From Bradyrhizobium sp. NDS-1 (GTDB lineage Bacteria; Pseudomonadota; Alphaproteobacteria; Rhizobiales; Xanthobacteraceae), in NCBI RefSeq assembly GCF_032918005.1, contig NZ_CP136628.1, positions 3,209,501 through 3,273,500 on the forward strand: DNA of 64,000 nucleotides, given 5' to 3'. Both the position numbers and the translations under genes were made by a program. Below are positions 1 to 64,000 of this stretch, piece by piece (position 1 is the first letter of the stretch; every line of letters begins with the position of its first letter). Below the pieces are notes generated by a model. That model did not search any database and was not told where the DNA came from. It saw nothing but the letters and a program-made list of their open reading frames with translations.

Positions 1-10128: not shown

Positions 10129-11016
10129 TCACTTTCCCTCCCGCTGCTTCATGCGAGGATCGAGTGCGTCGCGGGCGGCATCGCCGATCAGATTGATGCT
10201 GAGAATGGCGATCGAGAGCAGCAGGCCCGGGTAGAAGATCAGCGAGGGCTTGATCTGGAAGTACTGGCGGCCCTCGGCCATGATGTTGCCCCAGGTCGGC
10301 GTTTCCGGCGAGATGCCGGCGCCGAGGAAGGACAGGATGGCCTCGGTCAGGATCGCGGAGGCGCAGATGTAGGTGCCCTGGACGATCAGCGGCGCGACCG
10401 TATTCGGCATCAGGTGCCGCCACATGATCTTGGGCAGGCTGGAGCCGACCGAGATCGCGGCTTCGACATAAGGCTCCTCCCGCGCCGACAGCACCACCGA
10501 GCGCACCAGGCGCGCCACGCGCGGAATTTCCGGAATGGTGATCGCGATCAGCACGGTCCAGAGGCTGGCGCCGGACAGCGAGACCACGGCGATCGCGAGC
10601 AGGATGCTCGGCATCGCCATCAGACCGTCCATGACGCGCATCAGCACGGCATCGACCAGCTTGAAGAAGCCGGAGACGAGACCGATCGCGAGCCCGATGA
10701 CGATCGACAGGATCGCGGCGCCGATCCCGATCAGCAGCGAGATGCGGCCGCCATAGATCACGCGCGACAACACGTCGCGGCCGTAGGCGTCGGTCCCGAG
10801 CAGGTACTGCGCCGAGGACGGCTTCAGCCGCTGCGATGGCGCGAGCTGGATCGGATCATACGGCGCGATCAGCGGCGCCAGGATCGAGATCAGCACGACC
10901 AGCCCGAGGCAGACCGTGGCCGTCGCGATGATCGGCGTCGAGGTGAGGAATCCGAAACGCGGCCGCAGCGGCGATGTGATCGGAATGGACGACTGGGGAA
11001 GGCTATCGACAGACAT
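10129..11016 (-). CDS. Dipeptide-type ABC transporter permease (DppC-like)
   Basis: The 295-residue inner-membrane protein has the N-terminal OppC-type region with one transmembrane segment (about 30-50), then L-G-T-D-A-Y-G-R-D-V-L-S-R, the diagnostic loop of DppC/OppC proteins, and five more membrane segments. The cytoplasmic coupling motif E-A-A-I-S-V-G-S-S lies at about 195-205. The start is ATG 11016 rather than an in-frame codon further up, because this leaves a 19-bp gap to the DppB stop. It forms the translocation pore with DppB and uses the fused ATPase downstream. Confidence 0.93.
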   Translation of the reverse strand: MSVDSLPQSSIPITSPLRPRFGFLTSTPIIATATVCLGLVVLISILAPLIAPYDPIQLAPSQRLKPSSAQYLLGTDAYGRDVLSRVIYGGRISLLIGIGAAILSIVIGLAIGLVSGFFKLVDAVLMRVMDGLMAMPSILLAIAVVSLSGASLWTVLIAITIPEIPRVARLVRSVVLSAREEPYVEAAISVGSSLPKIMWRHLMPNTVAPLIVQGTYICASAILTEAILSFLGAGISPETPTWGNIMAEGRQYFQIKPSLIFYPGLLLSIAILSINLIGDAARDALDPRMKQREGK

Positions 11017-11035
11017 TCTTGTTGTTACCCTTGCC

Positions 11036-11977
11036 TCAGTACCGGATCCGGGGATCAAGCAGCGTATAGGCGACGTCGATCAGGAGATTGACGACGACGT
11101 AGATCAGCGATGTCAGCAGGATCATTGCCTGGATCACCGGATAGTCGCGCGCCAGCACCGCATCGACGGTGAGGCGGCCGATGCCGGGAATGTTGAACAC
11201 GCTCTCGGTGACGACGACGCCGGAGATCAACAGCGCAAAGCCGGTGCCGATCACGGTGATGACGGGCACGGCGGCGTTGCGCAGCGCATGACGCATCATG
11301 ACTGCGACCTCGTTGATGCCCTTCGCCCGCGCCGTGCGGACGTAATCTTCGCCGAGCACGTCGAGCATCGCCGCACGCGTCATGCGTGCGATCAGCGCAA
11401 CATAGATGAAGGAGAGTGCGCAGGTCGGCAGGACGATACGCTCGAAGAACGGCCCGAAACCGTTGAAGATGCTGCGGAAGCCCTGCACCGGCACCCAGCG
11501 CAGCTCGATGGCGAATATCTGGATCAGCAGATAGCCGATCACGAACACCGGCACCGAGAAACCGAGCACCGACAAGCCCATGACGAAGCGATCGATCCAG
11601 GTGCCGTGTTTCCAGGCCGCGATCACGCCCAACGGTACCGCGACGATCACGGCGAGGACGATGGTGCACAGCGCGAGCGAGATCGACGGCTCGACGCGCT
11701 GGGCGATCATCTTCATGACGGGCAGGTTGGAGATCAGCGAGGTCCCGAGGTCGCCGTGCAGCAGCTTGTTCACCCAGGTGACGAACTGCACGATCAATGG
11801 CTCGTTGAGGCCGAGCGAGGCGCGGATGCGCTCCAGCCGTTCGGGCGTGGCGTTGTCGCCGGCCAGAATCGCGGCCGGGTCGCCGGGGGTGAGGCGGAGC
11901 AGAAGGAAAACGAACAGCGCGACGACGCCCATCACGGGCACGGCGGCGAAGATTCGGCGTAGGAGATATCCGAGCAA
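11036..11977 (-). CDS. Dipeptide-type ABC transporter permease (DppB-like)
   Basis: This 313-residue protein begins with the typical L-G-Y-L-L-R-R-I-F hydrophobic segment, followed by the R-L-T-P-G-D-P-A motif of DppB/OppB proteins. Six transmembrane helices and the coupling loop E-D-Y-V-R-T-A-R-A-K-G (about 215-225) are visible, and it ends T-L-L-D-P-R-I-R-Y as most family members do. The start is a TTG at 11977 with GGAA about 8 nt upstream; no ATG fits as well. It is the first gene of the permease-ATPase-hydrolase series on the minus strand. Confidence 0.92.
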   Translation of the reverse strand: MLGYLLRRIFAAVPVMGVVALFVFLLLRLTPGDPAAILAGDNATPERLERIRASLGLNEPLIVQFVTWVNKLLHGDLGTSLISNLPVMKMIAQRVEPSISLALCTIVLAVIVAVPLGVIAAWKHGTWIDRFVMGLSVLGFSVPVFVIGYLLIQIFAIELRWVPVQGFRSIFNGFGPFFERIVLPTCALSFIYVALIARMTRAAMLDVLGEDYVRTARAKGINEVAVMMRHALRNAAVPVITVIGTGFALLISGVVVTESVFNIPGIGRLTVDAVLARDYPVIQAMILLTSLIYVVVNLLIDVAYTLLDPRIRY

Positions 11978-12119
11978 GTTGGATTCCGTCAGATTAGAGT
12001 CAAATTGCGGCAGTGATCAGGGTCCGTTCTGCCACCAGCCTAACATTTCAGCAATTCCCGTGCCATCCGGGCCACAGATTTTGCAGTGCGGCTAATCAGA
12101 TGGGGCAGGCAAACCGGAA

Positions 12120-12190
12120 AGCGTGCCCGCCGTTCCTCCTTTTGGCGAATGGTGGGCACGGCGCAAGGGCGCCTTTGCCCACCCGCGGAA
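12120..12190. repeat. Dispersed-type hairpin repeat (GTGGGCA / TGCCCAC)
   Basis: GCGTGCCCGCC at about 12121 faces GGTGGGCACGGCGC at about 12151, and GTGGGCACGGCGC pairs with GCGCCTTTGCCCAC directly after it. The nested inverted repeats resemble dispersed intergenic elements of bradyrhizobia. It lies between the M20/CPG2 peptidase stop and the DppB start and may act as a terminator-like hairpin. Confidence 0.6.
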
Positions 12191-12211
12191 CAGCTACGGA
12201 ATAGCTGCCCG

Positions 12212-13342
12212 TCACTCCAGCGTCGCCAGCAGTCCGGCCATCAACCGGCCGCGCTCAACGAGACTCTCGATTTCGATGAACTCCTCGAGCGTGTGGCCGT
12301 TGCCGCCACGCACGCCCAGACCGTCGAGCGTCGGGATGCCCATCGCACCGGTGAAGTTGCCGTCGGAGCCGCCGCCGGAGCTCGCATGCGGCAGCTCAGT
12401 GCCGAGCGATTTGGCGATGCCGCGCGCCTTTTCATAGAGCGCCATCGTTCCGGCATCCGGCTCCCATACCGGACGCGTCACGCCGCGTGTCACCTTGAAG
12501 GTGACGTCGTTGGTCGTGCCCGACAGCGCCAGCATCCGCTCGACGCCGCGGTCGAGGTCGGCTTGCCGCTTGGCCATGGAGAGCGCTTCCCCGGTGGCGG
12601 TCGTGGCGACGCAATTGACCCATTGCCCGCCGTGCACGACGCCGACCGAGAAGGTGCAATCCTCCGTGGTCATCGCGTCGATCGCGAGAATCTGCCGCGC
12701 CATCTCGCGGATCGCGGAGCGTCCCGCCGACAGCGTCGCGCCGGCGTGGCTCGGCCGTCCCGTCGCCTCGAGATTGAATCGTGCGATGGCGTAACGTCCG
12801 GTGGTGACGCCGTTGTCGGCACGGCCGGGCTCGGGCACCAGCACGTATTTGTTGCGCGCAGCCTCCGCCTCGATGATGTCGCGTGTCGAGGGCGTGCCGA
12901 CTTCCTCGTCCGGCGTGAACAGCACGGTGATCGGCAAAGGCGTGGTGAAGGAGGCGCGCGCCAGCTGCCGGATCGCTTCCAGCGAGAGATAGTTGCCGCC
13001 CTTCATGTCGTAGATGCCGGGGCCGTAGCATTTGTTGCCCTCGCGCCGCCATTTCAGCTTCTCGATGGTGCCCACGGGATGGACGGTATCCATGTGGCCG
13101 GCGATCAGGATTCCGGGTTCGCCCTGTTTCGGATGCGGAAAGCGCGCGCGGATCACGCCGCCGAAGCCTTGCCGGCCGGCGATGCGCTCGATCGTCGCAC
13201 CCATGATGGCCATATCCCGCGCTGCGATATCGAGCATGCGGTTCACGGCATCTGCATCCCAGGTCGGGCTCTCGCATTCCACCCAGCTCCGCAGGCCCTG
13301 TAGCATCGCCTCGGAATCGAAGGGAAGATTGGCTGGATTCAT
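12212..13342 (-). CDS. M20 family peptidase (glutamate carboxypeptidase / CPG2-like)
   Basis: A 376-residue zinc peptidase. The first ligand is in A-G-H-M-D-T-V-H, followed by G-P-G-I-Y-D-M-K-G-G with the bridging Asp, then T-P-D-E-E-V-G-T-P-S with the general-base and ligand glutamates. A dimerisation domain with G-R-P-S-H-A-G follows, and the last ligand His is in G-G-N-G-H-T-L-E-E. This pattern is that of CPG2-type enzymes that release C-terminal Glu or other residues. ATG 13342 is preferred over a TTG five codons upstream. It is upstream of the peptide permease genes on the same strand and divergent from the binding-protein gene at 13612, so it most likely processes imported peptides or N-acyl amino acids. 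Confidence 0.88.
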   Translation of the reverse strand: MNPANLPFDSEAMLQGLRSWVECESPTWDADAVNRMLDIAARDMAIMGATIERIAGRQGFGGVIRARFPHPKQGEPGILIAGHMDTVHPVGTIEKLKWRREGNKCYGPGIYDMKGGNYLSLEAIRQLARASFTTPLPITVLFTPDEEVGTPSTRDIIEAEAARNKYVLVPEPGRADNGVTTGRYAIARFNLEATGRPSHAGATLSAGRSAIREMARQILAIDAMTTEDCTFSVGVVHGGQWVNCVATTATGEALSMAKRQADLDRGVERMLALSGTTNDVTFKVTRGVTRPVWEPDAGTMALYEKARGIAKSLGTELPHASSGGGSDGNFTGAMGIPTLDGLGVRGGNGHTLEEFIEIESLVERGRLMAGLLATLE

Positions 13343-13611
13343 CTCAATGTCTCTCAAGCTTCGAAAGATGGAACGCGCATTGCATCGGCGCGGGCGGGAC
13401 GAGCGGACAGAGTTGTAGAGCTAAACCGATCCTTGTGGAGCCCGTGCGCACGCCGCGAGGGCTTGCAGCGAAACCGGATTGACGCGCTCGGCACTGTCTG
13501 CAAGTCTCGAAAAGATAAAGGCATTGCACGAGGTTAGTTCGCCCAAAGAACGAACCGGATGCTCAACCAATAATCTGCCTTTGAACAGTTTCACGTCAGG
13601 AGAAACTTTCC

Positions 13612-15219
13612 ATGCTCAACTTCTTGCGCCGGGGGCCTCGCGCGTTCGCCTCCAAACTCGCGCTGTCGGCAGTCGCGCTGTCCACGGCGATGGCCTCGCC
13701 GGTATTTGCCGCCGGCAAGACCCTCACCGCGGTGATGCATTCGGATTTGCGCATCATCGACCCGATTTTCACCACGGCCTACATCACGCGCGACCACGGC
13801 TACATGGTCTACGACACGCTGGTGGCCACCGATTCGAGCTTCAAGGTCCAGCCGCAGATGGCGGACTGGAAGATCTCCGACGACAAGCTCACCTATACCT
13901 TCACGCTGCGTGACGGTCTGAAGTGGCATGATGGTGCGCCCGTGACGGCGGAAGACTGCGTCGCATCGCTGAAGCGCTGGGCCGCGGTCGACGGCATGGG
14001 CCAGAAGCTCATGGACTTCACCGCGAGCATCGAGGCGACCGACGCCAAGACCATCACGCTGAAGCTGAAGGAGCCCTACGGCCTCGTCCTCGATTCCATC
14101 GGCAAGCCGTCCTCGCGCGTCGCCTTCATGATGCCGAAGCGCCTCGCGGAGACGCCGGCGGACAAGCAGATTCCCGAGCAGATCGGCTCCGGTCCCTTCA
14201 AGTTCGTGCAGGGCGAATTCCAGCCCGGCGTGAAGGCGGTCTACGTCAAGAACACCGATTACGTTCCGCGCAAGGAGCCGGCCAGCTGGACCTCCGGCGG
14301 CAAGGTGGTGAAGGTCGACCGCGTCGAGTGGCTCACCATGCCGGACTCACAGACTGCGGTGAACGCACTGCAGTCGGGCGACATCGACTTCATGGAGAAC
14401 CTGCCCTTCGACATGCTGCCGGTGCTGGAAGCGAACAAGGAGCTCAAGATCGAGGTCCTGAACAAGTTCGGCTTTCAGACGCTCGGCCGGATGAACTTCC
14501 TTCATCCGCCGTTCGACAACGTGAAGGTGCGGCGCGCTGCCTTGCTGGCGATCAACCAGAAGGACGTGCTCGACGCGCTGGTCGGCAATGCGAAGTACCA
14601 AAAAATCTGCGGCGCCTTCTTCGTGTGCGACACGCCGCTGGCGACCGAGATTGGCGCCGAGACGCTCGTCAAGGGCGGCGGCATGGCGGAAGCCAAGAAG
14701 GCGCTGGCCGAGTCCGGCTATGACGGCACGCCGATCGTGATCATGGCCCCCGGCGATGTCACGACGCTGAAGGCGCAGCCGATCGTCGCGGCCCAGCTGC
14801 TGCGCGAAGCCGGCTTCAAGGTCGACCTGCAGGCGACCGACTGGCAGACGGTCGTGAGCCGCCGTGCCAGCCAGAAGCCGCCGAAGGAAGGCGGCTGGAA
14901 CATGTTCTTCACCAACTGGGTCGCGGCCGACGTGGCCAACCCGATCGCCAATCTCTCGATTGGCGGCCAGGGCAAGAAAGGCTGGTTCGGCTGGGCGGAG
15001 GACGCCAAGATCGAGCAGCTCAAGGACACCTTCGTCCGCGCGTCCTCGCCTGACGAGCAGAAGAAGATCGCGGCCGACATCCAGAAGCAAGCCTATGAGC
15101 AGGTGATCTACATTCCGCTGGGGCAGTATCTCATCGCGAGCGGTTGGCGGAAGTCGCTGAACGGCGTGCTCGACGGTCCCGCGACGCCGGTGTTCTGGAA
15201 CGTCGACAAGACAGAGTAA
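13612..15219 (+). CDS. Dipeptide-type ABC transporter substrate-binding protein (DppA family)
   Basis: A 535-residue SBP family 5 protein. A Sec signal peptide covers about residues 1-34 and ends P-V-F-A-A. The mature part has the family signature around Y-T-F-T-L-R-D-G-L-K-W-H-D-G-A-P-V-T-A-E-D, then I-G-S-G-P-F-K-F and the late A-T-D-W-Q-T segment. It captures peptides or related ligands in the periplasm. GGAGA precedes the ATG. It is divergent from the M20/CPG2 peptidase and the only binding protein near the DppBC-ATPase set, so I infer it serves that transporter. A strong terminator hairpin follows. Confidence 0.93.
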   Translation: MLNFLRRGPRAFASKLALSAVALSTAMASPVFAAGKTLTAVMHSDLRIIDPIFTTAYITRDHGYMVYDTLVATDSSFKVQPQMADWKISDDKLTYTFTLRDGLKWHDGAPVTAEDCVASLKRWAAVDGMGQKLMDFTASIEATDAKTITLKLKEPYGLVLDSIGKPSSRVAFMMPKRLAETPADKQIPEQIGSGPFKFVQGEFQPGVKAVYVKNTDYVPRKEPASWTSGGKVVKVDRVEWLTMPDSQTAVNALQSGDIDFMENLPFDMLPVLEANKELKIEVLNKFGFQTLGRMNFLHPPFDNVKVRRAALLAINQKDVLDALVGNAKYQKICGAFFVCDTPLATEIGAETLVKGGGMAEAKKALAESGYDGTPIVIMAPGDVTTLKAQPIVAAQLLREAGFKVDLQATDWQTVVSRRASQKPPKEGGWNMFFTNWVAADVANPIANLSIGGQGKKGWFGWAEDAKIEQLKDTFVRASSPDEQKKIAADIQKQAYEQVIYIPLGQYLIASGWRKSLNGVLDGPATPVFWNVDKTE

Positions 15220-15247
15220 GCCGGGACACCTAGTTCCAGTAAAGCGA

Positions 15248-15275
15248 ACGGCGCCGCAGGTTCCTGCGGCGCCGT
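15248..15275 (+). terminator. Rho-independent terminator after the DppA-like gene
   Basis: ACGGCGCCGCAGG pairs with CCTGCGGCGCCGT in a near-perfect GC-rich stem with a tiny loop, followed by TTCGTTTG. It lies 28 bp after the stop codon of the binding-protein gene. Confidence 0.85.
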
Positions 15276-15307
15276 TTCGTTTGAATGATCCCTTGCGCGA
15301 ATTTGCG

Positions 15308-15445
15308 TTAGCAATGGCTGTCGCGCACCTGCTCGAGCCCTTCGCTTGCGAATGGCAGCTTTCTGTCTGGCCGCTCTTCGGCCTGCTGCAAAGTCGGCTG
15401 CTCGAGTTCCCTTGCGGGCTGATCCAGTGTGCTCTCTTGTTCCAT
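15308..15445 (-). CDS. Possible small protein, 45 residues
   Basis: A short frame from ATG 15445 to TAA 15308, with GAGGA placed 7 nt before the start, which is a better ribosome site than most genes here have. The predicted peptide is acidic and Gln/Glu-rich (for example E-Q-P-T-L-Q-Q-A-E-E-R-P-D-R-K) with no hydrophobic segment and a C-terminal Cys. It lies 53 bp downstream of the MFS exporter gene on the same strand. I do not recognise it. Coding status is uncertain: it may be a real small protein or chance. Confidence 0.35.
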   Translation of the reverse strand: MEQESTLDQPARELEQPTLQQAEERPDRKLPFASEGLEQVRDSHC

Positions 15446-15498
15446 CTCGGCATCCTCTCGATTGCTGCAGTACAACATCGAGAGGAGAGGGAAGTTCC

Positions 15499-16758
15499 TC
15501 AGGCGACGGGACGATGCTGCGGCCTGAACAGCCGCCCTTTCTCCACCACCAGCACGATCGCGAGCGCTGCGAGGGTGGACAGGAAGAAGCCGATCGAGAA
15601 CGGCAGCAGCGTGCCGTCGAAGCTCTGCCCGATCGCCATGCCGACCACGATTCCGATCAGCGTCGTGATCGAGCCGTAGAGCGACGAGGCCGTGCCGGCG
15701 ATGTGGCCCTGCGGCTCCATGGCGAGCGCAGTGAAGTTCGCAACCATCATGCCGAACGAGAACATCATCAGGGCGGATAGCACCATGAACAAGGATAGCG
15801 GCAGCGCGCCGAGGCACTCCGTCAGCAGCATCACGGCGGCAACGGCCGTGTAGAGCGTCAGCGCCCCGTGCGAGATCACGCGCATGCCGAGCCGTCCGAC
15901 CAGCCGCGCATTGAGGAAGCCGGCGATGGCCGTGCCGGCCGCAATCGCGGCGAAAGCGAGCGGGAAGTAATGGCCGAGGTGATAGATGCCGGTGAAGACC
16001 TGCTGGGCGCAGAAGACATAGGCGAAGAGAGCGCCGATGACGCTGCCGGCGGCGGTGGCATAGCCGATGGTCTGGCGGTTGGTCACGGTCTGCTGGAACG
16101 CCGAGAGCACGTCGGCGGGCGCCAGCGACCGGCGCCCTGACTCGGGAAGGGTCTCGGGCAGCCGCAGCACGCACCATGCGAGCGCGAGCAGGCCGTAGAG
16201 CATCAGCACCACGAAGATGCCGCGCCATGCCGTCACCAGCAGCACCGCCTGGCCGAACGAGGGCGCGATCACGGGCACCGCGATGAACACCATCATGGCG
16301 AGCGACATCACGCTCGCCATGCGCCGGCCGGCATAGCAGTCGCGCACGATCGAGGTCGCGATCACGCGCGTCGCCGCGGTGCCGAGCCCCTGAAGCGCGC
16401 GCGCCAGCAAGAGCGTCTCGAACGAGGGCGCCGCGACCGCCAGCACGCTCGCCACCGCATAGACCGCCATGCCGCCGAGCAGCACCGGCCGGCGGCCGAA
16501 GCGGTCCGACAGGGGACCCATGACGAACTGGCCGGCGCCGAAGCCGATCAGGAAGATCGAAAGCACCAGCTGGAGGTGGTTGGCGACCGGAATCTTGAAG
16601 GCGGTGCCGATGTTGGGCAGCGCCGGCAGCATCATATCCATCGCGAGCGGATTCAGCGCCATGATGGAGGCGATCACGATGACGAATTCTGGAAAACCCA
16701 TGGGCCGGTGTCCCGTGGACACCCAGGAATCGGCGTTGACGTCGGACAAGAAGCTCAC
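15499..16758 (-). CDS. MFS transporter, Bcr/CflA drug-resistance type
   Basis: The 419-residue protein has about 12 membrane helices and the Bcr/CflA motifs: M-D-M-M-L-P-A-L-P in helix 1, G-P-L-S-D-R-F-G-R-R-P in the loop after helix 2 and R-A-L-Q-G-L-G in helix 4. Family members are proton-driven exporters of bicyclomycin, chloramphenicol, sulfonamides or small metabolites. The start is uncertain: GTG at 16758, TTG at 16749 (with GAGGTGA in front) and ATG at 16701 are all in frame. The first helix begins just after the last. It is a single gene, and no regulator is adjacent. Confidence 0.88.
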   Translation of the reverse strand: MSFLSDVNADSWVSTGHRPMGFPEFVIVIASIMALNPLAMDMMLPALPNIGTAFKIPVANHLQLVLSIFLIGFGAGQFVMGPLSDRFGRRPVLLGGMAVYAVASVLAVAAPSFETLLLARALQGLGTAATRVIATSIVRDCYAGRRMASVMSLAMMVFIAVPVIAPSFGQAVLLVTAWRGIFVVLMLYGLLALAWCVLRLPETLPESGRRSLAPADVLSAFQQTVTNRQTIGYATAAGSVIGALFAYVFCAQQVFTGIYHLGHYFPLAFAAIAAGTAIAGFLNARLVGRLGMRVISHGALTLYTAVAAVMLLTECLGALPLSLFMVLSALMMFSFGMMVANFTALAMEPQGHIAGTASSLYGSITTLIGIVVGMAIGQSFDGTLLPFSIGFFLSTLAALAIVLVVEKGRLFRPQHRPVA

Positions 16759-17062
16759 CTCTGAAATTACTCGGCTTTATCCATCGCCCATGCTGCGTTG
16801 CACAACCCATGTTTCGGGATGGCTGGCAGGCAGAGCAGGGCCGGACAAGAACTCGTGAGGAACCAGCCAACCGGACGGCCTGAACGCAGGTCTTGCGACG
16901 GGCCGGAAACCGCTGATTCACCATTCCTGCCTAAAGGTCGGCGCCGGACGAGGTGCTTCGATCCCGCGGGGATGAAACGGAAACGCATCATGTCCACTGT
17001 GGCGGCTGATCGATGAGGCGCCGTATTGGCGCCGGGAAGAAACAGGCCAAAGGTATCCGTTT
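16759..17062. other. Divergent intergenic region, no gene recognised
   Basis: About 300 bp between the divergent MFS exporter and GT87-like genes. It must hold both promoters. GGCGCC-N5-GGCGCC occurs near 17022-17038. Short frames are present on both strands but none has a convincing start or a recognisable product. Confidence 0.5.
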
Positions 17063-18385
17063 GTGTCCGACGTGACCGATGCAGCACGATGGCTGGGAGC
17101 CTCGGCCGAGCCGGCTGCGGGGCGAAGGGCCTGGCTTGCCGGCCTGATCGCGCTGACGGCGCTGTTCGTGCTCGGCAATATCGCGAACTATGCCCGGCTC
17201 GATCTGAACTATGGCTGGGACCTTCACGTCAATTGCGCGGCGGTCGGTGCCCACGCCGCCGGGCTCGATCCTTATTTCGTCAAGAACCTGAAGGTCACTA
17301 CGCTCTCCTATCCCTATTTGCCCGTGACGCTGGATGTCTTCCGCCCGTTCTGCACGGGTGGCTTTCTCGCCGGTCACTACATGAGCGTCTATTTCGTCCT
17401 CGCCGTGCTCTGCGGGCTGCTCTTGCCCGGTCTCGGCCGAACGCGCGCGCGCGATGTCGTTCTCAGGGTTCTGTGCGTGCTCGGCGCATTCGTCGGTTTC
17501 GAATGGGTGCACGTGTCCGGGAACTTCGCGATCCTGAGCGGCGTGCTGACCACGATCGCGTTGATGCTCCTGCTGCGTGCGCCGTCCGGCGGTGCGTCGG
17601 AGGACCTGAGCTTTGCCTTGCGCGTCGCCGGCGCCGCGCTGCTTGGCCTCGTGACGTCGTTCAAGCTGGTGTTCTTCCCCGTGCTGGCCGCGCTCTATTT
17701 GCTGCCGCTGCCGCGTGGTCGCAAGCTGGTGCTGATCGCGGCGGCGGCGTTCAGCTTCGCCGTGCCGATCCTGATATCGCGGATGTTGTATCCCGATCTG
17801 TTCGCGAGCTGGCTGCTTGCGATTGCGGGACAGATTCCCAACCAGCACTCGGTGAATCTCGTGGAGGTCAATCCGTCGCTGCTGCTGCTCGCGCAGAGCC
17901 TGATGGACCATGCCGGCATTGATGGCAGGCCGGCCGTGTTCGCGGCCTACGCGCTCGCAGCGCTCGCACTCGTGCTTGGGCCGTTCGCCTTGTCCGTTCT
18001 GCACGTGGCTGCGGGCCGGCCCGTGCGGGAAGCGGGACCGCGTCTGCTGCAGCTCGATCGCTGGCTGATGGATCATCCACGCGCGGCCATGCGCATCACC
18101 GTGCTTGCCATGTTCGCGCTCTATCTGTCCTCGCCGCGCCTCAAGGAATATGCCTTCTTCGAGCTCGCGCTCTATGCCGCGATTCTGGTCGTCGACCTGC
18201 CGGCCCGCGCGCTTGCCGCCGTTCTCGCCGTCGGTCTTCTCGTTCCCGCGCTGATCTCGCTTGCAGGGACCGCGTTCGAAGGCACTTTCATCCTCCTCCT
18301 CGTCGCGCTGATGTGTTTCTGGATCCTGCTGCAGGATTTTCGCGCGGAGCCGAAACGCCTGGAGATGAAGGGTGCGCAACCATGA
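17063..18385 (+). CDS. GT87-like (DUF2029-type) polytopic membrane protein, paralogue 1
   Basis: A 440-residue integral membrane protein with about ten hydrophobic helices. Soon after helix 1 it has Y-G-W-D-L-H-V-N-C and L-D-P-Y-F-V-K-N-L, an extracytoplasmic loop with an acidic W-D and D-P-Y pattern like that of GT-C glycosyltransferases of the DUF2029/GT87 group, which use polyprenyl-phosphate sugars. Later segments include S-F-K-L-V-F-F-P and Q-I-P-N-Q-H-S. The start is GTG 17063. Its stop overlaps the next gene's ATG (ATGA), so the two paralogues are translationally coupled. Function is inferred from fold only; a lipid-linked sugar transferase for envelope or exopolysaccharide is possible. 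Confidence 0.6.
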   Translation: MSDVTDAARWLGASAEPAAGRRAWLAGLIALTALFVLGNIANYARLDLNYGWDLHVNCAAVGAHAAGLDPYFVKNLKVTTLSYPYLPVTLDVFRPFCTGGFLAGHYMSVYFVLAVLCGLLLPGLGRTRARDVVLRVLCVLGAFVGFEWVHVSGNFAILSGVLTTIALMLLLRAPSGGASEDLSFALRVAGAALLGLVTSFKLVFFPVLAALYLLPLPRGRKLVLIAAAAFSFAVPILISRMLYPDLFASWLLAIAGQIPNQHSVNLVEVNPSLLLLAQSLMDHAGIDGRPAVFAAYALAALALVLGPFALSVLHVAAGRPVREAGPRLLQLDRWLMDHPRAAMRITVLAMFALYLSSPRLKEYAFFELALYAAILVVDLPARALAAVLAVGLLVPALISLAGTAFEGTFILLLVALMCFWILLQDFRAEPKRLEMKGAQP

Positions 18386-19707
18386 CCGACGTCGCCGCGT
18401 CCGCAGCAGGCGGAGAACGAGGGGCCGTTGCCGCTGATGAGCGGGGCAGCAACTGGATGACCCGCTTCATCCTGGCCTTGGCGCTGCTGGTCGCCACGCT
18501 CGTCGTGATCGATATGGGCATGGACGAAACGTTCGGCTGGGATGCGCGGGTGAACTGCGCAGCCGTCGAAGCGCATATCGGGGGGCTCGATCCCTATTTC
18601 GTCAAGAACCTGAAGGACACCAAGCTGTCCTATCCCTATCTTCCGGTGACCCTCGATGCCTTCCGGCCGGTCTGCGCCGGCGGTTTCCTCGTCGCGCACT
18701 ACAAGCCGGTCTATCTCGTCCTCGCGTTGATCTGTGCGCTGCTGCTGCCCCGTCTCGGCAAGGCCCGGCCGGGCTTGAGGGACGTCGCGCTGCGGAGCCT
18801 GTTCGCGTTTGGTGGTTTTCTCGGCTTCGAATGGATCATCGCGACCGGGAATTTTGCGATCCTGAGCGGCCTGCTGACAGCCGCATCGCTTGCCTTGCTG
18901 CTGCGCCCTGCGCAGTCCGGGGGCGGCGGCACGAGTCTCGCCGCGCAGCTCTCCGGTGCGGCCCTGCTCGGACTTGTCACCTCGTTCAAGCTCGTGTTCT
19001 TCCCGGTTCTTGCCGCGCTCTATTTCCTGCCGCAGCCAAGAGGTCGCAAGCTTCTGCTGATCGCCGTCGCAGCCGGCATGTTCGTGCTGCCGATCCTGGC
19101 TTCGCTGCTGATCTATCCGGACCTGTCCAGAAGCTGGCTGAGCGCGATCTTCGGCCAGATCCCCGGACAGCATTCGCCGGGGAACGAGGTCAATCCGTCG
19201 CTGCTCTTCCTGGCGCAGACGGTTGCGGACCGCGTGGGGCTCGCCGGCAGCAAGCCGGTCGTTGCGGTGCTCTATGGTCTGATCGCGATCGCACTCGTGC
19301 TCGCGCCGCTCGCGATCTCGGTGTGGCGGACGGTCCGCGCAACGCGCCCGGCTCGCAAGGCTTCGCTGCTTCAGATGCTCGACGACTGGCTGGTCGAACA
19401 TCCCCAGGCTGCGATGCGCATCACCGTGCTCGCGATGTACGCGCTCTATCTCTGCGCGCCCAGACTGAAGGAGTACGCCTTCTTCGAGGTGGCGCTATTC
19501 GCCGCCATTCTCGTCGTCGATCTGCCTGCGGCGCTGATGGCGGCCGTGCTGATGGTCGCGATCGCCATCCCGACCCTGGCGTCGGTCTCGGGCGTGTTCA
19601 TGGACGGGTTCAGTCAGCTCACGATCGCGCTGATCTGTTTCTGGCTTCTGCTGCCGCGTGGAGCTTCAAGCGGCGCGGCATCCTGGAGCGGGCCCCGGCA
19701 GATCTGA
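18382..19707 (+). CDS. GT87-like (DUF2029-type) polytopic membrane protein, paralogue 2
   Basis: A 441-residue close paralogue of the preceding gene, with the same loop motifs (F-G-W-D-A-R-V-N-C, L-D-P-Y-F-V-K-N-L, L-S-Y-P-Y-L-P-V-T-L-D), S-F-K-L-V-F-F-P and R-L-K-E-Y-A-F-F-E. The two are collinear over nearly the whole length, which points to tandem duplication. ATG 18382 overlaps the previous stop as ATGA. Both copies keep the acidic loop residues, so neither looks inactive. The gene ends 2 bp before the convergent membrane-protein gene at 19710. Precise substrate unknown. Confidence 0.6.
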   Translation: MTDVAASAAGGERGAVAADERGSNWMTRFILALALLVATLVVIDMGMDETFGWDARVNCAAVEAHIGGLDPYFVKNLKDTKLSYPYLPVTLDAFRPVCAGGFLVAHYKPVYLVLALICALLLPRLGKARPGLRDVALRSLFAFGGFLGFEWIIATGNFAILSGLLTAASLALLLRPAQSGGGGTSLAAQLSGAALLGLVTSFKLVFFPVLAALYFLPQPRGRKLLLIAVAAGMFVLPILASLLIYPDLSRSWLSAIFGQIPGQHSPGNEVNPSLLFLAQTVADRVGLAGSKPVVAVLYGLIAIALVLAPLAISVWRTVRATRPARKASLLQMLDDWLVEHPQAAMRITVLAMYALYLCAPRLKEYAFFEVALFAAILVVDLPAALMAAVLMVAIAIPTLASVSGVFMDGFSQLTIALICFWLLLPRGASSGAASWSGPRQI

Positions 19708-19709
19708 TC

Positions 19710-21254
19710 TTACCGCGTGGCCTTTTGCCGGGTGTAGAGGCTGACATACGCGCCGGTATATTCCTCTTTCCAGCCTCTCTCGCTGACCAGGAAGTGCCGC
19801 AGCGGGTCATGTGCTCTGATCCAGAGCACGGCATCGATCCCATACTTGCTGATCACCCCGTCCCAGGTGGCCTCATCGATGTCCCACTGGATCAGCTTGA
19901 GATAGTCGCGCAGCAGCTCGTCCGGGTAGGCGGTCGCCGCCCGGCCGTCGACGAAGACGGGCACTGACCCTTTCGTCCTGAAGATCAGGAGCCCGCCTAT
20001 GTTCCAGTGGTTCAGCAGGCGCGCCTGCGAGCTGTGCGCCACGAGGTAGCGGGCATCCTCCTCCGAGAGCATGTCGGGCAATGTCAGGGCCGGTCTCACC
20101 TGCACGAACGTGAAAGGCAGCAACAGGATGCCGACGATTCCGGCCGCCAGCATCGCGCGCTGGACCTCGGAGCCCGACAGCCGTTTCGGCAGCAGCCGGT
20201 CGATGTGAAGCGCCATCGGGACGCTCGAGAAGATGAAGAAGAACGCGGCGTATCTGAACTGATAGAGACCCAGAACCAGGAACAGCCACGCAAGCACGCG
20301 CGCCTCGGGCGGCACGCGCGTGGAGTTTCGGTATCGCAGCTCCAGCGCAGCGAAGGTCAGCGCATAGGCGATGCCGGGTATGCTGCCCGGCAGCTCGATG
20401 TTGTGAAAGTACGATCGCCATTCGCTGATATCGGCCTGGACGAAATGACCCAGCGTCGCCCTCACGCCGTCATAGACGTGCCATCCCAGCGGATTGACGA
20501 AGATCGCGATCAGGCACCCGACGCCCGCAAGGCAGTAGTTCCGAAAGTTCGCCCAGTCCCGCCGCAGCAAAGCGAACCCACCGAAGATGCCGAGAATCGG
20601 GAAGGCGAGCATGAAGCCGCCATGCAGGTTGACCCAGAGGATCATCATCGGGGGCAACAGGAACCATCCCCGCCGCTGCAGGCATTCCCCGTAGAACACC
20701 ACCGCGAACAGCATGGTCGCGATGTTCGGCGATGCCGCCAGATACATGTTGGGCGAGGCTTCGTAGCAGGGGTAGAGCAGGCACGCGGCGAACACCGCGA
20801 TGCAAACCGCCAGGGGCGATGCGCCGCAGCTCACGCCGCAGAAGGCGAGGTATCCTGCGATGATCGCGCCGCAGGCGACCACCATGAGGACGATCCCGGC
20901 AAAGCCGGCGTGCTGATACAGCGCGCTGGCCATCACGTCCCAGAGCCAGGACAGATTGTACCATCGCTTGTCGCCGAGGGTGAATGCCCACGGATCCTGG
21001 AAGGGGACTTCGCCCCGCTGCCTGATCAGGTCTCCGGCGGCGAGGTGCCAGCCGAGATCATAATGGCCGAGCAGAAGCGGTCCGTTCGACAGGTAGAACA
21101 CGCAGAGGAAGGCGATCAGGAAGACGTAGACCGCGGCCCCGTGCAGGAGACGCCCGGACGCTGCTTGTCCGCTGCCGATCCCCGACCGGGACCAATCCTC
21201 GCGCGCATCCATTGGAGCTCTCACCATCGAAGCCAATAGCTCCAGGCCCTGCAT
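19710..21254 (-). CDS. Large polytopic membrane protein, possible GT-C glycosyltransferase
   Basis: A 514-residue protein with about 10-12 hydrophobic helices and a soluble C-terminal region (about 410-514). After helix 1 it has G-H-Y-D-L-G-W-H-L-A-A-G-D, an acidic/His loop at the place where GT-C enzymes such as ArnT or PMT carry catalytic Asp or Glu, and later W-V-N-L-H-G-G-F. I could not assign a family with certainty. The start may be ATG 21254 or internal ATGs at 21224 or 21209, which lie closer to the first helix. It is convergent with the GT87-like pair, leaving only 2 bp between stop codons, so the three may act on the same envelope glycan. Confidence 0.55.
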   Translation of the reverse strand: MQGLELLASMVRAPMDAREDWSRSGIGSGQAASGRLLHGAAVYVFLIAFLCVFYLSNGPLLLGHYDLGWHLAAGDLIRQRGEVPFQDPWAFTLGDKRWYNLSWLWDVMASALYQHAGFAGIVLMVVACGAIIAGYLAFCGVSCGASPLAVCIAVFAACLLYPCYEASPNMYLAASPNIATMLFAVVFYGECLQRRGWFLLPPMMILWVNLHGGFMLAFPILGIFGGFALLRRDWANFRNYCLAGVGCLIAIFVNPLGWHVYDGVRATLGHFVQADISEWRSYFHNIELPGSIPGIAYALTFAALELRYRNSTRVPPEARVLAWLFLVLGLYQFRYAAFFFIFSSVPMALHIDRLLPKRLSGSEVQRAMLAAGIVGILLLPFTFVQVRPALTLPDMLSEEDARYLVAHSSQARLLNHWNIGGLLIFRTKGSVPVFVDGRAATAYPDELLRDYLKLIQWDIDEATWDGVISKYGIDAVLWIRAHDPLRHFLVSERGWKEEYTGAYVSLYTRQKATR

Positions 21255-21320
21255 GTCCCTGGGTCTGCATCGACGGGGCAGACATGGTTCGATTTAGGGG
21301 AAGACGGACTAAAGCCGAGT

Positions 21321-21340
21321 AAAGGCCCGCGCCGGGCTTT
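21321..21340 (-). terminator. Hairpin downstream of tRNA-Leu
   Basis: On the minus strand AAAGCCCGG pairs with CGGGCCTTT (one bulged base), 28 bp after the tRNA 3' end. The T-run is short, so termination strength is uncertain. Confidence 0.5.
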
Positions 21341-21368
21341 CAACCGGTCTCGCCGCCGTCAAATCTCG

Positions 21369-21457
21369 TGGTGCGGGCAGCCGGGGTCGAACCGGCACAG
21401 CGCTTGCGCACCGAGGGATTTTAAGTCCCTTGCGTCTACCAATTCCGCCATGCCCGC
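21369..21457 (-). tRNA. tRNA-Leu (anticodon TAA)
   Basis: An 89-nt class II tRNA with encoded CCA. The acceptor stem pairs GCGGGCA with TGCCCGC and the discriminator base is A. The anticodon stem AGGGA/TCCCT encloses loop CTTAAAA with anticodon TAA. A long variable arm (CTCGGTGCGCAAGCGCTGTG) and a T-arm with GGTTCGACC are present. It reads UUA codons, which are rare at this GC content. Confidence 0.97.
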
Positions 21458-21631
21458 TTGATCCAACGAGATCAAACACTTAAGTCCATCTCCGGCCGTC
21501 TGGAATTGGCGCTGAGCGTGTTCGGAGGGACGGTTCTTCCTTAAGCGAGCCGGGTCCACAAGGCAAAGCCTCAATCCGGACATCTGTTGTTGCTTTAGGC
21601 ATTCTCAATTCACGGGGGCTATTCATCCGGC

Positions 21632-22054
21632 ATGGTTGCTTCGTTTTCCTCTTCGCCGCGCGGCTTTGGCGCGGTCCTGGCGCTGCTTGCAGCCGGCGGC
21701 GCACTGTCCGGCTGCGCCAGCATGAGCGAGACGGTCGCGCCGGCCTTTGCCGATCCCGCCAAGTATGAACTGTACGATTGCAAGCAGCTGGAAGGTGAGC
21801 GCAAGGCGCTCGCCAAGCGCACTGACGATCTGCGGGGGCTGATGGAGAAGGCCGAGACCGGGGCGGGCGGCGCCGTCGTGTCCGAGCTCGCCTATCGCAA
21901 CGACTATATCGCGGTGCGCGGACAGGCCCAATTGGTCGAGGACGCCTGGCGTCGCAACAAGTGCCGCGAAACGCCGCCTGAGCTGACGCCCCCTGAGGCA
22001 TCGCCCGCGGCCCCTGCCAAATCCGCATCGAAATCCGGGAAAGCGGCCCGCTGA
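21632..22054 (+). CDS. Small lipoprotein, function unknown
   Basis: A 140-residue protein with a lipoprotein signal: a short N-region, a hydrophobic stretch V-L-A-L-L-A-A-G-G-A and the lipobox L-S-G-C with Cys28 as the lipidated residue. The mature part has Y-D-C-K-Q-L and R-R-N-K-C, two cysteines that could form a disulfide, and an Ala/Pro/Lys-rich tail that could span toward peptidoglycan. ATG 21632 has GGGGG 12 nt upstream, rather far. It is probably anchored to the outer membrane. I do not recognise a named family. It is convergent with the FAD monooxygenase gene. Confidence 0.75.
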   Translation: MVASFSSSPRGFGAVLALLAAGGALSGCASMSETVAPAFADPAKYELYDCKQLEGERKALAKRTDDLRGLMEKAETGAGGAVVSELAYRNDYIAVRGQAQLVEDAWRRNKCRETPPELTPPEASPAAPAKSASKSGKAAR

Positions 22055-22071
22055 ATCCGGCTGCGCTTCGA

Positions 22072-23274
22072 TCAGGGCCGCCAGCCGTAGATCCAGTCCT
22101 GCCGCGCCAGCATCCGGTCCGGTCCGAGCGCGCGGATCGCAAGATCGCGTGCGGCCGCAAGCGGCCCGCCGAGATGATAAATGCGGCCCTGCTGCCGCGC
22201 GGTCCGCTGCACCCGCCGCACCCGCGCCTGGCGCGTGCGGCCGTATTGCTTCAGCGCCGCACTGATGCCCGCGGTGCTCTCGGCGGTCTCGAGGCTCAAA
22301 TGCCGGGCGAGCACGGCGGCATCCTCGATGGCCATGCCCGCGCCTTGTGCCGCGAACGGCAGCATCGCGTGCACGGCATCGCCGAGCAGCCCGATCGGGC
22401 CCTTGCTCCAGGGGCAGCCGTCGGGGACGCCGAACAGCGCCCATTTCCGCCAGTTGTCGACCGTGGCGAGCATCATGCGCGCCGATGGCGGCCAGCGCGG
22501 GCCGGCGAAGGCGTCCGTCACCTCGCGGGGGTCGCCGGGCGTGCTCCAGCCCGGCCTGTTCCAGGTGCCCGGCAGCACCGCGACCACGTTGATCTGGCGT
22601 CCGCCGGCGATCGGATAGGCGACGAGATGGGCGTTCGGCCCCATCCAGAGCTGCACCCGGCGCGCGGTGTAATCCTTTGGCAGTTGCGTGGCGTCCAGCG
22701 TGCCGCGCCAGGCGATCAGTCCGGAGAAGCGCGGCTGCACCTCGGGAAACAGATGCTGGCGCACCGTCGACCAGATGCCGTCGGCGCCGATCAGCGCACT
22801 GGCGAGATCGCTGCGGCGGATCGTGCCGCTGCGATGGACCACCGTCAGTCCCTTGGCATGAGGCGCGACGTCCTCGAAGGTCGCGCCGAGCTTCAGGTCG
22901 ATGTCGGGATGGTCGGAAACGGCGCCGGCCAGCGCGGATTGCAGGTCGGCACGGTGCACCACCCAATAGGGCGCGCCGGCGCTCGCCGATGCCGCTGCAC
23001 CGAGCGGCATGCGCAGCAGCTCGCCGCCGGCCCGCGCGCTCATGATCGAGACAGCCTCCGGGGTGACCGCCCGCCCCTTGAGGCGCTCGGCGAGGCCGAG
23101 CTCGACCAGCACGCGGCTGGCATTGGGGGAGAGCTGCAGGCCGGCACCGACTTCCTCGAGCCGCTCGGCCTTTTCCAGCACGACGATGCGGAAGCCGCGG
23201 GCCGCGAGCGCAAGCGCAGCCGTCAGTCCACCGATGCCGGCACCGGCGATGACAATCGTTCGGGAGAGCGCCAC
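22072..23274 (-). CDS. FAD-dependent monooxygenase (salicylate hydroxylase-like)
   Basis: A 400-residue class A flavoprotein hydroxylase. The N-terminal I-A-G-A-G-I-G-G-L-T-A-A-L-A-L (about residues 9-23) binds ADP of FAD, and the following acidic residue is in V-V-L-E-K-A. The motif D-G-I-W-S (about 160-165) and the second FAD motif G-D-A-V-H-A-M-L-P (about 300) with G-A-G-M-A-I-E-D-A are intact. Relatives hydroxylate salicylate, 3-hydroxybenzoate and similar aromatics with NADH. The start is a GTG. It lies 19 bp downstream of the CHCC zinc-finger gene on the same strand, so the two may be co-transcribed. The aromatic substrate is not deducible. Confidence 0.9.
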   Translation of the reverse strand: MALSRTIVIAGAGIGGLTAALALAARGFRIVVLEKAERLEEVGAGLQLSPNASRVLVELGLAERLKGRAVTPEAVSIMSARAGGELLRMPLGAAASASAGAPYWVVHRADLQSALAGAVSDHPDIDLKLGATFEDVAPHAKGLTVVHRSGTIRRSDLASALIGADGIWSTVRQHLFPEVQPRFSGLIAWRGTLDATQLPKDYTARRVQLWMGPNAHLVAYPIAGGRQINVVAVLPGTWNRPGWSTPGDPREVTDAFAGPRWPPSARMMLATVDNWRKWALFGVPDGCPWSKGPIGLLGDAVHAMLPFAAQGAGMAIEDAAVLARHLSLETAESTAGISAALKQYGRTRQARVRRVQRTARQQGRIYHLGGPLAAARDLAIRALGPDRMLARQDWIYGWRP

Positions 23275-23293
23275 CCCTGACCGATGGATGCGG

Positions 23294-23539
23294 TCAGGCC
23301 ACCTTGTCCTTCAGCACGCATTCCGGCGGACGGGCTTCGCCCGCCTTCAGGTCGGCCGCGAAACGGTACAGCGTCGAGCAATAGGGGCAGATGATCTCGT
23401 TGTCGTTGCCGAGGTCGAGGAAGACGTGCGGATGGTCGAACGGAGGATTGGCGCCCACGCACATGAACTCTTGCGAGCCGATCTCGATGACGGGGACACC
23501 GGCATCGTTGTGGAAGTGCGGGACGACATGGTCGGACAT
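23294..23539 (-). CDS. CHCC-type zinc-finger domain protein
   Basis: An 81-residue protein with Cys27, His36/His38, Cys51 and Cys54 spaced as in the zf-CHCC family, related to the zinc-binding subunit of mitochondrial complex I (NDUFS6). Alphaproteobacteria usually carry this as a stand-alone gene, sometimes next to an FAD monooxygenase as here. It may support respiratory complex I assembly, though that role is extrapolated from the mitochondrial protein. AGGA lies upstream of the ATG at 23539. Full length for the family. Confidence 0.88.
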   Translation of the reverse strand: MSDHVVPHFHNDAGVPVIEIGSQEFMCVGANPPFDHPHVFLDLGNDNEIICPYCSTLYRFAADLKAGEARPPECVLKDKVA

Positions 23540-23664
23540 CGTAACTCATCCTGGAGTGGCAATGGCGGCAGACACAATCACGAACTGACGCGGCATCTTT
23601 AAGGCGCCGCGGACCATACTGGCGGGTGCAGATGATTGCTAGTCCAGCGGAACCGAAAGCTCCG

Positions 23665-23752
23665 CAATTGCCCCATGCTCAATTGCTCATGCAAATTCGA
23701 CACAATCTTGGGGCCTGAGAGAAGCCCTTCTTTCGTCGGGGACGTTGTGTCG
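23665..23752. promoter_or_regulatory. Repeat-rich upstream region of the unknown membrane gene at 23845
   Basis: Two tandem 15-bp direct repeats (CAATTGCCCCATGCT then CAATTGCTCATGCAA, 23665-23694) are followed by an inverted repeat CGACACAA (23698-23705) / TTGTGTCG (23745-23752) that encloses a small GGGC/GCCC hairpin. The region lies in the 305-bp gap between divergent genes (23540-23844). This much ordered structure suggests regulator binding; the regulator is not known. Confidence 0.5.
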
Positions 23753-23844
23753 CAATTTTGGCATACTATGTCTTCGGATGAGCGCATTTGCGACGAAAGA
23801 CGAATCGTCAGGTCAACGATTTCAGGACTCTCCAGGTTTTCCGC

Positions 23845-24981
23845 ATGAAATGGCTGCGAATCAGCACAGCGTTGGCCGGCGTCGCGGCATGCAGCTTCAT
23901 GCTCGCGCAGGTAGCGCCGCACGCCCGTGAAGCCGGCGCGATCCTCGCCGCCCAGGATGATCCGGCCGTGCTCTCCGAGCTGAAGCTCGATGCATTGCTG
24001 CGGCAGAACGAACAGCTGGTTCAGGACAACATCGAGGCCGCGCTCGCCGCTGGCGATGCCGATCTTGCCGACAGTTTTGTCGCGCTCGCGCGTGACCGCA
24101 ACATCGCGTTGCCGGATGACCTCCTGAGCCGCGTGAGCGATGCGGTCAAGGAACAGAATTCCACCTCGCAATTCGCTAAGCGTTTTGCCACCGGCCTCGT
24201 CACCGGAAATGCCGACGACGTCGCGAGCCTGTCCGGGACGGTGGCCGGCGATCTCTTCGTGTTCGGTGACATCAGGGACGTCGTGCGGGAGGGCAAGCAT
24301 CTCGCGATGGGCGAGGACGTCGACAGCCTGGTGCTGGGCCTCGCCACAGCCGGCCTTGCGGTGACCGCGGCAACCTATGTGTCCGTCGGCGGCGCTGCGC
24401 CGGTGCGCGCCGGGCTGACGCTCGTGAAGGACGCGCGCAAGGTGGGACGGCTCGGCGAAGGACTCGCCGCGTGGGCCGGCCGCTCCGCGCGCGAGGTCGT
24501 GGACACGCCGATGCTTCAGAATGCGTTGGCCAAGGGTTCGGTGTTCCGCCCCGGAGAGACCGTGAGCGCGATCAAGGCTGCGTTCCGCGCCGAGAAGGCC
24601 GGCGCGCTGGTCCGGCTCGGCAAGGACGTCACGCGCGTCGCCGGGAAGACCGGCACGCGCGGCGCGATGGATACGTTGCGCATCGCCGAAGGTCCGAAGG
24701 ACGTCGCGCGCGCGGTGCGGCTTGCGGACGTGCATGGCAGCAAGACGCGTGCGATCATGAAGCTGCTCGGCCGCGGCGCGCTGCTGCTTGCGACCGGCGC
24801 GTTCAATCTGACGCTCTGGCTGTTCGGCGCAGCGCTGACGCTGTTCGGCCTGTTGTCCTCGATCAAGGCCACCACCGAGCGCCTGACCCAGGCCTGGTGC
24901 GATCGCAGGCGCGCGCGGCGGCTTCGCCGGGCGCAGGTGGCCGCCGAATCCGCTCTCGCGGATACCGCCGTCAGGGCCTGA
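23845..24981 (+). CDS. Membrane protein of unknown function
   Basis: A 378-residue protein from ATG 23845 (a TTG 19 codons earlier is also in frame). The N-terminus has a signal-anchor or signal peptide (about 5-25, ending A-C-S-F-M-L-A-Q-V-A-P). A helical soluble region follows, then a hydrophobic pair around 160-185 (V-L-G-L-A-T-A-G-L-A-V) and a clear membrane pair at about 310-345 (G-A-L-L-L-A-T-G-A-F-N-L and G-A-A-L-T-L-F-G-L-L), ending in an Arg-rich cytoplasmic tail. I do not recognise the family. It is preceded by an unusually structured upstream region and followed 125 bp later by an alpha/beta hydrolase. Confidence 0.7.
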   Translation: MKWLRISTALAGVAACSFMLAQVAPHAREAGAILAAQDDPAVLSELKLDALLRQNEQLVQDNIEAALAAGDADLADSFVALARDRNIALPDDLLSRVSDAVKEQNSTSQFAKRFATGLVTGNADDVASLSGTVAGDLFVFGDIRDVVREGKHLAMGEDVDSLVLGLATAGLAVTAATYVSVGGAAPVRAGLTLVKDARKVGRLGEGLAAWAGRSAREVVDTPMLQNALAKGSVFRPGETVSAIKAAFRAEKAGALVRLGKDVTRVAGKTGTRGAMDTLRIAEGPKDVARAVRLADVHGSKTRAIMKLLGRGALLLATGAFNLTLWLFGAALTLFGLLSSIKATTERLTQAWCDRRRARRLRRAQVAAESALADTAVRA

Positions 24982-25106
24982 AGCCCGATCGTCATCGCGC
25001 ATCAGGGCTATTGTTTGGGCATGATCTTGCCGAAAAACCGCTGCACTGTTTTGCGGATCGTGCTCTAAGATCGACCTATCCCCCTCAAGACCTCACGGAA
25101 CTGATG

Positions 25107-25862
25107 ATGCCGAGCTTTCACAACGGCGCCGTTGAAATTGCCTATCTCGATGAAGGCGAGGGCGATCCGATTATCCTGGTGCACGGCTTTGCCTCGAGCA
25201 AGAACGTGAACTGGGTCTATCCGACCTGGGTCTCGGAGCTGCGCAAGAACGGCCGCCGCGTCATCGCGCTCGACAATCGCGGCCACGGCGAAAGCGCAAA
25301 GCTCTACGATCCCGCGCAATATTCGATTCCGACCATGGCCGGCGACGTGCTCGCGCTGATGGATCACCTCGCCATCCCGCAGGCCGACATCATGGGCTAT
25401 TCGATGGGAGGGCGGATGACGGCGTGGCTCGCGCTGAACGAGCCGCACCGCCTGCGCTCGGCGATCCTCGGCGGCATCGGCATCGGCGGCCTGATCGAGG
25501 GCACCGGCCCCGGCGAGAACGTGGCGAAGGCGCTTGAGGCTCCTTCGCTGGACGACGTCACCGATCCCATGGGCCGCACCTTTCGCGCTTTTGCGGACCA
25601 GACCCGCTCCGACCATCGCGCACTCGCCGCCTGCCTGCGCGGCACGCGCGACGTCATGACGAGACAGCAGGCTGCGCGCATCGAGGTGCCGGTGCTGATC
25701 GCGGTCGGCACCACTGACGACGTCGCGGGCTCCGCGAGCGCGCTCGGCGCGATCATTCCAGGTTCGGAAGTGCTCGACATTCCGAACCGCGACCACATGC
25801 GGGCCGTCGGCGACAAGGTCTACAAGACCGGCGTGCTCGACTTCCTCTCCCGCCGCGGCTGA
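25107..25862 (+). CDS. Alpha/beta hydrolase fold protein
   Basis: A 251-residue hydrolase. It shows the oxyanion motif L-V-H-G-F (about 24-28), D-N-R-G-H-G-E-S after strand 4, nucleophile elbow G-Y-S-M-G-G (Ser near residue 97) and the catalytic His in N-R-D-H-M near residue 230. The acid is probably in G-T-T-D-D-V. Such proteins hydrolyse esters, lactones or C-C bonds; the substrate is unknown. ATG 25107 is chosen over an adjacent ATG at 25104 because it is better spaced from ACGGA. It appears monocistronic. Confidence 0.9.
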   Translation: MPSFHNGAVEIAYLDEGEGDPIILVHGFASSKNVNWVYPTWVSELRKNGRRVIALDNRGHGESAKLYDPAQYSIPTMAGDVLALMDHLAIPQADIMGYSMGGRMTAWLALNEPHRLRSAILGGIGIGGLIEGTGPGENVAKALEAPSLDDVTDPMGRTFRAFADQTRSDHRALAACLRGTRDVMTRQQAARIEVPVLIAVGTTDDVAGSASALGAIIPGSEVLDIPNRDHMRAVGDKVYKTGVLDFLSRRG

Positions 25863-25953
25863 GTTGGCAAAGATTCAAGAGGGGTCTTCGCCTGCTAATT
25901 CTTAGGACCGGAGCTCGGGTTCTGTCGCCCAGATTTCGGTGACAGCCAATGCC

Positions 25954-26889
25954 TCACCCCGCCTTGTCGCTGAACGCGGCGGGAAGCGTGGTGAGGAACG
26001 ACATGACGCGCTGTGTGCGCAGGGGCGGGCGGCGGCCGGAGGCGCGCAGCATCCACAGGGGTTCCCCAGGCGCGCGCCAGGGCGCCAGCACCTCGACCAG
26101 CCGGCCGCTGCGAAGGTCTTCGTTGACGACCCACGCCGGGCCCCAGCCGATTCCGAACCCGTTCGTGATCAAAGCGAGCGAAGCGTGCGCGTCGTCGCAA
26201 ATGTGCTTGGGCTTGGGCGTGACGCGAATGGGTGCTTTGCCGCGCGGGTCGGCGAAGCGCCAGGTCAGGATTTGCCCGTTCGCGGGATTGCGGAAGCCGA
26301 CATGGTCGTGCGCGGACAGCTCGTAGGGAGTCGCCGGCGCGCCGCGCGCTTTCAGATAGGCAGGCGAGGCGCAGGCGATCCAGGAGAACGTGCAAAGCCG
26401 CCGCGCCTGATGGCCGGGCGCGCGGTCGAGCGGCCCTGAGCGGATCGCGATGTCGACGCCTTCCGCCGCGAGATCGAGAATCTCGTTGCGGAATTTGACC
26501 TCGATCTCGATCTCCGGCCGTTCCCGCAGGAACGCGGGCAGTCGCGGCAGGATGCAGGCGCGCGCGAACGAGGCGGGGGCGGTCACGCGCACCCGTCCGC
26601 CGTCGCCGCGCGCGACGTCGCCGAGCGCGGATTGGACACGGGCGAGACTTTCGACCAACGCGCGTCCCGCCGTCATCAGCCTGTCGCCTTCGTCGGTCAG
26701 CGCCAACGAATGCGTGGAGCGATGCAACAGCCGCAACCCATGAGCCTTTTCGAAACGAGCGACCGCTTTGGACATCGCCGAAGTGGTCGTTCCCGCCCGC
26801 CGCGCGGCTTCGGCGAAGGAGCCCGCCTCGACGACGCGGACGAAGGCGAGGAGACGGGAGAGATCGGGAGGCAAGGCTGTTGTGGACAT
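25954..26889 (-). CDS. LysR family transcriptional regulator
   Basis: A 311-residue LTTR. The winged helix-turn-helix is at about 8-65 (F-A-E-A-A-R-R-A-G-T-T-T-S-A-M-S-K-A-V-A-R-F-E), followed by the linker helix and a periplasmic-binding-like effector domain (about 90-295) of the type seen in PecT/DmlR-like regulators. ATG 26889 is used; an in-frame GTG lies three codons upstream. A perfect 7-bp-arm palindrome overlaps the start codon, which suggests autoregulation. The divergent gene at 26997 is the likely target. Confidence 0.93.
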   Translation of the reverse strand: MSTTALPPDLSRLLAFVRVVEAGSFAEAARRAGTTTSAMSKAVARFEKAHGLRLLHRSTHSLALTDEGDRLMTAGRALVESLARVQSALGDVARGDGGRVRVTAPASFARACILPRLPAFLRERPEIEIEVKFRNEILDLAAEGVDIAIRSGPLDRAPGHQARRLCTFSWIACASPAYLKARGAPATPYELSAHDHVGFRNPANGQILTWRFADPRGKAPIRVTPKPKHICDDAHASLALITNGFGIGWGPAWVVNEDLRSGRLVEVLAPWRAPGEPLWMLRASGRRPPLRTQRVMSFLTTLPAAFSDKAG

Positions 26890-26899
26890 GCAGTCCACA
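26881..26899. promoter_or_regulatory. Palindrome over the lysR-type start codon, candidate operator
   Basis: TGTGGAC-ATGCA-GTCCACA, perfect 7-bp arms with a 5-bp centre, within the 107-bp gap shared with the divergent gene at 26997. It covers the LysR ATG (26887-26889). Its size and symmetry fit a LysR-type recognition site, but the position on the start codon is unusual. Confidence 0.55.
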
Positions 26900-26996
26900 T
26901 AGTCATGGCTACGCCGTCACTACAAGGGCCGTTTCCGGACAGCTAAATCGGGAGCGTCGGCGCGCATTCTGCGGCGCTGGAAACGCGGGAAGTCCC

Positions 26997-27410
26997 ATGA
27001 ATCTCATCGAAATCACCCTGCAAGCCCTCGACGCCGCCGAGCGGGCTATCCCACCCGGACAGCCGATCTACATGCTCAATCTGCTGCGCTATCGCGCGCA
27101 GGCGCATTACGAGGACGGATTCGACGCCGCGCCTTGCTCGGGCCGCGAAGCCTTTAATGAACGCTACAGGCCGGCATTCCGCCGTCTTGCGGTGGGCAAG
27201 CCGCTCGTGCGGATGTTTTCCGTCCCGGTCCTGGCGAGCCTCGTCGGCTCGCCAGGTGAGCGCTGGGACGAAGCGGCGATCAATGAATACGGCGATTTCG
27301 CCACCTTCCGTTCCATCGTCGACTCCGAGACTTACCAGCGCGAAGTCGCCCCGCATCGGCACGCGGCGCTCGAAGATTTCCGGCTGCTGGCGCTCGCCAA
27401 GGCGGCGTGA
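26997..27410 (+). CDS. DUF1330-like small protein, divergent to the LysR regulator
   Basis: A 137-residue cytosolic protein with Y-M-L-N-L-L-R-Y near the start, E-A-F-N-E-R-Y-R-P-A-F and N-E-Y-G-D-F-A-T-F-R, which resemble the ferredoxin-like dimeric alpha/beta-barrel of DUF1330 and related families. Those proteins have no firmly known reaction. GGGA lies just before the ATG at 26997. It is divergent from the LysR gene and is its likely target. The DUF assignment is tentative. Confidence 0.65.
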   Translation: MNLIEITLQALDAAERAIPPGQPIYMLNLLRYRAQAHYEDGFDAAPCSGREAFNERYRPAFRRLAVGKPLVRMFSVPVLASLVGSPGERWDEAAINEYGDFATFRSIVDSETYQREVAPHRHAALEDFRLLALAKAA

Positions 27411-27531
27411 AGAATTGCGAAATTGCGGTGACGGTGCAGAATGCTTGTCCTGGCCAGAGCTGTCAGATGTGGGGATTGTTGCACTTTCACCGTCATATCA
27501 GACCCGCTCCGCCGGCGTCCTGGATTTTCCT

Positions 27532-28926
27532 TCACGACGGGGCTGAGGTCTCGTGCGCGGGGTGGTCGTCGCCGATCGAGCGCCCCAGCGCCATCAGCAC
27601 CACGAACGTCGCGACCCACACCATCCGCGCGCCGTAGCGGTCGTGCGGACCGGAGATCACGGCGCAGATGAAGGCGTTGCCGAGCAGGGCCAGCGTCACG
27701 GTCGCCGCCAGCAATGTCAGGTCGTCCAGCCGGCGCCTCGCGACAGCGTTGCCGAGCAGCACGACCAGCGCCAGCATCGAGGCCAGCGCCACCGGCACGT
27801 GCACCCAGTTGATCGCGGTGAAGTCGAGCTGCCAATTCTGCTGCCGCGCCGCGCGCATCGGCGCGGCCTGCGCGGGGATGTAGCGCTCGACGATGCCACG
27901 GGTGTGCGGGATCCAGCCATTGGTGCCTTCGCCGGTCGCGACGTGCAGCAATTGCTGGCCCATCGCCCGCAGCGCCGCGCCGGCCTGCCAGGCAGGATAG
28001 TCCTTGAGCGACTGCACGACGATGTAGCCCATCTCCTCGTTCATGCCTTCGAAACGGCCGAGCGTGTTGAACATGCTCTTGCCCCACAAAAATTCGTCGG
28101 CGCTCGCCGGCAGCTCGTTGCGATAGGGGCAGAGCTTGTAGCGTTCGCGCGGACAACGGTCGTTGAGATATTGTGCGACGATGCCGTCCTGCATCATGCG
28201 GCCGAAGGCGACGCCGTAACCGCCGGGGGTCCAGGCCAGCTTGCCGGACAACGCATAATTCGCCGACACCAGCATCACCCCGCCCACGGCGATGGTGAGG
28301 CTCGCCTGCGCCAATCCCGCCAGCGGCAGGCGCTCCTTCAGAAACGGCCGCGCCATCCAGCCCGCTGCGCAAAGACCGAGCAGCACGCCGAGCGTGGCGC
28401 TATGCGTCGCCGCGGCAAAGGCGGTGAAGACGAACAGCGAGATCTTTTCGAGCGTCGATGTCCGTCGCCCGCCGATGACCAGCAGGAACAGCGACAGGAT
28501 CGAGAGCCCGGCGAAGATGTCGGTGAGCAGCATGCTGGCGAGCCAGGGCAGCGCGGTCGTCAGGATCAGGCAGAGGCTGATTGCGACGAAGCGGGAGGTC
28601 TGCATCAATCCCAGCACGCGCAAGGTGAGCTGCAGCAGCCACAGCGTCGCCAGCGATTGGAGGGCGAGGTTGATCCAGAAACCAAAGCTCTCGCCATAGT
28701 GCAGATATAGGCCGAACACCGTGGAGCGGCTGGGGACGAGATAGCCCTCGTACCAGCGCGCCAGATAGCCGCCGGTATCCCATTGCAACAGCGGATAGCC
28801 GTTCCAGAACGCCGGCGCGATCATCAGCAGGGGCAGGGCGATTGCCGCCAGACGCAGCCAAAACGTACCCGCGGCGCGCGCGCGCAATTGATCGGTGGTG
28901 ATGCTCAAATCCGCTCTCGTCCTCAC
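27532..28926 (-). CDS. Polytopic membrane protein of unknown function
   Basis: A 464-residue protein from GTG 28926 (AGGG upstream; a TTG at 28944 is also possible). It has about ten membrane helices, the first at about 20-40. After it come W-N-G-Y-P-L-L-Q-W-D-T-G-G-Y, and later Q-Y-L-N-D-R-C-P and C-P-Y-R-N-E-L-P with two cysteines in a large extracytoplasmic loop. The W-D-T-G loop after helix 1 recalls GT-C glycosyltransferases, but I cannot name a family. It ends in a His/Asp-rich tail. It stands alone, convergent with the gene at 26997. Confidence 0.6.
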   Translation of the reverse strand: MRTRADLSITTDQLRARAAGTFWLRLAAIALPLLMIAPAFWNGYPLLQWDTGGYLARWYEGYLVPSRSTVFGLYLHYGESFGFWINLALQSLATLWLLQLTLRVLGLMQTSRFVAISLCLILTTALPWLASMLLTDIFAGLSILSLFLLVIGGRRTSTLEKISLFVFTAFAAATHSATLGVLLGLCAAGWMARPFLKERLPLAGLAQASLTIAVGGVMLVSANYALSGKLAWTPGGYGVAFGRMMQDGIVAQYLNDRCPRERYKLCPYRNELPASADEFLWGKSMFNTLGRFEGMNEEMGYIVVQSLKDYPAWQAGAALRAMGQQLLHVATGEGTNGWIPHTRGIVERYIPAQAAPMRAARQQNWQLDFTAINWVHVPVALASMLALVVLLGNAVARRRLDDLTLLAATVTLALLGNAFICAVISGPHDRYGARMVWVATFVVLMALGRSIGDDHPAHETSAPS

Positions 28927-29184
28927 GTCCGACCCTGCCCGCAATAACGGTCGGCAGAGAATTCACCAATAGTTTGACGCCGCCCCGCTTGAATTTGGCA
29001 AGACTCTGACCATTTTGAGCCGACTTGCCGCTTCGGGGGCTCAGAAGAAATCTTTGTTTTTCAAAGCCTTGGCATGCTTTCGTGAGGCAAGGTGCTGTTC
29101 ACTCTCAGGCAAGCCGGTCGGGACTTTGTCGCCTAGACTGTGCTATAGAGTCGATAAAACGTGCCCATTCGAAAGAGCAATTCC

Positions 29185-30009
29185 ATGGCAGTGCATCAGG
29201 TCAATCCGGGAGCAAAGCTCGCATCGCTCGATCCGATCTGGGACCGGATCCGCGGCGAAGCGGAGGACATCGTCCATCGCGAGCCCGAGCTTGCGACCTT
29301 CATCTATTCGACGGTGCTGCATCACAGCCGCCTGGAAGACGCGGTGGTCCACCGCGTCGCCGACCGGCTCGATCATTCCGCAATGTCGGGCGACCTGGTG
29401 CGCCAGACCTATGACGAGGCGCTGCGCGACGATCCCGATCTCGGCAACGCTTTCCGCGCCGATCTCGTCGCCGTCTACGACCGCGATCCCGCGACCTCGC
29501 GCTTCATCGATCCCTTGCTCTACTTCAAGGGCTTTCACGCCATCCAGACCCATCGCCTGGCGCACTGGCTCTATCTGAAGGGCCGCAAGGATTTCGCGTA
29601 TTATCTCCAGAGCCGCGCCTCCGCGGTGTTTCAGACCGACATCAATCCCGCCGCGCGCATCGGCCGCGGCATCTTCCTCGACCACGCCACCGGCTTCGTC
29701 TGCGGCGAGACCGCCATCATCGAGGACGATGTCTCGATCCTGCATGGCGTCACGCTCGGCGGCACCGGCAAGGAGAACGAGGACCGCCATCCGAAGATCC
29801 GCCACGGCGTCCTGATCGGCGCCGGCGCAAAGATCCTCGGCAACATCGAGATCGGTCATTGCGCGCGCATCGCGGCCGGCTCGGTCGTGGTCAAGCCCGT
29901 GCCGCACAACGTCACGGTCGCGGGCGTGCCCGCCAAGATCGTCGGCGAGGCCGGCTGCGCCGAGCCCTCGCGCACCATGGACCAGATGATCAACGCCATG
30001 GGACTCTGA
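29185..30009 (+). CDS. cysE: Serine O-acetyltransferase
   Basis: A 274-residue enzyme that acetylates L-serine with acetyl-CoA as the first step of cysteine synthesis. The helical N-terminal domain (about 10-140) includes F-K-G-F-H-A-I-Q-T-H-R. The left-handed beta-helix (about 145-250) has the hexapeptide repeat run with D-I-N-P-A-A-R-I-G, D-H-A-T-G-F-V-C-G-E-T and L-H-G-V-T-L-G-G-T-G-K; the catalytic His is in D-H-A-T-G. The C-terminal tail ends M-I-N-A-M-G-L, able to reach cysteine synthase. AAGAG lies upstream of ATG 29185. A terminator hairpin follows the stop. Confidence 0.95.
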   Translation: MAVHQVNPGAKLASLDPIWDRIRGEAEDIVHREPELATFIYSTVLHHSRLEDAVVHRVADRLDHSAMSGDLVRQTYDEALRDDPDLGNAFRADLVAVYDRDPATSRFIDPLLYFKGFHAIQTHRLAHWLYLKGRKDFAYYLQSRASAVFQTDINPAARIGRGIFLDHATGFVCGETAIIEDDVSILHGVTLGGTGKENEDRHPKIRHGVLIGAGAKILGNIEIGHCARIAAGSVVVKPVPHNVTVAGVPAKIVGEAGCAEPSRTMDQMINAMGL

Positions 30010-30027
30010 GGCGGCTTTGACGTTGAA

Positions 30028-30052
30028 AAAGGGCCGGATTCTCCGACCCTTT
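30028..30052 (+). terminator. Hairpin after cysE
   Basis: AAAGGG-C-CGGA pairs with TCCG-A-CCCTTT around a TTC loop, with one mismatch. It starts 19 bp after the cysE stop and is preceded by an A-run. No long T-run follows, so strength is uncertain. Confidence 0.6.
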
Positions 30053-30141
30053 CGATCCCCAAATTCTTTGGCAATTCATGCTGGCGGTTCGTCGCGTCTC
30101 GTCCTAAAACCCGCCGACCATTTTTCGATCGGAGACTTGCC

Positions 30142-30360
30142 GTGGACGTCAAAGAAGTCAGAAAGCTCGACGCATATCTGAAGCGCGTATTCGGCAATCC
30201 CAAGATCCGCGTCGTGCCGCGGCCGAAGAAGGACGATTCCGCCGAGGTCTATATCGGCGAGGAGTTCATCGGCGTGCTGTTCGTCGACGACGAGGACGAC
30301 GATCGCTCGTTCCAGTTCCAGATGGCGATCCTCGAGGACGATCTCGTCGATCAGGAATAG
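30142..30360 (+). CDS. DUF3126 family protein
   Basis: A 72-residue acidic cytosolic protein with V-K-E-V-R-K-L-D-A-Y-L-K and the strand pair A-E-V-Y-I-G-E-E-F-I-G-V-L-F-V-D-D. It matches the short DUF3126 family that is widespread in Rhizobiales and of unknown function. The start is GTG 30142 with GGAGA 7 nt upstream. It is often found next to cysE in this group, as it is here, but a terminator-like hairpin lies between them. Confidence 0.85.
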   Translation: MDVKEVRKLDAYLKRVFGNPKIRVVPRPKKDDSAEVYIGEEFIGVLFVDDEDDDRSFQFQMAILEDDLVDQE

Positions 30361-30429
30361 ACGTTGCTACGCCGCCGTTGCGAGCGAAGCGAAAACGTCG
30401 CCGGCACGGCTCGCTCTCTCGTGTCTCAC

Positions 30430-30670
30430 TGCGGCGCCCCCATGGCGCGTCGAAGACGCGCGTAAACGCGCTTACGGCGTTGCAGTGCAGAGCCGGGACC
30501 CAAGAGCCGCACGGTGCATCTGCAAGAGATGGGCCCCGACCCGGCAGCGCATCGTCGACGAGACGCTGCGCTGCGTCCGGGCATGCACCGGATATCAAGG
30601 CGCGCTCTCTCCACATCGTCATTGCGAGCGCAGCGAAGCAATCCAGAATCTCTCCGCGGAAAGTTTCTGA
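30430..30670. repeat. Composite of dispersed intergenic repeats, no gene
   Basis: The gap 30361-30681 contains GCGCGTCGAAGACGCGCG followed by TAAACGCGC, then an inverted pair built on GCAGAGCCGGGACCCAAGAG, then TGCGCTGCGTCCGGGCATG, and finally GTCATTGCGAGCGCAGCGAAGC at 30618. The last two types recur widely in bradyrhizobial intergenic DNA as I know it. Short frames crossing the region are not credible genes. Confidence 0.65.
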
Positions 30671-30681
30671 AGTCGATTCCG

Positions 30682-31419
30682 CTAAGGCTTGCTCGTGCTG
30701 ATCGTCCAAAGTCCCTCGAACAGGGCCCTCGAGAGCGCAGAAAATTCCGCACTTTCTACGATGAGGCCATAATTCTCGCGCTTGGACGACAAGTAGGTGA
30801 CGGTATCGTCGTTGAGGTACATCGTCATGCCCAGATCGATTGATGGCGGAGCATACCTCAACTCCCGGAGTTCGGCCTGCGAACTGGGCCAAATCCTGGC
30901 CGTCTCGCGACCTCGGGATCGCAGCACCCGGAGCCGTATCCCGCGTTTGACCCGTTCGGTAATGTATTTCTGCATGCCTTCCACGCCCGGGACCTCGAGC
31001 AACTCGGGCATCGAGAGGACGCCAAGCAGGGTGCCAGATCGGCATTCGAGCGTCTCCCACAGCGCGCGCTCGATACCCTCCGTGCCCTCGTAGAACCGGA
31101 TGCGCGGCCTTGTCGCCGCCGCGTTGAACAGCGAGCGCAGTTCCGGTACGAGGCTGTCGAGGGTATTCCTGGTCCGCTCCCAATTCGAGATGAGAACGAT
31201 CGGATCTTCGGCAACGACGTGGCGGGCACCGTTCCCGGTGGTTTGCTTGACCAGTCCTCGTGCCTCGAGCCGGGCCAGCAGGTCGTACCCGTTTGTCCGT
31301 GTCACGCCTGCCCGGGCCGCAATCTCAGTGACCGATGCCAAACCAAGTTGCAGCGTGGCCAAATAGAAGCGCCGTTCCTTCTCGTCGAGGCCGAGTGATG
31401 CCAATTTGCTTTCGATCAT
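30682..31419 (-). CDS. TrmB-type transcriptional regulator
   Basis: A 245-residue protein. The N-terminal winged helix (about 5-75) reads L-G-L-D-E-K-E-R-R-F-Y-L-A-T-L-Q-L-G, V-T-E-I-A-A-R-A-G-V-T-R-T-N-G-Y-D-L-L-A-R-L-E-A-R-G-L-V, the pattern of TrmB regulators. The rest (about 110-245) is a phospholipase-D-like ligand domain often found with TrmB helices. TrmB proteins sense sugars in archaea; bacterial ligands are mostly unknown. It is divergent from the PNPOx-like gene at 31686, its likely target. Confidence 0.82.
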   Translation of the reverse strand: MIESKLASLGLDEKERRFYLATLQLGLASVTEIAARAGVTRTNGYDLLARLEARGLVKQTTGNGARHVVAEDPIVLISNWERTRNTLDSLVPELRSLFNAAATRPRIRFYEGTEGIERALWETLECRSGTLLGVLSMPELLEVPGVEGMQKYITERVKRGIRLRVLRSRGRETARIWPSSQAELRELRYAPPSIDLGMTMYLNDDTVTYLSSKRENYGLIVESAEFSALSRALFEGLWTISTSKP

Positions 31420-31503
31420 GGATCCCGTGTCGAGAAGTTTCGACAGAAAGTCAATCGAATAGGAGCCTGCTCTACTGAAAAGGGCGTTCTGACCTCCAAA
31501 CTA

Positions 31504-31519
31504 GTCAAAAGAAATTGAC
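31504..31519. promoter_or_regulatory. Inverted repeat GTCAA-N6-TTGAC in the TrmB / flavoprotein divergent region
   Basis: GTCAA-AAGAAA-TTGAC lies 85 bp upstream of the TrmB start and 167 bp upstream of the flavoprotein start. The right arm, extended to TTGACA, could also be a -35 element, though no good -10 follows at 17 bp. It is a candidate TrmB operator. Confidence 0.4.
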
Positions 31520-31685
31520 AAACGATGTCGTGGCCTACACGTTGGCTCGTGGCCTGTACGCTGGCTGGAGGCTCGACGCCGCGTTGTCTTGCTTTGCGCC
31601 CGCGTTGGTCTGCAATCGGTCTTGCCGGCTGATGCTGAGCATCGGCCGCCGGTCAATTCCGGCCTCCCGAACTCGAGGTTTCAAA

Positions 31686-32324
31686 ATGTCTTCGCTCGCC
31701 GATCGTCCATTCTTCCATGAAGGAATGCGGGAATTTCAAGACGAGTTCGACGGCCGAAGGGTTGCCGAGGCCATAGAGCGTCATCGCAAGCATTACAGCT
31801 TTTGGGACGATGAACGTGAATGGATAGAAGGCGCGCAGTTCTTCTTTATTGCATCGGCGTTCGGAGAATACGTCGATTGTAGTATCAAGTCGGGAGATCC
31901 GGGCTTCGTGAAGATCGTTGGAGAAAACGTCATCGAGTATCCCGAATACGACGGGAATTCGATGTACCGTACCCTCGGCAACATCCGAAAGAACCCGAAC
32001 GTTGGGCTCCTGTTCGTGAGGTTTGACGGAAAGAGCCGGCGGATACGGATCAATGGCCGGGCGTCAGTTCATGCTGAGCCGGAATATCTGGCGCGGCACT
32101 ATGGCGCGAAATTCGTCGTCCGAATCGAGTGCGAGCTTTATCCGAACTGTCCGCGGTACATCCCCGATATCGCTGGAAACGCCGCGTCTCCGCATGTTCC
32201 GCGCGAACAGGCAGGCTTGCCTCCTGCTCCGGAGTGGAAGCGAAGGGACTACATCAGAAATATCCTGCCGGCGAACGATCCGCATCGGGACGAGGTATGG
32301 ACGCGCGATTCCGGAGAGTCTTGA
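31686..32324 (+). CDS. Pyridoxamine 5'-phosphate oxidase-like flavoprotein
   Basis: A 212-residue protein of the PNPOx/FMN split-barrel superfamily. It has A-Q-F-F-F-I-A-S-A (first barrel strand), G-D-P-G-F-V-K-I-V, then N-S-M-Y-R-T-L-G-N-I-R-K-N-P-N-V-G-L-L-F-V and R-R-I-R-I-N-G-R-A, the phosphate- and FMN-contact strands. The late C-E-L-Y-P-N-C-P-R-Y-I-P motif occurs in the larger subgroup active on diverse substrates. It probably reduces or oxidises a small molecule with FMN or F420. ATG 31686 is the start just before the conserved domain. Divergent from the TrmB-type regulator. Confidence 0.8.
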   Translation: MSSLADRPFFHEGMREFQDEFDGRRVAEAIERHRKHYSFWDDEREWIEGAQFFFIASAFGEYVDCSIKSGDPGFVKIVGENVIEYPEYDGNSMYRTLGNIRKNPNVGLLFVRFDGKSRRIRINGRASVHAEPEYLARHYGAKFVVRIECELYPNCPRYIPDIAGNAASPHVPREQAGLPPAPEWKRRDYIRNILPANDPHRDEVWTRDSGES

Positions 32325-32454
32325 GTAACCGCGACGCCTCCTCGTCGCTGCGCAGTACTTCATTCTCTCTTAGGAGCCTGTTGAGAATTCAGTGACGGTG
32401 CATTCAACTCGCGAGCCTTCTTTGGTGCGCGATAGTCGTCGTGGCCCCGCCGGG

Positions 32455-33783
32455 TCACGCGCCCACCGCCGCGATCATGTCGGGAACCGTGACGAACTTC
32501 TCCCGTGGCTTGCCGAGCGCGGCTCCCCTGCGTTTCTCGGCCGTATCGATCGCCATCCAGTCAGGGTAGCTCACGACGCGTGCCACCCGGCCGGCGATCC
32601 GTGCAAGCAGTGCGTCGGGCGTATCCGAACGCGTCCGCAGATGGGCAAAGTCGGCCAGAACGGCCTCCGCCGTCGCCATCCCGCAGCCGCGATTGGTGCC
32701 GATCGTGCCGTTCGGCCCGCGCTTGCTCCACCCGCAGACATAGAGCCCCTCGATCACCGAAAGGCCCTTCGTAACGCGCCCATCGATGTTCGCATGGACG
32801 CCGCGCTGTGCGTCATAGGGAACGCCCGCGAGTGGCGTCGTCCTGCGGCCAATGCTGCCGAACGAGAGGCCGCACGCGATCTCCTCGATAACGCCCGACC
32901 GGTTCCTGAGCGCGACCGTCTCGACCCGGCCGCGTCCCTCGATTGCGACAGGTGAGAGGCCAAATCGAAAGAGACAGCGCCGTGGCCTCGTTGCAGTCTG
33001 CCGCGAGAACGCGCGCAGCAGCGACAGTTTTTCGGCGAGCTCCGGATCTCCGGAAATCTGCGGCTCGAATTCGTTCGGACCGATCCCGCGGTTGTCGACC
33101 AGCGTGTCGCATGCGCTCAATTCGAGGAAATCACGCAATTCCTTCGCGGTGAATTTCGCCTGTGCCGGCCCGCCGCGGCCAATGATGACGATCTGGCGAA
33201 TCCGGCTCTCCGCCAGAACTTCGAGCGCATGGCGCGCGATGTCGGTCTGGCTCAACTCGTCGGCGGACTTGGCGAGAATGCGTGCGACGTCGAGAGCGAC
33301 GTTGCCATGGCCGATGATCACCGCCGCCTCGTGATCGAGATCGAATTTGAGATCGGCGAATTCGGGGTGGCCGTTGTACCACGCGACGAAATCGCCGGCG
33401 CTGTGGCTCCCTGGCAGCGTCTCGCCCGGAATGTCCAGAGGCCGGCTGAGATCTGCGCCGGTCGCGAGCACGACGGCGTCATAGGCCTCGCGGAGCTCGT
33501 CGACCGTGACGTCGTCTCCAATCGTGACGCCGCCGACGAAACGAAAACCAGGCGTCCTCGCGATCCTGTCGAAGGCGATCGTGACCTGCTTGAGCTTTGG
33601 ATGGTCGGGAGCAACGCCGAACCGCACCAGCCCGTAGGGCACCGGCAGCCGCTCGAACATGTCGACGGCCACAGACGCGCCGGAGCGCAGCAGCGCTTCG
33701 GCGGCGTAGAAGCCGCTCGGCCCGCTGCCGACGACAGCGACGCGGAACATGCCGGCATCGACGTCCGACGCCAGGTCCGTCAT
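32455..33783 (-). CDS. Ferredoxin-NADP+ reductase, adrenodoxin-reductase type
   Basis: A 442-residue FAD protein. The N-terminal V-A-V-V-G-S-G-P-S-G-F-Y-A-A-E-A-L-L binds FAD, P-Y-G-L-V-R-F-G-V-A-P-D-H is the signature of the FprA/adrenodoxin-reductase group, and I-I-G-H-G-N-V-A-L-D-V-A-R is the NADP(H)-binding loop. The C-terminal G-W-S-K-R-G-P-N-G-T-I-G-T-N completes the pattern. It transfers electrons between NADPH and ferredoxin. ATG 33783 overlaps the stop of the ferredoxin gene (ATGA), which shows the two are made together and probably interact. Confidence 0.93.
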   Translation of the reverse strand: MTDLASDVDAGMFRVAVVGSGPSGFYAAEALLRSGASVAVDMFERLPVPYGLVRFGVAPDHPKLKQVTIAFDRIARTPGFRFVGGVTIGDDVTVDELREAYDAVVLATGADLSRPLDIPGETLPGSHSAGDFVAWYNGHPEFADLKFDLDHEAAVIIGHGNVALDVARILAKSADELSQTDIARHALEVLAESRIRQIVIIGRGGPAQAKFTAKELRDFLELSACDTLVDNRGIGPNEFEPQISGDPELAEKLSLLRAFSRQTATRPRRCLFRFGLSPVAIEGRGRVETVALRNRSGVIEEIACGLSFGSIGRRTTPLAGVPYDAQRGVHANIDGRVTKGLSVIEGLYVCGWSKRGPNGTIGTNRGCGMATAEAVLADFAHLRTRSDTPDALLARIAGRVARVVSYPDWMAIDTAEKRRGAALGKPREKFVTVPDMIAAVGA

Positions 33784-34085
33784 CGGCCCAGCGCCAGTCT
33801 GCGCTCGTCTGCGCCCGGCAGAGGCGCCAGACGTGCGCTCAACACGGGAGTTTCGGCCGCGCGTTTGCGATTGACGTCGATCCAGAATTTCTTGTCCGCA
33901 GCCAGACGATAGTCGGGCTCGATCGCGCCGACAGGGCAGGCCGGCGCGCAGCCACCGCAGTCGATGCAGTTTTCCGGGTCGATATAGGTCATGGCGTCGT
34001 CGACGTGGAAACACTCCACCGGGCAGACGGTGACGCATTCCGTGTATCGGCAGCCGCGGCAATTGTCGGTGACCACGTAAGTCAT
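33780..34085 (-). CDS. fdxA: Ferredoxin with two Fe-S clusters (7Fe/8Fe type)
   Basis: A 101-residue ferredoxin. The first cluster site reads C-R-G-C-R-Y-T-E-C-V-T-V-C-P (Cys9, Cys12, Cys17, Cys21), the second C-I-D-C-G-G-C-A-P-A-C-P with four cysteines. The 4-residue spacer in the first motif is typical of FdxA-like 7Fe ferredoxins that hold a [3Fe-4S] and a [4Fe-4S] cluster. The tail W-I-D-V-N-R-K also fits FdxA. It starts 2 bp after the Mo-enzyme gene and overlaps the reductase gene, so it is probably the electron link between them. Confidence 0.92.
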   Translation of the reverse strand: MTYVVTDNCRGCRYTECVTVCPVECFHVDDAMTYIDPENCIDCGGCAPACPVGAIEPDYRLAADKKFWIDVNRKRAAETPVLSARLAPLPGADERRLALGR

Positions 34086-34087
34086 CG

Positions 34088-36259
34088 TCAGGCTCCGCTG
34101 GCTTGGGCGCCACTGACATGGACGCTACTGAGCTGGGTGCCACTGACCTGGACGAGGATGTCGGAGAAGGTCGGCGCGCGACCGAGGTCGGCGAAGGCCG
34201 GGGGCGTCAGCGCGTGGACGGTCGCTCCCTTGCGGTTCGATCGTTGCCAGTAGCCGGATGGCGCCACCACGACGCCCGGCATGATGTCGGGGGAGACGGT
34301 CGCGAATGCCTCGAACGAGCCGCGATCGTTGAACACGCGGATGGGGGCGCCTGCGATGATGCCGCGTTGTGCCGCATCGTCGGGGTTGAGGAGCACCGCC
34401 TGTTCCTCGCCGGCCTGTGCGGTTTGCGCGGGCAGGTTGCCGTAGTTCGAATTCAGGAAGGCGTGGCTCTTCGGCGAAATCAGGCTGAGCGGATAGCGGG
34501 TTGCGAGCGCGGGCGCCGAGCGCGGGTTCTCGTTCGGCCGGATGTAGTGAGGCAGGGGATCGACCGGCGCTCCGTCCTGGTCGCCATTGTAACCCTGGCG
34601 GAACAGCGGCACCACGAAGTTGCCTCCGGCGGCGATCGTCGACTTGAACTCGCACTTGCCGGAGGCGGTCGGAAAGTTGCCCTCGCGGTGCGGTGCCCAG
34701 TCCGCCGGCGCGGGCATGTTGAGGCGCACATAGCCCTTGGCCTTGACGTCCTCGAGCGAGATGCCGTCGAGCACCGGGCTGCTCCAGTCGAGCGATGCGG
34801 CGATGATCTCCTCGTCGGACCGGAAGAAGGTCGGGTCCGTGATGCCCATCGCGCGCGCGATGCGGCGGAACAGTTCGGTGTTCGGAACGGCTTCGCCGAG
34901 CGGCTCGATCGCCTGGTTGTTGTAGGAGAGGTAGAGGTGTCCCCACGAGAACAGGATGTCCTTCTGTTCGAGCTGCGTGGTCGCTGGCAGAACGATGTCG
35001 GCATATCTGGCGGTGTCGGTCAGGAAGTGCTCGCTGACGACCGTGAAGAGATCCTCGCGTTCCAGGCCCTTTTCGAGCTTGCCCTGTTCGGTCACCATCG
35101 CCATCGGATTGGCGTTGTAGACGAACAGCGCCTTGATCGGCGGATCGAAGCCGAGCTCGCCCGTCAGCGCCGCGCCGAGACGCCAGGAGTTGAGCACGCG
35201 CATTTTTTCCGGCTGGAGATCGGGACGCATCAGCACGTCCCACCTGACCGGAAATGCCCAGATCGGAAGCTGGAGCAGGCCGCCGCCGACATGCTTCCAT
35301 GCGCCGATCAGGCCGGGAAGGCAGGCGATCGCGCGCACGGTCTGGCCTCCGCCGGCATGCCGCTCGACCGCGACGCCGATGCGCACGACGGCCGGAGGTG
35401 TCGTGGCATATTCCCGCGCCAGCCTGACGATATCGTCGACGGGAATGCCGGTTTCCTCGGAGGCAAATTCGGGTGTGTAGATCGACGCCCGCTCGGCCAG
35501 CTCGTCATACCCGACGGTGTGCTTGTCGACGTAATCGCGGTCGACCAGATTCTCCTTGATGATGACGTGGATCATGGCCAGCGCGAGCGCTGCGTCGGTG
35601 CCGGGACGGATCGGAATGTGCCAGTCGGCGAGGCGCGCGGTGCGGGTGCGGACGGGATCGATCACCACGAGCTTGGCACCGGCCTTCTTCGCCTGCTCGA
35701 TGAACGGCCAGTGATGCGAGTTCGTGCTCAGCGTATTGCAGGCCCACAGGATGATGTATTTCGAGTGCACGAAGCTCTCGGGGTCGACGCCGGGGGTATG
35801 CCCGATCGTCATCATGTAGGCGGTGCATGAAGCGGAATCGCAGAACGTGCGTTCGAGCACCGTTGCGCCGAGCTTGTTGAAGAGGGGATCTCCGACGTTC
35901 AGCCCGTTGATGATGCCCTGGGTGCCCAGATAGCTGTAGGGCAGGATCGCCTGCGCGCCGTGCTCGGCGATGGTGGACGTCCATCGGGATGCGATGGTTT
36001 CGATGGCCTCGTCCCAGGAGATCCGCTGGAACTGTCCGGCGCCCTTCGGGCCGACCCGTTTCAGCGGATGGAGGACGCGCTTGTCGCTGTAAACGCGCTC
36101 CTCGTAGTTGTTGACCTTGACGCAGAGCCGTCCGCGCGTGAACGGATGATCGGGATTGCCGCGCACGGCAATCGCCTTGCCATCCTCGACCGTGGTCAGG
36201 ATGGAGCAGGTGTCCGGGCAATCGTGGGGGCACGCGCCTATTACCGTGGTTCGGGCCAT
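34088..36259 (-). CDS. Molybdopterin oxidoreductase (BisC/formate-dehydrogenase-like family)
   Basis: A 723-residue molybdo- or tungstopterin enzyme. The N-terminal [4Fe-4S] site is Cys10-x3-Cys14-x3-Cys18-x27-Cys46. The cofactor domain follows, with F-C-D-S-A-S-C-T-A-Y near residue 145, where the metal-ligand residue is expected but cannot be fixed by eye. There is no Tat signal, so it is cytoplasmic. The C-terminal molydop-binding domain (about 600-715) ends in an odd V-S-G-T-Q-L / V-S-G-A-Q-A repeat. GGAGAG precedes ATG 36259. Substrate unknown. The tight link to a ferredoxin and its NADP reductase suggests electrons go to or from ferredoxin rather than a quinone. Confidence 0.88.
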   Translation of the reverse strand: MARTTVIGACPHDCPDTCSILTTVEDGKAIAVRGNPDHPFTRGRLCVKVNNYEERVYSDKRVLHPLKRVGPKGAGQFQRISWDEAIETIASRWTSTIAEHGAQAILPYSYLGTQGIINGLNVGDPLFNKLGATVLERTFCDSASCTAYMMTIGHTPGVDPESFVHSKYIILWACNTLSTNSHHWPFIEQAKKAGAKLVVIDPVRTRTARLADWHIPIRPGTDAALALAMIHVIIKENLVDRDYVDKHTVGYDELAERASIYTPEFASEETGIPVDDIVRLAREYATTPPAVVRIGVAVERHAGGGQTVRAIACLPGLIGAWKHVGGGLLQLPIWAFPVRWDVLMRPDLQPEKMRVLNSWRLGAALTGELGFDPPIKALFVYNANPMAMVTEQGKLEKGLEREDLFTVVSEHFLTDTARYADIVLPATTQLEQKDILFSWGHLYLSYNNQAIEPLGEAVPNTELFRRIARAMGITDPTFFRSDEEIIAASLDWSSPVLDGISLEDVKAKGYVRLNMPAPADWAPHREGNFPTASGKCEFKSTIAAGGNFVVPLFRQGYNGDQDGAPVDPLPHYIRPNENPRSAPALATRYPLSLISPKSHAFLNSNYGNLPAQTAQAGEEQAVLLNPDDAAQRGIIAGAPIRVFNDRGSFEAFATVSPDIMPGVVVAPSGYWQRSNRKGATVHALTPPAFADLGRAPTFSDILVQVSGTQLSSVHVSGAQASGA

Positions 36260-36395
36260 GGATCTCTCCGCCTCCTGATTCAAGACGGTGCCGAGCATGC
36301 GGTGCCCGGGCACGACCTGGCTTTTCCAAACGTGCGGTGTTGTTGTCCCGGACTGCTCTCGGCCCGTGGACGGCTGGTCGGATCTCTGGCATGGT

Positions 36396-36415
36396 TATTG
36401 CTGGACTTAGCAATA
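36396..36415. promoter_or_regulatory. Inverted repeat TATTGC-N8-GCAATA between Mo-enzyme and AraC genes
   Basis: Perfect 6-bp arms with an 8-bp spacer, 40 bp upstream of the AraC ATG and 137 bp upstream of the Mo-enzyme ATG. Placement in the divergent gap makes it a candidate operator for the AraC regulator or a global regulator. Confidence 0.5.
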
Positions 36416-36454
36416 CCGTTGCCCCCACGTCGCGCTATCTGGCGGAGATCTACG

Positions 36455-37354
36455 ATGGGTATGCTCGGCAACTCTGTCGATAAATATGTGACCGGCAGAA
36501 TGCTTCAGACGTCCAATGACCGGCGGTGGTCGCACCTGCTCGCGGAGCGATGGAGCCACGAGCCCGGCGACCTGCCACCGCAATTGCCGCGCGACACCGA
36601 GATCGCAATCCTGCTCCGTGGCAACTCGGTCGTCGACCGCGAAGGCGGCGGTATGCGGCAGCGCACCTTCGGCAGAAGGGGCACCGTGTGGCTTTGCCCG
36701 GCCGGCATCCGCGAGGACTTCATCCGGGTCGAGAGCCAGATGCAGGAATGCCTGCATCTCTTCCTTCCCGGCAAGCCGTTCGACGACACCATGCTCAGGG
36801 ATCTCGACATCGACCCGTCGGGCATCTCGATCCGCTATGAGACCATCGATCAGGACATGTTCATCGAGCATGTTGCGGACCGGATCCTGGCCGAACTCGA
36901 ACAGGAGACTTCCACCGGCCGGCTCCTGATCGAAAGCCTGGGGCGCGCGTTGTCGGCCCATCTGGTGCACAGCTACTCGGCCACTGCCGTCAGGCTCCGG
37001 CAGCTCAGCGCTGGTCAAAGGCCGCTCGACGCCAAACGGCTGTCGCGCGTGATCGAGTTCATCGATGGATCCGTCGAGCGTGATTTCACGGTGAAGGATC
37101 TAGCATCGGTGGCGTGCATGAGCCCGGCGCATTTCTCGCGCAGCTTCAAGGCGGCAACCGGAGTGGCGCCGCATGAATATGTCAGCCGCCAGCGTCTCGA
37201 TCTCGCCAAGCGGCTCCTGTCCGGCAGCGATCGTCCGCTCGTCGATATCGCCTATGCCACCGGATTTTCGTCGCAGGCCAATTTCAATCGCGCGTTCCGC
37301 AAGTCGGTCGGGACGACGCCGAGCCTTTACCGGGCGAACAAGGTCCGCGACTGA
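36455..37354 (+). CDS. AraC family transcriptional regulator
   Basis: A 299-residue regulator. The C-terminal pair of HTH motifs (about 200-295) is complete: F-T-V-K-D-L-A-S-V-A-C-M-S-P-A-H-F-S-R-S-F-K-A-A-T-G in the first and L-V-D-I-A-Y-A-T-G-F-S-S-Q-A-N-F-N-R-A-F-R-K in the second. The N-terminal ligand domain is of the type common in rhizobial regulators (P-R-D-T-E-I-A-I-L-L). GGAG 7 nt before ATG 36455 fixes the start. Divergent from the Mo-enzyme operon, its probable target. Confidence 0.94.
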   Translation: MGMLGNSVDKYVTGRMLQTSNDRRWSHLLAERWSHEPGDLPPQLPRDTEIAILLRGNSVVDREGGGMRQRTFGRRGTVWLCPAGIREDFIRVESQMQECLHLFLPGKPFDDTMLRDLDIDPSGISIRYETIDQDMFIEHVADRILAELEQETSTGRLLIESLGRALSAHLVHSYSATAVRLRQLSAGQRPLDAKRLSRVIEFIDGSVERDFTVKDLASVACMSPAHFSRSFKAATGVAPHEYVSRQRLDLAKRLLSGSDRPLVDIAYATGFSSQANFNRAFRKSVGTTPSLYRANKVRD

Positions 37355-37429
37355 CGGCGCAGGGATCTGGCGGTCACGAGCCTCTCGCGTCGATAAGGCT
37401 GCGAAGGCGGGCTACGTCCAGCGCCGCAT

Positions 37430-37490
37430 GATGGTCATGCCCGTGCTTTGCCCGACGGGTTACGGTCAGATTCAAGAAATATGAAATGGC
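37430..37490 (+). repeat. Dispersed repeat fragment with TTTGCCCGACGGGT, left copy
   Basis: ATGATGGTCATGCCCGTGC then TTTGCCCGACGGGTTA and a degraded AAGAAATATGAAAT end. It matches the longer copy at 39598-39720 in order and orientation, and the two bracket the caspase gene. The palindromic GCCCGACGGG core is shared. The rest of the gap 37355-37681 holds the gene remnant described next. Confidence 0.6.
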
Positions 37491-37544
37491 GGGCCGGTTC
37501 TGCCAGCAGCGGGATTCATGTTTCCTCTTAGCCGGCGGTCGTCT

Positions 37545-37658
37545 TCAGTTGCAGACTTCGACGTTCGAATTGAAGCCGCCTGTGCTTATTGATTCTAGGC
37601 GACATCGCCGCCGAACGGGACGGCCGCCTGCGCTCGACTGAACTAACCTTTCCTCAGG
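37545..37658 (-). pseudogene. Remnant of a second caspase-type C-terminus
   Basis: Immediately downstream of the caspase gene, a 37-codon open stretch in another frame ends in R-P-V-x3-C-R-L ... G-G-F-N-S-N-V-E-V-C-N-stop. The intact protein ends R-P-V-x3-C-R-L ... G-N-G-S-E-V-C-N-stop. GAAGTCTGCAACTGA (15 bp) is identical at both stop codons. The remnant has no start and is preceded by a stop, so it is a decayed or recombined second copy of the C-terminal module. Confidence 0.6.
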
Positions 37659-37681
37659 TCACGCGCGCCCTGAGCTCGTTC

Positions 37682-39445
37682 TCAGTTGCAGACTTCCGAT
37701 CCGTTCCCCGGCTCGCCAGGAACACCCAACTTCACCAATCTGCACCCGGGTTTGACTGGGCGACAGCCCATCGTATTGCAGGTGATCTGTCCATTCGATT
37801 GCGGTCTCGATGGTGCCGCCTCGGTATTCTTGCGCTCCGCGTCCCGTTTGGTCCTGTCATCCCGCGTTGTGACTGATTTCGTGTCACGTACCTTCTCACA
37901 CTCGTTGTCGTCATTGAGGCGATAGCCGGCTCGGCAGGCGATCTTTACGCAAGCGTCGCCATCGGCCTTGAAGCCGTGATCGCACACCAGCGGGCAGACC
38001 CGGCCCGGCTTGGCCTTAATGGCATCGAGCGCCTCTACGCTCGCCTGCTTGGCATCGAGCTTCGTCCCCGCATATTGGTTGAACAGCGTCAGCGAGCGTT
38101 GCGATGAGTCCGTCCAAATGCCGTCCACTGGCGCCGGGTGACAACCGACTCTACGCAGTTCTGATTGCAACAACTTTGGTACGTCTTGAGGAGAAAGGCT
38201 CGGCTGTGACGTCGGTGCAATAGCAGCAACTTTCTGTGTGCTCTCCGTTATTTGCTGCTTCTCGGCGGCCCGCTTGTCGACCAGCGCCTTCGCTGCTGCG
38301 GCTTCCGCGTCCTTCCTTCGCTGCTCGGCGGCCGCCGCCTTGGCTTCCTCGATCTGCTTGGCTTTCTCAGCGGCTGCCTTGGCGTCCTCAGCCGCCTTCG
38401 CGGCTGCTGCGGCTTTCTCCTGCTCGGCCTTCTTGGCGCGGTCGGATGCCAGTCGGGCCTTCTCCTGCTCGGCCTGCCTGGCCTTCTCCGCGGCGGCGGC
38501 GCGGGTTTCCTCGGCGGCGATCTTGTTCAGCTGGCCTTTCGCAAGATCGGTATAGAAACCGCTGGGAAAGCGGTTGAGGAAGGCCGTCCACCCGTCACGC
38601 GTCCCCAACTGAAGCGCCAGTTCGTAATCGCGCCGGATTTCGGCGTCCGGGTTGGCCTGGGGTCCTGCGACGACCGGCTTCGCTGCCACCAGCGGCACGT
38701 CATCGCCGCCGAGCGAGCCGTACACATAGGGCTCCTGCTTGTAGCCGGTGGTCTTGAGCACGTCGTCGCGCACGAAGCCGAACGCCTTGCGCAGATCGAG
38801 GCCCGGCATCGGCAGGCGTTCGACCAGAGCGGTGGCAAACGGGCTGTTCCTGGCATCGCCGTCCGAGGCGGTCGAGCCGGCCTTCGCCGCGAAGGCGATC
38901 ATGGTGTTGGGGCTGGTCGGCTCGACCTTGGCGAGGCCGCGGCCAATCGCTCGCGAGGCGACCGTGCGCTTCATCGTCTTGGCGAATGGATTGTCGCGGC
39001 AGGCGTCCAGGATGACGAGGCGAAGTTGCTTGGCCGGCTCGATGGCGAACAACACCCTGTCGAGCGGGAAGGCCTCGTCGAGAACATCGGTATCGGTCTC
39101 AAGGGCGGCATCGGTGGGGATCAGATAGTTGGTGCCGTCAAGCTCGATGCCATGCCCGGCGTAGTAGATGACCGCGACATGGGCGTCGCGAGCCTTGGCA
39201 CCGAATTCGCGCAGCGCCTTCCGCATGTCGACCACGTTCAGGTCGAGCTTGACGTCGACGGCGTCGAAGCCCGCCTTCCTGAACATGCCGCCGACCAGCG
39301 CGGCATCGTTCGCGGGGTTCGCAAGCCTCGCCACGTTCTTGTAGGCCGAGTTGCCCATGACGAGCGCGACGCGCTTCTCGGCCAGCGCGGCGCCAGTCCA
39401 GAACCAGCTCGCAACAATCAATAAAACAAACAGCCGAAGCCGCAT
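37682..39445 (-). CDS. Secreted caspase-family (C14) protein with coiled coil and Cys-rich tail
   Basis: A 587-residue protein from ATG 39445. A Sec signal peptide (1-22, ending G-A-A-L-A) is followed by a p20-type caspase domain (about 23-240) with the catalytic dyad His98 in Y-Y-A-G-H-G-I-E and Cys149 in L-D-A-C-R-D-N-P. A long Ala/Lys/Glu-rich coiled coil covers about 300-400. A region resembling a peptidoglycan-binding fold (L-L-Q-S-E-L-R-R-V-G-C near 425, G-I-W-T-D-S-S-Q-R-S-L) follows, then a cysteine-rich tail (C-P-L-V-C-D-H-G-F, C-R-A-G-Y-R-L) ending E-V-C-N. Both catalytic residues are intact. Role and targets are unknown. Confidence 0.88.
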   Translation of the reverse strand: MRLRLFVLLIVASWFWTGAALAEKRVALVMGNSAYKNVARLANPANDAALVGGMFRKAGFDAVDVKLDLNVVDMRKALREFGAKARDAHVAVIYYAGHGIELDGTNYLIPTDAALETDTDVLDEAFPLDRVLFAIEPAKQLRLVILDACRDNPFAKTMKRTVASRAIGRGLAKVEPTSPNTMIAFAAKAGSTASDGDARNSPFATALVERLPMPGLDLRKAFGFVRDDVLKTTGYKQEPYVYGSLGGDDVPLVAAKPVVAGPQANPDAEIRRDYELALQLGTRDGWTAFLNRFPSGFYTDLAKGQLNKIAAEETRAAAAEKARQAEQEKARLASDRAKKAEQEKAAAAAKAAEDAKAAAEKAKQIEEAKAAAAEQRRKDAEAAAAKALVDKRAAEKQQITESTQKVAAIAPTSQPSLSPQDVPKLLQSELRRVGCHPAPVDGIWTDSSQRSLTLFNQYAGTKLDAKQASVEALDAIKAKPGRVCPLVCDHGFKADGDACVKIACRAGYRLNDDNECEKVRDTKSVTTRDDRTKRDAERKNTEAAPSRPQSNGQITCNTMGCRPVKPGCRLVKLGVPGEPGNGSEVCN

Positions 39446-39597
39446 TCCAGCCCCCGAATGCAATAGCGTCAGAATATTCGCAGGATGGCCAAACGCAATC
39501 TATGATCAGTGATATCAGTCACACACCGGTCCGGCGATCCGGGCAACCCCGGTCCGGCTCGCAGACGCGCAGTCGCATCGTTCAATTTGATCTTCCC

Positions 39598-39720
39598 ATG
39601 ATGCCATTGTGTTCCTGTTTTGCCCGACGGGTCAACAGCTCTTCGAAAAATACGAAAATGCTCGATGCTGCCGATGCTTGGCTACTGTGCATGGGGTTGT
39701 TTTCGCAGTTTTTGTTTTAG
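39598..39720. repeat. Dispersed repeat with TTTGCCCGACGGGT, right copy
   Basis: CATGATGCCATTGTGTTCCTG, then TTTTGCCCGACGGGTCAA, ATACGAAAATGC and TGCATGGGGTTGTTTTCGC. It lies in the 317-bp gap 39446-39762 upstream of the caspase gene and is a fuller version of the fragment at 37430. I recall near-identical intergenic sequences in Bradyrhizobium genomes. Confidence 0.62.
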
Positions 39721-39762
39721 GTAGCCTCTGGCCTGTCGCGCGGCAGGGCAGGGATGCCGTGC

Positions 39763-40470
39763 TCAGCCCTTCGGCCCGCGCAGCTGCGCCGTCAGCTTGT
39801 CCATCGCATCCGCCACGTCACGCCATTGCGACAGCCAGCTGCGTGGAAAGCGGAAGGTGAGGTCGGCGCCGCCGACGCGGCGCTCCGAGAGGCACATGCC
39901 GGGCGTTGCCCCATCGCGGGTGCAGCGCGCGGTCAGTGCCGGGCTTGCAGCGGAATAGAGGTCCTCGCTGCCGTAAGGGGTGTCGGTGCGGAACATCCGC
40001 ATCGTCAGGCCATCCACGGGCATGGTCGCGGCCTGGTCGAGGTAGCGCGGATAGATCGTGGCTGTCCGCTGCTCGGGCGCCAGCGCATCGTGATGGGCCG
40101 CGATCGACAGGAAGATGCGGTCGATCGATTGCACCGCCGCCTCCACCGTCTCGACGGTGACGTGCTTCGGCGCGCCCGGCGGCTCCAGCGAGGGGTAGAG
40201 GAAGTCGAGATCGATGCGCTCCTGCGGTCCGGAGTGCCGCTGGATCTTCATGCGGATCGCCGACCTCGGCAGGTTGAACAGCGTGCCGCCGACGCTCACC
40301 GGCAGCTTGTCCGGGGCGTTGGCGCCGCGGGTGCCCCAGGTCGGCCACAGCAGATAGGCGACGAGCGCGACCGCGCATGCCGCGGCAATGCCGCCGAGCA
40401 CGATCGGGACGACATGCGCCCGGGTGCGCGTACGGGGGGACCTGAGAGGAGCTGCCGAAAACACCGTCAT
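39763..40470 (-). CDS. Single-span membrane protein of unknown function
   Basis: A 235-residue protein with a basic N-terminus (R-S-P-R-T-R-T-R-A-H), one transmembrane helix at about 22-43 and a periplasmic domain with L-D-F-L-Y-P-S-L-E, D-T-P-Y-G-S-E-D-L-Y and two cysteines (A-R-C-T-R-D-G-A-T-P-G-M-C) that may form a disulfide. It ends with an amphipathic helix. I do not recognise the family. ATG 40470 has no obvious Shine-Dalgarno. Its upstream region carries a candidate CtrA box shared with the divergent gene at 40686. Confidence 0.75.
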   Translation of the reverse strand: MTVFSAAPLRSPRTRTRAHVVPIVLGGIAAACAVALVAYLLWPTWGTRGANAPDKLPVSVGGTLFNLPRSAIRMKIQRHSGPQERIDLDFLYPSLEPPGAPKHVTVETVEAAVQSIDRIFLSIAAHHDALAPEQRTATIYPRYLDQAATMPVDGLTMRMFRTDTPYGSEDLYSAASPALTARCTRDGATPGMCLSERRVGGADLTFRFPRSWLSQWRDVADAMDKLTAQLRGPKG

Positions 40471-40598
40471 GACTAGTCGCGCCGGACGTCGGCCGGTGGC
40501 CGACGAATCAGCGGCGAATATGCCATGCGGCGGCGATTTCGCGGAGCGTTCCCGGCTGCGGGGAGCGGGGACGGCCCTGCGCGGGAGGGACAGCGCTG

Positions 40599-40613
40599 TT
40601 AACCTTCCCTTAA
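40599..40613. promoter_or_regulatory. Candidate CtrA box TTAA-N7-TTAA
   Basis: TTAA-CCTTCCC-TTAA has the exact full CtrA consensus spacing and lies in the 215-bp gap between divergent genes, 72 bp before ATG 40686 and 128 bp before ATG 40470. A further TTAACC half-site lies at about 40627. In GC-rich DNA this match is unlikely by chance. Confidence 0.55.
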
Positions 40614-40685
40614 GGATAATGTAGCGTTAACCGGCACTATTTGTCACAGGAAGGCGGTGGCGTTGCGTAAGGGCGGACCGTTCCG

Positions 40686-41015
40686 ATGACACCTGAAGCT
40701 CTCAATACCTTCTTCTCGATCTGCATTGGTTTCGCGCTCGCGGGTGCGCTCGTGAACGGATACCAGGCGCTGGCGCAGCGGCCCGCCGGCTTCGGCCTGT
40801 TGCAGGACGGCGTGGCGCCGAAGACCTTCGCCGCGGTGCCGTTCCTGGTGTTCGCCGCGCCCTTCATCATCATGCGCAACACGCTCCGCGGCGTGCGGGT
40901 GGAAAGCCGCCGTGCCGAGTTCGTGATGATGGCGACCGTCATTGCCGGCTTCTGGAGCATGATGAGCGGCACCTTCTTCCTGATGACGCTACGCGCGGCC
41001 GGCGTCCTGGGCTGA
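40686..41015 (+). CDS. Small integral membrane protein of unknown function
   Basis: A 109-residue protein with three predicted helices: about 10-28, 45-60 (V-P-F-L-V-F-A-A-P-F-I-I-M) and 78-105. F-A-L-A-G-A-L-V-N-G-Y-Q and R-N-T-L-R-G-V-R-V-E-S-R-R are notable. It looks like a conserved alphaproteobacterial family of unknown function, but I am not sure of its DUF number. The candidate CtrA box upstream suggests cell-cycle or envelope-related expression. Confidence 0.75.
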   Translation: MTPEALNTFFSICIGFALAGALVNGYQALAQRPAGFGLLQDGVAPKTFAAVPFLVFAAPFIIMRNTLRGVRVESRRAEFVMMATVIAGFWSMMSGTFFLMTLRAAGVLG

Positions 41016-41100
41016 CGACCGCCGGGACTGCCCGGCGGGCGGCCTTTGCCTCTTCGCCGCGGGTTCGCTATGGCTGAGGTCGACGTGACAGGAGACCTCC

Positions 41101-41631
41101 ATGGCGATCTACGAGCTCGACGGGCAGGCGCCCGACCTTCCCGCCGACGGCAATTACTTCATCGCCGAGACCGCCACCGTGATCGGCCGCGTGCGCCTGA
41201 AGCCGGGTGCGAGCGTCTGGTTCGGCGCTGTGCTGCGCGGCGACAACGAGTGGATCGAGATCGGCGAGGGCGCCAATGTGCAGGACGGCTCGACCTGCCA
41301 TACCGATCTCGGCTTTCCGCTCGTCATCGGCCGGAACTGCACGGTGGGCCACAATGTCATCCTGCATGGCTGCACCGTCGAGGAGGGCGCTCTCATCGGC
41401 ATGGGCTCGATCGTGATGAACGGCGCCAGGATTGGCCGCAACAGCATCGTCGGCGCCGGTTCCGTCATCACCGAGGGCAAGGAGTTTGCCGAACGGTCCC
41501 TGATCATCGGCTCGCCGGCGCGCGTGATCCGGACGCTCGACGACGCCCAGGTCCAGAAGATGGGAAGCGCGGCGAGGTTCTACGTGGCCAACGGTCCGCG
41601 CTTCAAGAAGGGCCTGAAGCGGATCGGTTGA
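41101..41631 (+). CDS. Gamma-carbonic anhydrase family protein
   Basis: A 176-residue left-handed beta-helix protein. The zinc triad is His67 (C-H-T-D), His84 (V-G-H-N) and His89 (L-H-G), with the 5-residue spacing of the last two as in CamH/Cam. The salt-bridge residues R46-G-D48 and Gln61-Asp62 are also present. It lacks the long acidic loop of the archaeal Cam, so it is of the CamH/YrdA/CaiE-like group, where some members hydrate CO2 and others have unknown activity. AGGAG 9 nt upstream fixes ATG 41101. Single gene. Confidence 0.93.
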   Translation: MAIYELDGQAPDLPADGNYFIAETATVIGRVRLKPGASVWFGAVLRGDNEWIEIGEGANVQDGSTCHTDLGFPLVIGRNCTVGHNVILHGCTVEEGALIGMGSIVMNGARIGRNSIVGAGSVITEGKEFAERSLIIGSPARVIRTLDDAQVQKMGSAARFYVANGPRFKKGLKRIG

Positions 41632-41746
41632 CGCCTCGGCGTGCGCCCTTGCGGTTCCACGCCGTAAAAATACCGGTTGAAAGTTTAAGCCTCCGCTAGC
41701 GCCGCAGCGGTACCTTGGATGCTTTCAACCAAGGGGAAACGGCGCC

Positions 41747-43441
41747 ATGGACGCGGCGGCACCGGCATCCGGCCTTGCCGCCGGAACCAATTTGCTAAAG
41801 AAGTTCGTTCGCCTGGCGCGCGGCGCCGACACGCTGACCGTTGCGGAGAAAGTCTACAGCATTGCCGCCTTCCTCGCGATCGTCACCACCTTCCTCATGG
41901 TGATGTCGGTTCAGTCGGTGCGGTTGCAGACGACCTATCGTCACATGCATGCATCCTCCGCCGCTGCGGCGATCAACGTCGGACGCATCAATGCGCTGAT
42001 TTACGCCGTCGTGATGGAATCCCGCGGCATCTACATGTCCACCGATCGTCGTGCGATGATGCCGTTCGCGGACGGGCTCCTGCGGCGTAACCGCGAGCTT
42101 GCCGAGGCCGTGAAGAACATGGAGCTGACCGTCAGCAGAGACGATGCCGAGCAGTTCGCCGCATTCCGCCAGCGCATAACGCAGTTCATCGAATTCCGCC
42201 AGGAGCTGGTCCGCCGCGGTGTGGAGATCAGCTCGGCGGCGGCACGCGAATGGGGCGACAACAGCGCCAATCGGACGGTGCGCAGCAAGCTCAATAGCGA
42301 TATCGAGGCGCTCGAGCGCATCTACGAGCAGCGTGCCCGCGAGGCGGACGAACTCGCCGATGACCACCGCTATGCGGCTGCCTATCTGTTCGCGCTCGGG
42401 CTCGCTGCATTGGTCTTCGCGGGCCTGAACGTCGTGGTCATGCGGAACTCCGTCGTCGGCGCGCTGTCCGATATCACGCAGGCGACCGACCGAATCGCGC
42501 GAGGCGACGTCAAGAGCGAGGTGCCGCATTTGCGCCGTCACGACGAGATCGGACGTCTTGCGCGCGCCGTGCAGAATTTCCGCGACGCCGTGGCGCGCAT
42601 CTTCGAACTCGAGGAGCTCGAGCTCGGCACCGCGCAGGCGCGTGACGCGGCGATGACCGAGCGTGACACCTTCAACGACAAGTACCAGGCCAAGAAGTGG
42701 CAGCTTTCGGCCGCGATCAACAGCATGCCGCAGGGTCTGATCATGCTGGACGGCAAGGCCAACGTGGTTGCGATGAATTCCAACTATCGGAAGATCTACA
42801 ATCTGCCCGAGACGATCCAGGCGGGATCCACGCTCGAGGAGATACTCAAGCATAGGGCCGAGAGCGGGTTGTTCAGCGGCGACGTCACGAAATATGTCGC
42901 CGCGGTTCTCGACCGGATCGCCCGGCGCGAGCCTGCAGCCCACGAGCTCGCGTTGAACGACGGCCGCATCATCAAGATCTACGAGCGTCCGATGGACGGT
43001 GGCGGCTGGGTGTCGGTGCAGGAGGACGTCACCGAACAGCGTCAGCGTGAGCGCATTCTGGAGCGGATGGAGCGCTTCCTCGCCACCATCATCGAGAACG
43101 TGGCCGAGGGCATCATCGCCAAGGATGCGCGCAACCTGCGCTACGTCTTCGTCAACAAGGCCGCCGAGAAGATGATCGGCATGTCGCGCGGCGAGATCAT
43201 CGGCAAGACCGCGCGGGAATTGTTCTCCGCGGAGGCGGCCGCATTGATCGAGCGGCGCGATCAGCAGCTCCTCGCGCAAAAACAGCAGCTCGAACCGATC
43301 GTCGACACTATCGACAATCCCGCGCGCGGCCGCCGCGTCATCTCGGCCCGAAGGGTGCAGATCGGCGGGGCCGGCGAAGAGTCCCACGTGTTCGTGACCA
43401 TGGTGGAGGATCGCACCGAGAAGATGGTGGCGGCCGCCTAG
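41747..43441 (+). CDS. Membrane HAMP-PAS-PAS sensor lacking an output domain
   Basis: A 564-residue protein. Transmembrane helices flank a periplasmic region: TM1 at about 43-62 and TM2 at about 208-230. The periplasmic four-helix-like part (62-205) contains E-S-R-G-I-Y-M-S. A HAMP domain follows at about 230-285, then PAS-1 (about 310-425, I-N-S-M-P-Q-G-L-I-M-L-D-G) and PAS-2 (about 445-560, I-I-E-N-V-A-E-G-I-I). It ends right after the second PAS with no kinase, GGDEF or EAL domain, and the next gene is on the other strand. It probably passes a signal to a partner protein. GGGGA precedes ATG 41747. Confidence 0.88.
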   Translation: MDAAAPASGLAAGTNLLKKFVRLARGADTLTVAEKVYSIAAFLAIVTTFLMVMSVQSVRLQTTYRHMHASSAAAAINVGRINALIYAVVMESRGIYMSTDRRAMMPFADGLLRRNRELAEAVKNMELTVSRDDAEQFAAFRQRITQFIEFRQELVRRGVEISSAAAREWGDNSANRTVRSKLNSDIEALERIYEQRAREADELADDHRYAAAYLFALGLAALVFAGLNVVVMRNSVVGALSDITQATDRIARGDVKSEVPHLRRHDEIGRLARAVQNFRDAVARIFELEELELGTAQARDAAMTERDTFNDKYQAKKWQLSAAINSMPQGLIMLDGKANVVAMNSNYRKIYNLPETIQAGSTLEEILKHRAESGLFSGDVTKYVAAVLDRIARREPAAHELALNDGRIIKIYERPMDGGGWVSVQEDVTEQRQRERILERMERFLATIIENVAEGIIAKDARNLRYVFVNKAAEKMIGMSRGEIIGKTARELFSAEAAALIERRDQQLLAQKQQLEPIVDTIDNPARGRRVISARRVQIGGAGEESHVFVTMVEDRTEKMVAAA

Positions 43442-43471
43442 CGACCGGCGCGCGCGTTCGGAGAGGCCGCG

Positions 43472-43636
43472 TCAGCTTCCCTCGGATTCGCGCGCTTCGA
43501 TCGCTCCTGCCACCTTCTCGTGGCCGGCGGCCCAGAGCGCGTGCTCGTCGCTGCCGTTCGAATAAGGATTGGCCTCGGCGGGGATGTTCTTGCGCGCAGC
43601 GCGCTCGCCCTCTGCAAAGGGATCGCGATCGGTCAT
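43472..43636 (-). CDS. Small basic-core protein resembling Rmf/CrpP family
   Basis: A 54-residue protein from ATG 43636. The pattern D-P-F-A-E-G-E-R-A-A-R ... A-N-P-Y ... A-L-W-A-A-G-H-E-K-V-A recalls the ribosome modulation factor / CrpP fold (G-x2-A-A ... N/C-P-Y ... W-x-x-G). In Rmf this fold dimerises 70S ribosomes in stationary phase. The resemblance is by eye and rests on few residues. It is convergent with the sensor gene, with 30 bp between. Confidence 0.6.
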   Translation of the reverse strand: MTDRDPFAEGERAARKNIPAEANPYSNGSDEHALWAAGHEKVAGAIEARESEGS

Positions 43637-43729
43637 CGTGTTTGGCCTCCTCGCTGTCAAGCTGATGCGACGGCATTTGTTCCGGAACCGGTTTTCGCCG
43701 CAGCGGTTGACCCGCAAAGGAGAATTCCG

Positions 43730-44047
43730 ATGGCCCGATCATCCGCAACCGGTTCAATCAAGAGCATGATCGTAATCCTCGCACTCGCGGCGATGCCGGC
43801 CGTATCGTTCGCGCAAGCGACCGGCGGCGTTGGTGGATCGACGGGAGGCCCTGCGGGATCGAGCGGAGGCGTTGCCAATGCGCCGGCTCCGCCCCCCGGG
43901 ACCAACAGCCTGGGGACGGCTCAATCATCCGGAGCAGGCGCCGGCGTCACCACGGGCACCGGCGCCGGCGGGGCGGCTGATGCCACCGTCAACGCCGAGA
44001 ACAAGCAGCTCGACAAGAAAATGAAGAGCATCTGCCGCGGCTGCTGA
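43730..44047 (+). CDS. Small secreted Gly/Ala-rich protein
   Basis: A 105-residue protein with a Sec signal peptide (about 1-28, ending V-S-F-A) and a low-complexity Gly/Ser/Thr/Ala-rich mature region (G-G-V-G-G-S-T-G-G, G-A-G-A-G-V-T-T-G-T-G-A-G-G), ending K-K-M-K-S-I-C-R-G-C. The C-terminal Cys-x2-Cys could bind metal or form a disulfide. AAAGGAG 7 nt upstream gives a strong start at 43730. No family recognised. Confidence 0.75.
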   Translation: MARSSATGSIKSMIVILALAAMPAVSFAQATGGVGGSTGGPAGSSGGVANAPAPPPGTNSLGTAQSSGAGAGVTTGTGAGGAADATVNAENKQLDKKMKSICRGC

Positions 44048-44150
44048 CGCTCGCGCGGAAGTGAGACAGCGTGGCTGTCACGATCGCCCAACTGACGTTA
44101 GCTTGGTCTTGCGTTGAAGCGTGGAACGCGTCCACGCGGAGGATCGAGTA

Positions 44151-44522
44151 ATGTTACGGAAGATGATCATGACGGCGCTGGCGGTGGCGGCCGTTGGACT
44201 ATCGGTGCCGCAATCGGCTCAAGCGCGGGGCTTCGGCCATGGTGGCTGGGGCCACGGTGGCGGTTGGCACGGCGGCGGTTGGGGCCATGGCGGCCATTGG
44301 CGTGGCGGCGGCTTCTGGCCGGGCGTCGCAATCGGGGCAGGCATTGCCGGCGCCGGCTTCTACGGCGGCTATTACGGCTATGGCTACGGCTACCCCTATT
44401 ACGGCGGTCCCACCTATTATGGTACCGGCTACAATGATGGTTATGGCGGCTGCTACGTCGCTCGGAAGCGCGTCATGACGCCAGCCGGGTGGCGATACCG
44501 CAGCGTCGACGTCTGCGAGTGA
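44151..44522 (+). CDS. Small secreted Gly/His/Trp/Tyr-rich protein
   Basis: A 123-residue protein with a signal peptide (about 1-25, S-A-Q-A), then G-H-G-G-W-G-H-G-G-G-W-type repeats (about 30-55), a hydrophobic glycine zipper-like stretch (G-V-A-I-G-A-G-I-A-G-A-G) and a Tyr/Gly-rich region, ending with two cysteines. Similar glycine-rich surface proteins are common in bradyrhizobia and their function is unknown; the His clusters could bind metals. GGAGGA is 8 nt before ATG 44151. Confidence 0.8.
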   Translation: MLRKMIMTALAVAAVGLSVPQSAQARGFGHGGWGHGGGWHGGGWGHGGHWRGGGFWPGVAIGAGIAGAGFYGGYYGYGYGYPYYGGPTYYGTGYNDGYGGCYVARKRVMTPAGWRYRSVDVCE

Positions 44523-44552
44523 GACGGGAAGATCGACAGGACCGCTAAAAAA

Positions 44553-44588
44553 CAAGGCCGTTGACGCAATATACCGTCAACGACCTTG
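44553..44588 (-). terminator. Strong hairpin terminator
   Basis: CAAGGCCGTTGACG pairs with CGTCAACGACCTTG with one mismatch. Reading on the minus strand it is followed by GTTTTTTAG, so it ends transcription of the coiled-coil gene at 44710. It may also stop plus-strand transcripts from 44522. Confidence 0.85.
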
Positions 44589-44709
44589 CCAGCCCCGGAC
44601 ATTGAAATCGGCTCACGCCATCCGGTAACGGCGAGCATTGCGCGGAATCATGCGGGCGAATGTGATCCAGTTCACAAGTGGCGAGAATAAACTCGCCTGT
44701 GGCGGACGC

Positions 44710-45204
44710 TTAGCCGGGCGAGCGCTTGCGCGCGCTGGCGTGGACCCGGTGCCGCGCCGGTTTCCTGCGGGTAACCGCGGGCGCTTCGACTTCGGTCGCT
44801 CGCGCGCTGGCAAACGATTGCCGCAGGCCGTCGATCGACTCGTTCAGCGATGCGACCTGCTCGGACAGACGCTTGGTGTCGGCCTGCTGCGCCGCCATCA
44901 GCCGCTTCATGGTCTGGAGCTGGTCCTGCACCACCTGGAGCTGGTCGATCGATTCCTGCTGGGTCGCCTCCAATCCCTTGGTCTTCTCGACGAGCTGCTC
45001 GGACGCCTGGGCGGTCCGCGCCTGCAGCTGCCGCGATGCCACCACCCGGTCGGCCTCGGGTGCTGCGCCGGTGTAAGCCCGCCAGATCGCGATCGAGGTC
45101 ACCCCCGCGATCAGGAGCAGGAGCGCGGCGGCGGTCAGCGCGATGGGCTGGGCGCCGAGACGGAGAAGGGGCGTGGACGGTGTGTCCTGTGCGAGATCGA
45201 TCAT
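44710..45204 (-). CDS. Single-span membrane protein with coiled coil
   Basis: A 164-residue protein from ATG 45204 (a TTG three codons earlier is also in frame). One transmembrane helix lies at about 22-41 (A-A-A-L-L-L-L-I-A-G-V), and a coiled coil follows at about 60-130, rich in Q, E and K with L-Q-V-V-Q-D-Q-L-Q-T-M-K. The tail is strongly basic (R-R-K-P-A-R-H-R-V-H). It may anchor a complex at the membrane. I do not recognise the family. Confidence 0.72.
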   Translation of the reverse strand: MIDLAQDTPSTPLLRLGAQPIALTAAALLLLIAGVTSIAIWRAYTGAAPEADRVVASRQLQARTAQASEQLVEKTKGLEATQQESIDQLQVVQDQLQTMKRLMAAQQADTKRLSEQVASLNESIDGLRQSFASARATEVEAPAVTRRKPARHRVHASARKRSPG

Positions 45205-45382
45205 CGCTGACAAAACCCAAATTGAAACTTGGTGAGTGGCGAATACCGGCAGCCCTGAGGCCGCCGGGGCGTCCCGAAAGCCTTACGTTTCCGCAAGGAA
45301 TGGGACCAAAAAGAGGCTAAGGGCGAAAAAACCAGTGTTCAGCGGGCTTTGCGGCCTCCGAATGCCCCGACAGGCGCATGGT

Positions 45383-46114
45383 TCAGGGCTGAAATTGCGA
45401 AAACGGCCCGCAATAGCTCTTCGAGCGCGGCGCGGCGTAGGGCCCGAGCCGGGAGGTCGTCAGCCCCAGCCGCACCAGTGATTCCGCCAGCGTCACCGCG
45501 GAAGTGACCCCGTCGATCACTGGCAGGCCGTGCGTGGCGGCGAGCTCGCTGGCGAGATCGGCCATGCCGGCGCAGCCGAGCACGATGGCTTCGGCGCGGT
45601 CGTCACGGATCGCGGCCGTGATCTCCGCCGAGATCTTGCCGACAGCGTCAGCGTTGCGCTCCTCGAGCGCCAGCACCGGGACCTCGGCGGCGCGGACGCG
45701 GGCGCAGCGTTCGGCGAGGCCGTATTTTCGCAGGTTATGCTCGATCGGCACGATGGAGACACCGAGCGTCGTCACCACGGCAAAGCGGGCGGCGACCAGG
45801 CTCGCCATATGGAAGCCGGCTTCGCCGATGCCGATCACCGGCGCCTTCGCGACCGCGCGCGCAGCATCCAAGCCGGTGTCGTCGAAGCAGGCGATGATGT
45901 GGGCTTCCGCGCCGTCGCGGTCGGCCTCGCGGATACAGCCGAGCATGCCGGGGACGGCGAAGGCTTCGTCGTAAAATCCCTCGATCGAGACCGGACCCAT
46001 CGTCGGCTGCCGCGCATCGATCACCGTGTCCGCCAGCGCGATCGCGCGCGCCGCAGCGGCGATCTTCGCCGTCATGGACGCAGTGGTGTTGGGATTGACG
46101 ATGTGCAGTCGCAT
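45383..46114 (-). CDS. Hydantoin / Asp-Glu racemase family protein
   Basis: A 243-residue cofactor-independent racemase. Cys76 in A-C-F-D-D-T and Cys181 in L-G-C-A-G-M are at the exact positions of the two catalytic cysteines described for rhizobial hydantoin racemases (I recall Cys76/Cys181 in Sinorhizobium). The start N-P-N-T-T-A-S-M-T also fits. It interconverts D- and L-5-substituted hydantoins or similar substrates. It is the last gene of the ABC-transporter operon, 21 bp after the second permease, so it probably acts on what that transporter imports. Confidence 0.88.
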   Translation of the reverse strand: MRLHIVNPNTTASMTAKIAAAARAIALADTVIDARQPTMGPVSIEGFYDEAFAVPGMLGCIREADRDGAEAHIIACFDDTGLDAARAVAKAPVIGIGEAGFHMASLVAARFAVVTTLGVSIVPIEHNLRKYGLAERCARVRAAEVPVLALEERNADAVGKISAEITAAIRDDRAEAIVLGCAGMADLASELAATHGLPVIDGVTSAVTLAESLVRLGLTTSRLGPYAAPRSKSYCGPFSQFQP

Positions 46115-46135
46115 CTCGATCAGACGAGGCCCTTG

Positions 46136-47014
46136 TCAGACAAGCCCTTTGCCGGCGTCCGAGCCCTTGGCCGCCTGCCGCTTGTTGAGCATGTGGATGG
46201 TGCCGAGCGCAAGCGTGATCACCGTGAACGAGACCGCCGAGATCACGGTGCCGAGCGCATAGATGTCGGGGTTCGTGACGGTGGTGGTGAGGCCCTGCAG
46301 ATCCAGCGGCAAAGTGTTCACTGCTCCGATCGCCTGGCTGGAGCGGGCGAGCTCGTCCCAGGACAGCGTGAAGCCGAACAGGCCGATGCCGATCACCGAG
46401 GGCAGGATGATCGGCAGCACGACATGACGGAAGGTCTGCCAAGGCGTCGCACCGAGATCGCGCGCGGCTTCCTCGAGCCTCGGGTCGAAGCGGTTGAAGA
46501 TCGCGAACATGATGAGGAGGCCGAACGGCAGCGTCCAGGTCAGGTGTGCGCCGAGCCCGGAGGTGAGCAAGCCCATCGAGGTCTCGAAATTCTCGTTCCA
46601 ATGCGCCTTGATCAGGTCGTCGATGATACGGAACTCGAGCGAGATCCCGAGCGAGGTGATGATCGAAGGCACGATCAGGCTCGCGATCGCCGAGTAGAAC
46701 AGGATGCTCTGCGCCGTGAACTTGCGGCGGAACGCCATGCCGGCGGCAACCGACAGCACGACGGTGACAATCATCACGACGATGCCGAGCAGCAGCGAGC
46801 GGCGGAAGGCCGCGCCGAGATCGACGATGCCGGTGCCCTGGAACAGTTTTGCGATCCAGAAGGTCGACACCCCGTTCATCGGGAAGGTGAGGCCGCCCTG
46901 CGGCCCCTGGAACGACAGCACGTAGATTGCGATCATCGGACCGTAGAGAAACAGCACATAGGCCGCGAAGAAGATCGCGAGCACGTAGAACGAGCGCGGG
47001 CGTCCTTCCTTCAT
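46136..47014 (-). CDS. ABC transporter permease, spermidine/putrescine type (PotC-like)
   Basis: A 292-residue membrane protein with six helices. The coupling loop reads E-E-A-A-R-D-L-G-A-T-P-W-Q-T-F (about 180-195), and L-P-I-I-L-P-S-V-I-G follows. The N-terminal L-F-L-Y-G-P-M and S-F-Q-G-P-Q-G-G-L are typical of PotC. It starts 3 bp after the stop of the PotB-like gene, so they are co-translated. It pairs with that permease to form the pore. Confidence 0.92.
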   Translation of the reverse strand: MKEGRPRSFYVLAIFFAAYVLFLYGPMIAIYVLSFQGPQGGLTFPMNGVSTFWIAKLFQGTGIVDLGAAFRRSLLLGIVVMIVTVVLSVAAGMAFRRKFTAQSILFYSAIASLIVPSIITSLGISLEFRIIDDLIKAHWNENFETSMGLLTSGLGAHLTWTLPFGLLIMFAIFNRFDPRLEEAARDLGATPWQTFRHVVLPIILPSVIGIGLFGFTLSWDELARSSQAIGAVNTLPLDLQGLTTTVTNPDIYALGTVISAVSFTVITLALGTIHMLNKRQAAKGSDAGKGLV

Positions 47015-47017
47015 GCT

Positions 47018-47971
47018 CTAGAGCTCCTTCTTGATGTCGACGATGCGCGACATCATGGAGATGATGAGGAAGGTGACGGCGAGCAGGATCACGGCGTTGG
47101 CTGCCGCCGCCGGGAACTGCAATGCGTTCACGCGCGTCTCGATGATCTTGCCGGCGGCGGCGATCTGCTGGCCGCCCATCACGCCGATGGTGATGAAGTC
47201 GCCCATCACGATGGTGATGACGAAGATCGAGCCGATGACGATGCCCGGCTTGGAAAGCGGTATGATGACGTTGACCAGGGTCTGGAAGCCGGTGGCACCG
47301 GCGTCATAGGCGGCCTCGATCAGCGATTTGTCGATGCGCACCATCGAATTGAAGATCGGCACCACCATGAAGAAGGTGAAGAGGTGCACCAGTGCCAGAA
47401 CAACGGAGAATTCGGAGAATAGCAGCCATTCGATCGGGTGGTTGATGAGCCCTGTCTTGACGAGGCCGGAATTCACCAGCCCGTTGCGCCCGAGCAGCGG
47501 GATCCATGCGATCATGCGGATGACGTTGGAGGTCCAGAACGGGATCGTGCAGAGCAGCGACAAGCCCATTTGCCAGGTCTTGGACTTGACGTGGAAGGCG
47601 AGGAAATAGGCGACCCAAAAGCCGATGAAGAGCGTGATGGCCCAGACCATGAAGCAGAGCTTCAGCGTCTTCAGATAGGTCTTGCCGATGGTGCAGAGCT
47701 CGGGGAGCTGCGCGATGCAGCCCTCGAACGTGTCGGTGTAGCCGCGGCCGGAGAAGGCCGGCAGCAACTGGTATTCGTTGTAGTCCCAGAACGAGACGAT
47801 GACCACGAACACCAGCGGAATGAGGAAGAAGGCAAGAAACACCAGCATCATCGGCCCGGCCTGGAGCCAGGAGATGAAGGACGGCGACAGGCGCGTCGGT
47901 TTTGCGGCGCGCGCCGTGCCCGACCCCGGGATCAAACCCGGGGACGCCTGTTGCAGGACTTCTTCCGACAT
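47018..47971 (-). CDS. ABC transporter permease, spermidine/putrescine type (PotB-like)
   Basis: A 317-residue protein. The N-terminal helix (about 38-60) is followed by a large extracytoplasmic loop with two cysteines (F-E-G-C-I-A-Q-L-P-E-L-C), then five helices and the coupling loop E-A-A-Y-D-A-G-A-T-G-F-Q-T. The N-terminal 30 residues (P-G-L-I-P-G-S-G) are encoded by a CCCCGGG-N6-CCCGGGG palindrome at 47924-47943. ATG 47971 lies 5 bp after the binding-protein stop. Confidence 0.92.
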   Translation of the reverse strand: MSEEVLQQASPGLIPGSGTARAAKPTRLSPSFISWLQAGPMMLVFLAFFLIPLVFVVIVSFWDYNEYQLLPAFSGRGYTDTFEGCIAQLPELCTIGKTYLKTLKLCFMVWAITLFIGFWVAYFLAFHVKSKTWQMGLSLLCTIPFWTSNVIRMIAWIPLLGRNGLVNSGLVKTGLINHPIEWLLFSEFSVVLALVHLFTFFMVVPIFNSMVRIDKSLIEAAYDAGATGFQTLVNVIIPLSKPGIVIGSIFVITIVMGDFITIGVMGGQQIAAAGKIIETRVNALQFPAAAANAVILLAVTFLIISMMSRIVDIKKEL

Positions 47972-47976
47972 GTCGG

Positions 47977-49266
47977 TTACGCCGCGATGAACTCGTTCCA
48001 CTTGCGGACCATGTAGTCGTTTTCGTCCATCACCGCGTTCCAGCAGGCGACGCCGCCCATGCGGTCCTCGTAGGAGCCGCCGTCGCGCACCGCGCCGGCC
48101 TTCTCGAGCAGCGAGCCGTCGGGCGCCTTGATGTCCTTCTCGGCCGGCTTGCCTTCCATCCAATAGGCCCACTCGTAGGGCTCCATGTGCGCCTTCGCGG
48201 TCGAGAGCACGGCGGAGTAGTAGCCCTGGCGGTTGAGATAGGCGCCGGCATAGCCGGACAGGAACCAGTTGACGAATTCGTAGGCCCATTCGAGCTTCGC
48301 GCCCGACACGCCCTTGGAGACGCAGAAGCCCGAGGCCCAGGAGCGATAGCCTTCCTTCAGCGGCTGGAAGGTGCAGGCGATTCCCATCGAGCGCACCTTC
48401 GTCACTGCCGGCGACCACATCGACTGGATCACGGTCTCGCCCGAGGCCATCAGGTTGACGCTCTCGTTGAAGTCCTTCCAGAACGCGCGGAACTGGCCGG
48501 CCTTCTTGGCCTCCGTCATGACCTTCATGGTGAGATCGATCTCTTCCTTGGTCATGTTGCCCTTGTCGGCATATTTGTACTTGCCGGAGGCTTCCACGAC
48601 CATCGCGGCGTCCATGATGCCGATCGAGGGGATGTTGAGGATCGAGGCCTTGCCCTTGAACTCGGGGTTGAGCAGCTCGGACCACGAGCTGATCGGCCGC
48701 TTGATGATGTCGGGGCGGATGCCGAGCGTATCGGCGTTGTAGACGGTCGGGATCAGCGTGACGAATTCGGTCGCCGAGGTCGCGAACTTCTTGGAGTCCT
48801 TGCCTTCGAGATAGAGCACCTTCCAGGGCGCGGTGCCCTGGCCGCCGATCTTCTTGCCGCCGGGCGTCTCGCCCTTGGTGAAGACGGGCGTGATGTTGTC
48901 GAACTGCTTGATCTTCCTGGCATCGAGCGCAAGGATGTTGCCCGACGGCACGATCTTCTTCAGCGAGAAATATTCGGTGTCCAGCACGTCGAAGGAGTTC
49001 GGCTGGGTCATCACGCGCTTGGTGACGTCGTCGGTCGTCGCGGTGATGTATTCGATCTTGATGCCGGTGTCCTTCATGCACTGCTTGGCGATGTCGTCGC
49101 CCTCGTTCACGGCGGTGCCGAGATAGCGCAGCACCTTGGCATCGGCCGACTTCACATAGGGAAAGCCGGTGATGGCGCCCGAGCCGGCGGCAAGTCCGGC
49201 GAGACCTGCGGTGCCCTTCAATAGCGTGCGGCGGCTGACGCCGGTCTTCCTGGTCGTCTCGGTCAT
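47977..49266 (-). CDS. ABC transporter substrate-binding protein, polyamine/opine type (PotD-like)
   Basis: A 429-residue periplasmic protein. The start is ATG 49266. A twin-arginine signal is visible as S-R-R-T-L-L-K-G-T-A-G-L-A-G-L-A-A-G, so export is probably by Tat. The mature part contains W-S-E-L-L-N-P-E-F-K-G-K and V-I-Q-S-M-W-S-P, features of family-1/PotD-type binding proteins. Ligand unknown; the racemase in the operon suggests a hydantoin, amino acid or opine-like compound rather than a polyamine. Confidence 0.9.
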   Translation of the reverse strand: MTETTRKTGVSRRTLLKGTAGLAGLAAGSGAITGFPYVKSADAKVLRYLGTAVNEGDDIAKQCMKDTGIKIEYITATTDDVTKRVMTQPNSFDVLDTEYFSLKKIVPSGNILALDARKIKQFDNITPVFTKGETPGGKKIGGQGTAPWKVLYLEGKDSKKFATSATEFVTLIPTVYNADTLGIRPDIIKRPISSWSELLNPEFKGKASILNIPSIGIMDAAMVVEASGKYKYADKGNMTKEEIDLTMKVMTEAKKAGQFRAFWKDFNESVNLMASGETVIQSMWSPAVTKVRSMGIACTFQPLKEGYRSWASGFCVSKGVSGAKLEWAYEFVNWFLSGYAGAYLNRQGYYSAVLSTAKAHMEPYEWAYWMEGKPAEKDIKAPDGSLLEKAGAVRDGGSYEDRMGGVACWNAVMDENDYMVRKWNEFIAA

Positions 49267-49308
49267 TTCGCTCACTCCTCTGTTGCGCATTCCAGTGATC
49301 GATCGGCG

Positions 49309-50295
49309 CTATTGCAGACGTTGCGCCTTGGCGGGATCCCAGGTGGCCAGCACGCGATCGCCCGGACGGAACGGGTGAACGTCGAAGGCGGCCTCGGGAA
49401 GGTGGGAGAACAGGGCGGTGCCGTCGTCGAGCGTGAGCGAGATGGCGATGTAGGAGCCCTGATACTCGGTCTGGGTCAGCAGCGCCGGCGCGCCGAACGC
49501 GCCTTCGGCGAATGGCACGATGCCGAGCTGGTCGGCACGCACGGCGATCAGTTTGCCGGCTTCGCTGAGCACGTTGTGGCCGCCGATGAAGCGCGCCACG
49601 AATTCGGTGCGGGGATGGTGGAAAATGTCGCGGGCCGTACCCTGCTGCTCGATCCGGCCGTGGTTCATCACCACGATGTGGTCGGCGAGCGCCATTGCCT
49701 CCTCCTGCCCGTGGGTGACCTGGATGAAGCTGATGCCGAGCTCGCGCTGGAGCCGCTTCAGCTCGCCGCGCATCTTCACCCGCAGGAACGGATCGAGCGC
49801 GGAGAGCGGCTCGTCGAGCAGCAGGATCTGCGGCTCGGTGATCAGCGCGCGGGCGAGGGCGACGCGCTGCTGCTGGCCGCCGGAGAGCTGCGCCGGCAGT
49901 CGGCCCGCATAGGGGCTCATCGCCACCAGCTCGAGCAACTCGCCGGCGCGCTTGTGGCGCGTCGGCTTGTCGATGCCACGCATCTTCAAGGCGAAGGCGA
50001 CGTTGTCGATCACGCTCAGATGCGGAAACAGCGCGTAGGACTGGAACATCATGGCCGTGCCGCGCTCGGCCGGCGGCAGGTCGGTGACGTTCTGGCTGCC
50101 CAAGATGATGTCGCCCTCGCTGACCGCCTCGTGGCCGGCGATCATCCGCAGGGTCGAGGTCTTGCCGCAGCCGGACGGACCGAGGAGACAGCAATAGGTG
50201 CCGGCCGGGATCTTCAAATTGACGGTGTCGACCGCCAGCGTCGTGTCATAGCGCTTGGTGACGGCGACCAGTTCGAGAGCGGCGGGAGTGGCCAT
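49309..50295 (-). CDS. ABC transporter ATPase, spermidine/putrescine type (PotA-like)
   Basis: A 328-residue ATPase. Walker A G-P-S-G-C-G-K-T is at about 38-45, signature L-S-G-G-Q-Q-Q-R at about 137, Walker B L-L-L-D-E-P-L-S-A-L at about 157, and H-loop in I-Q-V-T-H-G-Q-E-E-A. A TOBE domain occupies about 245-328. It is the first gene of the five-gene operon and faces the GntR regulator. Confidence 0.94.
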   Translation of the reverse strand: MATPAALELVAVTKRYDTTLAVDTVNLKIPAGTYCCLLGPSGCGKTSTLRMIAGHEAVSEGDIILGSQNVTDLPPAERGTAMMFQSYALFPHLSVIDNVAFALKMRGIDKPTRHKRAGELLELVAMSPYAGRLPAQLSGGQQQRVALARALITEPQILLLDEPLSALDPFLRVKMRGELKRLQRELGISFIQVTHGQEEAMALADHIVVMNHGRIEQQGTARDIFHHPRTEFVARFIGGHNVLSEAGKLIAVRADQLGIVPFAEGAFGAPALLTQTEYQGSYIAISLTLDDGTALFSHLPEAAFDVHPFRPGDRVLATWDPAKAQRLQ

Positions 50296-50466
50296 GGCGT
50301 GTCCAGGGAGGGCGATGCTGTCGCTCTCTCCGCAAGGTCCGTGCCAATCACCTGTTTGCGGGCCAAATTCCGAAACTGTGCAGCGGAGTCAGATCGTTAG
50401 GCCAAATCCGGCGCCTCCGTTCGGTCCGCCCCGTCCGTGCTCAAATGCACACAAAACGGGCGACGA

Positions 50467-50498
50467 TTGTATAAAGTTTCGCCTGTGATTGGATACAA
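50467..50498. promoter_or_regulatory. Operator-like inverted repeat TTGTAT-N20-ATACAA
   Basis: TTGTAT at 50467-50472 and ATACAA at 50493-50498, in the gap between the divergent PotA-like and GntR genes (50296-50558). The TTGTATA / ATACAA type is typical of GntR/FCD operators. The distance to the GntR start is 60 bp. Confidence 0.6.
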
Positions 50499-50558
50499 CT
50501 CGTCGACTAAATTCAAAAGCGAACGTCGATCGCGCCTCCAGACCCAACCGTCGAACTC

Positions 50559-51266
50559 ATGGCCGCCAAGCCCCGCCCCAAATCCGACGCGCCAGATGCG
50601 AGCGATCGCGTCAGCCGCATCCGGGAGGGTGTGACCGCGGCGATCCTCGAGCATCGCCTCCTGCCGGGCACGAAGCTCGGCGAGGATGAGATCGGCGAGA
50701 TCTACGGCGCGAGCCGCACGCTGGTTCGCGCTGCGCTCCAGCAACTCGCGCATGAGGGCATCGTCAACATCGAAAAGAACCGTGGGGCTTTCGTCGCTCG
50801 CCCCACGCCTGCGGACGCCCGCGAGGTGTTCGAGGCGCGGCGCCTGATCGAGCCCGCCATCGTCGACCATGCCTGTGAAGCGGTCTCGCCGGCCTGGCTC
50901 GATCGCCTCCAGGCGCATCTTGCCGAGGAGCGCGAGGCCGAGCTGCGCGGCGACGCGCGCGCCTCGGTTCGGCTCTCCGGCGAGTTTCACAGGCTCATTG
51001 CCGAGATGAGCGGCCACAGCATCTATCTCGGATTCCTGAAGGAGCTGATCGCGCGTTCCTCGCTGATCATCCTGCTCTACCGTCGTCACGACACGCCGGC
51101 CTGCGGCACCGACCACCACGCCGGTATCGTCGCCGCCATCCGCAAATGCGACAGAGAGGCCGCGCGCGCGCAGATGCTGTCGCATCTGGACGAGATCGAG
51201 GCCGAGCTGTTCCTGAAGGATCCGGTCGCCGACGAGCTGCGGCTCGCCGACGTGCTGGGGGCGTGA
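50559..51266 (+). CDS. GntR family transcriptional regulator (FCD type)
   Basis: A 235-residue regulator. The winged helix (about 20-80) has L-G-E-D-E-I-G-E-I-Y-G-A-S-R-T-L-V-R-A-A-L-Q-Q-L and the FCD domain (about 90-225) carries the metal/ligand histidines in F-H-R-L-I, D-H-H-A-G-I-V and Y-R-R-H-D-T. It probably senses a small carboxylate made from the transporter substrate and represses the divergent ABC operon. ATG 50559; Shine-Dalgarno weak. Confidence 0.93.
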   Translation: MAAKPRPKSDAPDASDRVSRIREGVTAAILEHRLLPGTKLGEDEIGEIYGASRTLVRAALQQLAHEGIVNIEKNRGAFVARPTPADAREVFEARRLIEPAIVDHACEAVSPAWLDRLQAHLAEEREAELRGDARASVRLSGEFHRLIAEMSGHSIYLGFLKELIARSSLIILLYRRHDTPACGTDHHAGIVAAIRKCDREAARAQMLSHLDEIEAELFLKDPVADELRLADVLGA

Positions 51267-51284
51267 GCGAGCCGCATTGGCGGC

Positions 51285-51494
51285 TTATGGCGACGAAGAT
51301 CGTTCGTTTCGTCTGAAGATCTTCAGCACCAGTAAACCGACGCCAAGCACCAGGAAGAGAACACCAAAGAAGGTCGTGCCGCCGGATTCGAAGGTCACGC
51401 CGAGGGCGGTCAGCAGGCATCCCAAGATGATTGCGAAGAGCCCGCCGAGCTTCTTGATCAGGAAGACATGTCCGTCACTTGCTTGTGCCACCAT
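51285..51494 (-). CDS. Small two-helix membrane protein
   Basis: A 69-residue protein with two helices (about 17-35 L-G-G-L-F-A-I-I-L-G-C-L-L-T-A and 42-60 F-F-G-V-L-F-L-V-L-G-V-G-L-L-V-L), then a basic tail. ATG 51494 is chosen over ATG 51506 because GAGG is 6 nt upstream. Unknown function; common in bradyrhizobia. Convergent with the GntR gene. Confidence 0.7.
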   Translation of the reverse strand: MVAQASDGHVFLIKKLGGLFAIILGCLLTALGVTFESGGTTFFGVLFLVLGVGLLVLKIFRRNERSSSP

Positions 51495-51628
51495 GTTACG
51501 CCTCATTCCTTATATGGAGCTGTTCTTCTCTCCTCCGCCCCATGATCCTTCCAGCTCCTGCACGATCGTACTCCAGCGCACACGCATTGCAATCTGGCGT
51601 TGATATCGTCTCCATCGTTGTCCAATTT

Positions 51629-51646
51629 TGAATCGAGTTCGATTCA
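51629..51646. promoter_or_regulatory. Palindrome TGAATCGA-GT-TCGATTCA
   Basis: Perfect 8-bp arms with a 2-bp centre in the 359-bp gap 51495-51853, about 208 bp upstream of the amidohydrolase ATG and 135 bp upstream of the membrane-protein ATG. A related TTGAATCGAATTC occurs at 56382-56394. No gene is recognised in the rest of the gap. Confidence 0.5.
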
Positions 51647-51853
51647 TGCGCGACAGTGAGACTTACGCATCTGCCGAAAATTCCCTGCTGCATTGCGCAC
51701 CCGCTGCATCTCTCATGGAGTGTATGGCAGAATTGCAAAATCTCCTTGAGGTTGCAAATTGACTTTCTCGAGTTTGCGGAATCAACTCGCCCCAGAGCGT
51801 CGAGTTCTAGAACGGAGCCGACATCAGTTGAATCCGTTCTGCGGAGTGGTGCC

Positions 51854-53380
51854 ATGGCGCGTGCTCTAGCTGGCGAACAAGAGACGGCCCGCGTCGCGAC
51901 CGGCCGTCGACCCGGCCCGGAAACCGTGGGGGTCAATGAGGCGCAGCGACGCTTCCAGTCACAGCGCGGCGAAAACAACTCGCAGGTCCGTTACGCGCCC
52001 GCCGCGCTTGGAGCGAGCTGCTCCTTGCACCGCGTGGCGCAACGCGCGCTCTTGCGGGCCGTGACAGTGCTTGGCCTTGCCTGCGTGATCCTGGGCGTGC
52101 CGTCACCGTCCTCGGCACAGCAGGACTCCGCCGTCCTGTTCCGCAACGTCCGGATCTTCGATGGCAAGGGTGGCTCGCTCTCCGCGCCGTCCAACGTCCT
52201 GGTCCGGAACAAGATCATCGAAAAGATCTCGACCGGCGACATCACCGCCTCCGCTCAAATGATCGACGGCGGCGGCCGCGTGCTGATGCCGGGCCTGATC
52301 GATGCGCATTGGCATGCGATGCTGGTGCGGCCCAGCCCGATGGCCGCGCTTGCGGGGGATATCGGTTACAACAATCTGCTCGCGGCCAGCGAAGCGACCG
52401 CGACGTTGATGCGCGGCTTCACCACCGTGCGCGACATGGGTGGGCCGAGCTTCGGCCTCAAGCAGGCCATCGACGAGGATCTCGTCGCCGGTCCCCGCAT
52501 CTATCCATCCGGCGCGATCATCACCGTCACCAGCGGTCATGGCGACTTCCGCCAGCTCTCCGACCTGCCGCGCACGATCGGCGGGATGCTCAGCCGCATG
52601 GAGCAGATCGGCGGCAGCATGGTCGCCGACAGTCCCGACGAGGTCCGGGTGCGCGCGCGCGAGCAGCTCATGCAGGGGGCTTCGCAGGTCAAGCTGACGG
52701 CGGGCGGCGGCGTCGCTTCGCCGTTCAGTCCGCTCGATGTCTCCACCTTCACCGAGCCCGAGCTGCGCTCCGCCGTCGAAGCTGCCGACAATTGGGGCAC
52801 TTATGTCGCGACCCACGCCTACACGCCGGTTGCGATCCAGCGCTCGATCGCAGCCGGCGTCAGATGCGTCGAGCACGGTCATCTCATGGACGAGGCGAGC
52901 GCGCGGCTGATGGCCGAGAAAGGGATCTGGCTGAGCACGCAGCCGTTTCTCGATCTCTCCGCTGCGGCGGCGCTCGGCCCCGCCGAACAGGACAAGATGC
53001 GGCAGGTGGTTACCGGCACCGACCGCGTCTATGCCTTGGCGAAAAAGTACGGCATCAAGACCGCGTTCGGAACCGACGTCCTGTTCTCGAAGACGCTGGC
53101 GGACAATCAGGGTGCGATGCTTGCCGCTTTGACGCGCTGGTACACGCCGGCCGAAGCGTTGGCCATGGCAACGTCGGCCAATGCGGAGCTGCTGAGCCTG
53201 TCGGGCGCGCGAAATCCCTACCCGGGCCGGCTCGGCGTGGTGGAGGAGGGCGCGCTCGCCGATCTCCTGCTGATCGACGGCAATCCGCTCGACACCATCA
53301 AGATCATCGAGGATCCCGCGAAGAATTTTGTGGTGATCATGAAGAACGGCCGGATCTACAAGAACACGCTGGCGCCCTGA
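51854..53380 (+). CDS. Secreted amidohydrolase family protein
   Basis: A metal-dependent hydrolase of the imidazolonepropionase/prolidase-like amidohydrolase group. Key motifs: D-A-H-W-H-A (metal His pair), A-G-G-G-V-A-S-P with K in Q-V-K-L-T-A-G-G-G (carbamylated Lys), V-A-T-H-A-Y-T and C-V-E-H-G-H, then F-G-T-D-V-L-F with the metal Asp. A signal peptide ends P-S-S-A-Q-Q about 90 residues after the ATG at 51854. The start is uncertain: ATG 51854 has GGAG in front but leaves a long pre-signal; GTG 52034 would place the signal at the N-terminus. The protein is probably exported and hydrolyses an amide or lactam. Confidence 0.85.
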   Translation: MARALAGEQETARVATGRRPGPETVGVNEAQRRFQSQRGENNSQVRYAPAALGASCSLHRVAQRALLRAVTVLGLACVILGVPSPSSAQQDSAVLFRNVRIFDGKGGSLSAPSNVLVRNKIIEKISTGDITASAQMIDGGGRVLMPGLIDAHWHAMLVRPSPMAALAGDIGYNNLLAASEATATLMRGFTTVRDMGGPSFGLKQAIDEDLVAGPRIYPSGAIITVTSGHGDFRQLSDLPRTIGGMLSRMEQIGGSMVADSPDEVRVRAREQLMQGASQVKLTAGGGVASPFSPLDVSTFTEPELRSAVEAADNWGTYVATHAYTPVAIQRSIAAGVRCVEHGHLMDEASARLMAEKGIWLSTQPFLDLSAAAALGPAEQDKMRQVVTGTDRVYALAKKYGIKTAFGTDVLFSKTLADNQGAMLAALTRWYTPAEALAMATSANAELLSLSGARNPYPGRLGVVEEGALADLLLIDGNPLDTIKIIEDPAKNFVVIMKNGRIYKNTLAP

Positions 53381-53747
53381 TGCGCGATCGCGCGCTCCGG
53401 TCCTGCGAAAGGCAAGCGCCTCCGGTCCGATTTGTTGGGAACCGGCGTTTGCGACGCTTCCGTTGCGATCTCCGGGATGGCGGGGCTGCATTCCCCCTGT
53501 CACAAACTCCGCCCTGTCGCCGGAGGTGACTTCCAAGCCTCTAGAAGAATGTTTCGACGAAGCTCGCGGTCATCCGGGTTTCGGGAGTTGCGCGATTCGC
53601 AATCAATTCGACCGCCTGCCGGACCAAATGCAATTTGATCCGTCGTGGCGCTGGATTGTGACAAACCCTCGTCAGGGCTGGGTGCGTCGATCACGCATCC
53701 GACCTACGACTGTCCTTTACACGCAGCTCCAGCTATATGCTGTCGCT

Positions 53748-53765
53748 CTGTCATTCAACTGTCAT
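53748..53765 (+). promoter_or_regulatory. Perfect Pho box (PhoB binding site)
   Basis: CTGTCAT-TCAA-CTGTCAT: two exact copies of the 7-bp PHO-box repeat with the standard 4-bp spacer. A weak AATGCT -10-like sequence begins 10 bp later (53775). It lies upstream of the GTG start of the CYTH-CHAD gene (53926) in the gap 53381-53925, which contains no other recognised feature. Confidence 0.8.
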
Positions 53766-53925
53766 GTTACCGAAAATGCTGAAGTCAGATGGAACACCGG
53801 CCCGCAAGCTCCCGGGCGCGCCGGATGGGAATCGTGCTCCAAAGGATGACAAGAGAACGCAAGTCGCCGCCGGCTTCCTGAGGCAAGTTGAGGACGGCGC
53901 GGAACCCGCGAACGTCGAGGGCGCT

Positions 53926-55521
53926 GTGAGTGATCAGACGCCATCGCAAGACGCGACACCCGCGCCAGCCCAGTCGGCCGCCGCCGCACGGCCCGCCGAT
54001 GAAATCGAGCTCAAGCTGATCGTCGATGCCGGTCGTATGGCGCATTTCAACGCCGCGCCTGTCATCGCGGCGCACGCGCGCAACAAGGGCTCGCGAAAGC
54101 ATCTCAAGTCGATCTATTACGACACGCCCGAACGCGCACTCCGGCGCAACGGCCTCAGCCTGCGCGTGCGCCAGAGCGGTGCGCGCTTCGTGCAGACCGT
54201 GAAGACCGAAATTGCCGACGATCCGCTGCGCCGTGGCGAGTGGGAGGCGAACGTGGCGTCGTTCGCGCCCGATCTCGCGCTGGCGATGCCCTTCATTCCG
54301 GAGAAGCTTCGCGGCTCTCTCGAAGCGCATCCGCTCGAAGCCGTCTTCACCGCCGACATCCATCGCCATGCGCGGATGATCGACCTGCCGACCGGCACGG
54401 TCGAAGTCGCGTTCGACCAGGGCGTGCTGACGGCCGGTGACCGCTCGATGCCGGTGAGCGAGATCGAGCTCGAACTCAAGAGCGGCAGCGCGAGCACCAT
54501 CTACGAGGTCGCCTTGCTCCTGGCGGAGCAGGGAGCGGTGAAGCCGTCGATCCGCAGCAAGTCGGCGCGCGGCTTCGACCTTGCGGCCGAGCTTGCGCCG
54601 GCGGCGCGTCGTCCGCGAAAACTTCGCCTCGATCCGTCGGTCACGCTTGACGAAGCCTTCGCGACGATCCTGCGCTCCTGCTTCCTTCATCTGCTGCAGT
54701 CGCGGCCGGCGGCCGAGGACGGCCGCAATCCGGAAGGCGTGCACCAGCTCCGCGTCTCGCTCCGCCGGCTGAGATCGGCGCTCGATCTGATGCAATCGGT
54801 CGGCGCGCTCAATGACCTCGATGCACTGCGCTCGGAAGCAAAATGGCTGGCGCAGGAATTGTCGGCTGCGCGCGACTGGGATGTCTTCCGCCTCGAGACC
54901 CTGCCGACGATCGCAAGGGCCTGTCCTTCGGTCGCCGGCTTCGATGCGCTCGATCGGGCCGCGGCCAAGCGCCAGTCCGAGGCCTATCGGAGGGCGCATC
55001 ATGCGCTCGACGATCGCCGCTGCGCTCTGTTCCTCATCGGCCTCGGTCACTGGATCGAGACGCGGGGATGGCGCAACGATGTTGCCGCCGAAGATCTCGG
55101 CCAGCTCGCCGAGCCCGCCGTCAATTTCGCACAGCGCATCCTGTCGGAGCAGCACGCCAAGGTGCTGAGGCGCGGCCGCCGCTTCAAATCGCTCACGACC
55201 CTGCAGTTGCACAGGGTTCGGCTCGCGACCAAGCGGCTGCGCTATCTCGGCGAATTCCTGCTGCCGCTGTATGAGGACCGCAAGTCCACGCGGCGCTTCT
55301 CGCGCCGGCTCGCTGGTCTGCAGGAGGAGCTCGGCGCCTTTAACGACATGGCGGTCACGGCCTCGCTGCTCGAGGGGCTCGATGTCGAGCCCGACAGCGC
55401 CATTGCCGCGGCGGCGATTGCCGGCTGGCAGGCGCGCGCATCCGTCGGCGTTCAGCCCGTCTTGCGAAGCACCTGGCGCGATTTCACCGGTGCGCGTGTG
55501 CCGTGGGCGTCTCAGGGCTGA
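53926..55521 (+). CDS. CYTH and CHAD domain protein, probable inorganic triphosphatase
   Basis: A 531-residue protein from GTG 53926, chosen because GAGG is 5 nt upstream and because the Pho box lies inside the longer upstream frame (an ATG at 53737 sits before the box). The CYTH domain (about 25-230) has the ExExK signature at Glu26-Glu28-Lys30, and K-T, R-G-E-W-E and E-I-E-L-E-L. The CHAD domain (about 245-520) is a helical bundle with H-Q-L-R-V-S-L-R-R-L-R and H-R-V-R-L-A-T-K-R-L-R-Y, the conserved His/Arg sets that bind polyphosphate. CYTH enzymes hydrolyse PPPi; CHAD proteins associate with polyP granules. Confidence 0.92.
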   Translation: MSDQTPSQDATPAPAQSAAAARPADEIELKLIVDAGRMAHFNAAPVIAAHARNKGSRKHLKSIYYDTPERALRRNGLSLRVRQSGARFVQTVKTEIADDPLRRGEWEANVASFAPDLALAMPFIPEKLRGSLEAHPLEAVFTADIHRHARMIDLPTGTVEVAFDQGVLTAGDRSMPVSEIELELKSGSASTIYEVALLLAEQGAVKPSIRSKSARGFDLAAELAPAARRPRKLRLDPSVTLDEAFATILRSCFLHLLQSRPAAEDGRNPEGVHQLRVSLRRLRSALDLMQSVGALNDLDALRSEAKWLAQELSAARDWDVFRLETLPTIARACPSVAGFDALDRAAAKRQSEAYRRAHHALDDRRCALFLIGLGHWIETRGWRNDVAAEDLGQLAEPAVNFAQRILSEQHAKVLRRGRRFKSLTTLQLHRVRLATKRLRYLGEFLLPLYEDRKSTRRFSRRLAGLQEELGAFNDMAVTASLLEGLDVEPDSAIAAAAIAGWQARASVGVQPVLRSTWRDFTGARVPWASQG

Positions 55522-55541
55522 TGGCGCATTCCAAAAAAGTT

Positions 55542-55571
55542 GCGGCCAGCCATTGGGGGATGGCTGGCCGC
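55542..55571. terminator. Bidirectional terminator hairpin
   Basis: GCGGCCAGCCAT pairs perfectly with ATGGCTGGCCGC around a T-G5 loop. On the minus strand it is followed by AACTTTTTTGG. It separates the convergent CYTH-CHAD and BTLCP genes and can end both. Confidence 0.88.
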
Positions 55572-55639
55572 GCGCGAACCGGTCTGGGACGGGGAGGGGT
55601 GGGGATGTGACCGGGCCGCGTAACTCCTTGTCTCGTTCC

Positions 55640-56263
55640 TTAATCTCTTGCGCTGGCGGTGGAGACCGCCGGCTTGGTATCGCCGAGCGAGACCCAGACG
55701 TTGGGATCGCTCTGCGACTGGCGCTTGACGAAGCGGTAGCCGGTCTCCGTCCAGGCAACGACGTTCTCGTTCTGATTGTCGAGAACGAACTCGCCCTTGT
55801 CGGTCTTCACCGTCAGCACCGCATGTCCTTCGCCCTTCTTGTCGCGCACGACGGTGATGAGCAGGGCCTGACGCGGCCATCCGGCATCGATCAGCATCTT
55901 GCGCTTCAACAGCACGTAGTCTTCACAGTCGCCGTAGCCGTCCGACGGCAGCGACCATTTCTCGATCACGCCCCAGTGCTCCTGGTCGGTCAAAGGCTTG
56001 ACGGTCTCGTTGACCCAGCGATTGACCTTGACGAGGTCGCGCCAAGCGGCCTGCGACATCACGATGTCGCGCGGCTGCGCCGGTGCGCCCTGGCACTGGG
56101 CGGTATTGTCCGCACAGAACTCGACCCAGCCGATCGGGGCACGCGTGGTGTCACCGAGGCTCGCGTAGAGCAGGCGGCCTTCGCCGGCCTGCGCCGTCGC
56201 GCCGATCCCGAAGAGCATGGCAGCCAGCGCCAGTCTCTTCCCCTGTCCCCTGAAATCAAACAT
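55640..56263 (-). CDS. Bacterial transglutaminase-like cysteine peptidase (BTLCP)
   Basis: A 207-residue periplasmic protein. A signal peptide covers about 1-26 (T-A-Q-A-G). The catalytic triad is Cys113 in G-D-C-E-D-Y, His147 in G-H-A-V-L and Asp162 in L-D-N, the BTLCP/LapG pattern. LapG-type enzymes cleave large surface adhesins; other BTLCPs are uncharacterised. No LapD-like partner is near, but a PilZ gene lies upstream on the same strand. Start ATG 56263. Confidence 0.9.
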   Translation of the reverse strand: MFDFRGQGKRLALAAMLFGIGATAQAGEGRLLYASLGDTTRAPIGWVEFCADNTAQCQGAPAQPRDIVMSQAAWRDLVKVNRWVNETVKPLTDQEHWGVIEKWSLPSDGYGDCEDYVLLKRKMLIDAGWPRQALLITVVRDKKGEGHAVLTVKTDKGEFVLDNQNENVVAWTETGYRFVKRQSQSDPNVWVSLGDTKPAVSTASARD

Positions 56264-56366
56264 TGCGGCCCCCGTTTCTTGTTGGGACCACATTTCGCAC
56301 GGAGCTTTTGAGTTGCCGCTAAGTCAGCCAAGTCAAGTCGAGACGAATACAAGTAAAAGGCGCGGC

Positions 56367-56433
56367 GAATTCGATCTATACTTGAATCGAATTCTCATAA
56401 AATTTGAAACAACCGCAATTGATTCAAATTTTA
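56367..56433. promoter_or_regulatory. Two AT-rich inverted repeats upstream of the BTLCP gene
   Basis: GAATTCGAT-N10-ATCGAATTC (56367-56394) and TAAAATTTGAA-N14-TTCAAATTTTA (56398-56433), perfect 9- and 11-bp arms. They stand in an AT-rich island in the gap 56264-56593, 104-170 bp upstream of the BTLCP ATG and outside the PilZ terminator. Neither is followed by a T-run like a terminator's. Confidence 0.55.
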
Positions 56434-56525
56434 TCTGTTAACGCGCAGACACTGGCGGAACGCCATTTCCACGCGCAAACGGGCCGCGCGTTAACCCGCG
56501 CAAGAGCCGTCGCCGCGCACGAAAA

Positions 56526-56554
56526 AGGCGGCGTCCGCATCGCGGAGGCCGCCT
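56526..56554 (-). terminator. Terminator after the PilZ gene
   Basis: AGGCGGC-GTCCGC pairs with GCGGAG-GCCGCCT around an ATC loop with one mismatch. On the minus strand a T-run (TTTTTCGTG) follows. It lies 40 bp past the PilZ stop. Confidence 0.8.
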
Positions 56555-56593
56555 CCAGGGCTGGAAATGCAGTGGTTTTGGCGTCGTAGCGCT

Positions 56594-57205
56594 TTACCGC
56601 GCGGTAACGCTCTCTTCGAGTGTCTCGATCGGCTGCGCGTGGACGAACTCCAGGGCGAAGCCGTCTTCGAGGTTTCGGACCACGCGGCCCTGCACCCGGC
56701 CGAGCAGAACCGTCGATTTCAGCGGCGGGCGGTTCTCGGCGGCGATGGCCGCGCCCGACAGGGAAAGGTCGATGATGCGGCAGGTCATCTTGGTGCCGTC
56801 CTCGAGCGTCAGCACTGCGATCGGGTTGCGCGGCACGATACGGTCGTGGCGGCGGTCCTCGGGCAGGTTGAGGATGTCGCGGTTGGCGAGCCAGGTCAGC
56901 TGTGCCGCGAGCTTGTCGCGCTTTCGGGGCGTCGCACCGATCGTCATGGCGAAGCCGTTGTCGATGATGCGGGTGATCTTGCCCTCGACCCGGCCGATAT
57001 GGTCGAGATAGGCGACCACGCGGTCGCCGACATTGCCGATGCCGGGAGCGAGCAGGGCGAGCCCGCCGGGCGACATGTTGATCACCTGGCAGGGGAATTC
57101 CCGGCGGTCGGGCAGCATGTAGCGGCCGAGCAGGTGCACTTTCACCCGCTGGAAGCGCCGTCGCTCCTCGGCGGCCGGAAGAAATTTTTTGTTCGCCAAC
57201 GCCAT
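56594..57205 (-). CDS. Two-domain PilZ protein
   Basis: A 203-residue cytosolic protein with two PilZ-like barrels. The first begins R-R-R-F-Q-R-V (the RxxxR motif, about 14-22) with N-M-S-P-G-G-L-A (D/N-x-S-x-x-G); the second has D-R-I-V-P-R-N and D-L-S-L-S-G-A-A-I. These bind cyclic di-GMP when both motifs are intact, as the second appears to be. It may act in motility, adhesion or polysaccharide control. The ATG at 57205 is used over an earlier ATG at 57259. A near-CtrA box lies upstream. Confidence 0.88.
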   Translation of the reverse strand: MALANKKFLPAAEERRRFQRVKVHLLGRYMLPDRREFPCQVINMSPGGLALLAPGIGNVGDRVVAYLDHIGRVEGKITRIIDNGFAMTIGATPRKRDKLAAQLTWLANRDILNLPEDRRHDRIVPRNPIAVLTLEDGTKMTCRIIDLSLSGAAIAAENRPPLKSTVLLGRVQGRVVRNLEDGFALEFVHAQPIETLEESVTAR

Positions 57206-57263
57206 TTCCAACACCCGACCCCCCGCCCGGGCGGAGTCCGGGACGACCCTAAGGTGCATAGGG

Positions 57264-57278
57264 TTAATGCCGCGTTAG
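57264..57278 (-). promoter_or_regulatory. Candidate CtrA box CTAA-N7-TTAACC upstream of PilZ gene
   Basis: On the minus strand CTAA-CGCGGCA-TTAACC matches the CtrA consensus at 7 of 8 core bases, 59 bp before the PilZ ATG. It overlaps the stop codon of the MFS gene upstream, which weakens the case. Confidence 0.4.
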
Positions 57279-58439
57279 GATCGGTTTGCGGCGGTAACGG
57301 AGGGACACGATGCGTTCGAAAAGCAACATCAGGGGCGGGCAGGCCAGCACCGTCAGTGCGCCGAGGTCGAACGCAACTGCGGCCGTGCCGGCCGACTTGG
57401 CGAGCCGGCCCGCTAGAGCCGGCCCCAACATCATCGCGGCATAAAAGAGGGTGTAGAACACGCCCATCCCGAGGGCGCGCGTCTCCGGCGCGAGGACGCG
57501 GGCGGCGAGGCTCATCATCGGGCCGGCCGGAAGCCCGCCGATTATGCCGATCAGGATCAGGATGATGATCACGGCGTCGGATCGGCTCAGCCAGGCCAGC
57601 AGGGCGGCCACGACGAGGCTGGCCGCGATCGTCAGAACAAAGGGCTTGCCGCGGTCGGCGAGGTAGCCACCGGTCGGTACCGAGATCACCGACAGCCACA
57701 TCACGACGCTGATCGCCGAGCCCGCCGCCGCGATGCTCCAGCCGCGCTCGGTCAGCAGCGTCGGCCCGAACGAGAAGATCATGGCAAAGGCGACATTATA
57801 GAGGCCCCAGATCATGCCCGCGACGATCACCGCCAGCAGGGCGGGAGCATCCGGCCAGCCGGAGGCGACAGCGCAGACCGTTACCGCCGGAGACGGCTGG
57901 TAGAACATGATCAGCGCAATTCCGATCGCGGTCAGCACACCCGCTGCGAGGAACACGGCGCCTGCGCCGTAAGCGGTGCCGATGGCCGGCAGCACCAGAA
58001 GCGAGATTCCAACGCCGACTGGCCAGGAATTGACGAAAATCGCCATCGCGGTCGCGATCTCCCTGCCGGCAAACCAGTCGGTGGCCATCTTGGTGAGTTG
58101 CACCGTAAGCAGCACGCCGCCGGCGCCTGAGACCAGGCGGCCGGCCATCTGCCAGCCCCAGATGCCGGTTGTGGCCATGACCAGGCTGCCGGCCGTCATC
58201 AGCAAGAGCGCCAGAATCGTCGTCGGCTTGTCGCCGAGAGCCCGGCCGATCGCGCCGCCTGGCAGTGCCAGCACGATGCCAGGCGTGAAATAGAGCCCGA
58301 TCAGGATCCCGATATCGGCAATCCCGACGCCAAAGCTATCTTGCAGCAGCGGCGCGACCGCGGCCACGCTCTGAAATTGAAATGCGATGGTGAGGCGCAC
58401 GACGAACAGGATTGCTAGAATGCCCCAGCGATTGCGCAA
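57264..58439 (-). CDS. MFS transporter
   Basis: A 391-residue transporter with about 12 helices, from TTG 58439 with GGAG 8 nt upstream; no ATG fits before the first helix. Motifs include P-G-G-A-I-G-R-A-L-G-D-K (loop 2-3), W-Q-M-A-G-R-L-V-S-G-A-G-G and Y-N-V-A-F-A-M. It resembles the CynX/nitrate-nitrite-like groups, with no clear substrate. It ends at 57264, close to the PilZ gene, and runs parallel with the second MFS gene upstream. Confidence 0.85.
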   Translation of the reverse strand: MRNRWGILAILFVVRLTIAFQFQSVAAVAPLLQDSFGVGIADIGILIGLYFTPGIVLALPGGAIGRALGDKPTTILALLLMTAGSLVMATTGIWGWQMAGRLVSGAGGVLLTVQLTKMATDWFAGREIATAMAIFVNSWPVGVGISLLVLPAIGTAYGAGAVFLAAGVLTAIGIALIMFYQPSPAVTVCAVASGWPDAPALLAVIVAGMIWGLYNVAFAMIFSFGPTLLTERGWSIAAAGSAISVVMWLSVISVPTGGYLADRGKPFVLTIAASLVVAALLAWLSRSDAVIIILILIGIIGGLPAGPMMSLAARVLAPETRALGMGVFYTLFYAAMMLGPALAGRLAKSAGTAAVAFDLGALTVLACPPLMLLFERIVSLRYRRKPILTRH

Positions 58440-58509
58440 CGTGTCGTCTCCCCGGCCGCCGCTGCAAGCGTGCGGCGGAGACAGGCGGGAGTCAACCGGG
58501 CTTGCTTCG

Positions 58510-59751
58510 CTACGTCGGCTTCGCAGCGCGCAGTTGCAGCAGAAGCAGCAGCGCGAGCAGCACGGCTGCCGACAGGCCGAGCGACCAGTGAATGCCGATC
58601 GCCGCGCCTGATAGCCCAACCGTGATGCCGCTGAAGGCCCGCATCCCCAAGCCCGCCATATTATAGAGTCCGACGACGCGGCCGCGGATGTCGTGCGGCG
58701 CATTCAGCTGAACCAGGGCCTGCGCCATGGTGTTGAACGACAGCTCGAAGAACCCCGCACAGAACAACAGCGCGATCGCGACCGGATAGATCGGCACCGC
58801 GGCGAAGCCGAGCAGCGCCACGCTCCAGAGCATCGCGAGCATGATCGCGGTGCGCGGGGTGCCTTTGAGGCGTCCCCAGGATTCGAGCGCGAGAGCGGCG
58901 AGCACCGCGCCGGCGGCGTCGGCCGCGAGCAGCACGCTGTAGGAGACGCCGGGATCGCCATGGCCGAGATCGCCGGCATAGCCCGGCATCTGGGCGTGAT
59001 AGGCATTGCCGATCAGGAAGGAGGTGAGGCCGGCGAGCCATGTCATCGCCGTCAGCACCGGCTGGGTGCCGATGGCGCGGATGGTCAGCACGATGTCGGC
59101 AAGGCCGCGCACGGCAAAGCGCCGCACCGCCACGCTGTTGTCGCGCACAGGCGCCCAGAACAGCCACAGCAGCATCGGCAGGTAGAACAGCGTGTTGAAG
59201 ATGATGCCGTGCGAGGTGCCCAGCGTCAGCATGATGATTCCGCCGACGGCAGGCCCGACCAGGATGCCGAGATAGCGCGCCATCGCGTTCAGCCGCACTG
59301 CGCTCGGAAGGTCGGCGGGGCCGACGAGGTCGTAGAGCAGCAGCTGGTTCGGCGTCTGCCACAACACGCCGGCGCAGCCGTGGATCACCAGCAGCAGCAT
59401 CGCATGCCACATCTCGATGGTGTCGGTGAGGAAGAAGAAGCCCCAGCCGGCGGAGGCCACGATGAACAGCAGCATGCCGCACTGGATGATGCGGCGCGGA
59501 TCGACGCGGTCCGCGAGCCCGCCGACCGCGACCGAGAACAGCAGAAACGGCAGCCAGTGCGACAGCACCGCAAAGCCCGCCAGCGCCGGTGAATGGAACT
59601 TCTGGAACACCACCCAATAGCTGATCACATGCTCGATGTTGTCGGCCATCATCGCCAGCACGTAAGCGATGAACTGGAGCCGGTAAGGCACCGACTTCAT
59701 CGCCGCGAACGAGCCGGACGCGGCAACGGGATTTTGGGGCGGGGGGTTCAA
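58510..59751 (-). CDS. MFS transporter (EntS/MFS_3-like)
   Basis: A 413-residue transporter from TTG 59751 (AGGTGA 4 nt upstream). Helix pairs and loop G-G-L-A-D-R-V-D-P-R-R (loop 2-3) match MFS_3 exporters such as the enterobactin exporter EntS. M-A-D-N-I-E-H-V-I-S-Y-W is distinctive. It is on the same strand as the next MFS gene, 70 bp upstream, so they may form an operon. Substrate unknown. Confidence 0.85.
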   Translation of the reverse strand: MNPPPQNPVAASGSFAAMKSVPYRLQFIAYVLAMMADNIEHVISYWVVFQKFHSPALAGFAVLSHWLPFLLFSVAVGGLADRVDPRRIIQCGMLLFIVASAGWGFFFLTDTIEMWHAMLLLVIHGCAGVLWQTPNQLLLYDLVGPADLPSAVRLNAMARYLGILVGPAVGGIIMLTLGTSHGIIFNTLFYLPMLLWLFWAPVRDNSVAVRRFAVRGLADIVLTIRAIGTQPVLTAMTWLAGLTSFLIGNAYHAQMPGYAGDLGHGDPGVSYSVLLAADAAGAVLAALALESWGRLKGTPRTAIMLAMLWSVALLGFAAVPIYPVAIALLFCAGFFELSFNTMAQALVQLNAPHDIRGRVVGLYNMAGLGMRAFSGITVGLSGAAIGIHWSLGLSAAVLLALLLLLQLRAAKPT

Positions 59752-59860
59752 GCGATCACCTGGGCAGGACTATTTGCGGCCTTACACGTTCAGCGCTGAA
59801 CGCTCAAGACACTTGGGTGTGCGCGGGCATCTGCCATGCGCTGCCACTACAATCCCCGCC

Positions 59861-59980
59861 GTCATCCTGAGGTGCGCGCTCTTGCGCGCCTCGAAGGCTG
59901 TGCCGCAAGCGCCTGTAGCCCATCCTTCGAGGCTCCCCTCGCGATGCTGATGCATCGCAAGGTTCGCACCTCAGGATGAC
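59861..59980. repeat. Dispersed palindromic repeat GTCATCCTGAGGTGCGC / CACCTCAGGATGAC
   Basis: Inverted ends (GTCATCCTGAGG and CCTCAGGATGAC) bracket an internal hairpin set (CCTCGAAGG / CCTTCGAGG). It differs from the elements at 1-10 kb in its ends. It lies in the gap 59752-60164 with the repeat at 60004. Confidence 0.8.
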
Positions 59981-60003
59981 GTCTGTATTTGCAGCAGGCG
60001 GCT

Positions 60004-60070
60004 GTAGCCCAGATGAGCGAAGCGACATTTGGGACATCTCCCCGCATATCGCGGCGCTCATGCGGGCTAC
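60004..60070. repeat. Dispersed palindromic repeat GTAGCCC / GGGCTAC
   Basis: GTAGCCCAGATGAGCGAAGC with an inverted end at GCTCATGCGGGCTAC. The 17-bp end CTCATGCGGGCTACGAG recurs at 61341-61357, after the dehydrogenase gene. Confidence 0.75.
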
Positions 60071-60164
60071 GAGACTGCCCGCTTGGCATGACCGCGCATC
60101 TCACATACGCTTTGTCTCAGCCCGCACCAATCGATCACAACAGACGGGCATTGGGGAAACAGCC

Positions 60165-61316
60165 ATGCAACAGATCCGCGTCTGCACTCACGCTGGTCCC
60201 GGCTCGGAGCCCGTCATCCGCACCGTGCCGTGGCCGAAGGTCGGGCGGAAGGCTGCGCTGATCAAGGTCGGCGCCTGCGGGGTCTGCGGCACCGATCTGC
60301 ACATCCTGAAAGGCCACTGGCCGAAGCCGCTGCCTTGGCCGTTCACGCTGGGGCATGAACTTGGCGGCATCATCGTCGAGTGCGGCGAGGAGTTCACCGA
60401 GGACTTCATGAGCAAGCCGCTGACCGTCGGCTCGAAGGTGATGATTCCTCCGCTGATGCCCTGCGGCCATTGCTATTACTGCATCCACTATCCCCAGACC
60501 GCCAACAAGTGCCTGACGCCGGTCTATTACGGCCGCTATCTCGGCTTCGACAAGGCGCCGCACATGTGGGGCGGCTGGGCCGAATACGTCTATGTCGATC
60601 TCGACATGCTGCCGGGCACCAAGATCTACAAGCTGCCCGACGACATGTCGCTGCGGCTTGGCGCGCTGTCGGAGCCGCTGACCTCCTGCATCCGCGCCTT
60701 CAACCGCGCCAGCCGCGCCGGCGGCTTTTCCTGGGGCGACACGGTGGTGATCCAGGGCTCGGGCCCGATCGGCATTCTGGCGGTTGCTGCCGCCAAGGAG
60801 ATGGGAGCAGGGCGCGTGATCTGCGTCGGCGCGCCGGAGGAGCCGCGGCTCAAGCTGGCCCGCGAGTTCGGCGCCGAGGCGACCGTCAACATCGAGGAAC
60901 TGAAGTCGCCGCAGGAGCGCATCGCGCGCGTCCGCGATATCGTCGGCGGCTTCGGCGCCGATCTCGTGATGGACTGCTCGGGCCACCCGACGGCGGGCCC
61001 CGAAGGCATCGAGATGCTGCGCGACGGCGGCACCTATGTCGAGATGGGCCAGTTCACCGACGCCGGCTCGATCGACACTTCCTGGCACCGCATCTGCACC
61101 AAGGACCTCAACGTGCTCGGCTCCTGGGGCTTTACCGGCAACGACCTGCCGCTCGGCGTCGACATGCTTTATCGTACCCGCGACAAATATCCCTGGCTGA
61201 AGATGCAGACGATCTATCCGTTCACGGAGGAAGGCGTCGCGCAGGCGGTGAAGGACGCGATGGCGATGAAGACGGTGAAGTCGACCATCGTGCCTTGGCC
61301 GGAACTGGTGGGATAG
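60165..61316 (+). CDS. Zinc-dependent medium-chain dehydrogenase
   Basis: A 383-residue alcohol/polyol-dehydrogenase-like protein. The catalytic zinc set is Cys41 (V-C-G-T-D), His64 and Glu65 (G-H-E). The structural zinc cysteines are 100, 103, 106 and 116, with a slightly long last gap. The Rossmann motif is G-S-G-P-I-G-I-L-A near residue 200. Relatives include sorbitol, threonine and cyclohexanol-type dehydrogenases. It is followed 65 bp later by a VOC protein on the same strand. GGGGA precedes ATG 60165. Substrate unknown. Confidence 0.9.
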   Translation: MQQIRVCTHAGPGSEPVIRTVPWPKVGRKAALIKVGACGVCGTDLHILKGHWPKPLPWPFTLGHELGGIIVECGEEFTEDFMSKPLTVGSKVMIPPLMPCGHCYYCIHYPQTANKCLTPVYYGRYLGFDKAPHMWGGWAEYVYVDLDMLPGTKIYKLPDDMSLRLGALSEPLTSCIRAFNRASRAGGFSWGDTVVIQGSGPIGILAVAAAKEMGAGRVICVGAPEEPRLKLAREFGAEATVNIEELKSPQERIARVRDIVGGFGADLVMDCSGHPTAGPEGIEMLRDGGTYVEMGQFTDAGSIDTSWHRICTKDLNVLGSWGFTGNDLPLGVDMLYRTRDKYPWLKMQTIYPFTEEGVAQAVKDAMAMKTVKSTIVPWPELVG

Positions 61317-61381
61317 AAGACGCCGTCGATCCCCCACTCGCTCATGCGGGCTACGAGCCGGAGTTTGGAATAAAGGCCACG

Positions 61382-61810
61382 ATGACAAAAGAACACACAC
61401 CCGAAACAACCCGACGCCCTCGTTCGCCCTTCCACGCCATTCGCGCGATCGACTACACCGTCATCTTCGTGCGCGACATGGCCGCGATGCGCCGCTTCTA
61501 CGAGGATGTCCTCGCCTTGTCCCTGCTGCGCGAGCTCTCCCCGAACTGGATCGAGTACGGCCTCGGCCCCAACACGCTGGCGTTGGCACGGCCGAGCCGT
61601 ACTGCTGCCGATGCGCCGATGCCGGCGGGCAGTGCCTCGCTGCAGCTGGCGTTCAAAGTTTCGGCCGCCGACGTCGACCAATGCGCCGACGAGCTGACGC
61701 GGCAAGGCGTGGCGCTGCTGTCGCCGCCGACGAACCAGTCCTTCGGCCACCGCACGCTGTTCTTCCGCGACCCCGACGGCAATCTGCTGGAGATCTACGC
61801 GGAGATATGA
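61382..61810 (+). CDS. VOC (glyoxalase/bleomycin-resistance fold) protein
   Basis: A 142-residue single-domain VOC protein with paired beta-alpha-beta-beta-beta units: D-Y-T-V-I-F-V-R-D-M-A-A-M-R-R-F-Y-E-D-V-L and R-D-P-D-G-N-L-L-E-I-Y. The metal ligands cannot be told from the first half alone; the second half ends with the E-I-Y Glu. Candidate roles are lyase, dioxygenase or binding protein. It follows the dehydrogenase, with a repeat fragment between. Confidence 0.85.
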   Translation: MTKEHTPETTRRPRSPFHAIRAIDYTVIFVRDMAAMRRFYEDVLALSLLRELSPNWIEYGLGPNTLALARPSRTAADAPMPAGSASLQLAFKVSAADVDQCADELTRQGVALLSPPTNQSFGHRTLFFRDPDGNLLEIYAEI

Positions 61811-61937
61811 GCGGGAGCCGGCCGAAGCCTGCGCGCCGTCCGCGCCGCGAAAGATCACGATGCATCGTCTATCCGCTCCGGCGCGGCGTCTCGAAGCGCG
61901 AGCACCGCTCGCTGCCGGAGCATCCGACGCTTGCGTG

Positions 61938-62432
61938 CTATCGTCCCAATGCACCGGCGACAGGGCCCGCCAATTGTTGTGCGAGCATCCGATAACCTTC
62001 AGGCGTGAGGTGAATCCCGTCAGGCTGGTGCGGTTTGCCCCGGAACATGCCATTGGGCAGCATGATCACCTTGACCCCCATCTGCGCCAGCCGGGCCTTG
62101 ATCTCGCCGGTATGGTCGGCCCCGCCTTTCCTCGCATCATTGCCGCCAGGCTGGAGAATGACGACCTTGGTCCCCTTCGGGACTGCACTTTCAAGCCGAG
62201 CCATCATCCCGCCCGTCGTGTCACCGTTGACGCCGGCATTGACGACGCGAACGTCGAGGCCGCGCCCGCGCAGCAAAGCCTCGAGCTGGGCCGGATAGGC
62301 CTGCTCGGACGAGACGCCCTTGCCTGCGGTATTGCTGGCGCCCAGGGCAACGACGGTCGCCGCCTGCGCCGCTCCGAGCTGAAGAGCCGCCGCTGCCACA
62401 AGTGAAAGCAGCCATTTGGATATTGCATTCAT
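61938..62432 (-). CDS. SGNH/GDSL family hydrolase (arylesterase/TesA-like)
   Basis: A 164-residue protein with a signal peptide (about 1-25, A-A-Q-A-A). Block I is V-A-L-G-A-S-N-T-A-G with Ser33 as nucleophile, block II G-D-T-T-G-G, block III G-G-N-D, block V D138-G-I-H141. It is a periplasmic esterase or lysophospholipase of the TesA type, although the usual G-D-S-L is here G-A-S-N. ATG 62432. Confidence 0.88.
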   Translation of the reverse strand: MNAISKWLLSLVAAAALQLGAAQAATVVALGASNTAGKGVSSEQAYPAQLEALLRGRGLDVRVVNAGVNGDTTGGMMARLESAVPKGTKVVILQPGGNDARKGGADHTGEIKARLAQMGVKVIMLPNGMFRGKPHQPDGIHLTPEGYRMLAQQLAGPVAGALGR

Positions 62433-62526
62433 CCTGCATTCCTCACTTAAGAAATCAGTGCTCAAAATCTTCGGTGTCGTGGAACCAGCACGATGATAAT
62501 GAGATTCGGACGCACGGCGCATGACA

Positions 62527-62569
62527 CTTTGGGTCATGATTCCGGGACTCTTTGGGTCATAATTCCGGG
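62527..62569. repeat. Tandem 23-bp repeat CTTTGGGTCATGATTCCGGG
   Basis: Two copies with a 23-bp period (62527-62546 and 62550-62569), differing at a single base. They lie in the 371-bp gap 62433-62803 where no gene is recognised. Origin unknown. Confidence 0.65.
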
Positions 62570-62803
62570 GCCTTGACGGTCTTCCCCGACCTGGAAGCTG
62601 CGAGGCGGCCACAGGGGCTTCTGCACCATTCAGTCACAGTTCTCGCTGAGCCATGCATCATAGGCATGGTGATTTCCGAGCGCTTGGCGTAAAGAGCGCC
62701 CAGATCAAATCCAGCGTGCGGCCGGGCCGATTGCCTCCCCACGCGAGCTCAGGCCCGCCGGTCCACCGTTTGCGCGCCTGAATTAACCAAGGTTTTCCAT
62801 CCC

Positions 62804-64000
62804 GTGTCTTTTCCGGCCCTGACCCCGCCGCTCGCCAAAGCTTTGGCCGAGCGGAACTATGATTCACCGACCCCCGTTCAGCTCGCCGTGCTTGCGGACG
62901 AGGCGGCCGATCGCGACCTCCTGGTTTCGGCGCAGACCGGCTCCGGCAAGACCCTCGCTTATGGCCTTGCCATGGCCAAGGATCTGCTCGGCGAGACCGA
63001 GCAGTTCGCGCAGGCTGCCGCCCCGCTCGCCCTCATCGTGGCACCGACCCGCGAGCTCGCGATGCAGGTCCACCGCGAACTCGCCTGGCTCTACGGGCAT
63101 GCGGGCGGGCGCGTGGTCTCGTGCGTCGGCGGCATGGATCCGCGCCGCGAGCAGCGCGAGCTGGCAGCCGGCGCCCACATCGTGGTCGGCACGCCCGGCC
63201 GGCTCTGCGACCATTTGCGGCGCGGCCGCCTCGATATCTCGGAATTGAAAGCGGTCGTCCTCGACGAGGCCGACGAGATGCTCAATCTCGGCTTTCGCGA
63301 GGACATGGAATTCATCCTCGAGACCACGCCGGAGACGCGCCGCACCCTGATGTTCTCGGCGACATTCCCGCGCGGCATCGTCGCGCTCGCCAAGCAATAT
63401 CAGCAGCAGGCCTTCCGGATCGAGGTCGCCGGCGACGAGGGCGGTCACGCCGACATCGAATACCGCGCGATCCGCATCGCGCCCGCCGATGCCGAGCATG
63501 CCGTCGTCAACGTGCTGCGCTTCTACGAGGCGCCGAGCGCGCTGGTGTTCTGCAGCACGCGCGATCACGTCAGGCATTTGCAGGCGGCACTGCTGGAGCG
63601 CGGCTTTTCCGTCGTCGCTCTCTCGGGCGAATTGACGCAGAACGAGCGCACCATGGCGCTGCAGTCTCTGCGTGACGGACGCGCGCGCGTGTGCGTGGCG
63701 ACCGACGTCGCCGCCCGCGGCATCGACCTGCCGAGCCTCGATCTCGTCATTCATGCCGACCTGCCCAACGACGCCGAGGTGATGCAGCATCGCTCGGGCC
63801 GCACCGGGCGCGCGGGGCGAAAGGGAACGAGCGTCCTGCTGGTGCCGCCCGCCCGCCGGCGGCGTGCGGAGCTGCTGCTCAATCTCGCAGGGGTTGACGC
63901 GGTCTGGGGCACGGCGCCGCAGGCGGACGAAATCCGCAAGCTCGATCACGATCGCATGAAGGACGTGTTGTTCACCGAGGAGACGACGGCCGACGATCTG
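62804..64000 (+). CDS. DEAD-box RNA helicase (partial, C-terminus outside window)
   Basis: The first 399 codons are present. The Q motif is P-T-P-V-Q near residue 24, motif I A-Q-T-G-S-G-K-T near 44, Ia P-T-R-E-L-A, II D-E-A-D, III S-A-T, V D-V-A-A-R-G-I-D and VI H-R-S-G-R-T-G-R. It unwinds RNA using ATP, for ribosome assembly or mRNA turnover at low temperature, as for CsdA/DbpA-like proteins. The likely start is GTG 62804. The C-terminal region, which decides the subfamily, is beyond the edge. Confidence 0.93.
   Translation, partial: MSFPALTPPLAKALAERNYDSPTPVQLAVLADEAADRDLLVSAQTGSGKTLAYGLAMAKDLLGETEQFAQAAAPLALIVAPTRELAMQVHRELAWLYGHAGGRVVSCVGGMDPRREQRELAAGAHIVVGTPGRLCDHLRRGRLDISELKAVVLDEADEMLNLGFREDMEFILETTPETRRTLMFSATFPRGIVALAKQYQQQAFRIEVAGDEGGHADIEYRAIRIAPADAEHAVVNVLRFYEAPSALVFCSTRDHVRHLQAALLERGFSVVALSGELTQNERTMALQSLRDGRARVCVATDVAARGIDLPSLDLVIHADLPNDAEVMQHRSGRTGRAGRKGTSVLLVPPARRRRAELLLNLAGVDAVWGTAPQADEIRKLDHDRMKDVLFTEETTADDL

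Follow-up and report, generated by a model that had tools for sequence, protein, structure and literature searches.

A conserved Pho box before a CYTH-CHAD gene of Bradyrhizobium and its predicted role in repression by PhoB

A Pho box and the CYTH-CHAD gene behind it

The window, that is, the whole stretch of 64,000 nucleotides of Bradyrhizobium sp. NDS-1 DNA that was analysed, contains a gene for a protein with a CYTH domain followed by a CHAD domain, ahead of which lies the 18-mer CTGTCATTCAACTGTCAT (Table 1). This element has the form expected in the control region of a Pho regulon gene, two CTGTCAT 7-nt repeats with a 4-nt spacer, and it matches that form with 0 mismatches, as the preliminary description had claimed. 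It is the sole exact match in the genome, a single contig of 7,645,890 bases in which ~0.06 exact sites would be expected by chance (14 fixed bases, both strands, uniform bases). Three other sites differ from it by 1 mismatch, one before pstS, one beside a DUF47-pit-like gene pair and one before an ornithine/lysine/arginine-decarboxylase-like gene, and when up to 3 mismatches are allowed the genome holds 329 sites, versus 109 with the pattern read backwards. These three 1-mismatch sites are kept across the loci of the genus that we read, so CTGTCAT-N4-CTGTCAT serves as a Pho box in these bacteria.

Table 1 Features of the locus, in window coordinates
Feature	Position	Strand	Basis
Weak -35-like element CTGTCC	53710..53715	+	17 nt before CTATAT; conserved columns
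Extended -10 element GCTATA	53732..53737	+	TATA at fixed offset in 62/64 loci; described B. japonicum -10 box
Predicted transcription start, ~±2 nt	53746	+	position of the -10 element only
Pho box CTGTCAT-TCAA-CTGTCAT, proposed PhoB operator	53748..53765	+	exact match, conserved in relatives
CYTH-CHAD gene, 581 aa, probable start ATG 53776	53776..55521	+	start evidence and domain matches
GTG, start in the preliminary description; at most secondary	53926..53928	+	codon counts in 60 relatives
CYTH (triphosphate tunnel metalloenzyme) domain	54001..54531	+	PF01928; match to 5a60 inorganic triphosphatase
CHAD (polyphosphate-binding) domain	54667..55371	+	PF05235; match to 6qv5 CHAD

Domain searches bore out the two-domain architecture read earlier from the translation, with E-values of 5.7e-17 for CYTH (PF01928) and 1.4e-49 for CHAD (PF05235), and the best solved relatives are 6qv5 for the CHAD domain and 5a60, the E. 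coli inorganic triphosphatase (E 8.7e-20). E76, E78, K80, K143, E155, D214, E229, E231, E233 and K262, among other residues, are retained in at least 59 of 60 sequences, so the protein has the composition of a YgiF-type enzyme, namely a CYTH domain with ExExK and tunnel residues and a C-terminal CHAD domain. It resembles Escherichia coli YgiF (PDB 5a60/5a61) in the order of CYTH/TTM and CHAD and in the conserved tunnel motifs, but differs from it in that its CHAD part is best matched by 6qv5 and in an extra N-terminal tail of ~75 residues. According to the available part of PMC6537752, YgiF degrades polyphosphate (polyP), and its activity is raised by the CHAD domain. The Bradyrhizobium gene probably encodes a short-chain polyphosphatase/inorganic triphosphatase that docks on polyP through its CHAD domain. 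We know of no phosphate control of ygiF.

The genome encodes PhoB, a PhoR-like kinase, PhoU and PstS within one 12-kb stretch, where the kinase gene lies upstream of pstS in the same direction and pstC, phoU and phoB share the cluster. PhoB reached 361 bits against TIGR02154 (cut-off 296), and PstS and PhoU also exceeded their cut-offs; the PhoR model gave 305 bits, under its cut-off of 334. The setting expected of a Pho regulon, a genome with PhoB and PhoR and the same box at pstS, is therefore present, with the PhoR match below cut-off.

Conservation of the box in the genus

To follow the box through relatives, 80 loci of the gene were gathered (our own included), of which 66 are distinct in sequence around the box; some of these come from close strains, and the 66 do not count as independent. 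In 62 of the 66 the box has no more than 2 mismatches (0 in 36, 1 in 19, 2 in 7), and it has decayed in four (L024, L061, L102 and L105), so that the comparison of orthologue upstream regions proposed in the preliminary description came out in favour of conservation. Of 50 named loci, 47 have a box with no more than 2 mismatches in the 400 bp ahead of the gene match, and control stretches of equal size, intragenic and further upstream (50 loci each) or downstream (49), never fell below 4 mismatches. Columns of the box carry 1.77 bits on average, and those lying 45-110 nt upstream of it 0.29 bits.

The nearest named loci, at most 98% identical, are from Bradyrhizobium, and a close orthologue occurs in 24 of 60 genomes of the genus; the gene is not universal. 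A distant Bradyrhizobium CYTH-CHAD clade of ~41% identity (L033-L038) carries, near a probable TTG start, a conserved TTGTCATgaaaCCTTCAT-like stretch of the form TTGTCAT-N4-CCTTCAT, with 3-4 mismatches in 6 of 6 loci. In 38-41%-identical relatives beyond the genus (L115, L118-L125) we found no box of at most 2 mismatches. A genome labelled as another genus (G133) has a close orthologue with an exact box (L113), in which match score, identity and box are those of L112. Separately, a 32%-identical CYTH-CHAD relative of another genus (L132) has a reversed Pho box with 1 mismatch ~150 nt upstream of the match. Conservation of the box holds for Bradyrhizobium.

Comparable elements were followed at other genes of the genus by taking the best 30 loci per comparison gene (genomes matched: 59, 58, 36 and 59 of 60); a contig end cut the flank in one locus each of pstS (L150), the decarboxylase-like gene (L208) and ppk (L255), leaving 29 of 30 readable in each case. 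The pair that we take to be DUF47 and pit (L040 / G000:C1:4693860), names that are presumptive in part, has a reversed Pho box 39-45 nt before its ATG with 0-3 mismatches in 30 of these best 30 loci. The box of the decarboxylase-like gene (L003 / G000:C1:5438787-5438852; L200-L229) lies ~43-46 nt before the probable ATG and is kept with at most 2 mismatches in all 29 readable loci of the best 30. The family matches of the DUF47-pit and decarboxylase-like genes are below NCBIfam cut-offs. In many loci, as judged by eye, the box of the decarboxylase-like gene is followed by an inverted repeat CGAATGTGC...GCACATTCG, and when four leaders were folded a strong hairpin appeared in two; a link of phosphate state to ornithine use through this box is possible. 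Before ppk (polyphosphate kinase), an ATGTCAT-N4-ACGTCAT element with 3 mismatches occurs in all 29 readable loci of the best 30, and this near-invariant ATGTCATCGAAACGTCAT lies 170-174 nt before the family match (L230-L259). ATGTCATCGAAACGTCAT is a likely Pho box overlooked by searches that demand the strict consensus.

Promoter layout and start codon

Rhizobial promoters have the consensus CTTGAC-N17-CTATAT, which served as our yardstick for promoter scoring. With L105 and L061 excluded from the column counts, 62 of 64 loci have a TATA 14 nt (±1) ahead of the box, compared with 1 in 17,550 positions elsewhere upstream, and in 45 of the 64 it forms part of a GCTATA at -16 to -11 relative to the box. 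The two loci that have no TATA, L024 and L102, both have a decayed box as well. The -35-like element reads CTATTC in 35 of 65 loci and CTGTTC in 10 of 65; it is weak, and a better match to CTTGAC has a spacer of 22 nt, beyond the normal range for a promoter, both of which count against repression by PhoB. GCTATA is described as an extended -10 box in promoters of Bradyrhizobium japonicum, one of which was mutated and bore out the GC extension, although the same authors note that such promoters might be read by RpoH too, a point that likewise counts against repression (PMC4842269, in the part available). We also considered the TATA as a third PhoB half-site and rejected this, since in the alignment it does not fit the 11-bp register ahead of the box.

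Given the usual distances from a -10 element, the transcript would begin at ~53746 and the box would span about +3 to +20 of it. The box lies 9 nt behind CTATAT and 10 nt before ATG 53776, which is the repressed layout of the orfA-pit type if the promoter is used as predicted. The layout of a PhoB-activated gene, with a -10 element ~10 nt behind the box and a start codon well downstream, is not found, as the start codon fills that place: with a gap of only 10 nt from box to ATG, a usual -10 element and transcription start would not fit behind the box. At pstS the arrangement is different. The box is of the same 18-bp type (1 mismatch) and in the same orientation as that of the CYTH-CHAD gene, and it is kept with at most 3 mismatches in all 29 readable loci of the best 30, but a -10 hexamer follows 10 nt behind it (TAAAAG, as in this genome, in 26 of 29 and TAAAAC in 3 of 29), the coding region starts ~90 nt behind it, and TATA at -14 occurs in 0 of 29. 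By this sequence layout pstS is an activator-type promoter. At the corresponding place behind the box, matches to TATAAT average 4.0 of 6 at pstS versus 0.49 of 6 at the CYTH-CHAD gene.

The preliminary description had placed the box inside the longest upstream frame, which indeed runs from 53737 to 55521, and had taken this to favour a downstream start at GTG 53926. The argument holds against ATG 53737, which we rejected because 14 of 66 loci have a stop codon immediately ahead of ATG 53776 and because of single-base variation in the spacing from box to ATG, but does not carry to the GTG, as ATG 53776, 10 nt behind the box, is better supported and is most likely the start. That choice rests on purifying selection on the codons behind this ATG, on four relatives that have no other start, and on 16 of 60 relatives in which the GTG place holds no start codon. 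In group 1 (49 sequences), dN/dS is 0.16 over codons 2-10 after ATG 53776, like the CYTH (0.16) and CHAD (0.17) domains, so these codons look translated; over codons 2-50 it is 0.36. The signal is weaker in group 2 (8 sequences), at 0.55 for codons 2-10 and 0.63 for codons 2-50. In L029, L030, L031 and L032, the boxes of which have 1-2 mismatches, the equivalent of ATG 53776 is the sole in-frame ATG/GTG/TTG.

ATG 53776 is invariant across the first 24 aligned loci and stands 10 nt from the box in 48 of 66 (7-11 nt in named loci with an intact box), and the frame from it extends to the CYTH motif in 62 of 66. In L105 the frame fails, as it does in L017, L058 and L077, where the stretch that leads from the ATG to the CYTH domain has single-base changes in length; these are either assembly errors or a sign that a downstream start is used. 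The codon at the place of GTG 53926 is GTG in 43 relatives, ATG in 1 and a non-start codon in 16, and use of the GTG as a secondary start is possible. The Shine-Dalgarno sequence before ATG 53776 is poor, and GTG 53926, with GAGGG a few bases upstream, has the better-looking ribosome site. A leaderless mRNA beginning at ATG 53776 was rejected, as in the alignment its -10 element would overlap the second repeat.

Predicted repression by PhoB and its bearing on polyphosphate

The arrangement of GCTATA promoter, box and ATG 53776 makes it fairly probable, in our estimate, that PhoB represses the CYTH-CHAD gene in phosphate starvation, a prediction drawn mainly from this order of elements rather than from the orfA-pit precedent. 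The mRNA would begin at ~53746 from the GCTATA promoter and be translated from ATG 53776; when phosphate is scarce, PhoR would phosphorylate PhoB, and PhoB-P would bind the box and block RNA polymerase, such that phosphate-rich cells would produce the protein and starved cells would not. The link between box and phosphate proposed in the preliminary description is thus upheld in so far as a conserved PhoB-type site precedes a polyP-related gene, whereas the induction by starvation that it implied is doubtful, because the box follows a conserved -10 element, the place expected of an operator. It had also held that a transcription start upstream of the box would speak against the box; we predict just such a start, which would mean that the box serves repression, not that it is a false site. 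Retention of GCTATA, ATG and an open gene in L061, where the first repeat is lost, counts in favour of repression.

As described in the available part of PMC3131613, orfA-pit of Sinorhizobium meliloti is repressed on Pi starvation and differs from most PhoB-regulated genes in a box that closely precedes the putative start of translation. The likeness lies in this position of the box and in a phosphate-metabolism gene as target. The genes differ, however, and the DUF47-pit-like box of Bradyrhizobium is reversed and ~40 nt (39-45 nt) before the ATG, unlike the forward CYTH-CHAD box at 10 nt, a difference that counts against repression. In the same available text, a heterologous test with E. coli PhoB links Pho boxes near the translation start of rosR in Rhizobium leguminosarum to stimulation, so a box near a start is not always a repressor site. 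In Streptomyces lividans, to judge from the available part of PMC8003754, the CHAD-domain polyP protein PptA, a phosin, is likewise under phosphate control, but pptA is activated by PhoP in starvation and forms an operon with ppk, whereas here the protein is CYTH-CHAD and the predicted sign is repression. The activation of pptA would, on this comparison, count against repression of the CYTH-CHAD gene.

Textbook activation by PhoB, with a -10 element ~10 nt behind the box, a transcript from ~53788 and translation from GTG 53926, is in our view unlikely. It would account for the perfect box in the orientation seen at pstS, for the GTG, which is found in 43 of 60 relatives and is preceded by GAGGG in the window, and for the three relatives with single-base length changes before the GTG place, and the rosR stimulation reported in the available part of PMC3131613 also speaks for it. 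Against these points, a -10-like hexamer is absent behind the box, codons 2-10 after ATG 53776 look translated, the GTG place has no start codon in 16 of 60 relatives, and L029-L032 have no in-frame start besides the ATG even though their boxes have 1-2 mismatches. We hold it somewhat less probable still that control is dual, with PhoB blocking the upstream promoter that yields the long protein from ATG 53776 and firing a second one that yields a short protein from GTG 53926, which would switch isoforms with phosphate; both start codons do occur in 43 of 60 relatives, but against this reading stand the lack of a conserved second -10 element and the 16 relatives that have no start at the GTG place. 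Lastly, that PhoB binding is inert or weak here, or that another regulator uses the box, is improbable given the information content of the box columns and their near-fixed spacing to TATA and ATG, despite the box having decayed in four loci and the many transcriptionally inert intragenic sites reported for E. coli PhoB (PMC10294691, in the part available).

Returning to repression by PhoB, both PhoB-repressed genes and phosphate-controlled CHAD genes are already known, the latter from Streptomyces, where they are activated (PMC8003754, in the part available). Among the papers listed in our literature searches (in one case 25 of 645), none showed a polyP hydrolase of the CYTH-CHAD kind under direct control by PhoB, which is weak evidence of absence; the available text of PMC8829014, PMC5127829 and PMC11208175 makes no mention of CHAD ('chad' being an author's name there). 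For the gene itself, the likely start codon of the protein is corrected, and a CYTH-CHAD gene is placed under a predicted PhoB operator with a predicted sign, repression, that is unexpected.

Bradyrhizobium is a genus used as crop inoculant, and a build-up of polyP with an active Pho response has long been known in bacteria. With the polyphosphatase off while Pst uptake is on, incoming phosphate would be banked as polyP. As a tentative extension, one that we think possible rather than probable, PhoB in starvation may turn on uptake through pstS, act on ppk via its box-like element and shut off the CHAD-docked polyphosphatase, so that polyP would be both built and protected. If true, polyP accumulation would be tied to PhoB directly through the DNA, by an operator on the polyphosphatase gene itself.
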